Below are positions 1 to 64,000 of a stretch of 64,000 bases of DNA, piece by piece. Position 1 is the first letter of the stretch, and every line of letters starts with the position of its first letter. Source of the DNA: Novosphingobium barchaimii LL02 (GTDB taxonomy: Bacteria; Pseudomonadota; Alphaproteobacteria; Sphingomonadales; Sphingomonadaceae); contig NZ_KQ130452.1 of assembly GCF_001046635.1 (NCBI RefSeq), positions 1,104,668-1,168,667 on the forward strand. Direction: 5' to 3'. The translations under genes were made by a program, and so were the position numbers. Under the pieces are notes generated by a model that worked only from the letters and a program-made list of their open reading frames with translations, was not told the origin of the DNA and searched no databases.

Positions 1-1063
1 CCGCCAGTTCGAGTTCGAGCAGAGCCAGTTGCACGCTGGCGGCGCTGGCGCCCGACTGGCGGATCAGTTCGTCCACCCCCACCGGCGCGGTGGTGAGCAG
101 CCCACCTACATCTGCCGGATCGCCGGTTTCCTCGGCCAGCTCCGACGCTCCCCAGTCCATGGCCACCTCGCGCAGGGAGGAACGCGGGTCGCCGGTGAAG
201 CCGGACAGCAGTTCGATCACGTCGGCCGCGCCCTGCACCAGTATCGCTCCGTCGCGGATCAACTGGTTGCAACCATGCGAGCGCGGATCGACCGGAGATC
301 CGGGGATCGCCATGACCTCGCGTCCCATTTCACCGGCGAGACGCGCGGTGATGAGCGAGCCGGACCGGGGCGCGGCCTCCACCACCAGCGTGCCTGCCGC
401 CAGCCCGGAAATGATCCGGTTGCGGGTGGGAAAGTGGCGCGCAAGCGGCTCGGTGCCGGGCGGCTGTTCGGCCAGAAGCAGGCCTTTTGCCGCGATATCT
501 TCCTGCAGCGCCGCGTGCTCGGGCGGGTAGGAAATGTCGATGCCGCTGGCGATAACTCCGATCGTCGCGCCGCCGGCCAGGGCACCGTGATGCGCGGCCC
601 CGTCAATCCCGCGCGCCAGGCCCGAAACGACGGTCCAGCCCGCGCCCGCAAGATCGTGGGCGATTTCCCGCGACAGACGGATCGCGGCGGCGGATGCATT
701 GCGCGCGCCCACCATCGCGACGCAGGGCCGCGATGAAAGCGCGATATCGCCCCGGTAGGTCAGGATTGGCGGCGCACCCTCGGATTCGGCGAGGAGGCGC
801 GGATAATCGGGCGAATCGTGGAAAAGGTAGCGCGCGCCGGCCTTGCGCAACGCGGCGATTTCGTCGTGGATGCGCCGCTCGGGCGCGGCGGTGTATGTCC
901 GGCCCTTGCGTCCGGCAATGTCGGGCAATGCTGCCAGCGCCGCCATGCCGCTGCCGAAGCGCGCCATGAAGTGCCCATACGTGACCGGCCCTACATTGGG
1001 CGAACGCAGCAGGCGGATGCGGGCGAAAGCCTCTTCCTGCGAAAGTCCGCCCTCTGCGCTCAT
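1..1063 (-). CDS. dprA: DNA-processing protein DprA (3' end outside window)
   Basis: DprA binds incoming single-stranded DNA and loads RecA during natural transformation. The 354 visible residues show the family Rossmann core: a MVGARN strand near residues 117-122, VSGLARGID at 146-154, FPTRNRIISG at 211-220 and SGSLITA at 234-240. The end of the visible part (about 330-354) looks like the start of the C-terminal winged-helix domain, which continues past base 1. The ATG at 1063 overlaps the plsY stop as ATGA, so the two genes are translationally coupled. There is no stop inside the window. Family assignment is firm. Whether the strain is competent cannot be read from this gene. Confidence 0.93.
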   Translation of the reverse strand, partial: MSAEGGLSQEEAFARIRLLRSPNVGPVTYGHFMARFGSGMAALAALPDIAGRKGRTYTAAPERRIHDEIAALRKAGARYLFHDSPDYPRLLAESEGAPPILTYRGDIALSSRPCVAMVGARNASAAAIRLSREIAHDLAGAGWTVVSGLARGIDGAAHHGALAGGATIGVIASGIDISYPPEHAALQEDIAAKGLLLAEQPPGTEPLARHFPTRNRIISGLAAGTLVVEAAPRSGSLITARLAGEMGREVMAIPGSPVDPRSHGCNQLIRDGAILVQGAADVIELLSGFTGDPRSSLREVAMDWGASELAEETGDPADVGGLLTTAPVGVDELIRQSGASAASVQLALLELELA

Positions 1064-1659
1064 CCCTTCTTGCCGCTGCCGATGCGTGGCTCGGTTCCGG
1101 CGCGCAGACGGGCGATGTTCTCGCGGTGCTGGAACAACACGAGCGCGGCGATCACCGCCAGCACCGTGGCGGCCTCACGCTCCCCCAGCGCCAGCGCGGC
1201 CAGTGGCGCGACGATGGCGGCGGTCATCCCTGCGACCGAGGAAATCTTCGCGGTTGCAAGCAGGCCAAGCCACGTCAGCGCATAAGCCAGCCCCACCGGC
1301 CAGGCGAGGCCGAAGGCAATGCCCGCCATGGTAGCCACGCCCTTGCCGCCCCTGAACCCCAGCCAGACCGGGAAGCAGTGACCCAGGAACGCCCCCAGCC
1401 CCGCCAGCGCGGCATAGTCAGGCCACAGGCGCGCGGCGATCAGCACGGCGGCAAGGCCCTTCGCAAGGTCGAGCAGCAACGTGGCCGCCGCCAGCCCCTT
1501 GCGGCCGGTGCGCAGCACGTTGGTGGCGCCGATATTGCCCGAACCGATCGAGCGCAGGTCTCCTGCGCCGAACAGGCGGGTGATGATGAGGCCAAACGGT
1601 ACGGAACCGAAGGCGTAACCGAGCGCAAGTGCGAGAATCCAGTCCATGACGCGGTGCAT
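1060..1659 (-). CDS. plsY: Glycerol-3-phosphate acyltransferase PlsY
   Basis: This inner-membrane enzyme transfers an acyl group from acyl-phosphate to glycerol-3-phosphate, the first step of phospholipid synthesis. The 199 residues, about the usual family length, are mostly hydrophobic with several membrane segments. The three PlsY motifs are visible: SIGSGNIGATN at 37-47, the glycine-rich FRGGKGVAT at 102-110 and QHRENIARL at 177-185. The ATG at 1659 has an AGGG stretch upstream; an internal ATG four codons later is possible. It is the first gene of a plsY-dprA pair, an arrangement seen in many proteobacteria, and is divergent from murI. Confidence 0.95.
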   Translation of the reverse strand: MHRVMDWILALALGYAFGSVPFGLIITRLFGAGDLRSIGSGNIGATNVLRTGRKGLAAATLLLDLAKGLAAVLIAARLWPDYAALAGLGAFLGHCFPVWLGFRGGKGVATMAGIAFGLAWPVGLAYALTWLGLLATAKISSVAGMTAAIVAPLAALALGEREAATVLAVIAALVLFQHRENIARLRAGTEPRIGSGKKG

Positions 1660-1758
1660 TAGCGCCCTATCGCGCCAAGCAGAAGACAGGTTGCAGCATT
1701 GGACGTTGCCCTGTCCACGCCTGCGCGGTTAACAGGTGGCAAGGTCCAGGGAAAAACG

Positions 1759-2607
1759 ATGGCTTCCGATACAATGAACGCGCCGCGCGGCGCCGGCACG
1801 GCTTTTGCCGCGATCGCTCGCTGGGCGCCAATTCTGGTGTTCGATTCGGGCGTCGGCGGCCTGACGGTGCTGGAGGAAGTACGCAAGGCCCTGCCCGATG
1901 CGCCGATCATCTACGCCGCCGACACAGCCGGTCTGCCCTATGGCACCAAGACCGAGGCGCAGATCGCCGCGCGCGTCGCCGGGCTGCTGGGCCGCATGAC
2001 CGAGCGATTCCGCCCGCGCCTCGTCTGCATCGCCTGCAACACGGCTTCGACAATCGCGCTGGGGATGGTCCGCGAAGTGCTGGAGGTGCCCATCGTCGGC
2101 ACGGTACCCGCAATCAAGCCCGCCGCCGCGATGACCCGCACCGGGGTGATCGGCCTGCTCGGCACCGAGGCAACCGTGCGGCAGGCCTATGTCGACCGGC
2201 TGGAGCACGAATTCGCCGCCGACAAGCGCCTGCTGCGGCACGGCGCGCCCGGCCTCGTCGAAGCGGCCGAGGCCAAGCTGCGCGGCGAAACCGTCGATCC
2301 GGCCATCATCGAACATGCCGCCAACGCCTTGCGCAGCCAGCCCGGCGGCGAGTTGATCGACACCGTGGTGCTGGCCTGCACCCACTTCCCTCTGGTTGAG
2401 GAGGAACTGGCCCGCGCCTTCGGTCCGGACGTGCGATTCGTCCACGGCGCGCAAGGGATCGCGCGCCAGGTCGCCCGTCTCACGGCGGGACAGGAATACG
2501 CCCGCCAAGCCCCTGACAGGGCGCTATTTACAGGGGCGGGAGACGTGCCTGATGCGTACCGCACGAAGCTGGCGCAATATGGATTGCTTGAGGTTCAGAG
2601 ATTTTGA
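1759..2607 (+). CDS. murI: Glutamate racemase
   Basis: It makes D-glutamate for peptidoglycan from L-glutamate without a cofactor. Both catalytic cysteines are present: CIACNTAS (C93) and LACTHFPL (C207, followed by H209). The substrate-binding FDSGVGGL lies at 28-35. The 282-residue length fits the family. I chose the ATG at 1759, because an upstream in-frame ATG at 1699 would add 20 residues of non-family sequence. Another ATG at 1774 has no ribosome-binding site. The product carries a roughly 25-residue N-terminal extension before the core. The gene is divergent from plsY and stands alone. Confidence 0.94.
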   Translation: MASDTMNAPRGAGTAFAAIARWAPILVFDSGVGGLTVLEEVRKALPDAPIIYAADTAGLPYGTKTEAQIAARVAGLLGRMTERFRPRLVCIACNTASTIALGMVREVLEVPIVGTVPAIKPAAAMTRTGVIGLLGTEATVRQAYVDRLEHEFAADKRLLRHGAPGLVEAAEAKLRGETVDPAIIEHAANALRSQPGGELIDTVVLACTHFPLVEEELARAFGPDVRFVHGAQGIARQVARLTAGQEYARQAPDRALFTGAGDVPDAYRTKLAQYGLLEVQRF

Positions 2608-3109
2608 CGCGGCAACTGAACATCTGGTTGTTGTCGGGACTGCTCACCATTGGAATTCCCTGCTACCGGGTACCTGGTCGACCCGGGCGCCGGTCCGACC
2701 CAGGGCAAAGCCGGTGGCGATAGCGCAACTTCGCGCGCTTGCGGCAATGCCCGAAGGCCAGCACCTGTCGCCTTGCGGGTGGAGACGGCGGCCCTGCGCT
2801 ACAGCTCGCGCTAATAACTCATCGTGTCGGGCGGCAGTCCGATCGTAATCGACGCGCAGATGCCTATCGTAGCGAAAACCTCTCGTGGTTGAGTACGATC
2901 AATGCGTTCCACCGCGCCGAGCCGCAGATAGTGGTCGTCGCCGGACGCGACCCGGCAAAAGTTCCGTTTTCCGCGGGCACGTTTTCCGATTAGACCCTTG
3001 TCATAAGCGACTGGCAATGGATGACACGATACGCTATTGGCCGCCGGAAAAGCTAACCGGGCCGTTGATAAGGCGCACAGGGCAAGCAACGCAGGACACA
3101 GTCTCAACC
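2608..3109. other. Non-coding gap between murI and hemA
   Basis: I found no gene with a believable start and ribosome-binding site in these 502 bases. A hairpin with CCTGG/CCAGG outer and ACC(C)GG/CCGGT inner arms lies at about 2673-2704. Just before it, 2653-2687 contains four classical six-base palindromes in a row (GAATTC, GGTACC, GTCGAC, CCCGGG). An open frame without ATG or GTG runs from 2620 to a TAATAA at about 2815, and I do not call it. The region presumably carries the hemA promoter. A small RNA is possible, but I recognise none. Confidence 0.6.
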
Positions 3110-4324
3110 GTGAACTACGAACATATATTTGACCAGGCGATCGAGCGGCTCCATTCCGAGGGCCGTTATCGGGTATTCATCGACATCCTGCGCAACAAGG
3201 GTGCCTATCCCAACGCGCGCTGCTTTGCCGGCCATAATGGTCCCAAGCCAATCACGGTCTGGTGCTCGAACGATTATCTCGCCATGGGCCAGCACCCCAA
3301 GGTGATCGAAGCCATGGAAGAAGCGCTTCACGATGTCGGCGCCGGTTCCGGCGGCACCCGCAATATCGGCGGCAACACCCATTACCACATCGAGCTTGAG
3401 CACGAACTGGCCGACCTGCATGGAAAGCAGGGCGCGCTGCTGTTCACCTCGGGCTACGTCTCGAACGACGCCACATTGTCGACGCTGGCCAAGCTGCTGC
3501 CGGGCTGCGTGATATTCTCGGACGAGCTGAACCACGCCAGCATGATCGCGGGCATCCGCAATTCGGGCTGCGAAAAAAAGGTCTGGCGCCATAATGACCT
3601 CGAGCATCTTGAGGAACTGCTGGCCGAAACCGACGAGACCGTACCCAAGCTGATCGCCTTCGAATCGGTCTACTCGATGGACGGCGACATCGCTCCGATC
3701 CACGCGATCTGCGACCTGGCGGACAAGTACAACGCGCTCACCTATATCGACGAGGTCCATGCGGTCGGCATGTACGGCCCGCGCGGCGGCGGCATCACCG
3801 ACCGCGATGAAGCCGCTCACCGGATCGACATTATCGAGGGTACGCTGGGCAAGGCCTTTGGCGTGATGGGCGGCTACATCGCCACCAACACCAAGATCAT
3901 CGACTGTATCCGCTCCTACGCGCCGGGCTTCATCTTCACGACCTCGTTGTCGCCGGTGCTGGTCGCGGGCGTGCTGGCCTCGGTCAAGCACCTGAAAAGC
4001 TCCAGCGCGGAGCGTGAGGGGCAACAGCGTTCGGCGGCCCTGATGAAGCAGATGTTCCGCGATGCCGGCCTGCCGGTCATGGATTCCACCACGCACATCG
4101 TGCCGCTCATGGTAGGCGACCCGGTGCGCGCCAAGCAGATCAGCGATATCCTGCTGGCCGAATACGGTGCCTATGTTCAGCCGATCAATTACCCCACCGT
4201 ACCGCGCGGCACCGAACGCCTGCGCTTCACCCCCGGCCCGGCCCACACCGACGAGATGATGCAAGACCTTACACAGGCCCTTGTCGAAATCTGGGAACGG
4301 CTGGAGATGCGCGAAGCAGCCTGA
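3110..4324 (+). CDS. hemA: 5-aminolevulinate synthase
   Basis: This PLP enzyme condenses glycine with succinyl-CoA to 5-aminolevulinate, the first step of heme synthesis by the C4 pathway typical of alphaproteobacteria. The PLP lysine is in EGTLGKAFG (K248), with DEVHAVG at 214-220 and the [12 protein letters not shown] substrate loop at about 77-88. I chose the GTG at 3110: the protein then begins [13 protein letters not shown], as in close relatives, and has the usual length of 404 residues. An AGGAC lies about 12 bases upstream. An ATG at 3017 would add 31 unusual residues. A strong terminator follows. Confidence 0.95.
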
Positions 4325-4359
4325 GCCGCGCTTTACGGCATGGCAGCAATACTTTCGTA

Positions 4360-4392
4360 GGGGCTCCCCGCCAAACCGGCCGGGAGCCCTTT
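4360..4392 (+). terminator. Rho-independent terminator of hemA
   Basis: A GGGCTCCC arm (4360-4367) and a GGGAGCCC arm (4381-4388) form an eight-pair stem around a 13-base loop. TTTT follows directly at 4389. The hairpin lies 36 bases after the hemA stop and before the next gene on the same strand. Confidence 0.85.
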
Positions 4393-4478
4393 TCGTTGCG
4401 CTGCACAATCCCCAAATCACGTCCGCACCGCAGGCCCCCTCCCCCCGTGGACCTGCGCCCGTGATCGAAGGATATTTC

Positions 4479-5579
4479 ATGGCCAAGCTGTTCGAACCCA
4501 TTACCCTGGGCGACCTGACGCTCTCCAATCGCATCGTTATCGCCCCGATGTGCCAATATTCCGCCGAAGATGGCCAAATGACCGACTGGCACGCCGTCCA
4601 CCTCGGCAACCTTGCCCAGTCGGGCGCAGCGCTCCTGACCATCGAGGCTACCGCCGTGACGCCAGAGGGCCGGATCTCCTACGGCGACGTGGGGCTCTGG
4701 GACGACGCTACCGAAGAGGCCATGGCCAAGGTGCTGGAAACGGTGCGCCGCTGGTCGGACATGCCGATCGCGATCCAGCTCGGCCATGCCGGACGCAAGG
4801 CGAGCTGCGCCAAGCCTTGGGATGGCGGCGGCCAGATCGCCCCGGACGCCCCGAACGGCTGGCAGACGCTGTCGGCCTCCAACCTGCCTTTCCAGCCTGA
4901 CGAGAACCCTCCAACCGCGCTCGATAAGGCAGGCCTTGCCCGAATCCGTGATGCTTTCACCGAAGCCACGAAGCGCGCAGCACGCCTTGGGATCGACGCG
5001 GTGCAGATCCACGGCGCGCACGGCTACCTGCTCCATCAGTTCCTCTCGCCGCTCTCCAACCAGCGCACCGACGAATATGGCGGCAGCCTGGAGAACCGCC
5101 TGCGCTTCCCGCTTGAAATCTTCGACGCCGTGCGCGCCGCTTTCCCGCCTGAAAAGCCGGTAACCATGCGTGTCTCAGGCACCGACTGGGTTGAGGGCGG
5201 CTGGGACGCCGAACAGACCGTCGCTTTAGCCCAGGCGCTGGAAGCACGCGGCGCTTCGGCGATTCATGTCTCCAGCGGCGGGCTGGATGCATCGCAGCAG
5301 ATCCCGGTCGGGCCCAACTACCAGGTCCCGCTGGCCCGCGCCGTGAAGGAAGCCGTGACCATGCCCGTGGTCACCGTCGGGCTCATCACCGAACCGGAAC
5401 AGGCCGAGGCTATCATCGCCACCGGCGAGGCTGACATGATCGCGCTTGCCCGCACCGTGCTCTACGACCCGCGCTGGCCGTGGCATGCGGCAGCAGCGCT
5501 GGGCGCGAAGATGCCCGTGGCGCCGCAGTATCTGCGCAGCCAGCCCCACCGCGTGAAGGAACTTTTCGTCAAGGCATGA
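4479..5579 (+). CDS. NADH:flavin oxidoreductase, Old Yellow Enzyme family (YqjM-like)
   Basis: This is a predicted FMN ene-reductase that reduces activated C=C bonds of enones or xenobiotics using NAD(P)H. The 366-residue TIM barrel begins LFEPITLGDLTLSNR and continues with IAPMCQYS, where the Cys is typical of the YqjM class. IQLGHAGRKAS carries the substrate-binding His pair region, then come HGAHGYLLHQFLSP and a C-terminal R-T-V-L-Y-DPRWPWHAA. The ATG at 4479 follows a GAAGGA ribosome-binding site. The gene is flanked by terminators on both sides, so it is probably transcribed alone. The physiological substrate is not deducible. Confidence 0.9.
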   Translation: MAKLFEPITLGDLTLSNRIVIAPMCQYSAEDGQMTDWHAVHLGNLAQSGAALLTIEATAVTPEGRISYGDVGLWDDATEEAMAKVLETVRRWSDMPIAIQLGHAGRKASCAKPWDGGGQIAPDAPNGWQTLSASNLPFQPDENPPTALDKAGLARIRDAFTEATKRAARLGIDAVQIHGAHGYLLHQFLSPLSNQRTDEYGGSLENRLRFPLEIFDAVRAAFPPEKPVTMRVSGTDWVEGGWDAEQTVALAQALEARGASAIHVSSGGLDASQQIPVGPNYQVPLARAVKEAVTMPVVTVGLITEPEQAEAIIATGEADMIALARTVLYDPRWPWHAAAALGAKMPVAPQYLRSQPHRVKELFVKA

Positions 5580-5625
5580 CCGGAACCTCCTCCCCGTTAC
5601 CAAAGGGGTATAGGGAGGATCGCAA

Positions 5626-5666
5626 CAAAAAAGGCCCCCGGAACAGCAGTTCCGGAGGCCTTTTTT
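5626..5666. terminator. Bidirectional terminator between the OYE gene and ornithine decarboxylase
   Basis: A GC-rich stem (GGCC..CGGAAC / GTTCCGGAGGCC) with an AGCA loop is flanked by A6 on the left and T6 on the right. It can therefore terminate the plus-strand gene ending at 5579 and the minus-strand gene ending at 5685. Confidence 0.9.
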
Positions 5667-5684
5667 CGCTAAATCACGAGCGCA

Positions 5685-6893
5685 TCAGCGCAGCGAGACG
5701 ACATTGTCCGAAACGCGCGGATCCTTGCGACCGGTGTAAAGGCTGGCCATCGGCTCGTCCTGCGCCACCACGACTTCGCCGCCGCCGAAACCGTTGAAGG
5801 CCGTGCGCATCGCCGCGCCGTAGGCGCCCAGCATGCCGACTTCGATGAAGTCGCCCGCCTTGATATCGGCAGGGAGCATGAACGGGCCTTCCATGAAGTC
5901 GGCATCGTCGCAGGTCGGGCCGTAGAACGAGAAGCCCTGAAGCTCCGTCGACCGGTCGCCTTCACGCGGGATCGCCTTGACGGGGAAGCGCCAGGCGACA
6001 TGGGCAGCATCGTAGAGGGCGCCGTAAGCACCGTCGTTGATGTACAGCTCATCACCACGGCGCTTCTCGACCTTGACCACCAGCGAGTTGTACTCGGCTG
6101 AAAGCGCCCGGCCGGGTTCGCACCACAGCTCTGCGTTGTAGGCGATCGGCAATGCCTCGAAGTGGCGGTGGATGATCGCGAAGTAATCCTCGAGCGGAGG
6201 CGGCTCCATGCCGGGGTAGCACGAGGGGAAACCGCCGCCGACGTCGATCATGTCGATGACGACGCCGGCATCCGCGATCGCGGCGCGTGCGCGCTCCAGC
6301 GCCTGGACATAGGCGAAGGGGGTCATCGCCTGCGAACCGACGTGGAAGCACAGGCCCAGCCAGTCGGCGACCTGACGGGTTGCCTGCAGCAGCTCACCCG
6401 CGTCGGCGATATCGATGCCGAACTTCGAGGCTAGGCTGAGTTCCGAGTATTCCGAGGAAACGCGCAGACGAACGCAAAGGCGCAGGTCCTTGGCGGCGTT
6501 GCCATCGGCGTCGGTGGTGGCATCAACGATCTTCTCGACTTCCTCAAGGGTGTCGAGGCTGAACGTGCGCACGCCGTGCTGGAAATAGGCTTCGCGAATC
6601 GCGCTCGCGGTCTTGACCGGGTGCATGAAGCACAAAGTCGCGTCGGGGAGCGTCGCGCGCACCATACGCACTTCGGTGATCGAAGCGACGTCGTAGTGCG
6701 AAATACCGTTATCCCACAGAATCTGGATCAGATCGGGCGAGGGATTGGCCTTGACCGCATAAAGCGATTTGCCCGGAAATTTGGTCGCAAAGAAGCGAGC
6801 CGCCCGTGCAGCTGCGTGCGGGCGGTTGATAATCACAGGTTCGTCCGGCGAAAGGGTGCCAGCTACAACCGATGCATCAGGATAAATGTGCAA
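5685..6893 (-). CDS. Ornithine decarboxylase, PLP fold type III
   Basis: It decarboxylates ornithine (possibly also lysine) to putrescine, the diamine used by the neighbouring carboxyspermidine genes. The 402-residue alanine-racemase-like barrel has its PLP lysine in YAVKAN (K48). HVGSQ and the glycine-rich DVGGGFP phosphate-binding loop follow, then WCEPGRAL and the C-terminal GPTCDD with the catalytic Cys and Asp. No in-frame ATG fits, so the start is taken as TTG at 6893 behind a GGGGG stretch. A candidate promoter lies about 114 bases upstream. Ornithine versus lysine specificity is an inference from the family and neighbours. Confidence 0.88.
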   Translation of the reverse strand: MHIYPDASVVAGTLSPDEPVIINRPHAAARAARFFATKFPGKSLYAVKANPSPDLIQILWDNGISHYDVASITEVRMVRATLPDATLCFMHPVKTASAIREAYFQHGVRTFSLDTLEEVEKIVDATTDADGNAAKDLRLCVRLRVSSEYSELSLASKFGIDIADAGELLQATRQVADWLGLCFHVGSQAMTPFAYVQALERARAAIADAGVVIDMIDVGGGFPSCYPGMEPPPLEDYFAIIHRHFEALPIAYNAELWCEPGRALSAEYNSLVVKVEKRRGDELYINDGAYGALYDAAHVAWRFPVKAIPREGDRSTELQGFSFYGPTCDDADFMEGPFMLPADIKAGDFIEVGMLGAYGAAMRTAFNGFGGGEVVVAQDEPMASLYTGRKDPRVSDNVVSLR

Positions 6894-7261
6894 TTCAAGG
6901 GACCCCCAAACGGTGTGTTAACAACAAGAGCTGCCTTGCGGTTTGGAAGTCCCCATGGGGCAGCGAGGGGCCGGATATAGGGCTGCGTTCCTGAATCGCA
7001 AGTGAAAATAGACCCCTTTCACAAAAATGTCACAAGGGGTTTTGGGCGACCAGAACACGGCATAAAATCCGGAATCTTTATCTTAAAAAACAGGGGCTTG
7101 CATAAATCCACTCCATGACAGTCGGATGACCGATCCATAACGCATAAGCGAGTGACCAGGCCGGCGGTCTCAGGACGTGAACAGAACCGGGCTGCACGCG
7201 ATCCCGGCGATTCGAAAATGCGGGATTGACCGCGCCTCTCACACGGCGAGCAGTGCAATCG
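6894..7261. other. Intergenic region with a candidate ornithine decarboxylase promoter and a hairpin
   Basis: This 368-base gap has no gene I can support. On the minus strand TTGTGA (7035-7030), a 17-base spacer and TCTATT (7012-7007) form a plausible sigma-70 promoter reading toward the decarboxylase. The same bases form a CCCCTT/AAGGGG hairpin (7013-7039) followed by TTTT on the plus strand. The gap is clearly richer in A and T around 7040-7110 than its surroundings. Confidence 0.45.
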
Positions 7262-8455
7262 TCAGCTCAACCTGCCACGGAAATCCTCGTAGTCGAACCG
7301 GCGGACACATTCGAGGCCGTCCGTCTCCGAATCCCAGAGCCAGATCGAGGGCAACGGCACGCCGTTGAAAGTCGTGGTCTTGACCATCGAATAGTGCGCC
7401 TGGTCGAGGAAAGCGAAGCGCAGGCCCGGTTCGGCGGCGGCCGGCAGGCGGTAATCACCGATAACGTCGCCGGCCAGGCAAGATGGACCGCCAAGGCGCA
7501 CGGCCCCGCTCTCGTCCATACCGTCCTCGTCCATCGGCAACTCGCCCAGCATGGCGGGACGATAGGGCGCCTCGATCACGTCGGGCATGTGGCAGGTGGC
7601 CGAAATGTCGACGATGGCTACCGGCATTCCGTTCCAGCCCACGTCGAGCACGGTGCCCACAAGAATGCCGGCGTCCAGCGCCACCGCCTCGCCCGGCTCG
7701 ATGTAGATTTGCGCGCCGGTATCCTCGGCCATGTCGGAGAGGAATTCGACCAGTTCATCGCGCTGGTAATCGGCGCGGGTGATGTGATGGCCGCCACCCA
7801 GGTTGATCCACTTGAGGCTGCCGAAATAAGGCTCGATAAAATCGAACACCTTGTCCCAGGTGCGGTGCAGCGGCTCGAAGTCCTGCTCGCACAGATTGTG
7901 GAAGTGGATGCCGTCGATCATGCCGACATGGTCTTCGGTCAGCTGGTCGATCGGGAAGCCGAGGCGCGAATGCGGCGCGGATGGATCGTATTTCGGCACC
8001 TCGCCCTCGGGGTGGAGCGGGTTGATGCGCAGGCCGATGTGGAAGATCTCGCCGCGCGCGCGGGCCAGCTCCACGTAAGGCCAGAAGCGCTCGATCTGGG
8101 CGGGCGAATTGAAGATGACGTGATCGGAGAGGCGCAGGATCTCGTCCATGTCCTCTTCCTTGTAGGCCGCGCAGTAAGTCGCGATCTCGCCGTCGTAGAA
8201 TTCCGAGGCAAGGCGCGCTTCCCACAGGCCCGAGGTGCACACACCGTCGAGGTATTCGCCCACGATCGACGCGGTCGACCACATCGAGAACGCCTTCAGC
8301 GCGGACAGCACCTTGGCGCGCGAACGCTCGCCGATGTCGGCAAGAATGCGCAGGTTGTCGCGCAGCTTCGCGGCATCGACCACGAAGGCGGGGCTGTCGA
8401 CGCGGGCAAGGTCGAACTTTGCGAAGGCGCCCGGATCGCCGGCTTTGGTTTCCAT
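7262..8455 (-). CDS. nspC: Carboxynorspermidine/carboxyspermidine decarboxylase
   Basis: This PLP enzyme removes the carboxyl group from carboxy(nor)spermidine to give spermidine or norspermidine. The 397-residue protein belongs to the fold-type III decarboxylases. Its PLP lysine is in SALKAFS (K54), followed by HNLCEQ, the NLGGGHH phosphate loop, EPGEA and a C-terminal GGPSCLAGD with the catalytic Cys and Asp. The ATG at 8455 has a GGGACGAG ribosome-binding site; a further upstream ATG is not needed. It is the last gene of a four-gene operon whose first gene makes its substrate. With putrescine from the nearby decarboxylase, spermidine is the likeliest product. Confidence 0.92.
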   Translation of the reverse strand: METKAGDPGAFAKFDLARVDSPAFVVDAAKLRDNLRILADIGERSRAKVLSALKAFSMWSTASIVGEYLDGVCTSGLWEARLASEFYDGEIATYCAAYKEEDMDEILRLSDHVIFNSPAQIERFWPYVELARARGEIFHIGLRINPLHPEGEVPKYDPSAPHSRLGFPIDQLTEDHVGMIDGIHFHNLCEQDFEPLHRTWDKVFDFIEPYFGSLKWINLGGGHHITRADYQRDELVEFLSDMAEDTGAQIYIEPGEAVALDAGILVGTVLDVGWNGMPVAIVDISATCHMPDVIEAPYRPAMLGELPMDEDGMDESGAVRLGGPSCLAGDVIGDYRLPAAAEPGLRFAFLDQAHYSMVKTTTFNGVPLPSIWLWDSETDGLECVRRFDYEDFRGRLS

Positions 8456-8471
8456 GCTTACTCGTCCCGTA

Positions 8472-8822
8472 TCAGCCCAGCGGGCCTTTGAAGATGAACC
8501 ACGCCCCTGCCCCGACAAGGCAGAAGCCGACGATCTCGTTCCAGCCCGGTTTCTGCCCGAACAGCGCCCAGGCCACCAGCACGAAGCCCAGCAGCGAAAA
8601 CGCCTCCTGCATCACCTTGAGCTGGCCGAGCGAATAGACCTGCGCGCCGATCCGGTTGGCGGGCACGGCAAGGCAGTATTCGAAAAAAGCGATGCCCCAG
8701 CTCATCGCGATGGCCACCCACAGCGCCTTGCCCGGGATCTTCAGGTGCAGGTACCAGGCGGTGTTCATGAAAAGGTTAGAGCCGGCCAGCAGGGCCACCG
8801 GCGCGGCGAAGGACCAGTTCAC
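8472..8822 (-). CDS. DUF486 / DMT-like small membrane protein
   Basis: This 116-residue protein has four hydrophobic helices (about 7-22, 34-53, 70-89 and 95-112) and the DUF486 signature: SNLFMNTAWYLHLK near the start, FFEYCLAVPANRIG in the middle and LKVMQEAF. The family resembles a half-size drug/metabolite transporter. Its substrate is unknown. Translation starts at GTG (8822), only eight bases after the lipoprotein stop, and ends 16 bases before nspC. Lying inside a polyamine operon, it could move a polyamine or related amine, but that is a guess from context. Confidence 0.85.
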   Translation of the reverse strand: MNWSFAAPVALLAGSNLFMNTAWYLHLKIPGKALWVAIAMSWGIAFFEYCLAVPANRIGAQVYSLGQLKVMQEAFSLLGFVLVAWALFGQKPGWNEIVGFCLVGAGAWFIFKGPLG

Positions 8823-8830
8823 GCCGGCCC

Positions 8831-9250
8831 TCAGTCAACGCAGATCGCGTAGGCGGCCTTGCCGTCCTTGATCTCGGAATAGCAGCCGAACAGGCGGTCG
8901 TCGGCCTGACACTGGCCAGAGACTTTCTCGTTCCCAGAGGCCGAACCGGCACTGCCTACGCACTTGCCCTCACACTGCGAGGTATCGGTGCAAGCCTTGC
9001 CCGCATCGGCGAAGGGGCGGACGCACTGTTCCATGCCTAGCCTGCCGCGGCGTTGCACCGTGCCGCCAGTGGAAGTGCAGGCAGCCTTGTCCGCCGCGCT
9101 CATATCGCGCGCGTAGGACTGGTTGCCGGGCGCTTGGGTGGCCCCACCGGTCGGCGGGGTTGGCGGCTGGGGGCCGGCCTGCGGCGTGCAGGCGCCGAGT
9201 GCGAAAGCACCCAGCGCAGCCAGAGCAAGACTGCGAACCGGCCCCACCAT
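8831..9250 (-). CDS. Cysteine-rich lipoprotein of the polyamine operon
   Basis: I do not recognise a named family. Starting at ATG 9250, the 139-residue product has a lipoprotein signal ending in LGAC (Cys near residue 21), then a proline-rich linker. The mature domain has many cysteines (CTSTGG, MEQC, KACTDTSQCEGKC, SGQC, FGCYSE, AICVD), which suggests disulfides in the periplasm. The start codon shares a base with the upstream stop (TGATG), so it is coupled to the dehydrogenase. Its place between two consecutive polyamine enzymes is unexplained. Confidence 0.8.
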   Translation of the reverse strand: MVGPVRSLALAALGAFALGACTPQAGPQPPTPPTGGATQAPGNQSYARDMSAADKAACTSTGGTVQRRGRLGMEQCVRPFADAGKACTDTSQCEGKCVGSAGSASGNEKVSGQCQADDRLFGCYSEIKDGKAAYAICVD

Positions 9251-10461
9251 CAGAACGGAAGCGGCTCGGCGAGTTCTTCCACCGTCCACGGCAGGCCGTG
9301 CTTGTTCAGCATGTCCATGTAGGGATCGGGATCGAACTGCTCGATGTTGAACACGCCCTCACCCGCCCAGGCGCCGGTCAGCACCATGGCCGCGCCGATC
9401 ATCGCCGGAACGCCGGTGGTGTAGCTGACCGCCTGGTTGCCGGTTTCGGCATAGGCGTCTTCGTGGTCGCAGATGTTCTTGATGTAGAACGTCTTTTCGC
9501 CCGAACCGTCCAGCGCCTCGCCGGTGGCGATGTCGCCGATGTTGGTCTTGCCCTTGGTCGTGGGGCCCAGCGATGCGGGCTCGGGCAACACGGCCTTGAG
9601 GAACTGCAGCGGCACGATCTCGACGCCGTTGTAGATCACCGGGTCGATACGCGTCATGCCCACGTTCTGCAGCACGGTGAGATGCTGGATATAGGCGTCG
9701 CCAAAGGTCATCCAGAAGCGCGCGCGCTCCATTTCGGGGACGAACTTCGCGAGGCTTTCCAGCTCCTCGTGGTACATCATGTACATGTTCTTGGGGCCGA
9801 CGGCCTCGAAATCGAAGCTGACTTTCTTGCCCATTGCCGGGGTCTCGACGAACTGGCCGTTCTCCCAGTGGCGGGCCGGTGCGGTCACTTCGCGGATGTT
9901 GATTTCCGGGTTGAAGTTCGTCGCGAAGGCCTGGCCGTGGTCACCGCCGTTGCAGTCGAGAATGTCGAGCGTGCGGATGGTCTTGAGCTTGTGCTTCTTG
10001 AGCCACATCGCGAACACACTGGTCACGCCCGGATCGAAGCCCGAACCCAGCAGCGCCATCAGGCCGGCTTCCTTGAAGCGCTCCTGATAGGCCCACTGCC
10101 AATGGTATTCGAACTTGGCCACGTCCTTGGGCTCGTAGTTCGCGGTGTCCATGTAGTGCGTGCCGGTCGCCAGGCAGGCGTCCATGATCGCAAGATCCTG
10201 ATAAGGCAGCGCAAGATTAACGACCAGCTTGGGACCGATCTCGCGGATCAGGGCCGAGGTGGCGGCAACATCGTCGGCGTCGATGGCATAAGTGCCGATG
10301 GTGACGCCGGTGCGCTCCTTCACCGAGGCAGCGATCGCCTCGCACTTGCTGACCGTGCGACTGGCAAGATGGATGTCGCTGAAGATATCGGGATTCATCG
10401 CCATCTTGTGGACCGCGACCGATCCGACGCCGCCTGCGCCGATCACCAGAACCTTGCTCAT
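9250..10461 (-). CDS. Carboxy(nor)spermidine dehydrogenase, saccharopine dehydrogenase family
   Basis: It catalyses reductive condensation of aspartate semialdehyde with putrescine (or diaminopropane) using NADPH, giving carboxy(nor)spermidine for the decarboxylase three genes downstream. The Rossmann nucleotide site is VIGAGGVGS at residues 5-13, with D-T-A-NYEP and LLGSGFDPG motifs of the family further on. The 403-residue length is as expected. The ATG at 10461 has a perfect AAGGAG ribosome-binding site eight bases upstream. It is the first gene of the operon and is divergent from btaA. Confidence 0.92.
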   Translation of the reverse strand: MSKVLVIGAGGVGSVAVHKMAMNPDIFSDIHLASRTVSKCEAIAASVKERTGVTIGTYAIDADDVAATSALIREIGPKLVVNLALPYQDLAIMDACLATGTHYMDTANYEPKDVAKFEYHWQWAYQERFKEAGLMALLGSGFDPGVTSVFAMWLKKHKLKTIRTLDILDCNGGDHGQAFATNFNPEINIREVTAPARHWENGQFVETPAMGKKVSFDFEAVGPKNMYMMYHEELESLAKFVPEMERARFWMTFGDAYIQHLTVLQNVGMTRIDPVIYNGVEIVPLQFLKAVLPEPASLGPTTKGKTNIGDIATGEALDGSGEKTFYIKNICDHEDAYAETGNQAVSYTTGVPAMIGAAMVLTGAWAGEGVFNIEQFDPDPYMDMLNKHGLPWTVEELAEPLPF

Positions 10462-10625
10462 CCGACCTGTCTCCTTGGGCGGGGATAATAGAAAGAGGGC
10501 CATATAGGGCCGCTGTGTGACAACTCAACTGTAGAGCAGCAATCGGCACCTAAAGCGACCCGAACGACACTTAACGCGCGACGAGGCGGTTCCGGCGCGA
10601 GCACACCCCTCCCCGCCGCCCCGCA

Positions 10626-10664
10626 CTGTCATAAACTGCCATCGCCTCGTCATCACCAGGTCAC
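10626..10664 (+). promoter_or_regulatory. Phased Pho-box-like half-sites upstream of btaA
   Basis: Four seven-base direct-repeat units resemble the PhoB half-site CTGTCAT: CTGTCAT at 10626, CTGCCAT at 10636, TCGTCAT at 10647 and AGGTCAC at 10658. Their start-to-start spacings of 10, 11 and 11 bases match one helical turn, as in PhoB operators. The first pair is one base closer than the canonical 11. The array sits 48 bases before the btaA ATG. Phosphate control of betaine-lipid genes is established in other bacteria. PhoB control here is inferred. Confidence 0.55.
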
Positions 10665-10711
10665 GGCTGCGGCGCATTTGCGCCACATCTCCTACGAAGG
10701 ACACCGGCGCC

Positions 10712-11926
10712 ATGACCACTTCCCGCTCCCGTCTGATCGAAGGCGCCGTCGTGCGCGAGGAGACCTCGCGCAAGGCCCGTCTGCTCGACAAGGCTTTCGC
10801 GATGGCCTTCAAAGGGCTCGTCTACGCGCAGATCTGGGAAGACCCGGTGGCCGACATGGAGGCGATGCAGATCACCCCTGATAGCCGGATCATCACTATC
10901 GCCAGCGGCGGCTGCAATGCGCTGTCCTATCTCACCGCGAACCCGGCGCACATCACCGTGATTGATCTCAACACCGCGCACATCGCACTTAACAACCTCA
11001 AGCACGAAGCGGTACGCCGGCTGGACTATGCCGATCTGCGCCGCTTCATCGCCGAGGCCGACCGGCCCGAGAACCTCGCGCTCTACCGCGACCAGTTGGC
11101 CCCGCATCTCGACGAGGCGACACGCCGCTACTGGGAAGGCCGCGACCTTGTCGGCCGCCGCCGCATCGGCGCCTTCACGCGCGGCGTCTATCGCCACGGC
11201 CTGCTGGGCGGCTTCATCGGCACGGCGCACCTCGTCGCCAAGATCTACAAGATCGACCTGAATGAAATCCTCGAGGCGGACACGCTCGAAGACCAGCGCC
11301 GCGTCTTCGACGAGCGGATCGCACCCGTGTTCGAGCGCCCCATGATACGCTGGCTGACCAAGCACCCCGCTTCGCTGTTCGGCCTCGGCATCCCCCCTGC
11401 ACAATACGACGCGCTGGCCGGCGGTCACCGCATGGCCGACGTGCTGCGCGGCCGCCTGGAAAAGCTCGCCTGCCATTTCCCGGTGAACGACAACTACTTC
11501 GCGTGGCAGGCGTTCTCGCGCGGGTACGGCAAGGGCGTGGAAGCGCCGCTTCCCCCTTACCTCCAGAAGGCGAACCTGCCGCAGGTGCGGGAGCGTCTCG
11601 CCCGGCTCGACCTGCGCCACGCGAACTTCACTCACGTCCTGGCCGCTGCGGACGCCGCCAGCTACGACCGCTATGTCCTGCTCGATGCGCAGGACTGGAT
11701 GACCGACGCACAGCTGACCGAACTTTGGGGCGAGATCACCCGCACCGCAAAGCCCGGCGCCCGCGTGCTGTTCCGCACCGCCGCCGAGCCTACGCTGCTG
11801 CCGGGCCGGGTGCCGCAGCATATCCTCGAGCACTGGGACTACCGCACCGAGGAATCGAACACCGCCACGCTGGCGGATCGCTCCTCAATCTACGGCGGCG
11901 TCCACCTCTACGTACTCAAGGGCTGA
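10712..11926 (+). CDS. btaA: BtaA, S-adenosylmethionine:diacylglycerol 3-amino-3-carboxypropyltransferase
   Basis: BtaA moves the aminocarboxypropyl group of S-adenosylmethionine onto diacylglycerol to form diacylglyceryl-homoserine, the first step to the phosphorus-free betaine lipid DGTS. The 404-residue DUF3419 protein shows the nucleotide-binding IASGGCNALSYL at about 67-78 and VIDLN at about 89-93. YAQIWEDP near the start and a C-terminal PTLLPGR ... HWDYR segment follow. A GAAGGA ribosome-binding site precedes the ATG. btaB follows after five bases. The Pho-box-like array upstream fits lipid replacement under phosphate starvation. Confidence 0.93.
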   Translation: MTTSRSRLIEGAVVREETSRKARLLDKAFAMAFKGLVYAQIWEDPVADMEAMQITPDSRIITIASGGCNALSYLTANPAHITVIDLNTAHIALNNLKHEAVRRLDYADLRRFIAEADRPENLALYRDQLAPHLDEATRRYWEGRDLVGRRRIGAFTRGVYRHGLLGGFIGTAHLVAKIYKIDLNEILEADTLEDQRRVFDERIAPVFERPMIRWLTKHPASLFGLGIPPAQYDALAGGHRMADVLRGRLEKLACHFPVNDNYFAWQAFSRGYGKGVEAPLPPYLQKANLPQVRERLARLDLRHANFTHVLAAADAASYDRYVLLDAQDWMTDAQLTELWGEITRTAKPGARVLFRTAAEPTLLPGRVPQHILEHWDYRTEESNTATLADRSSIYGGVHLYVLKG

Positions 11927-11931
11927 CACGG

Positions 11932-12570
11932 ATGGCCACGGCTTCCTCCAACCACGCGGCGCTAATGGACCGGGTCTATCGCTGGCAGCGCCCGATCTAC
12001 GACCTGACGCGCAAGTACTACCTGTTCGGCCGCGACCGGCTGATCCGCGAACTCGATGCGCGGCCCGGTATGGCCGTGCTGGAAATTGGCTGCGGCACCG
12101 GGCGCAATCTTGCGCAAGTCGCAAAAACCTGGCCGGGGGTGCGCCTGCACGGTCTCGACATCTCCAGCGAAATGCTGCGCAGCGCCCGCAAGCAGCTGGG
12201 CCATGCCGGCACTCTGGCGCTGGGCGATGCGACCCGCTTCGACGCCAGGGCCCTGTTGGGACGTGACGGGTTCGAGCGGGTGATGTTGTCCTACGCCGTC
12301 TCGATGATCCCGAATTGGGAAGCCGCGCTGGAACAGGCCGCCGCCACGCTGGCGCCCGGCGGCTCGCTCCACGTCGTCGATTTCGGGGACTGTTCGGGCC
12401 TCCCCGGGCCGCTGCGCCGTCTGCTGCTGGGGTGGCTGGCGCGATTTCACGTTACGCCGCGCACCGATCTCGGCACTGTCGCGGCGCGGGTTGCGCGCGA
12501 CCACGGGCTGGGGCTGGAACACCGGCGCGGCCCGCTGGGATATTATCAGATGGCGCGTCTCTCACGTTGA
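11932..12570 (+). CDS. btaB: BtaB-type S-adenosylmethionine-dependent methyltransferase
   Basis: BtaB trimethylates diacylglyceryl-homoserine to the betaine lipid DGTS. The 212-residue class I methyltransferase has motif I VLEIGCGTGRN at 49-59, LDISSEML at about 79-86 and a LAPGGSLHVVDFGD motif near 140-153. I use the ATG at 11932, five bases after the btaA stop. A longer frame reaching back to 11503 only overlaps btaA. The methyltransferase fold alone is generic. The BtaB call rests on the sequence style and on the tight btaA-btaB pairing. Confidence 0.88.
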   Translation: MATASSNHAALMDRVYRWQRPIYDLTRKYYLFGRDRLIRELDARPGMAVLEIGCGTGRNLAQVAKTWPGVRLHGLDISSEMLRSARKQLGHAGTLALGDATRFDARALLGRDGFERVMLSYAVSMIPNWEAALEQAAATLAPGGSLHVVDFGDCSGLPGPLRRLLLGWLARFHVTPRTDLGTVAARVARDHGLGLEHRRGPLGYYQMARLSR

Positions 12571-12641
12571 ACTGTCGCTTATCTCATTCATTTCCTTCAC
12601 TCGCTTGCCCCCCGCACAGGTCCGCCCCTAAGGGTCACTCC

Positions 12642-13613
12642 ATGACCATTACCCGCGAACCGACCGCCGCAGGCGTAGCCATCGCCGCCCGCAAGGTGGC
12701 AGAAATCCTGCCTGCCACGCCCCTGCTCCCCCTCGAAATCGACGGCCGCACGATCTGGTGCAAGGCCGAGAGCCTCCAACCCGTTGGCGCCTTCAAGATT
12801 CGCGGCGCCTGGCACCGCCTTACCGATCTTGACGAGGCACAGCGCGGCGCAGGCGTCGTGGGCGTTTCCAGCGGCAACCATGCGCAAGGCGTCGCCTGGG
12901 CTGCACAGCGCCTTGGCATCACTGCCACCATCGTCATGCCCGTCGATGCGCCGGCGGTGAAACTGGCCAGCACCCGTGCGCTGGGCGCCGAAGTCGTGCT
13001 TTACGACCGCCCCGGCGGCGAGGACCGTGACGAAGTCGCGCGGCGCGAATGCGAAAAGCGGGGCGCCGTCCTGGTCCATGCTTTCGCCGATGCCTGGGTG
13101 ATCGAGGGCCAGGGAAGCACTGGCATCGAAATCACCGCGCAGATGCAGGCGCTGGCAGGCGGCGCGCCGGATCTTGTCGTTGCCCCCTGCGGCGGCGGCG
13201 GGTTGACGGCGGGCCTTGCACTGGCCTGCCCCGATGCGCGGATCGTGCCGGTGGAACCTGAAGGCTGGGACGACGTGTGCCGCAGCCTCGTCGCCGGGCG
13301 TATCCTGCCGGTCGATCCCTTCGCGCCGCCCACCGCCTGCGACGCGCTACAGACGCCTTCGACCAAGCCCATTACCTTCGCTGTCTTGAAGCAGCGCTGC
13401 TCCTTCGGCCTCGTCGCCACCCCGGCAGAAGTACGCGCCGCCCAGCGCCTAGCCTTCGCGAAACTGCGGCTCGTGCTCGAACCGGGCGGTGCGGCAGCGC
13501 TGGCGGCCGTGCTCGCCGGTAAGGTCGAGTTGGGAGAACGCACCGCCGTAGTTCTCTCTGGCGGCAACACCGATGCCGAGGCTTTTGTCCGGGTGCTGGC
13601 CGGAGAGGACTGA
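12642..13613 (+). CDS. Threonine/serine dehydratase, PLP fold type II
   Basis: This is a predicted serine/threonine dehydratase making 2-oxobutyrate or pyruvate plus ammonia. The PLP lysine is in VGAFKIRGA (K52), with SSGNHAQG at 76-83 and the phosphate-binding PCGGGGL near 171-177. At 323 residues it lacks the C-terminal ACT regulatory domain of biosynthetic IlvA, so it is more like the short catabolic or racemase-type members. I chose the ATG at 12642; the upstream open frame overlaps btaB and is not family sequence. No good ribosome-binding site is visible. Substrate is uncertain. Confidence 0.85.
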   Translation: MTITREPTAAGVAIAARKVAEILPATPLLPLEIDGRTIWCKAESLQPVGAFKIRGAWHRLTDLDEAQRGAGVVGVSSGNHAQGVAWAAQRLGITATIVMPVDAPAVKLASTRALGAEVVLYDRPGGEDRDEVARRECEKRGAVLVHAFADAWVIEGQGSTGIEITAQMQALAGGAPDLVVAPCGGGGLTAGLALACPDARIVPVEPEGWDDVCRSLVAGRILPVDPFAPPTACDALQTPSTKPITFAVLKQRCSFGLVATPAEVRAAQRLAFAKLRLVLEPGGAAALAAVLAGKVELGERTAVVLSGGNTDAEAFVRVLAGED

Positions 13614-13713
13614 CCGGCCCGAACCGGGACGCGTCCCTTGACGTTTCGATGGAACCCGAATCGATTGCGGGATATATTTTCCATCGGAACGATCCGGGAA
13701 TCGGGAGCAAGCC

Positions 13714-13947
13714 GTGGACAAGGGAATGCCCGTCCACGCGGTGAAGCCGCTGAAGTTCGCCTTCATCGCCGTGGAGCTGTTTTTCATCCTCATCACGCTG
13801 GCAGCGCTGGCGGACGCTCTTCTGGCCGAGAATTGGGGGCTGGGCTGGTCGGCGTTCTTCATCGGCTTCATCGCCAGCGCCTGGGGCGCTGTGGCCTATC
13901 CGGTCTGTAAAAGCTGCTGGGGCTGGGACCGAAGCGGTTCATCCTGA
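13714..13947 (+). CDS. Small two-helix membrane protein, unknown function
   Basis: This 77-residue product is not one I recognise. It has two hydrophobic stretches, about residues 14-37 and 44-63, and a short Cys-containing tail (CKSCWGW). The GTG at 13714 follows GGGAG at a good six-base spacing, which is better than the ATG four codons later. It lies alone between a dehydratase gene and another small gene. Confidence 0.5.
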   Translation: MDKGMPVHAVKPLKFAFIAVELFFILITLAALADALLAENWGLGWSAFFIGFIASAWGAVAYPVCKSCWGWDRSGSS

Positions 13948-13978
13948 CAGGGCGATCGCAGCCTGCTAGAGCAGCGCG

Positions 13979-14239
13979 ATGGATTTCGACGACCAGCTAC
14001 GCCGTTACTTCGGCACCGATGATCTTGCCACGATCGCCCCGACCACGCTCGAAACCGGGATCGACCGCATGAAGGTCGACTTCGGGATGGAGAAGGACAA
14101 GGGCCGCCGTTTCGCGCTGTGGACCCTGATGTACATGTTCGGTGCCTCCCCCGACCTCGACGTCGCGTTCGACAACGAGGACGAGCGAAACACCGCGCGC
14201 GATTTCATGGACATGATGGACAAGGCGGCGGAGGGATAA
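13979..14239 (+). CDS. Small conserved-looking acidic protein, unknown function
   Basis: This 86-residue acidic protein has a helical pattern and many Met and Asp residues (LMYMFG, DFMDMMDKA). It starts at ATG 13979, 32 bases after the previous small gene, and has coding-like third-position GC. It has no transmembrane segment or signal peptide and ends just before the convergent RNA methyltransferase. I know of no assigned function. Confidence 0.6.
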   Translation: MDFDDQLRRYFGTDDLATIAPTTLETGIDRMKVDFGMEKDKGRRFALWTLMYMFGASPDLDVAFDNEDERNTARDFMDMMDKAAEG

Positions 14240-14280
14240 CGCCCCGCCTCCGGTCCTGGCATCCGGCCGGACGAAGACCT

Positions 14281-15549
14281 TCAGTCCCGAACGAAGTAGC
14301 TGGCCAGTTCCACATGGGTCGACCAGCGGAACTGGCCCACCGGCCGCAGTTCCACCAGCCGGAAGCCCGCCTCGACCAGCCGCACGGCATCGCGGGACCA
14401 GCTTGACGGATTGCAGCTGATGTAGACCACCCGGCCAACGGTGGAATCGGCGATGCAGTCCACCTGCTCGCGCGCACCGGCGCGCGGCGGATCGAGGACC
14501 ACGGCGGCGAAGCGGTTCAGCTCATCCGCTTGCAGGGGGTTGCGGAACAGGTCGCGGTGCGCGTTGAAGATCTGCAACTGCGCCCGGTCTGCCCCGGCCT
14601 TGGCGGCCAGATGGATATCGCGCGCGGCCTCGGCGGCGTAGACCTTCGTCTGCGGCCCGGCGAGCGCAAAGGCGAAAGTGCCCAGCCCCGAAAACAGGTC
14701 CGCCACGGTTGGCGCACCTGCCAGCCACTCGCGCGCGGCGGCAACCAGCGCTTCCTCGCCGTCCTTGGTGGCCTGAAGGAACGAGCCCGGCGGGAACGGC
14801 ACTTTCACGCCGCCAAGGGTGACGGTGACCGGCACCGGCTCCCACACCGTCTCGAAGCCATAACCGCCGTCCATCGTCAGGCGGGCAAGGCCGTGTTCCT
14901 GCGAGAAGGCGAGCATCGCCTCGGTCGCGGCGAGGCCTTCGGCAGTGAGACCCTTGACGCCCAGATCCACGCCCTGATCGACCAGCGTCATCTCGATATC
15001 GGCGGCCATACGCACAGTGGCGTGCTTCGAGGATTTGCCCGGCTTGCCGCCCTTCTTCGCGGGCGCCGCCTTGCCCATCATGATGAGCAGCTTGCGCAAA
15101 GGTCCCAGCAACGCGACGAATTCCGGTACGAGGACGTGGCACTCCTCCAACTCGACCAGTCGGTGCGACTTCGCCTCGCGGAAGCCGATCACGATGCGCC
15201 CGCCCGAACTCTCCGCCCGCAGCGAAGCGCGGCGGCGCGAGGACGGCGGCGAAAGGTGCGGCGCGCCGAGCAGTTCGGTGCCCAGCCCCTGCCCGGTCGA
15301 GGCATTGGCGACGCGGCCCTCGACAAAGGCCGTCAGGCTCTCCTCGTCAAGCTGCTGCAACTGGCAGCCACCGCACTTGCCGAAGTGCGGGCACGGCGGC
15401 TCGACGTGGTGCGGGCCCCATTCCAGAGTGCCGTCGATAGCCAGCATGTCGCCGGGCGCGGCGCCCCAGGCGAAGCGACCGGACGCAGTGATGCCGTCAC
15501 CCTTGGAGGCGATGCGCAGGATTTCTTCGGATTCGTTGATGTCAGACAC
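14281..15549 (-). CDS. RNA m5U methyltransferase, RlmD/TrmA superfamily
   Basis: This is predicted to methylate C5 of a uridine in rRNA or tRNA using S-adenosylmethionine. The N-terminal region holds an iron-sulfur cluster motif, C53-x5-C59-x2-C62 (CPHFGKCGGC), with a fourth Cys in EECHV. The catalytic part shows LFSGLGTFAFAL (SAM site), VLDPPRAGA and the nucleophile in YISCNPSSW. The 422-residue length fits. A short basic insertion near 165-177 (AKKGGKPGKSSK) is unusual. Target nucleotide cannot be told from sequence. Confidence 0.88.
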   Translation of the reverse strand: MSDINESEEILRIASKGDGITASGRFAWGAAPGDMLAIDGTLEWGPHHVEPPCPHFGKCGGCQLQQLDEESLTAFVEGRVANASTGQGLGTELLGAPHLSPPSSRRRASLRAESSGGRIVIGFREAKSHRLVELEECHVLVPEFVALLGPLRKLLIMMGKAAPAKKGGKPGKSSKHATVRMAADIEMTLVDQGVDLGVKGLTAEGLAATEAMLAFSQEHGLARLTMDGGYGFETVWEPVPVTVTLGGVKVPFPPGSFLQATKDGEEALVAAAREWLAGAPTVADLFSGLGTFAFALAGPQTKVYAAEAARDIHLAAKAGADRAQLQIFNAHRDLFRNPLQADELNRFAAVVLDPPRAGAREQVDCIADSTVGRVVYISCNPSSWSRDAVRLVEAGFRLVELRPVGQFRWSTHVELASYFVRD

Positions 15550-15603
15550 GGCCGTGCGCCTAGCAGGACGCGGGCGTTCTGCCCACCCCGCTACGTCTGC
15601 CCT

Positions 15604-17004
15604 CTAAAGACAGCTCGCCAATGCCCTCGGCACCGCCTGCGCCAACTGCCCTGCGGTAAATGCGGGCAGACACAGCCGTGCCGCCTCGCCGTGAAGCCAC
15701 ACTCCCTCGCACGCCGCCTCGAAAGCGGCGATGCCGGTGGCGGCGCGGCTGGCGATCACGCCTGCCAGTACGTCTCCGGTCCCGGCGGTGGAAAGCCAGG
15801 ACGACGCGCGCGGCGCACAGGCCAGCCTCCCATCCGGCGCGGCAACCACAGTGTCCGGCCCCTTGGCGACCACGACCATCCCGCTCGCCTTCGCCAGCGC
15901 CAGCGCGCGTTCGGGCCGCGTGCCGGAGCCGCCGAGATCGAACGCCCGCTCCAGCGCGGCCAGTTCGCCTTCATGCGGCGTGGCGATAGCGGGCGCGGCG
16001 CGCTCAGCCAGATGACGCGGCGACAGCAGCACCAGCGCATCGGCATCCACCACCACCACCGTCACCGGATCGGCCAAGGCCGCCGCCAGTCGCCCGCGCG
16101 CTGCCGCGTCGCGGCCAAGGCCCGGCCCGATCAGCACCGCACTGTTGCGATCGTCGGTAAGCACCTCGGCAAGCGGCCCGGTATCGACGACGAGATCGGC
16201 CGGTGGGTTACGTCCGGAATCGGCGAAGAGCTTGACGTATCCCGCCCCTGCCCCCTGCGCCGCGATGGCTGCAAGGATCGCCGCCCCCGGCATCGCCCCG
16301 CCCACTACGGCAAGGAGCCCGCGCCGATATTTGTGCGAATCCGCAGCCGGCGCATGAATTATGGGACGCCCGATGACGCGCGCCGCGCCTTTGACGGCGG
16401 AGACGCCGATCGGCACCACCCGCATCATGCCCATGTGCGAGCTTGCCGGCATGAGGAAATGCGCGAATTTCCACGCGCCAAGCGCGATCGTCAGGTCGTA
16501 GTCCGGCAGGCCATCACCCAGCAGCATGCCCGAATCGGCCTGCATCCCGCTGGGCAGGTCGATGGCGATGCAGCGGCGATGCGCGGCCGCGAGCCGGGTG
16601 AGCAATGCCCCGTGGTCCGCCGAGAGCGGACGCTTCAGGCCGCTTCCAAACAGGCAGTCGACAAGGACCTTGCCCTGCAACTCCTCATCCGGGCCCAGAA
16701 CTTCGCCGCCGAACAGCGCCCGCGCATTGCGGCAGGCATCCGTTGCCGGCTCACCCGCCGCGACGACAACCGCGTGGCCGCCCCGCTCGCGGATCGCCTC
16801 GGCAATGACATAGCCGTCGCCGCCGTTGTTGCCGGGGCCGCACAGCACGGTCACCTTGTGACGGCCAGCCATGCGCCAAACCCACTGCGCGGCGCCGCGC
16901 CCGGCGATCTGCATCAGCGCATCGACGCTGGACCCCTGCGCGATCAGCAGGTCTTCCGCCTCGCGCATCTGCGCAGCGGTGAGGATCTGGTCAGTGTGCG
17001 CCAT
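15604..17004 (-). CDS. nnr: Bifunctional NAD(P)HX epimerase/dehydratase
   Basis: This enzyme repairs hydrated NADH and NADPH. Residues 1 to about 200 are the epimerase domain with GPGNNGGDG at 56-64. The C-terminal half is the ribokinase-like ADP/ATP-dependent dehydratase with ATPHEGE and the catalytic STAGTGDVLAG motif near the end. The ATG at 17004 lies inside the end of the preceding small reading frame, so the two overlap by 14 bases. A longer frame to 17073 adds only non-family residues. Confidence 0.92.
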   Translation of the reverse strand: MAHTDQILTAAQMREAEDLLIAQGSSVDALMQIAGRGAAQWVWRMAGRHKVTVLCGPGNNGGDGYVIAEAIRERGGHAVVVAAGEPATDACRNARALFGGEVLGPDEELQGKVLVDCLFGSGLKRPLSADHGALLTRLAAAHRRCIAIDLPSGMQADSGMLLGDGLPDYDLTIALGAWKFAHFLMPASSHMGMMRVVPIGVSAVKGAARVIGRPIIHAPAADSHKYRRGLLAVVGGAMPGAAILAAIAAQGAGAGYVKLFADSGRNPPADLVVDTGPLAEVLTDDRNSAVLIGPGLGRDAAARGRLAAALADPVTVVVVDADALVLLSPRHLAERAAPAIATPHEGELAALERAFDLGGSGTRPERALALAKASGMVVVAKGPDTVVAAPDGRLACAPRASSWLSTAGTGDVLAGVIASRAATGIAAFEAACEGVWLHGEAARLCLPAFTAGQLAQAVPRALASCL

Positions 17005-17196
17005 CGGGCGTCTCCATCGCCGGGAAAAGGTAGTTGTCGGCCACAACGGTAACGTCGAACTTGTCGTCCACAAGGCTGGTCACGGCTGCTTGCGGGCCAT
17101 CACTGGTAGCACGGCCGGCGTCGCCCTGCGTCACATCGAACCGGCGGAATGCGCTGTCCGGGCGCCGCACAATGAAGGTGCGTTTTTGGCCTGCAT
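16991..17196 (-). pseudogene. Small coupled gene with an apparent frameshift in an A5 run
   Basis: An ATG at 17196 with a GAGG ribosome-binding site opens a frame that is lost after the fourth codon. If the A5 run (T5 on the plus strand, 17183-17187) had one more A, translation would read MQAKKRTFIVRR and stay open for 68 residues. The end would be VVADNYLFPAMETPDGAH, with strongly coding third positions, stopping at 16991 inside nnr. The first reading frame instead stops at about 17132. This may be a sequencing error, a real decay event or slippage. The protein family is unknown to me. Confidence 0.5.
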
Positions 17197-17249
17197 CGCC
17201 TCGTTCGAGGAACAGTCGGCGAGCAGGAACGCAACCACCGCGCCGCCTC

Positions 17250-17275
17250 CCTTCGACACGCTCAGCGCGAGCAGG
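17250..17275. repeat. Dispersed intergenic repeat unit (CTTCGACA-CTCAGC type)
   Basis: CCTTCGACACGCTCAGCGCGAGCAGG is a variant of the short dispersed element seen again, as an inverted pair, at 58668-58771. Such elements are common between genes of sphingomonads. It lies just upstream of the frameshifted small gene. Confidence 0.6.
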
Positions 17276-17439
17276 GTCGGGGAATGAGAACCCGCAGGCA
17301 CTACCGCCTGGTGCAAAGCCAAGGGCTGATGCGAAAGCGACTTGAGGCCTGTTCGAGATCCGGCCAAAAACTCCCGCGCCCTCGCAACGACGAGGACAAC
17401 GGGATGTTTTGAACTACCTCGGGCCAATCAGCTCGAAAA

Positions 17440-19296
17440 TTACTTGCGCTTGAGCTGGGTCACGTCGCGAATGGCGCCGCGCGATGCGCTGGTGGTCATC
17501 GCGGCGTAGGCCTGAAGCGCCGCCGAAACCTTGCGCGGGCGCGGGTGGACCGGCGACCAGGCGTCGTCTCCGCGTGCGTCCTGCTGCGAGCGGCGGTGGG
17601 CCAGGATTTCGTCCGAGACCATCAGGTTGATGGTGCGCCCGGGGATGTCGATCTCGATGGTATCGCCGTTCTCGACCAGGCCGATCTCGCCGCCCTCGGC
17701 CGCTTCGGGCGAAGCGTGGCCGATGGAGAGGCCCGAAGTGCCGCCCGAGAAACGCCCGTCGGTCAGCAGCGCGCAGGCCTTTCCGAGGCCCTTCGACTTT
17801 AGGTAGCTGGTCGGGTAAAGCATTTCCTGCATTCCCGGCCCGCCGCGCGGTCCTTCGTAACGGATCACCACCACGTCGCCCGCGCCGACCTGCCCGCCAA
17901 GGATACCGGCAACCGCCGCGTCCTGGCTTTCATAGACCCGCGCGGTGCCGGTGAACTTGAGGATGCTGTCGTCCACGCCCGCCGTCTTCACGATGCAGCC
18001 ATCGCGCGCGATGTTGCCGTAGAGCACGGCAATGCCGCCGTCCTGGCTGAAGGCATGCTCTTTCGAGCGGATGACGCCGTTCTCGCGGTCGAGGTCGAGT
18101 TCCTCCCAGCGGGCCGACTGGCTGAACGCGGTCTGCGTCGGCACGCCGCCCGGCGCCGCCTTGTAGAACTGCTCCACCGAAGGCTCTGTCGTGCGGCTGA
18201 TGTCCCAGCGGTCGATCGCCTCCCCCAGCGTGCGGGTGTGGACGGTCGGCAGGTCGGTGTGCAGCAGGCCCGCACGTTCCAGCTGGCCGAGGATCGCATA
18301 GATGCCGCCGGCGCGGTGGACATCCTCCATGTGGACGTCGCTCTTGGCCGGGGCGACCTTGGACAGGCACGGCACCTTGCGGCTCAGGCGGTCGATGTCG
18401 GCCATGGTGAAGTCTACGCCCGCCTCGGCCGCGGCGGCAAGCAGGTGGAGCACGGTGTTGGTCGATCCGCCCATGGCGATGTCGAGGCTCATGGCGTTTT
18501 CGAACGCCTTGAAGCTGGCGACATTGCGCGGCAGGACGCTGTCGTCCTCCTGCTCGTAATAGCGGTGGCACATGTCCACGGCGACGCGGCCTGCTTCCAG
18601 GAACAGGCGCTCGCGGTCGGAGTGGGTGGCCAGCGTCGAGCCATTGCCCGGCAGCGACAGGCCCAGCGCCTCGGTAAGGCAGTTCATCGAGTTGGCGGTG
18701 AACATGCCCGAGCATGAACCGCAGGTGGGGCAAGCCGAACGCTCGATAGCGGCGACTTCCTCGTCGGTGTAGCTTTCGTCCGCTGCGGCAACCATCGCAT
18801 CGACGAGGTCCAGCGCCTGGACCTTGCCCTTGAGGATGACCTTGCCGGCCTCCATCGGACCGCCCGAGACGAACACGGCAGGAATGTTGAGGCGCATCGC
18901 GGCCATCAACATGCCCGGCGTGATCTTGTCGCAGTTCGAGATGCACACCATCGCGTCGGCGCAGTGCGCGTTGACCATGTATTCTACGCTGTCGGCGATC
19001 AGGTCGCGGCTGGGCAGCGAATAGAGCATGCCGTCGTGGCCCATGGCGATGCCGTCATCGACCGCGATGGTGTTGAATTCCTTGGCGACGCCCCCCGAAG
19101 CCTCGATCTCGCGCGCGACGAGCTGGCCGAGATCCTTGAGGTGGACGTGGCCGGGCACGAACTGGGTGAACGAATTGACCACGGCGATGATCGGCTTGCC
19201 GAAGTCACCATCCTTCATGCCCGTCGCCCGCCACAGGCCACGCGCGCCCGCCATGTTGCGGCCGTGGGTCGAAGTGCGTGAGCGATAGGCGGGCAT
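17440..19296 (-). CDS. ilvD: Dihydroxy-acid dehydratase
   Basis: It dehydrates 2,3-dihydroxy acids to 2-oxo acids in valine, leucine and isoleucine synthesis. The 618-residue length matches the family. Cluster cysteines lie in [10 protein letters not shown] (C122) and [11 protein letters not shown] (C195), with the conserved [20 protein letters not shown] near the C-terminus. The Cys pattern and length are those of the long, E. coli-like form. A TATAAT on the minus strand near 19391-19386, in the leader, is a candidate -10 element. Confidence 0.96.
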
Positions 19297-19476
19297 TGTT
19301 GGAACTCCGGGTCATGGTCGCATGGATGCGCGAGTTGAACGGCCCCTACACGTCAATAGGTTTCAATTCAACGGCAGTTTTCGACATTATATTTCGCGAC
19401 GCAACACGATGGTTTCGGCTGCGGGGGGATGGTAGCACATCGCCGTCATCATTGCCCCTATCGAGAACTGCTCGGG

Positions 19477-20196
19477 CTAAAGTCGGTTGACGACCTCTGC
19501 GCTCAGCGCGCTCATGACCCTGGCCCACTCGGCCTGCCCTGCGGCATCGGCGATCAGGTCCTGACGGATTTCGATGCTGAGATACGGCAACCCATTCGGC
19601 TCGGCATGGCGGTTCATCGAAGCGTTGAGCAGCTTCCCCGAGTACGGTTCCTGATCGCCGACGACGAAGCCCTGCGCCTCCAGCCAGGGAATGGCGATGC
19701 GGGCGGCGCGCTCGTCCTCATTGTAGAGAATGCCGATCTGCCAGGGACGCGGCTTGTCGCAAGTGGCGAGGCCGGGGGTGAAGCTGTGCAGCGACAGGAT
19801 CAGCGCCGGGGGGGTTTCGTGCAGCAATGTCGCCAGCCCCGAGTGATAGGGCTCGAAGAAGCGTGTCACGCGGGCATGCCGCTGATGCGGCGTCAGGACG
19901 TTGCCGGGGATGACGTGGCCATCGCTGATCTCGGGCATCATGCCGGGAACGTCGTGCTTGCGGTTGTAATCGCACACAAGGCGGCTGACATTACCCAGCC
20001 ATGCCGCCGTACCGGGGCTGACCATCTGCTCGGCAATGGCGCCGACGCCGATGTCGATGGCAATGTGAAGCTGGAGGAGCGCCGGGTCGATGCCCAGGTC
20101 GATATCCTCCGGCACGCGGTTCGAAGCATGGTCGGAGACGATCAGTATGCCGCCAGCTTGCGGCGTGCCGAGCAGTCGGTGAAAATCGGATTCCAA
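19477..20196 (-). CDS. N-formylglutamate amidohydrolase family protein
   Basis: The predicted zinc hydrolase cleaves N-formylglutamate or a related N-acyl amino acid. Family marks are SDHASNRVP near residues 21-29, DIGVGA at about 48-53, VCDYNR, SLHSFTP and a C-terminal EIRQDLI. It is 239 residues long. Translation starts at TTG (20196), supported by a perfect AGGAGGT ribosome-binding site. There are no other histidine-degradation genes beside it, so a role in the hut pathway is not shown. The next gene upstream, ispE, is on the same strand 28 bases away. Confidence 0.87.
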   Translation of the reverse strand: MESDFHRLLGTPQAGGILIVSDHASNRVPEDIDLGIDPALLQLHIAIDIGVGAIAEQMVSPGTAAWLGNVSRLVCDYNRKHDVPGMMPEISDGHVIPGNVLTPHQRHARVTRFFEPYHSGLATLLHETPPALILSLHSFTPGLATCDKPRPWQIGILYNEDERAARIAIPWLEAQGFVVGDQEPYSGKLLNASMNRHAEPNGLPYLSIEIRQDLIADAAGQAEWARVMSALSAEVVNRL

Positions 20197-20224
20197 ACTG
20201 ACCTCCTGAGCCGGGGCGTGAACC

Positions 20225-21034
20225 CTACCTCAATTTCCCCGCCATTTGCCACCAGCCGGGATGCGATTTCGCAAGCTTTTCCGCTGCCGCCTGCAATTGC
20301 GCCTCGTTGTCGTAGAGCGCGAAGCACGTCGCGCCCGAACCGGACATACGCGCGAGAAACGAATCGGTGCCGCGCAAGGCCGCCAGCACGTCGGCGATGA
20401 CGGGACAGATTGCGATGGCAGGCGCTTCGAGATCGTTGCGGCCCTCCAGCGCGATCGTGCGGACGAAGCCGCCCGGCATGGCGCCGCGGTCCAGGCCGTC
20501 CCAGGCCTTGAAAACCGGCCCGGTGGTCAAGGCCACGCGCGGGTTCACCAGCAGTACCGGGGCGCCGGCAAGATCGTTGTCGACGGGTATGAGTTCCGTG
20601 CCGGTGCCGGTGCCGATGCAGGTGGTCGATAGCACGCAGGCCGGCACATCGGCGCCGAGCCTGGCAGCGCGCGCCTGCCAGTCGTCGGGGAGGCCGTGGG
20701 TGCGTTCCACCATGCGGAACACCGCACCTGCATCCGCCGACCCTCCGCCAAGACCTGCCGCCACGGGAAGGCGCTTTTCGAGTTCGACCACCCAGCCCTT
20801 TCCACGCGGGAGCGCCGAGAGCGCCTTGGCGACGATGTTGCCGAATGGGTCTTCGATACCGCCCGCGAATTCGCCGTGGGTAGTGAGGGTGTCGGCTGGG
20901 GCTGGAGAGGCGGAAAGGCGGTCGCCGTCGTCAACGAAGGCGAACAGGGTTTCCAGCTCATGATAGCCGTCTTCGCGCCGGCCGCGAACATGCAGCGCGA
21001 GGTTGATCTTTGCGTAGGCGGTTTCGGTCAGCAT
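20225..21034 (-). CDS. ispE: 4-diphosphocytidyl-2-C-methyl-D-erythritol kinase
   Basis: It phosphorylates CDP-methylerythritol in the MEP isoprenoid pathway. GHMP-kinase marks are AYAKINLAL at 6-14, the ATP loop PVAAGLGGGSADAG at 90-103 and the C-terminal MSGSGATCFAL. I place the start at ATG 21034 (MLTETAYAK), because the two upstream ATGs add residues outside the family. The ribosome-binding site is weak for all of them. Length from this start is 269 residues. Confidence 0.93.
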   Translation of the reverse strand: MLTETAYAKINLALHVRGRREDGYHELETLFAFVDDGDRLSASPAPADTLTTHGEFAGGIEDPFGNIVAKALSALPRGKGWVVELEKRLPVAAGLGGGSADAGAVFRMVERTHGLPDDWQARAARLGADVPACVLSTTCIGTGTGTELIPVDNDLAGAPVLLVNPRVALTTGPVFKAWDGLDRGAMPGGFVRTIALEGRNDLEAPAIAICPVIADVLAALRGTDSFLARMSGSGATCFALYDNEAQLQAAAEKLAKSHPGWWQMAGKLR

Positions 21035-21130
21035 GCCCGCACCCATGGCGCGGCGGGGCGGGTGAGGCAAGGCAGGCCTTGGCCGCCTACCCAGACAACA
21101 AAGGGGAGGCCAGGCCTCCCCTTTGACGGA

Positions 21131-22777
21131 TCACATATTCGGGTAATTGGGGCCGCCGCCGCCTTCCGGCGTCACCCATTCAATGTTCTGAGTGGGGTCC
21201 TTGATGTCGCAGGTTTTGCAATGGACGCAGTTCTGCGCGTTGATCTGCAGCTTCGGCCCTGCCCCGGCGTCGACGAATTCATAGACCCCCGCCGGGCAAT
21301 AGCGCGCCTCAGGCCCCGCGTAGACCGGCAAGTTGATCTCGGTCGGGACGGAGGGGTCCTTGAGTTTGAGGTGTACCGGCTGGTCCTCCTCGTGATTCGT
21401 GAACGAGTAGGACACGCTGGTAAGCCGGTCGAAGCTGATGACACCGTCCGGCTTGGGATAGGCAATCGGCTTGTAGAGGTCCGCGCGCTGCGTTTCGCTG
21501 GCGTCGGTGTGGTGCTTCATCGGCTTGGCGACGCCGAAGCCGAACAATGTGCGCAGCCACATGTCGGCGCCGGCCAGGACCGTGCCCAGTTCGGTGCCCC
21601 ACTTGGCGACCATCGGCTCGGCGTTCTGCACGAGCTTGAGTTCCTTGGCGATCCAGCTGGAGCGCACCGCGTCGTCGTAATCCTGAAGCGTGTCGGCCTC
21701 GCGCCCGGCCTTGATGGCCGCCGCGATCGATTCCGCTGCCAGCATACCGCTCTTCATCGCGGTGTGGGTGCCCTTGATGCGCGGCACGTTGACGAAGCCT
21801 GCCGAGCAGCCCGCCAGTACACCGCCGGGAAACGCCAGTTGCGGGACCGACTGCCAGCCGCCCTCGTTGATGACGCGCGCGCCGTAAGCAACGCGCTTGC
21901 CCCCTTCGAGGATCGCGCGGATTTCCGGGTGCTGCTTCCAGCGCTGGAACTCCTCGAATGGATAGACGTAGGGATTCTTGTAATCGAGCGCCGTCACGAA
22001 ACCCAGGGCCACCTGGTTGTTGGCCTGATGGTAGAGGAAACCGCCGCCCCAGCTGTCGCTCTCGCTCATCGGCCAGCCTTGCGTGTGGATCACGCGGCCG
22101 GGGACGTGCTTGTCCGCCGGGATATCCCAGAGTTCCTTGATGCCGAGGCCATAGATCTGCGGCTCGCAGTTCGCTTCGAGGTCGAACTTGGCCTTGAGGC
22201 GCTTGGTCAGGTGGCCGCGCGCGCCTTCGCAAAAGACGGTGTACTTGCCGAGCAGGTTCATGCCCGCCTGAAAATCGCCCTTCTGGTTGCCTTCGCGGTC
22301 GACGCCCATGTCGCCAGTCTGCACGCCAAGCACGGCACCCTTATCGTCATAAAGGATCTCGGCGGCCGGGAAGCCGGGGAAAATCTCGATCTCCAGCGCT
22401 TCGGCCTGCTCCGCCAGCCAGCGGCACAGATTGCCCAGCGAGCCGGTGTAGTTGCCCTTATTCGACATGAAAGGCGGCTGGATCGCATGCGGAAGGGAGA
22501 ACTTGCCCTTCTTCGTCATGTGCCAGTGCCAGTTATCGGTCACGGGAGTTTCGGCGAGCGGGCAGCCATCCTCGCGCCAGGTGGGCAGAAGTTCGTCGAG
22601 CGCCTTTGGGTCGATGGTGGCGCCGGACAGGATGTGGGCGCCGATTTCGGAGCCTTTTTCCAGCACGCAGACCTGCAGTTCGGGGTCGACCTGCTTGAGC
22701 CGGATCGCCGTCGCCAGACCGGCAGGTCCACCGCCAACGACGACGACGTCATAAGGCATCTCTTCGCGTTCAATCAT
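21131..22777 (-). CDS. Electron-transfer flavoprotein:ubiquinone oxidoreductase
   Basis: This inner-membrane flavoprotein passes electrons from ETF (fatty-acid and amino-acid oxidation) to ubiquinone. The FAD site is VVVVGGGPAGLATA at about 11-24. The C-terminal [4Fe-4S] ligands are in YCPAGVYEF and CVHCKTCDIKDP. The roughly 548-residue length is typical. I chose the ATG at 22777. A TTG five codons upstream is less likely. The 5' region is AT-rich and probably holds the promoter shared with the divergent glycosylase-like gene. Confidence 0.95.
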   Translation of the reverse strand: MIEREEMPYDVVVVGGGPAGLATAIRLKQVDPELQVCVLEKGSEIGAHILSGATIDPKALDELLPTWREDGCPLAETPVTDNWHWHMTKKGKFSLPHAIQPPFMSNKGNYTGSLGNLCRWLAEQAEALEIEIFPGFPAAEILYDDKGAVLGVQTGDMGVDREGNQKGDFQAGMNLLGKYTVFCEGARGHLTKRLKAKFDLEANCEPQIYGLGIKELWDIPADKHVPGRVIHTQGWPMSESDSWGGGFLYHQANNQVALGFVTALDYKNPYVYPFEEFQRWKQHPEIRAILEGGKRVAYGARVINEGGWQSVPQLAFPGGVLAGCSAGFVNVPRIKGTHTAMKSGMLAAESIAAAIKAGREADTLQDYDDAVRSSWIAKELKLVQNAEPMVAKWGTELGTVLAGADMWLRTLFGFGVAKPMKHHTDASETQRADLYKPIAYPKPDGVISFDRLTSVSYSFTNHEEDQPVHLKLKDPSVPTEINLPVYAGPEARYCPAGVYEFVDAGAGPKLQINAQNCVHCKTCDIKDPTQNIEWVTPEGGGGPNYPNM

Positions 22778-22906
22778 GGAAGCCCCGTCCAAATTCGTTT
22801 TTTGCTCATCGCTTTTTGGCCCGATCGCCTTTTTTGCGACTTAGTTGAGCGATTAAATCATCTTGAGCCTTGATTGCTCCCGCGCGGCAGGTCAAGACCC
22901 TGTGCG

Positions 22907-23665
22907 ATGGATCAACCCTCAAATCCTGCATTTCTAGACGATATCACAGGCGCGCTCGACTGGTGGCGCGATGCCGGCGTCGACCTGGACTTCGTTGACG
23001 AGCCTACCGCGTGGCTCGCTCCGCCCGAACCGGATGACCGCGCGAATCCGATTGCGGAGCGCCGCCCGGTGCGCGCGCCGGCCGCCGACGTAGAGGCAGC
23101 CCCGCCCCCTGCCCGCCTCGATCCGGCCAGCCTTCCCGCTCAACTTGCCGCGTTCGCTCCGTGGTGGCTAAGCGAGCCGCTGCTGTGCGGCGGCGAGCTT
23201 TCCACCCGCATCGCGCCGCAGGGGCCGGCAGGCCCCGATCTCATGATCGTGGTCGAGGAACCCGAAGCGCAGGACCGCGAGGCTCTGCTTTCCGGTCCTC
23301 AAGGAAAGCTGCTGGACGCTATGCTGTCCGCCTTCGGCACGCGGCGCGAAGACATCTATCTGGCCAGCGCCCTGCCCCGCCATACGCCGGGCCCGGATTG
23401 GCCCGCTTTGCAGGAACGCGGCCTGGGTCAGGTACTTGCGCATCATGTGAGCCTGGTGGCGCCGAAACGCCTTATCGTGCTGGGCGGCAACGCCCTGTCG
23501 CTAATCGGCCACGAATCGCCGCAAGGTCCTGCCGTTTTACGAAGTTTCAACCATGAAGGGGCATCGATACCCCTGCTTGCCTCATGGGCACTGACTGCGC
23601 TGCTCGGGCAACCGCGCGCGAAGCCGGTTCTGTGGAAGGCCTGGCTGGAGTGGACCGCCGCCTGA
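22907..23665 (+). CDS. Degenerate family-4-like uracil-DNA glycosylase
   Basis: The 252-residue protein has the alpha/beta pattern of family 4 uracil-DNA glycosylases from about residue 110 (DLMIVVEEPEAQD, DIYLASALPRHTPG, PKRLIVLGGNAL). The key sites are altered, though: the usual GEAPG loop reads VEEPE, no HPS-x-LLR motif is visible at the C-terminus and no iron-sulfur cysteines are seen. It is probably not an active glycosylase. The first 90 residues are proline- and alanine-rich. The ATG at 22907 was chosen over an upstream in-frame start. The transglycosylase gene follows with overlapping frames only in non-coding leader. Confidence 0.75.
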   Translation: MDQPSNPAFLDDITGALDWWRDAGVDLDFVDEPTAWLAPPEPDDRANPIAERRPVRAPAADVEAAPPPARLDPASLPAQLAAFAPWWLSEPLLCGGELSTRIAPQGPAGPDLMIVVEEPEAQDREALLSGPQGKLLDAMLSAFGTRREDIYLASALPRHTPGPDWPALQERGLGQVLAHHVSLVAPKRLIVLGGNALSLIGHESPQGPAVLRSFNHEGASIPLLASWALTALLGQPRAKPVLWKAWLEWTAA

Positions 23666-23733
23666 TCGCGGTCCCCGAAAGGCTGACAGGCCAGGCAAAC
23701 GGGACGTCGTACAGGATCGCGGGGAATAAAGAC

Positions 23734-25515
23734 TTGAAACGAATTACCAGGGTCGGATTGTTGGCGGGATTCACCCTCGCCGCATGCATTTCGGCCGTTC
23801 CGGCCTTCGCGAACAGCGCTGCGGTTGATTATTTCCGCACCCGTGCAGACCGTACCGCCGTCCCTTCGCTGCTCAGCCAGGACGACCGCACGTACTACAA
23901 GCTGGTCTTCGACGCGATCGACGCCAAGGACTGGCAGGCGGTCCAGCGCATGCTTGCCGAACGGCCGGACGGCCCGCTGCACCAGCAGGCCCGCGCTGAA
24001 TACTATCTGGCCGCCGGTTCGCCCAAGATTGAACTGGCCGAACTCGAGGGCTGGCTTTCGCAAGGCGCGCAGCTGCCCGGCGCCGACCAGATCAGCCGCC
24101 TTGCGCTGAAGCGCGGCGCCGCAACCGTCCCCAGCCTACCCAGCGAACAGACCTTTGCGCGTCTGCCCTCGATGTCCAAGCGCGTTCGTCCCGCCTCGAT
24201 CGAGGACGGCACGATGCCCGGCTCGATCTCGAACGGCATTCTCGACCGCATCAAGAACGACGATCCGATGGGCGCGCGTCTGCTGCTAGACGGCATCGAT
24301 GCGAACCTCAGCCCCTCGACGCAGGCCGAATGGCGCCAGAAGGTGGCCTGGAGCTTCTACATCGAGAACCAGGATGCCAACGCATACCAGATGGCCCAAC
24401 TTGCCGCGCTCGGCACCGGGCCGTGGGTTGGCGAAGCCTGGTGGACTGCCGGGCTCGCTGCCTGGCGTCTGGGCGACTGCGACGGTGCCGCCGATGCCTT
24501 CGGCAAGGCCGCCCAATCCTCCGAGAACGCCGAGCTGACCAGCGCCTCGCATTACTGGAAAAGCCGCTCGCTGGTGCGCTGCCGCAAGCCCGAGCAGGCC
24601 GCGGCCGCTCTGCGCCTTGCCGCCGCCCGCGACGAAACGCTTTACGGAATGCTCGCGTCCGAGCAGCTTGGACTTAAGCTGTCGGAACAGCATTCCGCCG
24701 CCGACTTCACCCAGGCCGACTGGCAGCAGCTACGCGCCAACCCCAATGTGCGCGCTGCCGTGGAACTGGCCGAAATCGGCAAGGACGGACTTGCCGATGA
24801 AGTGCTGCGCCATCAGGCGCGTATCGGCGATGCCTCGCAATATGCGCCGCTGACCCGCCTTGCCCGCGATCTCGGCCTGCCCGGCACCCAGTTGTGGATG
24901 GCCTATAACGCCCCGTACGGCGGCAAGCCGGAACCGGCAACGCGCTTCCCCACGCCGAAGTGGACCCCGGTGGGCGGCTGGAAAGTCGACCCCGCACTGG
25001 TCTTTGCCCATACGCTGCAGGAATCGGTGTTCCGTGCCGGTGTCGTCAGCCCCGCCGGGGCGCGCGGACTGATGCAGATCATGCCCGCCGCCGCCCAGGA
25101 CCATGCCTCGTCGCTGGGCGTGGCGGGCAATGCCTCCGATCTCAACAAGCCCGAGGTCAACCTCGCCTTCGGTCAGCGCCACCTGCAGATGCTGCAGAAC
25201 AATTCCGCCACGCAGGGCCTGCTGCCCAAGGTCATGGCCGCCTATAACGCCGGCCTGCTGCCGGTGGGCCGCTGGAACACCGACGTGAACTGCCAGGGCG
25301 ACCCGCTGCTGTGGATCGAATCGCTGCCCTATTGGGAAACGCGCGGCTACGTGAACATCGTCATGCGCAACTACTGGATGTACGAACGCCAGGCTGGCGG
25401 TGCATCGGAAAGCCGCATGGAACTGGCGCAGGGCGAATGGCCCACCTTCCCGGGGCTATCGGGGTCGCAAGGCGTGCGTATGGCCGCGAATGGAGCGATC
25501 CTGCGTGGCCGTTGA
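23734..25515 (+). CDS. Soluble lytic murein transglycosylase (Slt type)
   Basis: This predicted periplasmic enzyme cleaves the MurNAc-GlcNAc bond of peptidoglycan to 1,6-anhydro products. A signal peptide (about 1-27, ending VPAFA) is followed by a long alpha-helical superhelix and the C-terminal SLT domain. The catalytic Glu is in TLQESVFRAG, followed by SPAGARGLMQIMP and AAYNAG. No ATG fits the signal peptide, so the start is taken as TTG 23734 after GGGGA. The protein would be 593 residues. It overlaps moaB by 11 bases. Together with ldcA and mpl elsewhere in the window it belongs to wall turnover. Confidence 0.9.
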   Translation: MKRITRVGLLAGFTLAACISAVPAFANSAAVDYFRTRADRTAVPSLLSQDDRTYYKLVFDAIDAKDWQAVQRMLAERPDGPLHQQARAEYYLAAGSPKIELAELEGWLSQGAQLPGADQISRLALKRGAATVPSLPSEQTFARLPSMSKRVRPASIEDGTMPGSISNGILDRIKNDDPMGARLLLDGIDANLSPSTQAEWRQKVAWSFYIENQDANAYQMAQLAALGTGPWVGEAWWTAGLAAWRLGDCDGAADAFGKAAQSSENAELTSASHYWKSRSLVRCRKPEQAAAALRLAAARDETLYGMLASEQLGLKLSEQHSAADFTQADWQQLRANPNVRAAVELAEIGKDGLADEVLRHQARIGDASQYAPLTRLARDLGLPGTQLWMAYNAPYGGKPEPATRFPTPKWTPVGGWKVDPALVFAHTLQESVFRAGVVSPAGARGLMQIMPAAAQDHASSLGVAGNASDLNKPEVNLAFGQRHLQMLQNNSATQGLLPKVMAAYNAGLLPVGRWNTDVNCQGDPLLWIESLPYWETRGYVNIVMRNYWMYERQAGGASESRMELAQGEWPTFPGLSGSQGVRMAANGAILRGR

Positions 25516-26035
25516 CCCGAGCCGTACCTTCAAGCCCATCAACATCGCCCTGCTGACCGTCTCAGACACCCGCACTGCGCAAAACGATACCTCGGGCGAT
25601 ATCCTCGCCCAGCGCATCGCGGACGCTGGACATACGCTTGCACGCCGCACGATCGAGCGCGATGACGCAGCCGCGATCGCGGCGCTGCTCGAAAGCTGGA
25701 TCGACGATCCCGAGGTGGATGCGGTGGTCTCCACCGGCGGCACCGGCCTGACCGGGCGCGACGTCACCCCTGAAGCATTGGGCCGGGTAACGGGCGCACG
25801 GGAAATCCCCGGCTTCGGAGAACTGTTCCGCTGGCTGTCCTACCAGACCATCGGCACTTCCACGGTGCAGAGCCGCGCCATGGCGGTGGTCGCGCGCGGG
25901 ACGTACATCTTCGCATTGCCCGGCTCGAACGGCGCGGTGAAGGATGGCTGGGACGGCATCCTGGCCGAGCAGCTCGACAGCCGAAACCGCCCCTGCAACT
26001 TCGTCGAACTGATGCCCCGCCTGCTGGAAGTTTAG
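25505..26035 (+). CDS. moaB: Molybdopterin adenylyltransferase-type protein MoaB
   Basis: It is predicted to adenylylate molybdopterin before metal insertion. The 176-residue protein has the MoCF fold with TVSDTR near 18-23, STGGTGLTGRDVTPEA at 76-91 and ALPGSNGAVKDGWD near the C-terminus. The start is a GTG at 25505 inside the end of the transglycosylase gene, with GGAGCG upstream, so the two genes are coupled. No other cofactor genes are nearby. Confidence 0.9.
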   Translation: MAVDPSRTFKPINIALLTVSDTRTAQNDTSGDILAQRIADAGHTLARRTIERDDAAAIAALLESWIDDPEVDAVVSTGGTGLTGRDVTPEALGRVTGAREIPGFGELFRWLSYQTIGTSTVQSRAMAVVARGTYIFALPGSNGAVKDGWDGILAEQLDSRNRPCNFVELMPRLLEV

Positions 26036-26052
26036 GGTAGCACCCGCAAACC

Positions 26053-26895
26053 TCAGCGCAGCAACGGCAACAGCGCGGCGTCCTGTTCGGTCATCGCGAT
26101 CCTGAATACTTCGCACAAGGTGCGGGCATAGTCCGCCGCATCGGCCATCACGCGCCGCTCGGTCCCGTTGGGGCCATGCACCGTCAGATCGCGGTCCACC
26201 ATCGAGGCGAAGCCCCCGATCAGTGGAATGCTTGCGACATGCAGGCTGGTAAAGCGCGTATCGGGCCGGGTCGAGGTCCAGTGATTGGCCTGCTCCAGAT
26301 CACCCGGCACGACCTGCGCCAGATCGAAGGTGTATTGCGCCTGCCAGTCGCCATGCGCGGCGGCGCGGCCGTCGGTCGCACAAACCGGCCCGGCACGCTC
26401 CAGGAGCCACTCGCCCTCAAGGCTGCCCCGCGCCCCGGTGCGGCGCAGACGATGGCGGGCACCATCCACGGTATGCGCCTCGGCCCCGTCCTCCAGCGGC
26501 AGGGGCGCAAGGTCGCTGCCGCCGAAGCCTGCGTCGACCAGCCACTCGCCGCCCGCAATCGCGGCGAGCAGGCAGACATGCGTGCGCGGTGGAATGACGT
26601 CATGCGCAAGTCCCAGCCTGACGCGCGCAAGCAGCGGCCGATTGGCTACGCCGAGCGCCGACAGCACATCGCCGAACAGGCGGTTCTGCTCGAAACAATA
26701 GCCTCCGCGTCCATTCACCACGATCTTGTCGAACACACTTCGCGCGTCGATACGGATTGGCCGGCCGAGCATGACGTCAAGGTTCTCGAAGCCGATTGCC
26801 AGCCGGTGCGCCGATTGCAGCGCCGCAATGGCCTCGGGTCCGGCAGAGGGGCGAGCGACGAGGCCGATGCGGCCTAGATAACGGTCAAGGTCCAT
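26053..26895 (-). CDS. nat: Arylamine N-acetyltransferase
   Basis: It transfers acetyl from acetyl-CoA to arylamines or hydrazines. The cysteine-protease-like triad is complete: C67 in RGGYCFEQN, H106 in RTHVCLL and D121 in VDAGFGG. GFENLDV near 35-41 is also typical. The 280-residue length fits the family. It converges on moaB and is divergent from malQ. Natural substrate is unknown. Confidence 0.92.
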   Translation of the reverse strand: MDLDRYLGRIGLVARPSAGPEAIAALQSAHRLAIGFENLDVMLGRPIRIDARSVFDKIVVNGRGGYCFEQNRLFGDVLSALGVANRPLLARVRLGLAHDVIPPRTHVCLLAAIAGGEWLVDAGFGGSDLAPLPLEDGAEAHTVDGARHRLRRTGARGSLEGEWLLERAGPVCATDGRAAAHGDWQAQYTFDLAQVVPGDLEQANHWTSTRPDTRFTSLHVASIPLIGGFASMVDRDLTVHGPNGTERRVMADAADYARTLCEVFRIAMTEQDAALLPLLR

Positions 26896-27118
26896 GCGGC
26901 CCTACTAAGCGCCCCTTCGCACGGTGGGCAAGCCTGTGGACAGATCGGGTATTGCAAGTGGAAAAACGGTGGACGGCCCGGGAAAACTTCAACCGGGAAC
27001 GCGAGCCGGCGCGGTCCAAGGCGAGCAAGTCCGATTGCTCCCGCGATGCAGGCACGCTAGCCTCCCGCCACAGCGCGCGGGGCGGCGCTCCTGACGGCCC
27101 CAAGGAGCAATCCCACCG

Positions 27119-30924
<3,806 letters not shown>

Positions 30925-30955
30925 ACACCGCCGGGCGGCGATATGCCTGTGAACT

Positions 30956-31915
30956 CTAGGAAATCTCGCAAGTCTTTTCAGGCCGCGCATAGCGGGCGTC
31001 GGCGGTGACGGCAGTGTCGGTCAAGGCGCCAAGAAACGCCTCGACATCCGTTGCATCCCCAGTCGACAGCAGGATGCCGTGCCGGGCGACGGCGTCGGCA
31101 ATGGTATCGGCGCTGCCATCGTGAAGGTAAGGACCGGTCAAGGCGACGTTACGCAGCGAAGGCGTGCGAAAACGGCCGCGATCCCCGCTGCGCCCCGTAG
31201 CGCGCGCGAGGCCGAAGTCGCCATTCCGGGGCGTGTCAGGCTCCCCCCTCAGCCGGTGAAAACCAAGGTCGGTGAATTCACGGCCCGAATGGCATGAGGC
31301 GCACCCCGCCCCGCCCCTGAACACAGCCTCGCCCCTGACCGCCGCCGCAGCCAGCGGCGCCCCGCCCGAGGTCGCCCGGTCCCACGCCGTTTCATGGCTG
31401 ACGATCGTGCGCTGAAACGCTGCGAGGGCAGTGGAAACGGTGGCGAAGTCGATCCGTCCGCGCGCCTTGGGAAAGGCCGCCTTGAACAGCTTGCGATAAC
31501 ATCCATCGGCGGACAACCGACGAGCGAGTTCGGCCTCCTGCCCCTTCATCCCCATCTCGACCGGGTCCTCGCCCGCGATGGGCACCAGCGCCTGCAGTTC
31601 CAGCGTCGTCAGCGCATCGTTGCCCCAGGTGAGCGGCGAGAACGCGCCGACATTGACCAGCGACGGCACATTGCGCAGCCCCGGCTCCCCATGCGCTCCG
31701 GGATGGGCACGTGTGCCATCGGCAAAGCTGTGGCGCGGATCGTGGCAGGTGGCGCACGAAAGCGTGCCGTTGACGGACAGGTCTCCGTCGTGAAACAACC
31801 GCCGCCCCAGCGCGACCTGCGCCTCCGCCGCACCACCCCTGTCCTTTGCCATGCCCGCCCCTGCGGCAAGCACGAGACCGCCGAAAAGGAGGGCCCAGCG
31901 TCCTGCCCGGCTCAT
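30956..31915 (-). CDS. Di-heme cytochrome c peroxidase / MauG-family protein
   Basis: This 319-residue secreted protein has a signal peptide (about 1-23) and two c-type heme motifs, CATCH at 54-58 and CASCH at 205-209, with RTPSLRNVALTGPYLHDGS in the C-terminal heme domain. The family reduces peroxide, or, as in MauG/MbnH, oxidises a partner protein. It follows the His/Cys-rich periplasmic protein by ten bases and so is probably co-transcribed. The pair is divergent from a TonB receptor, which suggests metal-related redox chemistry rather than general peroxide defence. That is inference. Confidence 0.88.
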   Translation of the reverse strand: MSRAGRWALLFGGLVLAAGAGMAKDRGGAAEAQVALGRRLFHDGDLSVNGTLSCATCHDPRHSFADGTRAHPGAHGEPGLRNVPSLVNVGAFSPLTWGNDALTTLELQALVPIAGEDPVEMGMKGQEAELARRLSADGCYRKLFKAAFPKARGRIDFATVSTALAAFQRTIVSHETAWDRATSGGAPLAAAAVRGEAVFRGGAGCASCHSGREFTDLGFHRLRGEPDTPRNGDFGLARATGRSGDRGRFRTPSLRNVALTGPYLHDGSADTIADAVARHGILLSTGDATDVEAFLGALTDTAVTADARYARPEKTCEIS

Positions 31916-31925
31916 CGGACGGCGT

Positions 31926-32471
31926 TCATCGAACCGGGGCGACCATCACCGTCAGCGCCGCCTCGCCGTTCGCCGCGATCTGCAAAAGGTGGCGACCGGC
32001 GGGCAGATCGTACTCGACCATCTTGGTGATCCCCGAACACTCCGGCCCATGACCGTGCGCGGCCGAGGCTACGGCTTTGCCGGCGACGATCACATCGACC
32101 CACGAACGTCCGTTCTGGGCAATGCGGTAGCGACCAGCCTTGATGACATCAAACGCGAATAGGCCGCCGAAACTGACCGATCCGCCCGGCTTACCCGGCT
32201 CGAGAACGTAATCAACCTTGGGTGTGGGCGCCAGCGTAGCATCGAAAGCGGTGCCCATCACCAGTAGCGCCTTGCCTGATGCAGCCGGCTTTACCGCTGT
32301 TTTGAGCGGGCGATGCGCCGCGCTCCAACCGGCAAGATCAGCGGGAACGGCAGCCGGTGCCATGCAGGCAGCATGTTCGTGCCCCGCCATTGCCTCAGCG
32401 GCAAGCGCCGGCGCTGCGGGCATCATTATTGCTGCACCAGCGAGAAAAAGCGCCCGGGGCTTTGGTATCAT
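31926..32471 (-). CDS. His/Cys/Met-containing periplasmic protein, possible metal-binding partner
   Basis: I do not recognise a named family. From ATG 32471 (GGAG ribosome-binding site) the protein is 181 residues. It has a signal peptide to about residue 25, then a potential metal-ligand cluster GHEHAACM at 30-37, a beta-rich domain and a second cluster HGHGPEC at 139-145. It precedes the di-heme peroxidase by ten bases and is divergent from the TonB receptor 85 bases away. Copper or iron handling is a reasonable guess from the ligands and neighbours. Confidence 0.7.
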   Translation of the reverse strand: MIPKPRALFLAGAAIMMPAAPALAAEAMAGHEHAACMAPAAVPADLAGWSAAHRPLKTAVKPAASGKALLVMGTAFDATLAPTPKVDYVLEPGKPGGSVSFGGLFAFDVIKAGRYRIAQNGRSWVDVIVAGKAVASAAHGHGPECSGITKMVEYDLPAGRHLLQIAANGEAALTVMVAPVR

Positions 32472-32556
32472 GCTTGCGGCTCCATGCATCATTTATATAC
32501 GGCGGAATATAGATTCGCTCAAAGCGCGGATGAGACAAAGGTTCAAGGGGGTTTTC

Positions 32557-34590
32557 ATGAAATATCGGGTAACGGCGGCGCTTGCCGTATCGCTGGCCAG
32601 TGCCATCGGCGTACCGGCCTTCGCCGCTGACGCTGACGATAGCGGTAATACCTTCGGCCTCGGCCAGATCGTCGTTACCGCGCCCGGCAACGAGGAAAGC
32701 GGCATCAGCAGCACCTCGGTCAATGCCGAGGCCATCTACGACTTCTCGCGCGATACGCTCGACGAAGCCGTAAAACTGATCCCCGGCGTCACTTCCGGCA
32801 TCTCGGGCAATTCGCGTAACGAGCGCCTGATCTTCGTGCGCGGTTTTGACCGTTTCCAGGTCCCGCTTTCGATCGACGGTATCCGCGTCTATCTGCCTGC
32901 CGACGGCCGCCTCGACTATGGCCGTTTCCTGACGCCCGATGTTGCCGAGATCCAGGTCGCCAAGGGCTATGTCTCGGTGCTCAACGGCCCCGGCGCGATG
33001 GGCGGCGCGGTGAACCTCGTCACCCGCAAGCCGCAGAAGGAATACGATGCCGAGGCCCGCTTCAGCCTCAACCTCGACAACGACACGGACTATGCGGGCT
33101 ATACCGGCTTCGCCTCGCTCGGCACGAAGCATGAAAGGTGGTACGCGCAGGCCAGCTACGCGCGCAACTTCACCGATCACTGGAACCTGTCGAACGACTT
33201 CAAGCCCACCCGCAACGAGGACGGCGGCGCGCGCGATCTGTCGCGCACCGAAGATTGGCGCGTCAACGCGAAGATCGGCTTCACCCCCAACGCGACCGAC
33301 GAATACGCGATCAGCTATACCCGCCAGGAAGGCGAGAAACTGGCTCCGACGCACGTCTCCGACAGCACCGGCCTGCGCTACTGGACATGGCCATACTGGA
33401 ACCTGCAGAACGCCTACTTCCTCTCGACCACGCAGCTGGGCGAGATCGCCACGCTGCGCACACGCGCCTATTACAACACCTTCAAGAACAGCCTCGACAG
33501 TTTCGACGACAAGACGCTGACGACCCAGACGCGCGGCAGTTCGTTCAACAGCGCTTACAGCGACCGCGCCTATGGCGGCTCGGCCCAGCTGGACCTGCGC
33601 CCCAGCGACGCCGAGCGCCTCAGCGTCTCGTTCCACTACCGCAACGACCGCCACCGCGAAATCCAGCAGAGCTTCCCCGGCGGAGTGTTCGAACCGTGGC
33701 AGACCACCATCGAGGAGACCTACAGTGCCGCGATAGAGAACGGCTACAAGCTGACGCCGCAGCTCGAACTGGTGGTGGGCGCCAGCTACGACTGGCGCGA
33801 CCTGCGGCGGGCCGAGGACTACACCAGCGGGGCTTTCGTCTATTACAACTTGCGCAATGGCGATGCCTGGAACGCGCAGGGCCAGCTGCTGTGGACGCCT
33901 GACGATGCAACCAACCTGCACCTCGCGGTCTCGTCACGCGCGCGCTTTCCGACCATCTTCGAGCGCTTCAGCACCCGCTTCGGTGGCGCCACCTCGAACC
34001 CGGACCTCGACGCCGAACGCGCGACCCAGATCGAGCTGGGCGGCGCCCGCCAGTTCGGCCCGCTGCGCATAGAGGCATCGGGCTGGTACGCGAAGATCGA
34101 CGATGCGATCGTCTCGTTCCCCTTCATCTTCCAGGGACAGGCCACCGCGCAGAGCCGTAATGTGGGTTCGGGCGACTACTACGGCGCCGAATTTTCAGCG
34201 ACCGCGCAGATTGCGGAAGGCCTGCGGGCCGGGGCGAACTACGGTTGGGTCCACCGCAAGCTGGACGATCCCTCACTTCCTGCATTCCACGCTACCAGCG
34301 TGCCGGAGCATTCCGGCTTTGTCTGGGCCGAATGGTCGCCGATCGAGGCGCTGCGTGTTCTGCCCAGCCTCGACGTCGCCTCAAAGCGCTGGACGGTCAA
34401 CACCGCCGGCACGCGCTATTACAGGATTGGCAGCTACGCGCTGGCGAACCTGCGCGTCGACTTCGACGTCACCGACTGGGCGACGCTGGGCGTGGGCGGA
34501 CGCAACCTGTTCGACGAGAATTACGCCACCGTCGACGGTTATCCCGAGGGCGGCCGCACGCTGTTCGTCAGCCTGCGCCTGAAGAACTAG
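32557..34590 (+). CDS. TonB-dependent outer-membrane receptor (metal/siderophore type)
   Basis: This is a 677-residue TonB-dependent transporter: signal peptide to about 23, then a TonB-box-like GQIVVTAP segment. The plug domain has IPGVTSGISG, FVRGFDRFQVPLSIDGI and AKGYVSVLNGPGAMGGAVNLVTRKP. The 22-strand barrel ends in GYPEGGRTLFVSLRLKN. There is no STN signalling domain. GGGG precedes the ATG. It is divergent from the metal-ligand protein/peroxidase pair, sharing an AT-rich promoter region (TATATA-N7-ATATA at about 32499-32517). The substrate is unproven; a metal chelate is likely. The 3' end overlaps radC by four bases. Confidence 0.88.
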   Translation: MKYRVTAALAVSLASAIGVPAFAADADDSGNTFGLGQIVVTAPGNEESGISSTSVNAEAIYDFSRDTLDEAVKLIPGVTSGISGNSRNERLIFVRGFDRFQVPLSIDGIRVYLPADGRLDYGRFLTPDVAEIQVAKGYVSVLNGPGAMGGAVNLVTRKPQKEYDAEARFSLNLDNDTDYAGYTGFASLGTKHERWYAQASYARNFTDHWNLSNDFKPTRNEDGGARDLSRTEDWRVNAKIGFTPNATDEYAISYTRQEGEKLAPTHVSDSTGLRYWTWPYWNLQNAYFLSTTQLGEIATLRTRAYYNTFKNSLDSFDDKTLTTQTRGSSFNSAYSDRAYGGSAQLDLRPSDAERLSVSFHYRNDRHREIQQSFPGGVFEPWQTTIEETYSAAIENGYKLTPQLELVVGASYDWRDLRRAEDYTSGAFVYYNLRNGDAWNAQGQLLWTPDDATNLHLAVSSRARFPTIFERFSTRFGGATSNPDLDAERATQIELGGARQFGPLRIEASGWYAKIDDAIVSFPFIFQGQATAQSRNVGSGDYYGAEFSATAQIAEGLRAGANYGWVHRKLDDPSLPAFHATSVPEHSGFVWAEWSPIEALRVLPSLDVASKRWTVNTAGTRYYRIGSYALANLRVDFDVTDWATLGVGGRNLFDENYATVDGYPEGGRTLFVSLRLKN

Positions 34591-35201
34591 AGCAGGCCCA
34601 TCGCATGCATGCTGGCAACGCAGTTGCCGGCAACGATGCAGTGGTCGTCGAGGCGGATTTCCAGCGCCTCGACGACCTCGCGAAAACGCCTGGTAGCGGC
34701 GATGTCCGAAGCGCTGGCCCGAGGTACGCCCGAGGGGTGGTTATGCGCGATAATCAAACGGCGCGCATCGAGGTCGAAGGCCCGGCGCACGGTGCGGCGC
34801 AGCGGTATCCTGATCTCCGAACGCTGCCCACCGCCGTAAAGGTCCTCGGCTATGTAGAGGCCCTCGTCGGTGAAGAAGACGACCATCACGCATTCTTCGC
34901 GGCGGCTCCCGAGCCGGTTGACGAGGTAGCGGCGAAAAGCCGGCGCGGATGTCTCGATGGGGACGCCCAGTAGCGTCTCTCGTGATGCGGCCTCGGCCAG
35001 ACGGCGGGCGCCGACGATGGCGGCGGCGATCTCGGTCCGACGCTCCCCCGCATCGGCAAGCGCTTCGACAAGAGCCTCGGTAGAAGCGGAGTAGATCGTG
35101 CGAAGGGAACCGAAGCGGCGGATCAGAAGGTGGGCGAAATACTCGCCCCGGCCGGCGGCATAGGGCGCCAGGAGTGCCGCCAGGACGGATAGCTGCCCAG
35201 C
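34587..35201 (-). CDS. RadC-like JAB-domain protein, start unresolved
   Basis: The roughly 204-residue part with family similarity has an N-terminal helix-hairpin-helix-like half (LSVLAALLAPYAAGRGEYF ... RRFGSL) and a C-terminal JAB/MPN domain. The metal motif is HNHPSGVPRASASD, with an upstream EEC Glu. RadC proteins are not proven repair enzymes. Oddly, there is no in-frame ATG, GTG or TTG near the start of similarity; the nearest GTG is at 35366, inside the preceding membrane gene. The given left boundary is therefore approximate. It is the last gene of the HTH/small/membrane cassette. Confidence 0.75.
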   Translation of the reverse strand, partial: AGQLSVLAALLAPYAAGRGEYFAHLLIRRFGSLRTIYSASTEALVEALADAGERRTEIAAAIVGARRLAEAASRETLLGVPIETSAPAFRRYLVNRLGSRREECVMVVFFTDEGLYIAEDLYGGGQRSEIRIPLRRTVRRAFDLDARRLIIAHNHPSGVPRASASDIAATRRFREVVEALEIRLDDHCIVAGNCVASMHAMGLL

Positions 35202-35650
35202 CTCCTGCGCCGCGACGTGTGAAACAAGATGCCTAGCGTCATCGCAACCAGTTGGATGTAGGACGGCATCACCACCATCATGTCGTAGGCGAACCGATTG
35301 ATCTCCTCCAGCCCCAGCCGGTAGATGTGGCCGAACACCGAAATGATCTCTACCCCGGCTACCCACAGCGGATAGACCCGGTTGGCATGGAGCGCGATAA
35401 CGAACGTACATGCCATGACCAAGAGGTCGATGACGAAGTGCCCCAAGTTGGCATGGTGCCACAAGATCGACCCGCCCAGCAGGGCGTGGTGGATCTTGTC
35501 GAACGCGAGCATTGCGAACAGCACGCCGGAAAGCAGCCGCTCGGGCGCCGCGCCGCGAACCATCGAGTAGAGGAAAAGCACGAGATAGGCTGCAAACTGT
35601 ACCTCGTCCTTGATTGCCCACAAGATGGAAGACCAGGATAGTTCAAGCAT
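35123..35650 (-). CDS. Membrane protein of the HTH-RadC cassette, unknown function
   Basis: The product is up to 175 residues with about four hydrophobic segments (roughly 16-30, 38-52, 70-90 and 120-142) and His-rich loops (FDKIHHALLGG, ILWHHANLGH). The last 30 residues (RRRRLGSYPSWRHSW...) look like an out-of-frame reading of the start of radC, which overlaps it by about 80 bases. The true end, or a frameshift joining the two genes, is open. It lies 39 bases after the small helical gene and is probably in the same operon. Confidence 0.65.
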   Translation of the reverse strand: MLELSWSSILWAIKDEVQFAAYLVLFLYSMVRGAAPERLLSGVLFAMLAFDKIHHALLGGSILWHHANLGHFVIDLLVMACTFVIALHANRVYPLWVAGVEIISVFGHIYRLGLEEINRFAYDMMVVMPSYIQLVAMTLGILFHTSRRRRLGSYPSWRHSWRPMPPAGASISPTF

Positions 35651-35689
35651 AAAGATGCCCTTGCCATCGCGGCGGCGAATATATCGATC

Positions 35690-36028
35690 TCAGGCAACCC
35701 GGCGCAGCGATGCCCTCTCCAGCAGTCCTGTCGGCTTCGGACAATTTCCATCGTCGTCGCCCACGGCCTCGATCTCCCTGCCGATGCCGAGCATTTCCTC
35801 GTGGAGACGGAACATGTCGTTCTGACTCTCGATCAGCAGGCGCTGCGCCTTCGCAAGCCGCATCAGGGCAGCCTGGCGGGCATAAGGCTGCTCGCCTTCT
35901 TCCCGGGGAGTGAGCAGTATAGTTTCCATGAGCTGCGCCGAGGCAAGCAACGCGGAATCGAGCGACAACTCGGCTTCGGGTAACTGCCGAGAGATACGTG
36001 CGGTAGCGACGGCAATCGTCATGGACAT
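35690..36028 (-). CDS. Small helical protein of the HTH-RadC cassette
   Basis: This 112-residue protein is predicted mostly helical (SLDSALLASAQLMETILL; AKAQRLLIESQNDMFRLHEEMLGIGREIEAV) and may form a coiled coil. It has no signal or membrane segment. The ATG at 36028 has AGGGGAA upstream. It sits between the membrane-anchored HTH gene and the membrane gene. Family unknown. Confidence 0.65.
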   Translation of the reverse strand: MSMTIAVATARISRQLPEAELSLDSALLASAQLMETILLTPREEGEQPYARQAALMRLAKAQRLLIESQNDMFRLHEEMLGIGREIEAVGDDDGNCPKPTGLLERASLRRVA

Positions 36029-36109
36029 GGAAATTCCCCTGCCGGCAGGCTGGCTTAACCAGCGCAGCATAAGCAAACAATTCTGTACACTGTAACAAAT
36101 TCGGCCCGT

Positions 36110-36667
36110 TCAGATCAGGTCGCTAAGCGCACGCACAACCCCGAGACCTACCATAGCCACCAGCAACATGCCCCCGGCGATGGCCACCATGGCAGCGGTC
36201 CTGACAAGCCCGGCATTTTCCCCATCAAGTACTTCCGGGACGACCCGGTCGAACGAACTGCTCTGCCAGGGTGCCGTCACGGTGTACGTCATGGCATCTG
36301 CCAGGGCGAACTGTTCGGCGTTCTCGTCCCGCGCCCTGGCTGCCACATCGGCCACCCTGGAGGGAACCTGAGTATTCTTATCTGGTATCGGATTACAGGC
36401 TGCTTCCAGTTCTTGCAGGTAATGCCTGTAAGCCCGAGCAAGCTCTGCTCGGGGGAGCGCTCCGGCACGAGTGCGCACACCCTCGATCCGCTGATTGACC
36501 GCACTCTCGGAAATCCCGAGCTCCCAGGCGATTTCCTTACTCGTGCGGTTTTCGGCCACGAAGCAAAGCACTTCGTGCTGCTTTGGCGTTAATCCGGGAA
36601 AGATGAGCAGCAGCGGCGAGACCTGCTCGCGATTTATGTCCTGACCTGATTGACCAAAATTTGTCAT
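36110..36667 (-). CDS. LuxR-type helix-turn-helix protein with C-terminal membrane anchor
   Basis: From ATG 36667 the protein is 185 residues. Residues about 26-85 form a LuxR/sigma-70 region 4-like HTH (LTPKQHEVLCFVAENRTSKEIAWELGISESAVNQRIEGVR). A linker follows, and a single hydrophobic helix at about 157-179 suggests it is bound to the inner membrane. There is no receiver domain. It heads a four-gene cassette on the minus strand. Its 5' end and leader are clearly richer in A and T than the flanking genes, a hint of transfer. An alternative ATG at 36712 is possible. Confidence 0.8.
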   Translation of the reverse strand: MTNFGQSGQDINREQVSPLLLIFPGLTPKQHEVLCFVAENRTSKEIAWELGISESAVNQRIEGVRTRAGALPRAELARAYRHYLQELEAACNPIPDKNTQVPSRVADVAARARDENAEQFALADAMTYTVTAPWQSSSFDRVVPEVLDGENAGLVRTAAMVAIAGGMLLVAMVGLGVVRALSDLI

Positions 36668-36858
36668 ATACCGCCAGAGACCCACCCGCCTCTTCGCCAA
36701 CTTAATCATCATTGCGCGGATTGCGCAACGATTAGGCTAATTAGCCAATAATTTGTCGAAATTGCAAGGGATTACATGCCTCAAACGAACGCGAAATCGC
36801 CGCGCGCGCCCGGGCAAGAGAGAAACCTCGCAAAACGGGTGTGACAACCTAGAGCAGG

Positions 36859-36880
36859 CCCGGGCGGCGCGCCGCCCGGG
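36859..36880. repeat. Perfect 22-base palindrome after lepA
   Basis: CCCGGGCGGCG and its exact complement abut without a spacer, six bases past the lepA stop. It would form a very strong hairpin in lepA mRNA, but no T-run follows. It may act as a terminator or 3' stabiliser. Confidence 0.55.
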
Positions 36881-36885
36881 TGAAC

Positions 36886-38688
<1,803 letters not shown>

Positions 38689-38757
38689 GATGCGCCGTTA
38701 GCAGTGCTTTGAGGCGCTGTCAGCCTGCCCGTTTCAGTGATTTTCACACTGCCCCCA

Positions 38758-41496
38758 TCAGGCGGTACGGCGAAGCTGCGACTGTTCACTGCGCTCGCGC
38801 ATCTGGCGGGCCGGGGTGAACATCACCGCGCCGTTCCCGTCGACGTCCAGCGCCTGCGCGAACTCCACGCCGATGCGGTCTTCCTTGCACCAGCGGGCCT
38901 TGGCCATCATCACATACCCTTCCGAGAGATGGACGCCGAAAACGGTCCCTTCGGGCACATTCCACAGTCCCTCGATCATCGCGCCCGACAACGAGATGTT
39001 GCGGATGGTACCCTGATAGGTGTGTGATCCATGCTCGAGCATGACCTTGCGAAGCATTGTCTGCCGCGGCGCACGGGCAGATCGCGGCCCCTGCGCCACG
39101 GCCGTGAGGCTTTCCGACAATTTCGCCGCCGCCGCCTCGCAGGTGATCGGGCGGGCATAGATAAAGCCCTGCACATGGCTGCACCCCAGCACGCGCACCA
39201 GATCCAGTTCGTCCAGCGTTTCAACGCCCTCGGCGGTGGTTTCCATGCCCAGCGCCTCGGCGAGACTGACGATCGAGGAAATGATCGCACCGTTGCGGCT
39301 GCCCGGCACGGTAGCGCCGCGCACGAAGCTCTGGTCGATCTTGATCTTGTCGAACGGTGCCTTCTTCAGATAGCCGAGCGAGGAATAGCCGGTCCCGAAA
39401 TCGTCGAGAGCCAGACGCACGCCGATGCCCTTGAGCGCAGTAAACATCGATTCGGTCGATTTGTCCTCACCCAGAAATACGCTTTCGGTGATCTCCAGTT
39501 CCAGCCGCGCGGGGTTGATCCCGGCAGCAGCGATGGCGCTGGTGACGATTGCCGGCAACGCCGGATTGGCGAACTGCAAGGGCGAGACGTTCACCGCCAC
39601 GCGCACTTCCTCAGGCCAGCCGGCAAGGTCGCGGCAGGCGGTGCGCAGCGCCCATTCGCCGATCTGGGCAACAAGGCCGGTCTCTTCTGCTACCGGTATG
39701 AACTTGGCGGGTGAGAGGTAGCCGTGGACCGGATGCTTCCAGCGCAGCAGCGCCTCGAAGCCGGTGATCCGCTCAGTCGTGGTGCGCACCTGCGGCTGAT
39801 AGTGCAGTTCCAGCGAGCCGCTGGCGATCGCATCGCGTAGATCTTCCTCGAGCTGCTGGCGCTCACGCGCGTCGGAGTGCAGGTCCTCGTCATAGAAGTG
39901 ATGCCGCCCGCGCCCGTTGCCCTTCGCGGCATAGAGCGCAAGGTCGGCGTTGCGGATCAGCGCTTCGGACGTGGTGCCGTCATCCGGGCACAGCGCAATG
40001 CCGACCGAGGCGCCGATGGTCACCCGGGCGCCGTCGATCGAATAGGGCTGCGAAAGGTTCTCGATGATCCGGCGCGCAAGGTGCGCAAGGCCCTCGCGCT
40101 GCTGAGCGCCGTGCAGGACGACCTGAAATTCATCGCCGCCCAGACGGCCCACACGGCCCCGGTCGCCCACGGTGCCGCCCAAACGCTCCGCCACCTGCTT
40201 GAGCAGCGCATCGCCGGCCGGGTGGCCCATCGTGTCGTTGACCTGCTTGAAACGGTCGAGGTCGAGCAGGAACACCGCGCAGGCGCGCGTCTCGATGCGC
40301 GGGCTGGTAAGGATCTTCTCCAGCCACTCGGCCATCTGGAAGCGATTCGCCAGCTTGGTAAGCGAATCGAATCGCGCCAACTGGGTCACATGCTGCTGCG
40401 AGCGACGCTTTTCCGTGAGATCGGTCCCCGACCCGCGAAAACCCATGAAATTGTTGAACTGGTCCAGCACCGGCCGCCCGGAAATGGACCACCAGCGCTC
40501 ATCCTCGCCTACGCTGGCAGCGCGCACATCCAGGTCCTGGAACGAGGAGCGGGTGTTGAGGTGGAATACCAGTGTCCGCTCGCTCTGCTGCCCCTGCGCT
40601 TCCAGCATGAACAGGGCGGTGAATGGCCGCCCCTCCAGGTCGCCCACGCCCTTACCCAGCAGCGCGGCGATCCGCTCGGATACATATGTAATCTTGCCCA
40701 GGCGGTCGGTTTCCCAGAACCAGCCCTGCCCGGTCTGCTCATATTCGTGGAGCAATTGCTCGGCCCGGCGCTGTTCGCGCTCCCGCTCGGAGTGGACTTG
40801 TGATTGCGAGGCCGCGCTGCGGGCCTGGTTGACCGCGAGGATCAAGCCAATCGTGCCGCCCACCGCAAGCAGACCAAGCGAACCCGGCGATCCGGCATAA
40901 ATCGAACAGCCGCCCCACAAACCGATGGTCGCACCGATGATCGATGTCAGACGGTTCTTCAGCAATGCCGTCGCCATCAGCACGACGATGACATAGACAT
41001 TGACCGTCACGTCCCAGTCGAGACCGGCGTGAAGGTTGGTCCAGCGCGCGGCGCCAAAACCGAACAGGCCCATCGGCAGGACGACGGCCAACGCCATCAG
41101 CGGATAGCGTTGCCAGCCGTCATGCAGGATTCTCCGCTCCAGCCTGGCATAAAGCGATGCCGGCGCGCAGAGCGCCATTGCCGCGACCATGAACAGCGCC
41201 GAGATCAGATCCGGCATCACCGCCGCGACGATCCCCATCATCAGGGCACTGACCAGCAGCGTAGGCCCCATCAGCGCCCAGCGCGGCGATGTGAAGTAAT
41301 GCAGGACATCGTTGGCATCGGGACGGGTACGAAAGCGCGCAAATCCGCCGAATGCGACCGGAGCTACCGGCGGCGGAGAGGAAGCCCCGGCAACCGGCGC
41401 GGACGCCGGCGCCGCTTCGCGGTCATCGGGCACAGCCCCGCTATCGGCACTCGAGGGCGCCGCCCGTCGTTTTCCACGCAAGCCCGTAATCGTCAT
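38758..41496 (-). CDS. Membrane PAS-GGDEF-EAL-PilZ c-di-GMP protein
   Basis: This 912-residue protein combines synthesis, breakdown and sensing domains for cyclic di-GMP. A Pro/Ala-rich cytoplasmic start is followed by about five or six membrane helices (70-230). Then come a PAS domain (about 250-370), a GGDEF domain with intact RLGGDEF and an EAL domain with EALLR, NVSPLQF, LEITES, DDFGTG and the KIDQSF Lys. The C-terminal PilZ domain has RQTMLRK and NISLSGA. The inhibitory RxxD site just before GGDEF is replaced (GDRG), so feedback inhibition is probably lost. Both catalytic domains look active by residue content. Confidence 0.93.
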   Translation of the reverse strand: MTITGLRGKRRAAPSSADSGAVPDDREAAPASAPVAGASSPPPVAPVAFGGFARFRTRPDANDVLHYFTSPRWALMGPTLLVSALMMGIVAAVMPDLISALFMVAAMALCAPASLYARLERRILHDGWQRYPLMALAVVLPMGLFGFGAARWTNLHAGLDWDVTVNVYVIVVLMATALLKNRLTSIIGATIGLWGGCSIYAGSPGSLGLLAVGGTIGLILAVNQARSAASQSQVHSEREREQRRAEQLLHEYEQTGQGWFWETDRLGKITYVSERIAALLGKGVGDLEGRPFTALFMLEAQGQQSERTLVFHLNTRSSFQDLDVRAASVGEDERWWSISGRPVLDQFNNFMGFRGSGTDLTEKRRSQQHVTQLARFDSLTKLANRFQMAEWLEKILTSPRIETRACAVFLLDLDRFKQVNDTMGHPAGDALLKQVAERLGGTVGDRGRVGRLGGDEFQVVLHGAQQREGLAHLARRIIENLSQPYSIDGARVTIGASVGIALCPDDGTTSEALIRNADLALYAAKGNGRGRHHFYDEDLHSDARERQQLEEDLRDAIASGSLELHYQPQVRTTTERITGFEALLRWKHPVHGYLSPAKFIPVAEETGLVAQIGEWALRTACRDLAGWPEEVRVAVNVSPLQFANPALPAIVTSAIAAAGINPARLELEITESVFLGEDKSTESMFTALKGIGVRLALDDFGTGYSSLGYLKKAPFDKIKIDQSFVRGATVPGSRNGAIISSIVSLAEALGMETTAEGVETLDELDLVRVLGCSHVQGFIYARPITCEAAAAKLSESLTAVAQGPRSARAPRQTMLRKVMLEHGSHTYQGTIRNISLSGAMIEGLWNVPEGTVFGVHLSEGYVMMAKARWCKEDRIGVEFAQALDVDGNGAVMFTPARQMRERSEQSQLRRTA

Positions 41497-41660
41497 GATC
41501 GCACCATGGCCGCGTGCCCATTTCGAAACGGTTAAATGTGGCCGGTCCGATCACCACTACCTTCCAACCGAAAAACGTAACCATTTCACTTGCCCCCGCC
41601 CCGCCGCCATGCTTGCTTGGCCTGAGACCGGCAAACCATGAAGCCGGCCCCATGGGAGAT

Positions 41661-42974
41661 ATGACCGTGCGCCACATCGCCATCGTCGGATCGGGTCCTG
41701 CAGGCTATTACACCGCCGAAGCCGCGCTCAAGCAGTGGGGAAGCAGCGTGCGGATCGATATATTCGACGCCCTGCCCGTCCCCTTCGGCTTGATCCGCAG
41801 CGGAGTCGCCCCGGACCACCAGTCTATCAAGAGCGTATCGCGCCGCTACGAAGCGACCGCACTAAACGAGAACGTGCGGTTCGTCGGCAACGTCATGCTC
41901 GGCCGCGACCTTTCGGTGGCGGAACTGCAAGGGCTCTACGACGCGGTGATTCTTGCCACCGGTGCCCCGCATGATCGCAAGCTGGGCCTTCCCGGCGAAG
42001 ACCTGGCCAATGTTTTCGGCTCGGCCGCTTTCGTGGGATGGTACAACGGGCACCCGCAGTTTACCCGGCTTGACCCCGCGCTGGGGCACGATACCGCTGT
42101 CGTGGTGGGCAATGGTAACGTCGCGCTCGACGTGGCGCGCATCCTCGCCAAGTCCGAGCAGGAATTCGCCGAGTCGGACATCGTCGCCCACGCGCTCACC
42201 GCGTTGAAGGGATCTGCGGTGCGGCGGATCGTCATCCTCGGCCGGCGCGGGCCGCATCAGGTGGCGATGACGCCCAAGGAACTCGGCGAACTCGCGAAGT
42301 TGTCGCGTGCGCACCCTGAAGTCGATCCCGTGGACCTGCCGGACGTGGCCGAGGACGCCCATCTCGACACCGGGCAGCGCAAGGCCGTAGCCCTGCTGCG
42401 CAGTTTCGCCTCGAGCCAGTCCGCACCGGGGAAGGACGGGGTCACCGTCGAATTCGACTTCTTCGCCGCGCCCCGCGCCATTCTGGGCGACATCCGGGTC
42501 GAGGGCGTAGAGGTGGAACGCACCCGACTCGAAGGCGGCAAGGCGGTCGGCACCGGCGAGACGTATCGCATTCCGGCCGGGCTGGTCGTCGCCTGCATCG
42601 GCTACCAGACATCGCCGATCCCCGACGTGCCTTTCGACGAGGAAGGCGGCCGCTTCGCCAATGCCGAAGGGCGCATTGCTCCGGGCCTTTACTGCGTCGG
42701 TTGGGCGCGCCGGGGGCCGACCGGCACCATCGGCACCAACCGTCCTGACGGCTTCGCCATCGTCGAAAAGATCGCCGCCGACATGGCCGGCGACAGCGGC
42801 AAGCCCGGCCGCCCCGGCTTCGACGCACTGGCGCAGGAGCGCGGGATTGATGTGGTCAAGTTCACCGACTGGCAGAAGATCGACGAAGCCGAAGTCGCCA
42901 ATGCCCGTAGCGGCGCGCCTCGGGAGAAATTCGTCGCTGTGGAGACGATGATCGAGGCCTCGCACCGGGTCTGA
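41661..42974 (+). CDS. Ferredoxin/adrenodoxin-type NADP reductase (FprA-like)
   Basis: This FAD enzyme moves electrons between NADPH and a ferredoxin. The FAD site is IAIVGSGPAGYYTAEA at the N-terminus, with PVPFGLIRSGVAPDH. The NADP site is VVGNGNVALDVARIL, then GRRGPHQVAMTPKEL, and WARRGPTGTIGTNRPDG lies near the C-terminus. Length is about 437 residues. The start could be ATG 41652, ATG 41661 or GTG 41667; the GTG has the best spaced GGGAG. The ferredoxin partner is not in the window. Confidence 0.9.
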   Translation: MTVRHIAIVGSGPAGYYTAEAALKQWGSSVRIDIFDALPVPFGLIRSGVAPDHQSIKSVSRRYEATALNENVRFVGNVMLGRDLSVAELQGLYDAVILATGAPHDRKLGLPGEDLANVFGSAAFVGWYNGHPQFTRLDPALGHDTAVVVGNGNVALDVARILAKSEQEFAESDIVAHALTALKGSAVRRIVILGRRGPHQVAMTPKELGELAKLSRAHPEVDPVDLPDVAEDAHLDTGQRKAVALLRSFASSQSAPGKDGVTVEFDFFAAPRAILGDIRVEGVEVERTRLEGGKAVGTGETYRIPAGLVVACIGYQTSPIPDVPFDEEGGRFANAEGRIAPGLYCVGWARRGPTGTIGTNRPDGFAIVEKIAADMAGDSGKPGRPGFDALAQERGIDVVKFTDWQKIDEAEVANARSGAPREKFVAVETMIEASHRV

Positions 42975-43181
42975 GGCGGGCTGAAAAGGAGACGCTGCGG
43001 GGGCGATTTCCCACTCACCGTTGGGTTTTTCGGCGCCCTTCGCGGATCGCATGTTATGCCTGAATGGCGGCCTGGAGCTTCAGTTCACCCCGGTTTAGTC
43101 ACCGTGCAGCAATGCTTCGGTTGACCCGGCCGGGCCGGCTGGGGAGTTGTGCGGAGCAAGCCAACTTCAGGAGAAACCGAT

Positions 43182-43541
43182 ATGAAATCCAGCAAAGCCA
43201 TCGCCCTTGGCGCTGCCCTTTTCGGGATGGCGACGATCTCCGGTCCCGCCATCGCTCAGCAGCCGTCCACGGGTGCAGCACCAGGCGCCAGTTCCGCAAA
43301 GTACAGCGATGCCGAGGTCAATCAGTTCACCAAGGCAGTGATGGCCCTTCAGTCGATCCAGAAGGACGCCGCCGTCCCCGCCGCTGACAAGCAGGCGAAG
43401 ATGGCCGGCGCCGTCCAGCAATCGGGCCTACCGCCCGAGAAGTTCAATGAAATCGCCACTGCATCCAACACAGATCCGGCATTGATGCAGCGCATTCAGC
43501 TTGCGGCCGGCAAGATGCAGGGCGGCGCGAAGAACCCTTGA
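43182..43541 (+). CDS. DUF4168-type secreted protein
   Basis: The 119-residue protein has a signal peptide to about residue 25 (ISGPAIAQQ) and a helical domain of the DUF4168 kind (YSDAEVNQFTKAVMALQSIQ ... GLPPEKFNEIATASNTDPALMQRI). Its function is unknown; it is presumably periplasmic. A strong AGGAGA ribosome-binding site precedes the ATG, and a bidirectional terminator follows. Confidence 0.8.
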   Translation: MKSSKAIALGAALFGMATISGPAIAQQPSTGAAPGASSAKYSDAEVNQFTKAVMALQSIQKDAAVPAADKQAKMAGAVQQSGLPPEKFNEIATASNTDPALMQRIQLAAGKMQGGAKNP

Positions 43542-43570
43542 TCCTCTAACCGCGCGCAAAGCCGGCAAAC

Positions 43571-43605
43571 AAAAAGGCCGGGGCTTTCACCCCGGCCTTT
43601 TTCGT
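43571..43605. terminator. Bidirectional terminator between the DUF4168 gene and dnaN
   Basis: AAAAAGGCCGGGG and CCCCGGCCTTTTT arms around a short loop form a strong stem with A and T runs on both sides, between convergent genes. Confidence 0.92.
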
Positions 43606-43628
43606 TATCAGACAGACCTTGGGGCCGT

Positions 43629-44747
43629 TCAGACTCGCATCGGCATCAGAACGTAGAGCGCCGGGCTCTTCTCGTCCTTGCGGATCAGCGTCGGAGCAGC
43701 GGCATCCGCAAGGTGAAGTTCCACCGTGTCACCATCGATCTGGCCAAGGATGTCCTTCAGATAGTTGGCGTTGAAGCCAATCTCGAAGCCTTCTGAACCA
43801 TACTGCGCAGGCACTTCTTCAGCAGCCGTGCCATTGTCGGGCGAAGTGACCGAAAGCGTGACCCGGTCCGTATCCAGCGCCATCTTGACGGCGCGGGTCT
43901 TTTCGGTGGCGATGGTCGCCACGCGGTCCACGCCCTGGAAGAAGCTCTTGGGATCGATCCTGAGCAGCTTGTCGTTCCCGGTCGGAATGACGCGGGTGTA
44001 GTCCGGGAACGTGCCGTCGATCAGCTTGCTGGTAAGCACCACACCGTTCTCGCCGCCGAGCGTGAAGCGGACCTTGCTGGCGGACAGGTCGACCAGCACG
44101 TTGGTGTCGAGCGCCTCTTCGAGCAGCTTGCGCAGTTCGCCCACGCACTTACGCGGCACGATCACGTCGGGCATGCCATCTGCGCCGTCGGGACGGGCAA
44201 TGGTGAAGCGCGCGAGGCGGTGGCCATCGGTGGCAGCGGCCTTCAGTTCCTCGTCGGTAACGTGAAAGAAGATGCCGTTGAGATAATACCGGGTTTCCTC
44301 GGTAGAGATCGCAAAGCGCGTCGCGTCGATCAACTGCGCCAGCGTAGCCGCCGAAATCTCGAAGCTGGTCGGCAGTTCGCCTTCCGCGATCATCGGGAAA
44401 TCGTCACGCGGGAGCGTCGGCAGCTGGAAGCGGCTGCGCCCGGCCTTGACGATCATGCGGTTGTCCGCCGCATCGAGGCTGACCTGACTGCCTTCGGGCA
44501 GCTTGCGCGCGATGTCGAACAGCAGGTGCGCCGAAACCGTAATCGCACCGGCAGCCTCGACCGAGACGGCGCCGAGCGATTCCACGACCTGCAGATCGAG
44601 GTCGGTCGCCATCACCCGCAGCGAACCGCTCGCGGACGCTTCGATCAGGACGTTGGAGAGAATCGGAATGGTATTGCGGCGTTCGACGACGGACTGCACG
44701 TGCGAAAGGCAGCGCAGGAGCGCGGAACGTTCAATGGTGGCCTTCAT
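43629..44747 (-). CDS. dnaN: DNA polymerase III subunit beta (sliding clamp)
   Basis: It is the ring-shaped clamp that holds DNA polymerase III on DNA. The 372 residues show three clamp repeats, with MKATIERSALLRCLSHVQSVVERRNTIPI at the start and the C-terminal hydrophobic tail ALYVLMPMRV. dnaA is not adjacent, and I see no cluster of DnaA boxes nearby, so the origin is not indicated here. Confidence 0.96.
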   Translation of the reverse strand: MKATIERSALLRCLSHVQSVVERRNTIPILSNVLIEASASGSLRVMATDLDLQVVESLGAVSVEAAGAITVSAHLLFDIARKLPEGSQVSLDAADNRMIVKAGRSRFQLPTLPRDDFPMIAEGELPTSFEISAATLAQLIDATRFAISTEETRYYLNGIFFHVTDEELKAAATDGHRLARFTIARPDGADGMPDVIVPRKCVGELRKLLEEALDTNVLVDLSASKVRFTLGGENGVVLTSKLIDGTFPDYTRVIPTGNDKLLRIDPKSFFQGVDRVATIATEKTRAVKMALDTDRVTLSVTSPDNGTAAEEVPAQYGSEGFEIGFNANYLKDILGQIDGDTVELHLADAAAPTLIRKDEKSPALYVLMPMRV

Positions 44748-44887
44748 GACAGCCTAAAGTCCCCCTTGGTCGGGTTAGGGTTCGCAAAAAACCCGAAAAT
44801 CGGACGACTATCTCTAACGCCCGCTAGTGCTGCGGCAAGCGCGATATGGGCGCAACCCCGCGAATCTGGGGATAAACTTGGGGGTTC

Positions 44888-44931
44888 AGGTCAGGTAGGG
44901 GAGAGAGAGGCCCCTCTCCCCCGCCTGACCT
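44888..44931 (-). terminator. Long imperfect hairpin at the fabG 3' end
   Basis: AGGTCAGG (44888-44895) pairs with CCTGACCT (44924-44931), with a further GGGGAGAG/CTCTCCCC inner stem. It begins at the fabG stop. A T-run is missing, so this is a terminator-like or stabilising hairpin. Confidence 0.5.
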
Positions 44932-45695
44932 CAGATCATCACCATGCCGCCGTTGACGTGGATCGTCTGGCCGGTGACGTAGCCTGCCTGCTTGCTGGCA
45001 AGGAACACGGCGGCGGCGGCGATGTCCTCGCCCTCGCCCATGCGGCCCATCGGAATGCGGCCGTTGAGCGCGTCCTTCTGGGCATCGGGCAGCACGTCGG
45101 TCATGGCGGTGCGGATGAAGCCCGGCGCGATGCAGTTGACCGTCACGCCGCGAGTGGCCAGCTCCTGCGCAAGGCTCTTGGACATGGCGGTGATGCCGCC
45201 CTTGGCCGCGCAGTAGTTCATCTGGCCGGGGTTGCCGGTGGTGCCGACCACTGAAGTCACGTTGATGATGCGGCCGAAGCGCGCCTTCATCATCGGCTTG
45301 GTGACGGCGCGCATCAGGCGGAAGGTCGATTCGAGGTTCACGCGGATCACCGCGTCCCATTCCTCGTCCTTCATGCGCATCGCCAGATTATCGCGGGTGA
45401 TACCGGCGTTGTTGATGAGGATATCGATCTTGCCCAGCGATTCGAGCGCGGCGGGCACCAGCTTCTCGACCTGCTCGGCGTCCGAGAGGTTGCAGGCGAT
45501 CGCGACGTGATCGACTTCCTGCGGCGCCTGCGGGCTGTGCTCGTCCAGTTCGTCACGAAAGGCGCGCAGCTTGTCGGGGTTGGAGCCGGAAATGGCGAGG
45601 CGAGCGCCCTGCGAGGCCAGCGCGCGGGCCACCGACGAACCGATACCGCCGCTCGCTCCGGTTACCAGGGCAGTCATTCCGTGAAGGTCGAACAT
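44931..45695 (-). CDS. fabG: 3-oxoacyl-[acyl-carrier-protein] reductase
   Basis: It reduces 3-oxoacyl-ACP with NADPH in fatty-acid elongation. The short-chain dehydrogenase marks are VTGASGGIG at 11-19, NNAG at 95-98 and the catalytic S148, Y161, K165 (NYCAAKGG). The C-terminus is GQTIHVNGGMVMI. The 254-residue length is slightly long for FabG because of an insertion near 52-62. It lies 87 bases downstream of fabD on the same strand, forming a fatty-acid operon. Confidence 0.95.
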   Translation of the reverse strand: MFDLHGMTALVTGASGGIGSSVARALASQGARLAISGSNPDKLRAFRDELDEHSPQAPQEVDHVAIACNLSDAEQVEKLVPAALESLGKIDILINNAGITRDNLAMRMKDEEWDAVIRVNLESTFRLMRAVTKPMMKARFGRIINVTSVVGTTGNPGQMNYCAAKGGITAMSKSLAQELATRGVTVNCIAPGFIRTAMTDVLPDAQKDALNGRIPMGRMGEGEDIAAAAVFLASKQAGYVTGQTIHVNGGMVMI

Positions 45696-45782
45696 GTGAA
45701 ACTCCTAGATAGTCGTCTGGTCCGATGCGCGGACCTACTTCAAAGCCGACAGCAGCCCCGGGTCAAGCCCGGGGCACCGCCG

Positions 45783-46718
45783 TCACAGGCTCTTTGCGAG
45801 TTCCTCGATCTCGGCCATCGTCGAGGCAGACGTCACGTCCACGTCGCCGGCCGAGCGCTTGATCATCGGGCCGACGACCTTGCCGCCCAGTTCGACGAAG
45901 CGTTCCACGCCCGCTGCATGCATGGCGATCGCGCTTTCACGCCAGCGGACGCGGCCGGTGACCTGCTCGACCAGCAGGCGCTGGACTTCGGCCGGATCGG
46001 TGACAACGGCGGCGGTGACGTTCGCGAACAGGGCGACGCGAAGCGCCCCCGGCGGCGTTGCGGCCAGCGCTTCGGCCATCGCATCGGCGGCAGGCTGCAT
46101 CAGCGGGCAGTGGAACGGCGCCGAGACCGGCAGCGCGATGCCGCGCTTGATGCCGTGCTCCTTGACGAGGGCAATAGCGCGCTCGATCGCTTCCAGATGA
46201 CCCGAAAGCACGACCTGGCCCGGATCGTTGTCATTGGCGACGGTGCACACCTGTCCCTCTGCGGCCGCTTCGGCAAGCGCAGTGGCCTTTTCGATGTCAG
46301 CGCCCAGCAGAGCGGCCATGGCGCCCACGCCCACCGGCACCGCAGCCTGCATCGATTCGCCGCGCAGCTTGAGCAGGCGCGCGGTGTCGGCAAGGCTGAA
46401 GGCACCCGCAGCGCAAAGCGCGGTATATTCACCCAGCGAGTGGCCGGCGACGAAGTCCGCCTTGTCGGCGAGGCTGATGCCGCCCTCCTTCTCCAGCACG
46501 CGCAGCACGGCGATGGCGTGGGCCATGATCGCAGGCTGGGCGTTGGCGGTGAGGAGAAGCTGGTCCTCGGGGCCATCGGTCATGATCTTGAACAGGTTCT
46601 GCCCAAGCGCGTCGTCGACCTCCTGGAAAACCTCGCGCGCGGCGACGCTGGCGGCGGCCAGTTCCGCGCCCATGCCGACCTTCTGGCTGCCCTGTCCGGG
46701 GAAAACGAATGCACGCAT
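45783..46718 (-). CDS. fabD: Malonyl-CoA:ACP transacylase
   Basis: It loads malonyl groups onto acyl carrier protein. The 311-residue protein begins FVFPGQGSQKVGMG, has the nucleophile in GHSLGEYTAL (S94), and APFHCPLM carries the catalytic His. It precedes fabG. Confidence 0.96.
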   Translation of the reverse strand: MRAFVFPGQGSQKVGMGAELAAASVAAREVFQEVDDALGQNLFKIMTDGPEDQLLLTANAQPAIMAHAIAVLRVLEKEGGISLADKADFVAGHSLGEYTALCAAGAFSLADTARLLKLRGESMQAAVPVGVGAMAALLGADIEKATALAEAAAEGQVCTVANDNDPGQVVLSGHLEAIERAIALVKEHGIKRGIALPVSAPFHCPLMQPAADAMAEALAATPPGALRVALFANVTAAVVTDPAEVQRLLVEQVTGRVRWRESAIAMHAAGVERFVELGGKVVGPMIKRSAGDVDVTSASTMAEIEELAKSL

Positions 46719-46849
46719 CTGCGACCGTCCTTCTGTTGAAGCGGGCGTTTGGTCACATTACCAGTCACCGGCCGCTTGCGATTCGAGTGTGGCGCGGCGG
46801 GTTATTGACCTTGCGGACTTACGGCAACCCCTAACGCGGAAATGCAGGC

Positions 46850-47374
46850 TCACAAGGCAATGTCGATAATGACGCCTCTGGAGAAATCGCCGGCGCTTTT
46901 GCGCACCGTTTCATAGAAGCCCGTCAGCGCCGGGGTGGGCTGATAGAGTTCCAGCATGTGCCCATAAGCGGCGCGCGCATCCACGAAGACATAGCGGAAA
47001 CCGTCGGTCATCTCGGCATCGAGCGCAACCTGGTGCCCCTGCGCCGCGAACCCGGCGACCGCTTCGTCCAGATCGTCCACAAACAGCGCGACATGGTGCA
47101 CCCCCTGCCCGCCGGAACCTTCGGGATAGATGTCGTGAAAAGCTGACTGCCCCGAATTGTTCTGCTGGCAGAACTCGATCATCACTTCGCCCCATTGCCC
47201 GTATGCGCTCGAATGGTCGAGTTCGCGCGGAGTGCCGCGATGAAGCGCGCGGGTCAGGGCGATATGCTCCGCCACGTAGTACGGGCCGGAACCGAAGGTG
47301 GCCGAATGGGCCAGCGCGGCGGCGCGCACGTCAGGCACGAAATAGGCGATCTGGCGGATCGGCAGCGGCGCCAT
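46850..47374 (-). CDS. VOC (glyoxalase/dioxygenase-fold) family protein
   Basis: The 174-residue protein has two beta-alpha-beta-beta-beta modules typical of the vicinal-oxygen-chelate superfamily, with IRQIAYFVPD at the start, GQGVHHVALFVDDLDEAV in the middle and GHMLELYQPTP. Candidate metal ligands are the His of GVHHVA and the Glu of MLELY. The reaction is not assignable. Confidence 0.8.
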   Translation of the reverse strand: MAPLPIRQIAYFVPDVRAAALAHSATFGSGPYYVAEHIALTRALHRGTPRELDHSSAYGQWGEVMIEFCQQNNSGQSAFHDIYPEGSGGQGVHHVALFVDDLDEAVAGFAAQGHQVALDAEMTDGFRYVFVDARAAYGHMLELYQPTPALTGFYETVRKSAGDFSRGVIIDIAL

Positions 47375-47418
47375 GGCACTCTCCTCTTGTCGTTATCGCC
47401 GGGAGAGTGGCGCGCCGG

Positions 47419-48228
47419 TCAGCCGAAAGGAACTATCTTATTGGCTGCGTCGTGACCGATATCGGCCTCGCCAAGGAATGCTATGGAGTGGCGCTCGCAC
47501 CAGTGGCGGGCGATACTTAGCGCGTCGGCGCCGAACGGGCGGTCGTTCTCTGGCACGTCGCTGACCCGGCCGAGCCGCAGCCCGGCGATGCCGCCAAGAT
47601 GCGCGGTGGCGTGGAAGAACAGGCGATCGACCGCGTAGAGATATTCGGACACTTCCTCGACCATGACCACATGCCCCGCTAGGCCGGGCATAAGCCGGGT
47701 GCCGCTCATCATCGCCAGCGTCATCAGGTTGAAGGCGGCGACGGGATGGCGCTCATCCGCCAGCGAAGGTTCGAGGCCATCACGCTCCCCGGCAAGGAAT
47801 CCCAGTGCGCGGCGCACCGCGTCCTTGCCGCCGGACCGGCGGATGTCAGCCAGCATCGGCGCGTGGACGGGCCTGCCGATTTTCGCGCGGTAAAGGCCGC
47901 CCAGCAGATAGCCGCCATCCGAATAGCCGAGATAAGCCTTCTGGCCCGCAGCATGGGTGAGGCTGCCCAGCACATCTTCCGCAATCCGGCATGCGCCATA
48001 ACCGCCCCGCGCGAACCACACCGCGTCAAAAGACGGGTCGTTGGCGCATTCCACGAAGGCCGCTTTGCGCGACTCGTCGGAGCCGGCAAAATGACCGTCC
48101 ACCGCAAAGCACTGGTCATGGATTTCCAGTTCCAGGCCGGAAAACTCGGCAGCCGCCAGAGCCTGGACGGCCTGGGCATCCTCAAGGGTGATCGGAGTGG
48201 ACGGGGCGCAGACGGCGATACGGGTCAT
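47419..48228 (-). CDS. ldcA: LD-carboxypeptidase (peptidase family S66)
   Basis: It removes the terminal D-Ala from murein tetrapeptides in the cytoplasm, giving tripeptide for recycling. The nucleophile is S103 in GYSDGG. The Glu/His part of the triad is VEEVSEYLYAVDR and IGHDAANKIVPFG at the C-terminus. Length 269 is a little short for LdcA. The immunity-type MccF branch of S66 is an alternative. Its divergent neighbour mpl uses the tripeptide, which supports the recycling role. Confidence 0.82.
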   Translation of the reverse strand: MTRIAVCAPSTPITLEDAQAVQALAAAEFSGLELEIHDQCFAVDGHFAGSDESRKAAFVECANDPSFDAVWFARGGYGACRIAEDVLGSLTHAAGQKAYLGYSDGGYLLGGLYRAKIGRPVHAPMLADIRRSGGKDAVRRALGFLAGERDGLEPSLADERHPVAAFNLMTLAMMSGTRLMPGLAGHVVMVEEVSEYLYAVDRLFFHATAHLGGIAGLRLGRVSDVPENDRPFGADALSIARHWCERHSIAFLGEADIGHDAANKIVPFG

Positions 48229-48354
48229 GGGCCGATGCTACCCCTCACCGGCGGCGCCGCGAAGCCGGAAACGGCGCCTTTTCCACCGGCGCGATGCAGA
48301 TCGGCGCGGGGATCACGGTTGTGTTTGGCCGCCGTGCGAAATACTCAAGGCGGC

Positions 48355-49767
48355 ATGACCGACGCTTCTGCTCTCACCGCCCATCCCTGGTTCTTCTGCG
48401 GCATCGGCGGCTCGGGCATGTTGCCGCTCGCGCTGATCCTGAAGGGACACGGCGCGCAGATCGCAGGGTCCGACCGCAGCCGCGACCAAGGCCGCAGCCC
48501 GGAAAAGTTCCGCTGGCTGGAATCGCTCGGCTTCGATCTGCACCCGCAGGACGGCAGCGGCATCACTTCGGCCAGCCAGACGCTGGTGGCCTCCGCCGCC
48601 GTCGAGGATACCGTGCCCGAAGTGGTCCGTGCCACTACGTTCGGCTGCCCGCGCATGAGCCGGGCGCAGCTGCTGGCAACACTGTTCAACGCCGCGCCCT
48701 TCGGCGTCGCCATCGGCGGCACCAGCGGCAAGTCGACCGTGACCGGCATGACTGGCTGGATCATGACCGCTGCGGGCACGGATCCCACGATCATGAACGG
48801 CGCGGTGATGAAGAATTTCGCGACGCCCGACGCTCCGTTCGCCAGCGCCCGCGTGGGACAAGGCGATGCGTTCGTCTCGGAAGTGGACGAAAGCGACGGC
48901 TCTATCGCGCTCTATCGCCCGAAAGTGGCGGTGCTGGGCAACGTCAGCCTCGACCACAAGAGCCTTGAGGAACTGCGCGAACTCTTCGGCGATTTCCTCG
49001 CCCGCGCCGACGTGGCCGCGATCAACCTCGACGACGCGGAAACCGCCGCGCTGGCGCCGCGTGCCAAGACGCTGGTCACTTTCGGCGTCACATCAAGTGA
49101 AGCGCAGATTGGCGCTGTCGATATCGTCGAAGGCCCGGTTACCCTCACCGCCACCGTGCTCGACCGGCGGGACGGCACTTCGCACGCGCTCACCCTCAAA
49201 GTACCGGGCCGCCACAACCTCTACAACGCGCTGGCCGCCATCGCCGCTGCCAATGCCGCCGGTGTTTCGGTGGCCGATGCCGTGGCAGCGCTCGGCTCGT
49301 TCTTGGGCCTTGCCCGCCGGTTCGACGTGGTCGGCTCGTCGCCCGGCGGTGTGACCGTGATCGACGACTTCGGCCACAACCCGGACAAGGTCTCGGCAAC
49401 GCTTGCCACCCTGAAGGCGCATCCCGGCCGCGTCATCGCCTTCTTCCAGCCTCATGGCTACGGCCCCTTGCGTCAGATGGGTGCGGAGCTGGCCGAAGTC
49501 CTCGCCCGCAAGCTGGACGCGGACGATCTCACCATGCTTTGCGATCCGGTCTACTTCGGCGGCACGGTCGATCGCAGCGAAGGCAGCGAAAGGATCGTGC
49601 GCCTGATCGAGGACCATGGCGGCAAGGCGGAATACGTACCCTCGCGCGCAGATTGCGGCACAAGGATCGCGCAGATCGCCCGTCCCGGCGACCGCGTGGT
49701 CATCATGGGCGCCCGCGACGATACACTGACGCTCTTCGCGAAAGACCTGCTCGCCGCGCTGGCCTAA
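48355..49767 (+). CDS. mpl: Mur ligase family protein, probable UDP-MurNAc:tripeptide ligase Mpl
   Basis: This protein is predicted to join recycled L-Ala-D-Glu-meso-DAP to UDP-MurNAc using ATP. The 470-residue Mur ligase has an N-terminal UDP-MurNAc fold (FFCGIGGSGMLPLA), the P-loop GGTSGKSTVTGM at 121-132, SEVDESDGSI, the central-domain GNVSLDHKSLEE and the C-terminal DDFGHNPDKVSA. An AAGG precedes the ATG at 48355. MurC is the main alternative. The Mpl call rests on the adjacent ldcA and the absence of a dcw cluster. Confidence 0.78.
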   Translation: MTDASALTAHPWFFCGIGGSGMLPLALILKGHGAQIAGSDRSRDQGRSPEKFRWLESLGFDLHPQDGSGITSASQTLVASAAVEDTVPEVVRATTFGCPRMSRAQLLATLFNAAPFGVAIGGTSGKSTVTGMTGWIMTAAGTDPTIMNGAVMKNFATPDAPFASARVGQGDAFVSEVDESDGSIALYRPKVAVLGNVSLDHKSLEELRELFGDFLARADVAAINLDDAETAALAPRAKTLVTFGVTSSEAQIGAVDIVEGPVTLTATVLDRRDGTSHALTLKVPGRHNLYNALAAIAAANAAGVSVADAVAALGSFLGLARRFDVVGSSPGGVTVIDDFGHNPDKVSATLATLKAHPGRVIAFFQPHGYGPLRQMGAELAEVLARKLDADDLTMLCDPVYFGGTVDRSEGSERIVRLIEDHGGKAEYVPSRADCGTRIAQIARPGDRVVIMGARDDTLTLFAKDLLAALA

Positions 49768-49804
49768 TCTTCGTCCCGGATCAAATCCGGCGCGACGCGG
49801 GACT

Positions 49805-50749
49805 TCAATGGGCTTTGCCGCGCGCTTTCGCGACAAAGTGCACCGCCACCGCCACCACTGCGCCCAGCACCAACCCCACGATCGCGGAAGCCACCGCATA
49901 GGCCAGCCAGCCAGCTACCGGACCAAGCGGCCCGGCCGCATCTGCCAGCATATGCTGGATATTGTGGGCCACATGTGCGGGCGCTGGAACGCCAAGTTCT
50001 TCCAGGCCGTGCAGAATGATGCCGCCGCCCACCCACAGCATCGCCAGCGTACCGACGCTGCCAAGCACCGTGAGCACCACCGGCATCGCCCGCAGCAGGA
50101 ACCGCCCTGTAGCCTGAGCGGCGGAAGACGCCTTCTTCGTCAGGTGCAGGCCAACGTCGTCCATCTTCACGATCAACGCCACCGCGCCATAGACCGCGAC
50201 GGTGATCGCAATGCCAACCACCGCCAGCGTCACCGCGCGCGCCAGCAGGGTCTCGTCGCTCACCTCGTTGAGGGCGATGGCCATGATCTCGGCCGAGAGG
50301 ATCAGGTCGGTCCGCACCGCGCCGGAAACACGGGTCTTCTCGAAGCTGGCTGGATCCGCGATCGGGTCCTCCAGCGTCTCGCCGTGCTTTTCCCCGCCGA
50401 GCTTCTCGATCACCTTCTCTGCGCCCTCGAAGGCAAGGTAGAGCCCGCCCAGCATCAGGATCGGCGTGATCGCCTGTGGCAGGAAGGCGCTTAGCAGCAG
50501 CGCGATCGGCAGCAGGATCAACAGCTTGTTGCGGAAGGACCCTTTGGTGATCTTCCAGATCATCGGCAGTTCGCGATCAGGCGTGAAGCCGGTCACGTAG
50601 CCGGGCGTCACCGCCGCATCATCGATCACCACGCCGGCCGCTTTGGTGCCCGCCTTGGCCACCCCTGCCCCGACATCGTCCAGCGATGCGGCGGCGGCAC
50701 GGGCAATGACCGATACGTCGTCGAGTAAGGCAACAAGGCCGGATGGCAT
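49805..50749 (-). CDS. DUF808 (YedI-like) membrane protein
   Basis: This 314-residue inner-membrane protein begins with the family signature PSGLVALLDDVSVIARAAAASLDDV. GYVTGFTPDRELPMIWKITKGSFRNK and about six hydrophobic segments follow. The function of the family is unknown. It converges on mpl and is divergent from the flagellin gene. Confidence 0.88.
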   Translation of the reverse strand: MPSGLVALLDDVSVIARAAAASLDDVGAGVAKAGTKAAGVVIDDAAVTPGYVTGFTPDRELPMIWKITKGSFRNKLLILLPIALLLSAFLPQAITPILMLGGLYLAFEGAEKVIEKLGGEKHGETLEDPIADPASFEKTRVSGAVRTDLILSAEIMAIALNEVSDETLLARAVTLAVVGIAITVAVYGAVALIVKMDDVGLHLTKKASSAAQATGRFLLRAMPVVLTVLGSVGTLAMLWVGGGIILHGLEELGVPAPAHVAHNIQHMLADAAGPLGPVAGWLAYAVASAIVGLVLGAVVAVAVHFVAKARGKAH

Positions 50750-50846
50750 CGGTATTCCTTATGGTTGTAAATGCGAGATCGCTGCGAGCAATGCGGGGGA
50801 ACCGCCGCGTAATCAAGGACGGTCACGAAACGAAATACACAGGGCT

Positions 50847-50872
50847 TAAATCGGTTGCACCCCCGCCGTTCT
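50847..50872 (+). promoter_or_regulatory. Candidate FliA (sigma-28) promoter of the flagellin gene
   Basis: TAAATCGG, a 10-base spacer and GCCGTTCT resemble the sigma-28 consensus TAAAGTTT-N11-GCCGATAA. The match is exact in TAAA and GCCG. It lies about 67 bases before the flagellin ATG, leaving room for a leader. The identification is by eye. Confidence 0.45.
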
Positions 50873-50938
50873 CATCCCTGCACGAAGAAGGCGCCATGAT
50901 CGGGACCTTCATTTACAACAGTTTATCGGGGAAATATC

Positions 50939-51763
50939 ATGTCTGTCATCAATACCAACATCAGCGCCATCCGCGCATCCAACGCCTCGAACGCCGCCAA
51001 CAAGATGCTCGGCACCGCGATGGAGCGCCTGTCGACCGGCAAGCGCATCAACTCGGCCAAGGACGATGCCGCCGGCCTTGCGATCTCCACCTCGATGACC
51101 TCGCAGATCCGCGGCATGAGCCAGGGCATCCGCAACGCCAACGACGGTATCTCGCTGGCGCAGACCGCCGAAGGCACGCTGTCGGAAGTCAGCAACATGC
51201 TGCAGCGCGTGCGTGAACTGGCGATCCAGTCGGCCTCGGGCACCTATCAGTCGTCGGACCGCGCGGCGATGCAGCAGGAAGTCACCGCGCTGACCTCGCA
51301 GATCTCGGACTCGTTCACGCAGGTCAAGTTCAACGGCAACACGCTGATCTCGACCACCTCGGGCACCGACCTGACCTTCGACATCCAGACCGGCTCGAAC
51401 TCGGGCGAGAAGGTCACGCTGACCGCCAAGGCCATCAACGGCGCCAACCTCGCCGCCTCGGCTCTGGACGTGACCGACGCCACCAAGGCCGCCGCCACGC
51501 TGACGAACGTGGACAATGCGCTGAAGGACGTGAACTCGACCCGCGCTTCGCTGGGCGCCGGCCAGAACCGCCTGGAATCGGCGATCAACAACCTGACCAA
51601 CACCGTCACCAACCTGTCCGACGCCAAGAGCCGCATCGAAGACGCCGACTACTCGGCCGAAACGACCGCGATGGCCAAGGCCCAGATCCTGAGCCAGGCA
51701 TCCACCGCGATGCTCGCCCAGGCCAACCAGAGCCAGCAGAACGTCCTGTCGTTGCTGCGCTAA
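50939..51763 (+). CDS. fliC: Flagellin
   Basis: This is the flagellar filament subunit. The 274-residue protein has the conserved D0/D1 N-terminus ([19 protein letters not shown] ... [21 protein letters not shown]) and C-terminus ([21 protein letters not shown] ... [10 protein letters not shown]), with a very short central region, as in many alphaproteobacterial flagellins. GGGGAA precedes the ATG. A strong terminator follows. No other flagellar gene is in the window, so the filament gene is separated from the main cluster. Confidence 0.96.
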
Positions 51764-51836
51764 GCGCAGAGCGACGCCGACACCGGCACGCCCATCGGCG
51801 CGCCGACATGGCCTCCCGTCCCCCCGGAGGTCCCAG

Positions 51837-51870
51837 CCCGGCGGTCTGCCTCCAGACCGCCGGGCGTTTC
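51837..51870 (+). terminator. Strong terminator of the flagellin gene
   Basis: A perfect 12-pair stem CCCGGCGGTCTG / CAGACCGCCGGG (51837-51848, 51853-51864) with a CCTC loop is followed by a short T-run, 73 bases after the flagellin stop. Confidence 0.85.
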
Positions 51871-51903
51871 GATCAGGTGATTGAGACAAGCCAAAACGGA
51901 GGG

Positions 51904-51936
51904 TTGCGCCGAAAGTCATAAGAACATATAATGAAC
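51904..51936 (+). promoter_or_regulatory. SOS promoter: -35/-10 with overlapping LexA box
   Basis: TTGCGC (51904-51909), a 17-base spacer and a perfect TATAAT (51927-51932) form a sigma-70 promoter. GAAC (51922-51925), seven bases and GAAC (51933-51936) form the alphaproteobacterial LexA box (GTTC-N7-GTTC on the other strand), and it covers the -10 element. Expected transcription start is at about 51939, the A of the next gene's ATG, so the message is predicted leaderless. LexA binding there would block polymerase. Confidence 0.78.
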
Positions 51937-51938
51937 AA

Positions 51939-53183
51939 ATGTCCCGTCCAACCGTCATGGAGCGGCTCGCGATTCTCGCCGATGCTGCCAAATACGACGC
52001 TTCGTGCGCCTCATCGGGCACCACGAAGCGCAATAGTCGCGACGGCAAGGGACTGGGGTCGACCACCGAAGGCATGGGCATCTGTCACGCCTATGCCCCG
52101 GATGGGCGCTGTATTTCGCTGCTCAAGCTGCTGCTGACCAACCACTGCGTGTTCGACTGCCATTATTGCATAAACCGCAAGAGCTCGAACGTGCGCCGCG
52201 CCCGCTTCACGCCGCAGGAAGTGGTCGACCTGACCCTCTCATTCTATCGTCGAAATTATATCGAGGGGCTGTTCCTGTCCTCGGGCATCATCAAATCTTC
52301 CAGCCATACGATGGAACAGCTTATAGAAGTTGCCCGTATCTTGCGGGAAGAACACGATTTTCGTGGCTACATTCACCTCAAGACCATCCCCGAGGCTGAT
52401 CCCGAACTCGTCGCGCAGGCGGGGCTGTGGGCCGACCGCGTCTCGATCAATGTCGAGCTGCCCACCGATGCCGGGCTCGCCCGCCTCGCACCCGACAAGA
52501 ATAGCGCCACGATTGAAGGCGCGATGGGCAACCTGTCGAGCGCCATCGACGACGCCCGCGATTCGCAAAAGCGTTTTACCAAAGCCCCGCGCTTTGCGCC
52601 CGCCGGACAATCCACACAGATGATCGTCGGCGCGGACGGCGCCAGCGATGCGCAGATCGTCGGCAAGGCCAGCACGCTCTACGACAGGTTTGCGCTGCGC
52701 CGGGTCTACTATTCCGCCTTCAGCCCGATCCCGGAAGCAAGCGCCGTGCTGCCGCTCAAGCGCCCGCCGCTGATGCGCGAACATCGACTCTACCAGTCCG
52801 ATTGGCTGATGCGGTTCTATGGTTTCGCACCGCACGAAGTGCAGGCAGCGGCCGATAGGGACGGGATGCTGCCGCTCGACATCGACCCCAAACTGGCCTG
52901 GGCGCTGAAATTCCGGGAGAGTTTCCCCGTCGATGTCAACCGCGCCCCTCGCGAGGCGCTGCTGCGTGTCCCCGGACTGGGCACCAAGGCGATAGACGCG
53001 TTGCTCGCCGCCCGCCGCTATCGCACGATCCGGCTGGAGGATGTGGCGCGCCTGACCGTCTCGGTAAAGAAGCTCCGGCCTTTCATCGTCACTGCCGACT
53101 GGCGCCCCACCCTGCTCACCGACCGCGCGGACCTGCGCGCGCGACTGGCGCCAAAGGCGGAACAGATGGAACTGTTCGGATGA
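51939..53183 (+). CDS. Radical-SAM protein of the UdgX-linked putative DNA repair pair
   Basis: The 414-residue protein has the radical-SAM cluster motif CVFDCHYC (C70, C74, C77) and an upstream conserved MGICHAYAPDGRCISLLK. The C-terminal helix-hairpin-helix (LLRVPGLGTKAIDALLAAR, about 340-360) is expected to bind DNA. It belongs to the radical-SAM family known to be linked to DUF4130/UdgX genes; its reaction has not been shown. It overlaps the next gene as ATGA and sits behind a LexA-controlled promoter, so a role in DNA damage is likely. The ATG at 51939 would be used without a leader; an in-frame ATG is at 51957. Confidence 0.88.
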   Translation: MSRPTVMERLAILADAAKYDASCASSGTTKRNSRDGKGLGSTTEGMGICHAYAPDGRCISLLKLLLTNHCVFDCHYCINRKSSNVRRARFTPQEVVDLTLSFYRRNYIEGLFLSSGIIKSSSHTMEQLIEVARILREEHDFRGYIHLKTIPEADPELVAQAGLWADRVSINVELPTDAGLARLAPDKNSATIEGAMGNLSSAIDDARDSQKRFTKAPRFAPAGQSTQMIVGADGASDAQIVGKASTLYDRFALRRVYYSAFSPIPEASAVLPLKRPPLMREHRLYQSDWLMRFYGFAPHEVQAAADRDGMLPLDIDPKLAWALKFRESFPVDVNRAPREALLRVPGLGTKAIDALLAARRYRTIRLEDVARLTVSVKKLRPFIVTADWRPTLLTDRADLRARLAPKAEQMELFG

Positions 53184-54568
53184 TCGCGGCGGACCTCGCC
53201 GAGCCTGACGACTTCGAGGCCTGGCGCACCAACGCGCGGCGGCTGATCGCCAGCGGGACACCGCCCGAAATGGTCGCATGGAGCGACGGCGGCGGGACAG
53301 CCGATCTCTTCGCCGATACCGTTACGCCTCCGGCCGCTCCGGCGCCGCCGCGCGAAGTGCGCGCCAGCCGCGTCTTCATGGACCTTGCTCGCACCGCTGT
53401 CCTGCATTCGGCACCCGAGCGACTCGATCTGCTCTATCGCCTGCTCTGGCGGCTGCAGGATCGCCCCCGCCTGCTCGACGATGCGGCTGATCCTGACGTG
53501 GGCGCGCTGCGACGCATGGCGATGCAGGTGCGGCGCGACATCCACAAGATGCACGCCTTCGTCCGCTTCCGCTCGGTGACGGACGAGGACGGTGTGGAAC
53601 GCTACGTGGCCTGGTTCGAACCCGACCATCATATCGAGCGAGCCACTGCCGATTTCTTCGTCAATCGCTTCGCGAGCCAGCGCTGGTCGATCCTGACCCC
53701 TCGCCTCTCGCTGCACTGGGATGGCATGGCACTGCTGGAAGGCCCGCCCGGCTCGCGCGAAGACGCTCCCGGCGAGGATGCCGTCGAGGACTTGTGGGTC
53801 AGCTACTATCGTTCGATCTTCAACCCGGCGCGCCTGAAAGTCGGCATGATGGTCAAGGAAATGCCGCGGCGGTATTGGAAAAACCTGCCCGAAGCGCGTG
53901 AAATCGCCGATCTCATCGCCGGCGCCCACAAGCGCGAGGCATCGATGATCGCTACCGGCGCAAGCCTGTTCGACGACGCCGCGCCCGCCAGCCTGGAAGC
54001 GATTGCCGGAGGCATCGCGCAGTGCCGCCGCTGCACCATCGGCTGTAACGGCACCCGCGCCGTGATGGGCGAAGGTGCAAGCGATGCACGGCTGATGATC
54101 GTGGGCGAACAGCCCGGCGATACCGAGGAACTCGAAAACCGGCCCTTCGTCGGCCCCGCCGGACAGATCCTCGACAGCGCGATGGGCGAAGCGGGCATCG
54201 ACCGCTCGGCCGCTTACGTCACCAATGCGGTCAAGCATTTCAAGTTCGCGCCGCGCGGCAAAATACGCCTCCACCAGAACCCCACTGCTGGCGAGATCGA
54301 CATGTGCCGCTGGTGGCTGGATGGCGAGCGGGCACTGGTCAAGCCGAAAGTCATCCTCGCTCTGGGCGCGAGCTCCGCACGGGGGTTGATGGGCCGCACC
54401 CCGTCCATCGGCCGCGAACGCGGACAGGCTTTGACGCAGGGCGACGGTACAGTGATCTGGCTGACCGCCCACCCCAGCTACCTCCTGCGCCTCGACGGCG
54501 AAGCGCGGGAGCGTGAACATACACGGTTTGCGCAGGATCTGGCGGGATTGGCGCAAATTCTGCGCTGA
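53180..54568 (+). CDS. udgX: DUF4130-UdgX fusion, uracil-DNA-binding glycosylase family protein
   Basis: The 462-residue protein joins an N-terminal DUF4130 domain (about 60-250, RLLWRLQDRPRLL ... RRYWKNLPEAR) to a C-terminal UdgX domain. That domain has cluster cysteines C282, C285, C289 and C376, the GEQPGD loop at 309-314, HPSYLLR at 431-437 and KIRLH at 361-365 in place of the usual KRRIH. The His that UdgX uses to bind covalently to uracil DNA (H365) is kept. UdgX removes uracil and stays bound to the site. It is translated from an ATGA overlap with the radical-SAM gene. Confidence 0.92.
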   Translation: MIAADLAEPDDFEAWRTNARRLIASGTPPEMVAWSDGGGTADLFADTVTPPAAPAPPREVRASRVFMDLARTAVLHSAPERLDLLYRLLWRLQDRPRLLDDAADPDVGALRRMAMQVRRDIHKMHAFVRFRSVTDEDGVERYVAWFEPDHHIERATADFFVNRFASQRWSILTPRLSLHWDGMALLEGPPGSREDAPGEDAVEDLWVSYYRSIFNPARLKVGMMVKEMPRRYWKNLPEAREIADLIAGAHKREASMIATGASLFDDAAPASLEAIAGGIAQCRRCTIGCNGTRAVMGEGASDARLMIVGEQPGDTEELENRPFVGPAGQILDSAMGEAGIDRSAAYVTNAVKHFKFAPRGKIRLHQNPTAGEIDMCRWWLDGERALVKPKVILALGASSARGLMGRTPSIGRERGQALTQGDGTVIWLTAHPSYLLRLDGEAREREHTRFAQDLAGLAQILR

Positions 54569-54682
54569 GCGCGCCTGCGCTCCTGCTCGCGTCACCGCAA
54601 TCTGGCGCTTGGTGATCGGGCACTTCCCCGCAGGGCTGCGAACGTCTATCTGCGCTGGCGACTACAGCAATCCAAGCAGCCA

Positions 54683-55204
54683 GTGACAGCAGAATCCTCC
54701 AGTGCCGGGCTTGAAGCGGCTTTTCTCGATAACCGGGAGAAGCTGGTCCGATTCCTGCGCGCGCGCGGCGCCGGAGAGGCGGCGGAGGATCTGGTGCAGG
54801 AAGTATGGCTGAAGATCGCCGCAAGCAGCCCCGGCCCGGTCGCCTCGCCGCTGTCGTACCTGTTCCGCACCGCCGACCTCTTGATGATCGACCGCTTCCG
54901 CTCGCAAAGGCAGGCCGGCGCGCGCGACCGGGACTGGAGCGACGTCAACGCCGGCGATCCTCCGGGCGTTTCCGCCGAACCATCGGCCGAACGGCGCATC
55001 GCCGCTGCACAGGAGGCCGCCAGCGTCCTAGCGCTTCTGGACGGACTTGGCCCCCGCATCGCCGCGATCTTCCGCCGCCACCGGATCGACGGAGCGCCGC
55101 AGAAGACCATCGCGGCAGACATGAACATCAGCCTGAGCACGGTGGAAAGCGACCTTCGCGTCGCCTACCGCGCGCTGGCCGAATGGAAGGAACGCGCGCC
55201 ATGA
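54683..55204 (+). CDS. ECF sigma factor, FecI type
   Basis: The 173-residue sigma factor has region 2 (FLRARGAGEAAEDLVQEVWLKI ... YLFRTADLLMIDRFRS) and region 4 (IFRRHRIDGAPQKTIAADMNISLSTVESDLRVAYRAL). It starts at GTG 54683. With the FecR-like anti-sigma gene and the STN-type TonB receptor just downstream it forms a cell-surface signalling operon: receptor occupancy is passed by FecR to free the sigma factor. Target promoters are unknown. The ATGA at its end starts a 24-codon ORF. Confidence 0.92.
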   Translation: MTAESSSAGLEAAFLDNREKLVRFLRARGAGEAAEDLVQEVWLKIAASSPGPVASPLSYLFRTADLLMIDRFRSQRQAGARDRDWSDVNAGDPPGVSAEPSAERRIAAAQEAASVLALLDGLGPRIAAIFRRHRIDGAPQKTIAADMNISLSTVESDLRVAYRALAEWKERAP

Positions 55205-55275
55205 AGCCGCTGGCCCCATGGGCAATCAAGGCCGCTGCCGATCGTCTCCGTCTTCGCCGCATAAGGAGCGCGTGA
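55201..55275 (+). CDS. 24-residue ORF coupled between sigma and anti-sigma genes
   Basis: ATG 55201 overlaps the sigma stop (ATGA) and the TGA at 55273-55275 overlaps the fecR ATG (TGATG). A GGAAGGAA stretch inside the sigma gene serves as ribosome-binding site. The product is a basic amphipathic peptide, MKPLAPWAIKAAADRLRLRR and four more residues. It may be only a coupling device or leader; no homologue is known to me. Confidence 0.45.
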   Translation: MKPLAPWAIKAAADRLRLRRIRSA

Positions 55276-56216
55276 TGGCGAGTGACGGCACGATACAGGA
55301 ACAGGCGCTGGATTGGGCAGTGCGCGCGGGCGACCCCGCGTTCGCCGACTGGGAAGCGTTCACCCTATGGCTGGAGGCCGACCCCGCCCACGCGCGCGCC
55401 TATGACGAGGTGACCGCCGCCGTCACTGATGCCGCCGGCCTCGCCGCTGCATCCGGCCCCGCCAACGACGACATCGTTGAGGAATATGCCCCTGCCTTGC
55501 AGGCTGCTCATGCAGGATCGGGGCCCATGTGGCTGGGCGGCGCGGTCGCGGCCTGCGTTGCGCTGGTGGGCGCGGTCTGGATGTTCCAGGGCGAGCGGCG
55601 CGATCTCTATACGGTCGAGACCGCGCTGGGCGAAACCCGTGCGGTCACGCTGGACGCTGGTACGCGTATCGAGCTGGCGGGCGGCACGACCGTCGTTTTC
55701 GACCGCCGCGACCACCGCTTCGCGCAGCTCGACAAAGGCCAAGCGTTGTTCACCGTCAGGCACGACGAAGCAAACCCATTCGCGGTGCGAGTGGGCGACA
55801 AACAGCTTGTCGACATCGGCACCGTCTTCGACGTGCGCCACGATGATGAGGGCCTTAGCGTTGCCGTGTCCGAAGGCGCCGTGCAATTCGATCCGTCCGG
55901 AGCGGACGTGCGCGTCTCGCCGGGCGAAGTACTGCGCAGCACCGCCGCGACTTATAGCGTATCGAAGATCGCGCCGGCACAAGTCGGCGAATGGCGCGAA
56001 GGCCGTCTGACTTTCGAAGCGGCATCGCCAGCCGAGGTCGCCGCTCAGCTCAAGCGCGCGACCGGCATCGACTATGCTGCCGCGCCGGGCGGCAGCGGCG
56101 CCGTGTCCGGCTCGATCCTCATCGCCCCGCTGCGCAAGGACCCCGCCGCCATCGGTCCGTTGCTTGGGCTATCGGTGGAGGCGCAGGCCAATCGCTGGGT
56201 GATCGGCGCCAGGTAA
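55275..56216 (+). CDS. FecR-family anti-sigma/sigma regulator
   Basis: The 313-residue protein has an N-terminal DUF4880 sigma-interacting domain (about 8-50), one membrane helix (about 86-104) and a periplasmic FecR domain (about 115-210: LGETRAVTLDAGTRIELAGGT, GQALFTVRHDEANPFAVRVG). A C-terminal STN-like FecR_C region follows. It carries the signal from the receptor to the sigma factor. AAGGAG precedes the ATG. The receptor gene starts three bases after its stop. Confidence 0.92.
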   Translation: MASDGTIQEQALDWAVRAGDPAFADWEAFTLWLEADPAHARAYDEVTAAVTDAAGLAAASGPANDDIVEEYAPALQAAHAGSGPMWLGGAVAACVALVGAVWMFQGERRDLYTVETALGETRAVTLDAGTRIELAGGTTVVFDRRDHRFAQLDKGQALFTVRHDEANPFAVRVGDKQLVDIGTVFDVRHDDEGLSVAVSEGAVQFDPSGADVRVSPGEVLRSTAATYSVSKIAPAQVGEWREGRLTFEAASPAEVAAQLKRATGIDYAAAPGGSGAVSGSILIAPLRKDPAAIGPLLGLSVEAQANRWVIGAR

Positions 56217-56219
56217 GTC

Positions 56220-58658
56220 ATGCGGCGGGTGCACCTGATCGTGGCGGCCATGCTGACCACGCCGCTGGCTCTGCCGGCAGCCGCCTCCGCGCAGGACGTG
56301 GTTGTCGCCACGCGCGCCGGGACAATGGGCAATGTCGCTATCGAACTGGCGCGGCAGACCGGATCGAGCATCGTCGTCGCCGACCCGCAGATCGCGCGGC
56401 GTGCGGTAGCGGCCCTGCACGGCAGGATGACCCCTGCCGAGGCCGTGCGCCGTCTCGCCCGCTCGGCGGGGGGCCGCGCGGTGGCGGTCGGCCCCGGCGC
56501 GTGGCGGATCGAGGCCGTGCCTGCGCCCCGGCCCAGCGCGCCGCGCCGCGCACCTTCGCAGGCGCGCGGCCCCTCACCCACAGATGAGGCGGCCGCCAAA
56601 CCCATCATCGTGATCGCTTCCAAACGCGATCTTGCGATCGGGCAGATTCCGGGCCAGGTCTCGATCCTTGATGGTGCTTCGCTGGAAGCCGGCGGCATCG
56701 GCGGCACCGAGAAGATCACCCAGCGCCTAGCAACGGTCACCTCCACTCACCTGGGCAGCGGGCGCAACAAGCTATTTATCCGCGGCATCGCCGATTCCAG
56801 CTTCACGGGGCCGACGCAGGCCACCGTGGGCCAGTACCTTGGCGACCTGCGTCTTACCTACAACGCCCCCGACCCTGACCTGCGCTTGTCTGACATGGCC
56901 CGCGTAGAAGTGCTGGAGGGGCCGCAGGGCACGCTTTACGGCGCAGGATCGCTGGGCGGGATCATTCGCCTCGTCCCCAATGCCCCGGTCATGGGAGAGA
57001 CCAGCGGATCGGCCGCGCTCGGCGGTTCGCTGACCCAGAACGGCTCGCCCGGCGGCGACGGCGCGGCCACCATCAACCTGCCGGTGAGCGAAAAAGTGGC
57101 CTTTCGCGCCAACTTCGATGCGGCGACGCTGGGCGGCTATATCGACAAGCCGCTGCTAGGCCGCAAGGACGTCAACCGCACCCGCATCATTGGCGGGCGG
57201 GCCAGCCTGCGCGCGCGACTTGGGCCGGAGTGGACCGTGGATCTGATCGGCCTTGGCCAGTCCACCCATGCCCGCGACAGCCAGTACGCCACCCGCTATG
57301 CCGAGCCGCCGCTGACGAGCGATGCACGGGTGCAGGAAGGCTCCGACGCGGATTATGCCATGGGGCAGTTCGTGATCTCGGGACGGATCGGCGACATCCG
57401 CGTGCGCTCAACCACCGGGGCCGTGCGCCAGCATCTGGAGGAGCGTTACGACGCCAGCCTTTCCGCCGACGCGCCGCGTGTGTTCGCGCAGGAAAACCGC
57501 ACCCGCATGATCGCCCACGAAACCCGCCTGTGGCAGCCCGAGCGCGGCGGCTTCAGCTGGATCATCGGCACCAGCTATACCCACAACCGCACCGTCCTGC
57601 GGCGCGGGTTCGAGACCGAAGTTTCCACCGCCGCCGCCACCGGCGTGCGCAATACCATCGACGAGGCCACGCTCTACGCCGAGGCCAGCATGCGCATCCG
57701 CCCCGGCCTGACCGCCACGGCAGGCGGACGCGTGACCCATTCGCGGCTGAGCGGCGCGGGCGAGGATGTGATGCCCGCCGACGCCGCATTCATCGCCATG
57801 GCCCGCGAGGCAATGACGGCGGACCGCAGCGCCACCACAGTCCTGCCCTCGGTCGCGCTGAATGCCGAGCTGTTTGGCGAGACCGCGCTCTACATGCGCT
57901 ATCAGGAGGGTTTTCGCCCCGGCGGCTTCGCGATTGAAAGCGATTTCGTCCGCCGCTTCAAGGGCGACCGCACCGGGACCTGGGAATTCGGCGTGCGCCA
58001 CGGACGGCCCGGTGCGGGCGTTTTCGACATCGCCGCCAGCATATCCTTCACCCGCTGGCGCGATATCCAGGCGGATTTCATCGATAATTCCGGCCTGCCC
58101 TCCACTGCCAATATCGGTGACGGGCGGGTCTGGTCGGCCAGCGTGAGCGGCGGTGTCCAGCTCATGACAGGCCTTCGTTTCGAGGCCGGGGCGACCTGGA
58201 ACCGGAGCAAGGTCGATACGCCGCCCACCGAACTCCTCGCGCTGGTGGCGCGGACTGCACCGGCATACGACATCGCTGGCATGAGCCTTGTCGATGCGAC
58301 GCTGGCTCGCTCCATGCAGGTGCCGAATATCGCGCAGTTCTCGGGCCGGATCGGGATCGGGTGGAACCGGGATCTGGGCGAACGCCTGCGCCTGAGTGCC
58401 AACGGCTGGGCCAGCTATGTGGGCGAATCCCGGCTCGGCATCGGGCCGGAACTGGGCCAGCCTCAGGGCGATTACCTCGATAGCGGGGCGGATATCCGTG
58501 TGGGTACTGAGCGTTACGGCGTGACGTTGACGGTCAACAACCTTACCAACTCACACGGCAATCGCTTCTCGCTGGGCACGCCTTTCGGGACCGGGCGCGA
58601 TCAGGTGACGCCGCTGCGACCGCGCACGATCAGGCTGGGGCTGGACGCGCGGTTTTAG
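56220..58658 (+). CDS. TonB-dependent receptor with N-terminal STN signalling domain
   Basis: This 812-residue outer-membrane transducer has a signal peptide to about 24 and an STN domain (about 25-80: NVAIELARQTGSSIVVADPQI, LHGRMTPAEAVRRLA). A Pro/Ala-rich linker follows, then a TonB box/plug (IIVIASKRD, IFIRGIADSSFTGPTQATVGQYLGD, LEGPQGTLYGAGSLGGIIRL) and a barrel ending in Arg-Leu-Gly-Leu-Asp-Ala-Arg-Phe. The FecA-like STN domain lets it signal through the upstream FecR and sigma factor. The plug resembles the sphingomonad receptor type with YGAGSLGG; the ligand is unknown. Confidence 0.92.
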   Translation: MRRVHLIVAAMLTTPLALPAAASAQDVVVATRAGTMGNVAIELARQTGSSIVVADPQIARRAVAALHGRMTPAEAVRRLARSAGGRAVAVGPGAWRIEAVPAPRPSAPRRAPSQARGPSPTDEAAAKPIIVIASKRDLAIGQIPGQVSILDGASLEAGGIGGTEKITQRLATVTSTHLGSGRNKLFIRGIADSSFTGPTQATVGQYLGDLRLTYNAPDPDLRLSDMARVEVLEGPQGTLYGAGSLGGIIRLVPNAPVMGETSGSAALGGSLTQNGSPGGDGAATINLPVSEKVAFRANFDAATLGGYIDKPLLGRKDVNRTRIIGGRASLRARLGPEWTVDLIGLGQSTHARDSQYATRYAEPPLTSDARVQEGSDADYAMGQFVISGRIGDIRVRSTTGAVRQHLEERYDASLSADAPRVFAQENRTRMIAHETRLWQPERGGFSWIIGTSYTHNRTVLRRGFETEVSTAAATGVRNTIDEATLYAEASMRIRPGLTATAGGRVTHSRLSGAGEDVMPADAAFIAMAREAMTADRSATTVLPSVALNAELFGETALYMRYQEGFRPGGFAIESDFVRRFKGDRTGTWEFGVRHGRPGAGVFDIAASISFTRWRDIQADFIDNSGLPSTANIGDGRVWSASVSGGVQLMTGLRFEAGATWNRSKVDTPPTELLALVARTAPAYDIAGMSLVDATLARSMQVPNIAQFSGRIGIGWNRDLGERLRLSANGWASYVGESRLGIGPELGQPQGDYLDSGADIRVGTERYGVTLTVNNLTNSHGNRFSLGTPFGTGRDQVTPLRPRTIRLGLDARF

Positions 58659-58667
58659 GCGGCGGGG

Positions 58668-58771
58668 GCTTCGACAAGCTCAGCCTGAGCGGTGTTGAAA
58701 GTATCGCGTAACCTGTAGAACCCTGTTGGAAGCACCAAGCAACTTCAGCTCACCCGGAGCTTGTCGAAGGG
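58668..58771. repeat. Inverted pair of dispersed intergenic repeats
   Basis: GCTTCGACAAGCTCAGCCTGAGCGG (58668-58692) is followed 56 bases later by its inverted partner CTCACCCGGAGCTTGTCGAAGGG (58749-58771). The shared core is CTTCGACAAGCTC. The pair can form a hairpin with a large loop and may also end the receptor mRNA. A single variant copy is at 17250. Confidence 0.75.
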
Positions 58772-58857
58772 TGCTCTGCCAGACCCCCGAACATTTTTTC
58801 AAGGCTCCCCCCACCTGCCTCCGTCTCAAGGGTCATTACCGACCTGAAGGGACGAAG

Positions 58858-61800
58858 ATGCCTCGCTACCTGTCTGCCAAGACGCTTCTCGCCACGACCG
58901 CGTTGCTGGCGATTTCCACCGCCGCGCACGCGGAGGACGTGAAGACCAAGGGAACCTCTCCGCTCAAGACCTCGACCATCAAGGCTGGCGCCGCCGATGC
59001 CATCAACGTCACCAAGGACGGCGGCGTCACCCTTACCGCCGGCACCGCGATCACGCAGGATAGCAACCACGCCGTCGCCAATGCGGGCGCGCTTGCGATC
59101 AGCAACGCCAACGGCGCGGTAGGCATCGATTCGCTGGCGGGAACCAGCGGCGACATCGTCAACACCGGCACCATTACCGTCGACGAACCCTATGTCCCCA
59201 CCGACACCGACAAGGACGGCGACCTCGATGGTCCCTTCGCGCTCGGCGCGAACCGCACCGGCATCCGCACCAAGGGCGACCAAACCGGCAAGTTTACCCA
59301 GAGCGGCACGATCACCGTCAAGGGCAACGATTCGGCTGGCATTGCCCTGGGCGGCAAGCTGACCGGCGCCTTCACCCATGACGGCACCACCACCGTGCTG
59401 GGCGACCGCACGGTGGGCATTTCGGCGCAAGCCATCGACGGCAACGTGCGCCTTGCCGGATCGGTTTCGGCGCAAGGCAAGGATGCCATCGGAGCGCGTT
59501 TCGCCGGGGACGTGAACGGCGCCATGGTGGTTCAGGGAACCATCGCCGCGACCGGCTACCGCTACACCACTCCGCCTGCCGACCCGTCCAAGCTCGACGC
59601 GGACGACCTGCTGCAGGGCGGTTCGGCGCTGATCGTCGAGGGTAACGTCAGCGGCGGCATCATCCTTGCCGTTGCTCCCAAGGCCGACCCTGCAAAGCCG
59701 GATTCGGACGCTGACGGCATAGATGACACCAAGGAAGGCAATGCCAAGGTCGTCTCCTACGGCTCCGCGGCTGCCATGCAGATCGGGGCGACCGACCGCG
59801 CCGTCACCATCGGCCCGGTCGCCGGAACCGCCAGCCAGTTCGGCCTCATCATCGACGGCGCCGTGGACGGCCAGGGCCTCTACGCAGGCGTGAACGCCAA
59901 TGGGCTGGTCATCGGCGGACGCGGCGGCGCGGTAAGCATTGCCAACGGCATTGGCGTTTCAGGGACAGTGAACGCAACCTCGAACGGCGCCAGCGCCACC
60001 GCGCTCCGCGTCGGTGCAGGCGCGACCACGCCGCAACTCCAGAACACCGGCACGATTTCGGCCACCAGTGGCAATGCCGCCGGCGCCCTTGCCACTGCCG
60101 TACGCGTCGACGCGGGCGGCAGCTTGCCGACGATCCGCAACAGCGGCACGATCAAGGCCGTTGCGGGCGAAAAGGGATCGGCCACCGCCATCTCCGACGC
60201 CAGCGGCACGGTGAACCTGATCGAGAATGCCGGCACCATCTCGGCCACCGGCGCCAAGGCCAGCACCGAGGTGCCCGGCGCACGCAACATCGCCATCGAC
60301 CTGACAACTGCTACCGGCAATGTCACGATCAGGCAGACGCAGGTCGCCTCGGGGATCACCGCACCGGCCATCGTCGGCGACGTAAGGCTGGCCGGCGGCA
60401 ACGACCTGCTCGATCTGGCCGACGGCACGCTGACCGGCAACGTCAGCTTCGGCGGCGGCAACAACACGCTCAATCTTTTGGGCGATGCAGTACAGACAGG
60501 CGCGGTGAGCTTCGGTGCGGGCGCGGATACGATCTCGCTGGCCGGGACCAGCGCCTACAATGGCGCGGTGGACTTTGGCGGCGGCGCCGATGCGCTGAAC
60601 CTGTCGGGCACCGCCTACTTCGGCGGCTCGATCGCCAATTCGGCCAATCTCGCGGTCAAGGTCGCGGGCGGTACGCTCGACATCAACAAACCCGCTTCGA
60701 TCGGCTCGCTCGATGTAGGTGCGAGCGGCGTGGTGCTGGTGACGCTGGACAAGACCGCCGGGGCTGGCTCGGCCTACACCGTTTCGGGCAATGCCAGCTT
60801 CGCGGATGGCTCGAAGCTGGCGATCCGTCTTGCCGATGTCGCCACGGCCGAGGGCAGCTATCAGGTCCTAACCGCCGGCAATTTGACCGGGCGTGACAAG
60901 CTCGCCACCAACACCGACCTCGTGCCTTTCATGTTCAAGGCCGAGCTGGACAAGGAGGCCGCCGCCAACACCATCGTCGTCGATGTATCGCGCCGCACCG
61001 TCAGCGAACTGGGCCTCAACCGCTCGGGCGCATCGGCTTACGACGCGGTGTTCGACGTACTGGGCAAGGACGAGAAGATCGGCGACGTGTTTCTGGGCAT
61101 CACCAACGGCGACCAGTTCCGCGCCGCCGTTGGCCAGTTGCTACCCGATCATGCGGGCGGCGCCTTCGAGGGCTTGAGCCTGGGCACCCGCGCCCTCGCC
61201 CGCCAGATGCAGGACCCTCAAGGGCCCATAACCCGCAGCGGCCGCTTCACCACCTCGCTTAACATGGCGGTCTGGGGCAGCGACCGGAAGACCGGCCAAA
61301 GCGCGGCCTACAAGCTGAGCGGTTACGCGTGGTCCGCTAGCGGCGAGTACGAAACCAAGATGGGCCGATTCGGCGCCACGTTCGCCTACCTGTGGAACAA
61401 CCATAAGAACGGCCAGGTCTCCGAGGTGGACTCCACCGCGTTCGAACTGGCGGCGCACTGGCGCGGCAAGTTCGGTCCGCTAAGCGCCTTCGCGCGCGGC
61501 TCGTTCGGCAAGGCCGACTTCGACGGGGAACGCACCTTCACCGGCGCCATCGGCACCGAGACGGTGAACCGCAAGATGGATGCCAGCTGGAAGGGCAATT
61601 TCGTCACTGCCAGCGGCGGCGCAGCCTATGAGGGCGGCGGGCAGTTCTTCTTCTTCCGGCCCGGCGTCACCGTCGACTACCTGCGCCTGAAGGAGAACGG
61701 CTACACCGAAAAGGGCGGCGAGACGCTGAACCTGATCGTGGATGCCCGCACCAGCGACGAACTGGCGGTGAACCCCAGCATGACCGTGGGCGTCGATTTC

Positions 61801-62076
61801 CTGGGTATGCGCGCCAAGGACGAAAACTGGCTGCGCATGGAAACCGAAGGTGGCTGGCGTGAAATCGTCAAGGGCGGCCTGGGCGCGACCACCGCGCACT
61901 TCGACGGCGGCAAGGACTTCACCCTCACCGGCGACGATGCGACGAGCGGCTGGTTCGCGCGCCTGCGGGCGATTGGTGGTTCGTCCGGCTTTACGATGGG
62001 CGGAGAAGTTTCCGCCGAAGACCGTCACGGGCGGGTCGATCTGGCCCTGCGCGCGTCGGTCTCGGTGGGCTGGTAA
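58858..62076 (+). CDS. Autotransporter (type Va) with internal calcium-type motifs
   Basis: The 1072-residue protein has a signal peptide to about 25, a beta-helix-like passenger rich in Gly, Thr, Asn and Ala (repeats such as NTGTISATSG, NSGTIKAVAG and GGGNNTLNLLGD), and a C-terminal 12-strand autotransporter barrel from about 810 to the final VSVGW. Two Asp-rich segments, TDTDKDGDLDG (115-125) and KPDSDADGIDD (280-290), look like calcium-binding thrombospondin-type-3 motifs. GAAGGG lies just before the ATG. The surface role (adhesion or other) is unknown. It follows the receptor on the same strand, separated by a repeat. Confidence 0.9.
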   Translation: MPRYLSAKTLLATTALLAISTAAHAEDVKTKGTSPLKTSTIKAGAADAINVTKDGGVTLTAGTAITQDSNHAVANAGALAISNANGAVGIDSLAGTSGDIVNTGTITVDEPYVPTDTDKDGDLDGPFALGANRTGIRTKGDQTGKFTQSGTITVKGNDSAGIALGGKLTGAFTHDGTTTVLGDRTVGISAQAIDGNVRLAGSVSAQGKDAIGARFAGDVNGAMVVQGTIAATGYRYTTPPADPSKLDADDLLQGGSALIVEGNVSGGIILAVAPKADPAKPDSDADGIDDTKEGNAKVVSYGSAAAMQIGATDRAVTIGPVAGTASQFGLIIDGAVDGQGLYAGVNANGLVIGGRGGAVSIANGIGVSGTVNATSNGASATALRVGAGATTPQLQNTGTISATSGNAAGALATAVRVDAGGSLPTIRNSGTIKAVAGEKGSATAISDASGTVNLIENAGTISATGAKASTEVPGARNIAIDLTTATGNVTIRQTQVASGITAPAIVGDVRLAGGNDLLDLADGTLTGNVSFGGGNNTLNLLGDAVQTGAVSFGAGADTISLAGTSAYNGAVDFGGGADALNLSGTAYFGGSIANSANLAVKVAGGTLDINKPASIGSLDVGASGVVLVTLDKTAGAGSAYTVSGNASFADGSKLAIRLADVATAEGSYQVLTAGNLTGRDKLATNTDLVPFMFKAELDKEAAANTIVVDVSRRTVSELGLNRSGASAYDAVFDVLGKDEKIGDVFLGITNGDQFRAAVGQLLPDHAGGAFEGLSLGTRALARQMQDPQGPITRSGRFTTSLNMAVWGSDRKTGQSAAYKLSGYAWSASGEYETKMGRFGATFAYLWNNHKNGQVSEVDSTAFELAAHWRGKFGPLSAFARGSFGKADFDGERTFTGAIGTETVNRKMDASWKGNFVTASGGAAYEGGGQFFFFRPGVTVDYLRLKENGYTEKGGETLNLIVDARTSDELAVNPSMTVGVDFLGMRAKDENWLRMETEGGWREIVKGGLGATTAHFDGGKDFTLTGDDATSGWFARLRAIGGSSGFTMGGEVSAEDRHGRVDLALRASVSVGW

Positions 62077-62082
62077 AGGGCG

Positions 62083-62610
62083 ATGCGCGCGACATTCGTC
62101 GTTGCCGTCGTCCTGGGCACCGGACTGCTGATATGCTGCACCCCCCGCGTGCGGTCCGGTGCCCCCACACTTCCCGTTACGGCTCAGGGAGGTGAGGAAA
62201 TCCGCATCTCTCGCGGGCCATGCTTCGGCTTCTGCCCGGTCTACACCCTTGCGGTCACCCCGGCCGGGCGGGTCGATTTCAAGGGCGAGCGGCACACTGC
62301 CGTCCTTGGCCAGCGCGCGCATTCGGTGGGTCGAACGGCTTACGAGGACGTGCGCGGCGCCCTGGCCGCACTGCGGCCCGAAACCGGCATTGAGACGGAG
62401 TTTGCGTGCAAGGTCGCCGTCAGCGACATGTCGCACCTGACACTGGAATGGATCGCCGCCGACGGTACGCGTACGGCGTTGACCTACGGCATGGGCTGCC
62501 GCGACCCAGAAGGCGCCGCCATCATGCAAACCGTAGAGAAGCAGTTGCACAAGCTGGAAGCCGCCGAATGGGCGGCGCAGAAGACATGGCCAGGAGATAC
62601 GCGCGGGTAG
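62083..62610 (+). CDS. DUF6438-type lipoprotein-like protein
   Basis: The 175-residue protein has an N-terminal hydrophobic helix with LLICC near residue 19, an atypical lipobox. The domain signature ISRGPCFGFCPVYTLAV at about 43-59 follows, then MGCRDPEG. Function unknown. It begins seven bases after the autotransporter stop, so it is likely co-transcribed and could help its assembly; that is a guess. Confidence 0.75.
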   Translation: MRATFVVAVVLGTGLLICCTPRVRSGAPTLPVTAQGGEEIRISRGPCFGFCPVYTLAVTPAGRVDFKGERHTAVLGQRAHSVGRTAYEDVRGALAALRPETGIETEFACKVAVSDMSHLTLEWIAADGTRTALTYGMGCRDPEGAAIMQTVEKQLHKLEAAEWAAQKTWPGDTRG

Positions 62611-62647
62611 CGCCGCAGCCAGGGTCTTTTGGCAGGCTTTGAGCGAG

Positions 62648-62674
62648 CGGGAACGGAAAACTCTTCTGTTCCCG
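62648..62674. terminator. Hairpin between convergent genes
   Basis: CGGGAAC (62648-62654) and GTTCCCG (62668-62674) form a seven-pair stem between the DUF6438 and NTF2-like genes, without a clear T-run. Confidence 0.4.
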
Positions 62675-62679
62675 TAATG

Positions 62680-63180
62680 CTACCTCCCCGCAAACAGCGG
62701 ATGTGCCGGGGACAGCCCGTCACCGAAAGTCATCGGCCCGCCGCGATCGTCAACCTGCCGCTCCACGCGGTCGAACAGGTTGAGCACATACGTGAGCCCC
62801 GACAGACGCCATTCCCCCTCTCGGCATTCGGCGGTGAAGAGGTACCGCCCCCAGAACGTATCGTCGATGCCCGGCGCAGGGTCATCGGTGCGGCAGACGA
62901 TCACGCACCCCGCATCGATCCTCGCCTGCTTTCCTGTCAACGTGACCACAGGCATGGCGAACATGTGGAGGCGGCGCGAATAGCCCTCCTCCAGTTCAGC
63001 CACGAATTTGCGATATTCCCCGAAATCGCCCTTGAACATGCCGAAGTCGAACAGCGATTCCGGCCAGAACACGTCGCTCAGCCGGTCCCAGTCGAGCCAG
63101 TCGATAAGTTGCGCATATTCAGCCACCAGTTCACCGAGGCGCGCCTTGGCGATCAGCGCCGCGGTGGCGCCGTCAGACAT
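62680..63180 (-). CDS. SnoaL/NTF2-like protein
   Basis: From ATG 63180 the protein has 166 residues with the cone-shaped NTF2-like pattern: LVAEYAQLIDWLDWDRLSDVFWPES near the start, HMFAMPVVTL and WGRYLFTAECREGEWRLSGL. These proteins act as small hydratases, isomerases or dioxygenase subunits. The overlap of eight bases with the MDR oxidoreductase stop suggests a two-gene unit acting on one substrate. Confidence 0.82.
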   Translation of the reverse strand: MSDGATAALIAKARLGELVAEYAQLIDWLDWDRLSDVFWPESLFDFGMFKGDFGEYRKFVAELEEGYSRRLHMFAMPVVTLTGKQARIDAGCVIVCRTDDPAPGIDDTFWGRYLFTAECREGEWRLSGLTYVLNLFDRVERQVDDRGGPMTFGDGLSPAHPLFAGR

Positions 63181-64000
63181 GCGCGGCAACCTTCCAGTCC
63201 GCAAGGGTCGATACGGTCTCGTCAAGGCGCACCAGCGTCTTGCCGGTGGTCTCGCCCGACATCAGGCGGATGAAGGCGTCCGGCGTCGCTTCGAGACCCG
63301 TGGCGACGTTCTCGGTGGCAGTGAGCTGGCCCGAGCGCACCCAGTTCGCCAGCGCATCCTCAGCCTCATGCAGCATGTCCACCGCCTCGTAAGCAAGGAA
63401 ACCGCGCATAGTGATGCGATTGACCAGCACCTGCCACATGTTCTTCAGACGGTAGGGATCGGTCTGGTGATTGTAATTGGCGATCATTCCGCAGACCGGA
63501 ATACGCCCGAACCCCTTCATGCGCGGCAACACGGTGTCGAGCGTGATGCCCCCGACGTTGTCGAAATAAAGGTCGATGCCGTCCGGGAAATGCCTTGCGA
63601 TCTCGGCGTCTAGGTCCTTGCAGTCCCGGTAATTGATCGCGCCGTGCATGCCAAGGTCTTCGGTGATGTGGCGCGCCTTGGCATCGGAGCCCACCGTGCC
63701 GACCACGCGGCAGCCCGAGAGCCGGGCGATCTGCCCGCCAACCGAACCCACCGCACCGGCCGCCGCGCTCATCAGCACTTCGTCGCCTTCGCGTATTTCG
63801 CCGTAGCGCTTGAGGCCGACATAAGCGGTGATGCCCGACCAGCCGCAGGCACCCATGTAAGCGGTAAGCGGCAGGTCATCGGCGACGCGCACGTTCTCGA
63901 AGCCGACGCTGCCGGGCGAGATCACGGAATGGGTCTCCCAGCCGATGAAGGCGCGGCCATAGTCGCCCTCGCGGAATTCGGGGTGGCGCGATTGGACCAC
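63173..64000 (-). CDS. Zinc-independent MDR-family NADP oxidoreductase (5' end outside window)
   Basis: The visible 275 residues are the C-terminal part of a leukotriene B4 dehydrogenase/CurA-like quinone or enone reductase: GWSGITAYVGLKRYG, the cofactor loop SAAAGAVGSVGGQIARLSGCRVVGTVGS and YFDNVGG. No catalytic zinc cysteines are seen in the visible part. The gene runs past base 64000, so its start is not in the window. Such enzymes reduce activated double bonds of lipid or aromatic breakdown products. Confidence 0.88.
   Translation of the reverse strand: MVQSRHPEFREGDYGRAFIGWETHSVISPGSVGFENVRVADDLPLTAYMGACGWSGITAYVGLKRYGEIREGDEVLMSAAAGAVGSVGGQIARLSGCRVVGTVGSDAKARHITEDLGMHGAINYRDCKDLDAEIARHFPDGIDLYFDNVGGITLDTVLPRMKGFGRIPVCGMIANYNHQTDPYRLKNMWQVLVNRITMRGFLAYEAVDMLHEAEDALANWVRSGQLTATENVATGLEATPDAFIRLMSGETTGKTLVRLDETVSTLADWKVAAHV

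Follow-up and report, generated by a model that had tools for sequence, protein, structure and literature searches.

LexA regulation of the COG1573-COG4277 pair, a base-excision operon, has already been published (PMC8565304); for Verrucomicrobia and Alphaproteobacteria that paper refers to Erill 2016 and da Rocha 2008, and it gives GTTC-N7-GTTC as the alphaproteobacterial LexA motif. The operon it describes is like the one found in the window (the whole 64,000-nt stretch of DNA analysed here), with a UDG-family gene and COG4277 under LexA (predicted, in the window) and an alphaproteobacterial GTTC-N7-GTTC box. The window differs in the position of this box over the -10 element, which PMC8565304 is not known to discuss; the word "leaderless" is absent from its main text. 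Since LexA control of the UDG/COG4277 pair has been reported, the SOS part of our finding is not new, and a leaderless SOS gene is likewise already known.

Leaderless mRNAs typically carry an ATG start codon. They are common in alphaproteobacteria, with 375 of them in Caulobacter (PMC4117421) and 119 pairs of transcription start site (TSS) and gene in Zymomonas (PMC7566282), the latter paper counting a message as leaderless when its 5' end is no more than 5 nt away from the start codon. Like the message we predict for the window, these transcripts begin at the start codon or a few nt from it. The promoter type reported for Zymomonas is also that of the window, TTG-N17-TA, in Zymomonas without T-7. 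Unlike the window element, neither of the two studies brings in LexA, which goes unmentioned in their main texts.

Two damage responses outside the alphaproteobacteria offer further comparisons. In Mycobacterium tuberculosis the start codon of lexA, an SOS gene, lies at the transcription start (PMC2897130), similar to the layout predicted here, but the phylum and the gene are different. The IrrE/DdrO radiation regulon of Deinococcus is, likewise, a damage regulon, in a bacterium that has leaderless mRNAs, and its operator position tracks the induced start; however, repressor and operator are not the same, and the leaderless examples given in that report are not the radiation-induced ones (PMC5552922). 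For the SOS response of Caulobacter, LexA box properties including the distance to the gene did not predict the timing of induction (PMC12700426), and "leaderless" is absent from the main text of that study. A conserved fusion of operator, -10 element and start codon was not recognised among the papers listed, mostly open-access and screened by titles and abstract openings, and appears to be new.

Anatomy of the predicted promoter and its operon

The initial annotation of this DNA described TTGCGC-N17-TATAAT followed by an ATG at the expected +1, a GAAC-N7-GAAC LexA target covering the -10 element, and promoter, operator and start codon packed into 38 bases. The first of these readings is correct to the base, the box does span the hexamer, and the coordinates of the whole element match exactly (Table 1). 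Applied to the window, the promoter model derived from Zymomonas would place the +1 on the A of the ATG. This ATG is the first in-frame ATG, GTG or TTG downstream of a stop at 51882, and a second in-frame ATG is located at 51957.

Table 1 Features of the predicted promoter, the radical SAM/UdgX operon and its upstream neighbourhood (positions in the window).
Feature	Position	Strand	Evidence
Flagellin gene, upstream neighbour	50939-51763		profile matches
Hairpin past flagellin gene, 13-pair stem, 4-nt loop	51836-51865	+	fold -35.1 kcal/mol for 51830-51885, z -5.8
-35 element TTGCGC	51904-51909	+	direct reading; 3/6 consensus matches under generic sigma-70 scan
-35/-10 spacer, 17 nt	51910-51926	+	direct reading
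LexA box (predicted), GAACATATAATGAAC = GAAC-N7-GAAC	51922-51936	+	direct reading; half-sites 51922-51925 and 51933-51936
-10 element TATAAT, within LexA box	51927-51932	+	direct reading
Predicted +1	51939	+	inferred: 6-nt gap after -10 is the commonest Zymomonas discriminator length
Start codon ATG	51939-51941	+	direct reading; 6 nt past -10
Radical SAM protein TIGR03916 (rSAM_link_UDG), predicted leaderless	51939-53183	+	562.2 bits vs cut-off 343.5; Radical_SAM Pfam domain
TIGR03915 + UdgX-type uracil-DNA binding protein TIGR03914	53180-54568	+	both above cut-offs

With nothing but the window sequence to go on, the finding would be weak. Two copies of GAACN7GAAC are present in the 64,000 nt compared with 1.42 expected, and 44 of 100 shuffles reach two. 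Within the window the LexA box by itself is unremarkable; its significance comes from conservation. The other copy of the motif (61759-61773) lies within a long open frame (58726-62076) and is probably a chance occurrence. A generic sigma-70 scan called 0 promoters in the window, because it requires four of six matches per hexamer and TTGCGC has three, so that this null result carries little weight.

The first gene of the operon belongs to TIGR03916, which we take to be equivalent to COG4277. The UdgX assignment of the second (TIGR03914) rests on 288.6 bits against a cut-off of 189.95. Its UdgX domain matches the UdgX structure 6ail in the PDB with an E value of 3.7e-44, and GKIRLH aligns with GKRRIH including the KRRIH-type histidine, a residue that we presume to have a role in UdgX. 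Stop and start codons of the two genes overlap as ATGA (53180-53183), which suggests that translation of the second gene may be coupled to that of the first. A match to the second protein was found in the flank of 74 of 80 related loci (the best 80 of at least 594), and two of the misses, L016 and L068, are cut by contig ends.

The strong hairpin past the flagellin gene is possibly a terminator that parts the operon from upstream transcription. A terminator scan of the window did not flag it, and only a weak T tract follows the stem. Downstream of the operon (54683-58658) an ECF sigma factor precedes what by eye are a FecR-like anti-sigma factor and a TonB-type receptor; this is likely an iron or siderophore uptake unit.

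Conservation among close relatives

Relatives were obtained by a contig search for the radical SAM protein, of which the best 80 of at least 594 were kept, with 73-93% protein identity. Going by their names we take 77 of the 80 to be Sphingomonadales, while L016, L034 and L053 are placed only to class or phylum. An 81-row profile anchored on the box was built from these 80 relatives with the window as row 81.

The GAAC-N7-GAAC operator motif is conserved in the orthologues, and relatives have it at lexA and recA too. The copy at the radical SAM gene is perfect in 78 of the best 80 of at least 594, while L050 and L057 each depart from it at a single base of the second half-site. Measured from the base with which the box begins, the start codon lies at +17 in 64 of these best 80, at +18 in six and at +19 in one. 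It thus falls at +17 to +19 in 71 loci; the other nine have it at +22 to +42 and are leadered. All 71 close starts are ATG, as in the window, a count to be read with the start-assignment rule in mind, which favoured ATG.

A promoter signature is visible around the box as well. In 74 of the best 80 of at least 594, T.G occupies the position set by a 17-nt spacer, compared with no more than 21 at each of the other offsets between -50 and -7, and T.G.C is found at the -35 position in 53. Across the 81 rows of best relatives plus window, the hexamer has T at place 1 in 75, G at place 3 in 78 and C at place 5 in 57, strict TTG being present in only 32. Outside this hexamer most upstream positions of the profile hold little information. 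All 81 rows have TA at box positions 6-7. Perfect TATAAT is restricted to the window, the other rows reading TANNNN, and the sixth base of the -10 element (box position 11, T-7) is not conserved. Fifteen of the same 81 rows have the box version TATAAGGAAC, which resembles a Shine-Dalgarno sequence, were transcription to begin further upstream. Because the overlapped layout of promoter, likely LexA site and start codon recurs in most of the close relatives examined, we consider it very probably real.

In three Erythrobacter-type loci with longer leaders (L018, L030 and L032), an inverted repeat of the type GGAAC..GTTCC, seen by eye, begins within the box's second half; AAAGGTG lies between its arms or overlaps them.

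Promoter signature and LexA requirement

All 29 nearest-family genomes searched, a sample that excludes the window's own assembly, have a lexA match, 28 of them over the cut-off. The GAAC-N7-GAAC direct repeat was found upstream of lexA at 27 of 28 nearest-family loci and upstream of recA at 25 of 27. These repeats mostly read GTTC on the strand of the gene (26 lexA and 24 recA loci) and mostly lie further from the start than the box of the radical SAM gene. Few of them have TA at box positions 6-7, namely 3 of 29 lexA boxes (one more with L141) and 1 of 25 recA boxes in the nearest family, and a LexA requirement for TA within the box was thereby ruled out. Invariant at the radical SAM gene but rare at lexA and recA, the TA reads in this comparison as a -10 signature that belongs to the promoter. 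The tie between the radical SAM/UdgX operon and the SOS response, put forward in the initial annotation, is supported by the conservation in orthologues together with the boxes at lexA and recA.

Zymomonas mobilis is itself a sphingomonad. Its mapped sigma-A promoters read TTGNNN and TANNNN without T-7, most commonly with a spacer of 17 bp and a discriminator of 6 bp, and Caulobacter sigma-A promoters likewise have no T-7 (PMC7566282). The missing conservation of T-7 across our rows is therefore expected. The same published model and the comparison across relatives both lend support to the leaderless start that had been predicted.

Distribution within the class

Among 385 alphaproteobacterial genomes, the gene was found above the cut-off in 25. 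A sense GAAC box is located near the start in 23 of these, the exceptions being L222 with no box within 220 nt and L223 with a reversed box 103 nt from the anchor. Ten of the 23 boxed loci have their start at a distance of 16-19 nt. Four of the 25 are from the nearest family; of the 21 outside, 19 are boxed, but just 7 have a start at 16-19 nt, the other 12 boxed loci being leadered. By this comparison, conservation of the operator-promoter fusion reaches further than that of leaderlessness. An operator overlying the -10 element is widespread in the class, and leaderless versions seem to prevail in Sphingomonadales without being the sole form there. Some of the loci with a more distant start (L086, L090, L227 and L232) have a purine-rich, Shine-Dalgarno-like stretch after the box; that of L230 runs right up to the ATG, which would leave too little distance.

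Proposed mechanism and alternative explanations

The 38 bases most likely form a compact SOS promoter that is repressed by LexA and gives rise to a leaderless message. From the geometry and conservation seen in the sequence we infer LexA binding, transcript start, induction, leaderless translation and coupling as follows. RNA polymerase with the housekeeping sigma factor would recognise TTG-N17-TA. Intact LexA on GAAC-N7-GAAC would cover about -17 to -3, that is the -10 element and the discriminator, and should therefore exclude the polymerase or block melting. Upon DNA damage, active RecA would lead to self-cleavage of LexA and the radical SAM/UdgX operon would be transcribed. Transcription starting on the A of the ATG, or no more than about 2 nt away from it, would yield an mRNA without a leader, on whose 5'-terminal AUG ribosomes would begin without a Shine-Dalgarno sequence, and the second gene would be translated by coupling via the ATGA overlap.

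A chance match of the box, with the operon outside LexA control, is hardly credible. By chance a window should contain 1.4 copies of GAACN7GAAC, but a strict box stands at the gene in 78 of the best 80 of at least 594 relatives though the other upstream DNA is little conserved, and a repeat identical in form precedes lexA and recA; we rejected a chance box on this conservation. A real box and promoter could also produce a leadered mRNA, either from a start further upstream or with non-Shine-Dalgarno translation from the second in-frame ATG. This could serve as a start codon, leaders are present in 9 of the best 80 of at least 594 relatives and in 12 of the 19 boxed loci from other families, and non-Shine-Dalgarno leadered mRNAs are common in Caulobacter (PMC4117421). 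However, most relatives whose upstream sequences were compared have no ATG at the second place and have an ATG 17 nt from the box, and the -35/-10 spacing fixes the +1 near the first ATG, which makes a leadered message at this locus unlikely.

If the message is leaderless, this form may or may not have a regulatory meaning. A subset of sphingomonad SOS operons, namely radical SAM/UdgX and some of the mutasome operons of imuA type, might constitute a leaderless translation class in which LexA operator, -10 element and start codon are locked together and whose AUG-first messages are released by damage and read by a leaderless-competent ribosome pool, as a translational layer on top of LexA; we regard this extension as rather doubtful. 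There is a somewhat better than even chance that leaderlessness is real but incidental to the packing of the operator onto the -10 element, which would be compatible with the anatomy of a compact promoter. Related loci with longer leaders retain the operator over the -10 element, and Caulobacter leaderless mRNAs are reported to be translated about as efficiently as leadered ones during normal growth (PMC4117421), which argues against an automatic stress advantage. On the other hand, the exact 17-nt distance kept in 64 of the best 80 of at least 594 relatives suggests that the arrangement is maintained, as does a candidate start at 15-19 nt in 12 of 27 boxed imuA-like loci.

As a compact LexA-repressed promoter with a leaderless message, the element would be a minimal, well conserved and easily testable module in which a single short DNA holds operator, core promoter and translation start. 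The comparison lends support to the little-studied radical SAM/UdgX operon as a sphingomonad SOS function. Moreover, the naturally occurring leaderless and leadered versions of one SOS promoter provide a test set for the role of leaderlessness in DNA damage.

Other genes with the same geometry

The pattern box-N1-3-ATG gave 44 matches in 34 of 99 genomes of the order compared with 6 for the reversed pattern. The 26 nearest-family genomes account for 27 of these against 0 reversed, and the excess is weaker in the other 73 genomes of the order (17 against 6). The loci listed, 30 for the 44 matches, comprised 16 of the nearest family, with nine TIGR03916, three ImuA-like and others, and 14 from other families that are neither TIGR03916 nor ImuA-like. 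Extending the search to the orders of G034 and G040 added one new locus and none, respectively. Note that the ImuA-like calls at these compact-pattern loci, at 24.8-44.6 bits, are below the cut-off of 150.

ImuA-like protein matches are found in 29 of 39 nearest-family genomes, and 27 of 30 imuA-like loci have an upstream box. The 12 candidate starts close to the box are in frame and consist of 10 ATG, one GTG and one TTG. The geometry T.G-N15-box occurs at 24 places in 14 nearest-family genomes compared with two for the reversed control. Eight of the 24 are TIGR03916, their ATG lying at +17 in every case; two are ImuA-like with starts at +17 and +44; the remaining 14 were judged by their longest open frame only. 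That all SOS genes of sphingomonad genomes are leaderless was rejected, as the recA and lexA boxes are mostly in the opposite orientation and further from the start. The leaderless form would thus be a feature of the radical SAM/UdgX operon and some of the imuA operons rather than of the regulon as a whole.

The sequence GANTC, presumably the CcrM methylation motif, is present in the 35 nt that follow the LexA box at 26 of 29 imuA-like loci (L189-L218) and within 36 nt upstream at 9 of 29. The background is 3.8% of 9000 random 35-mers from 30 imuA-like loci, and 6 of 78 loci have the motif at the radical SAM gene. An overlap of LexA box and GANTC has been offered as an explanation in other alphaproteobacteria (PMC7987155); at imuA the motif lies outside the box and is therefore not covered by it. 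Control of imuA by the cell cycle or by methylation may be considered. Finally, L253 and L256, each from a single genome, are by eye parC- and dinB-like genes with a LexA box in the T.G-N15-box geometry and longer leaders.
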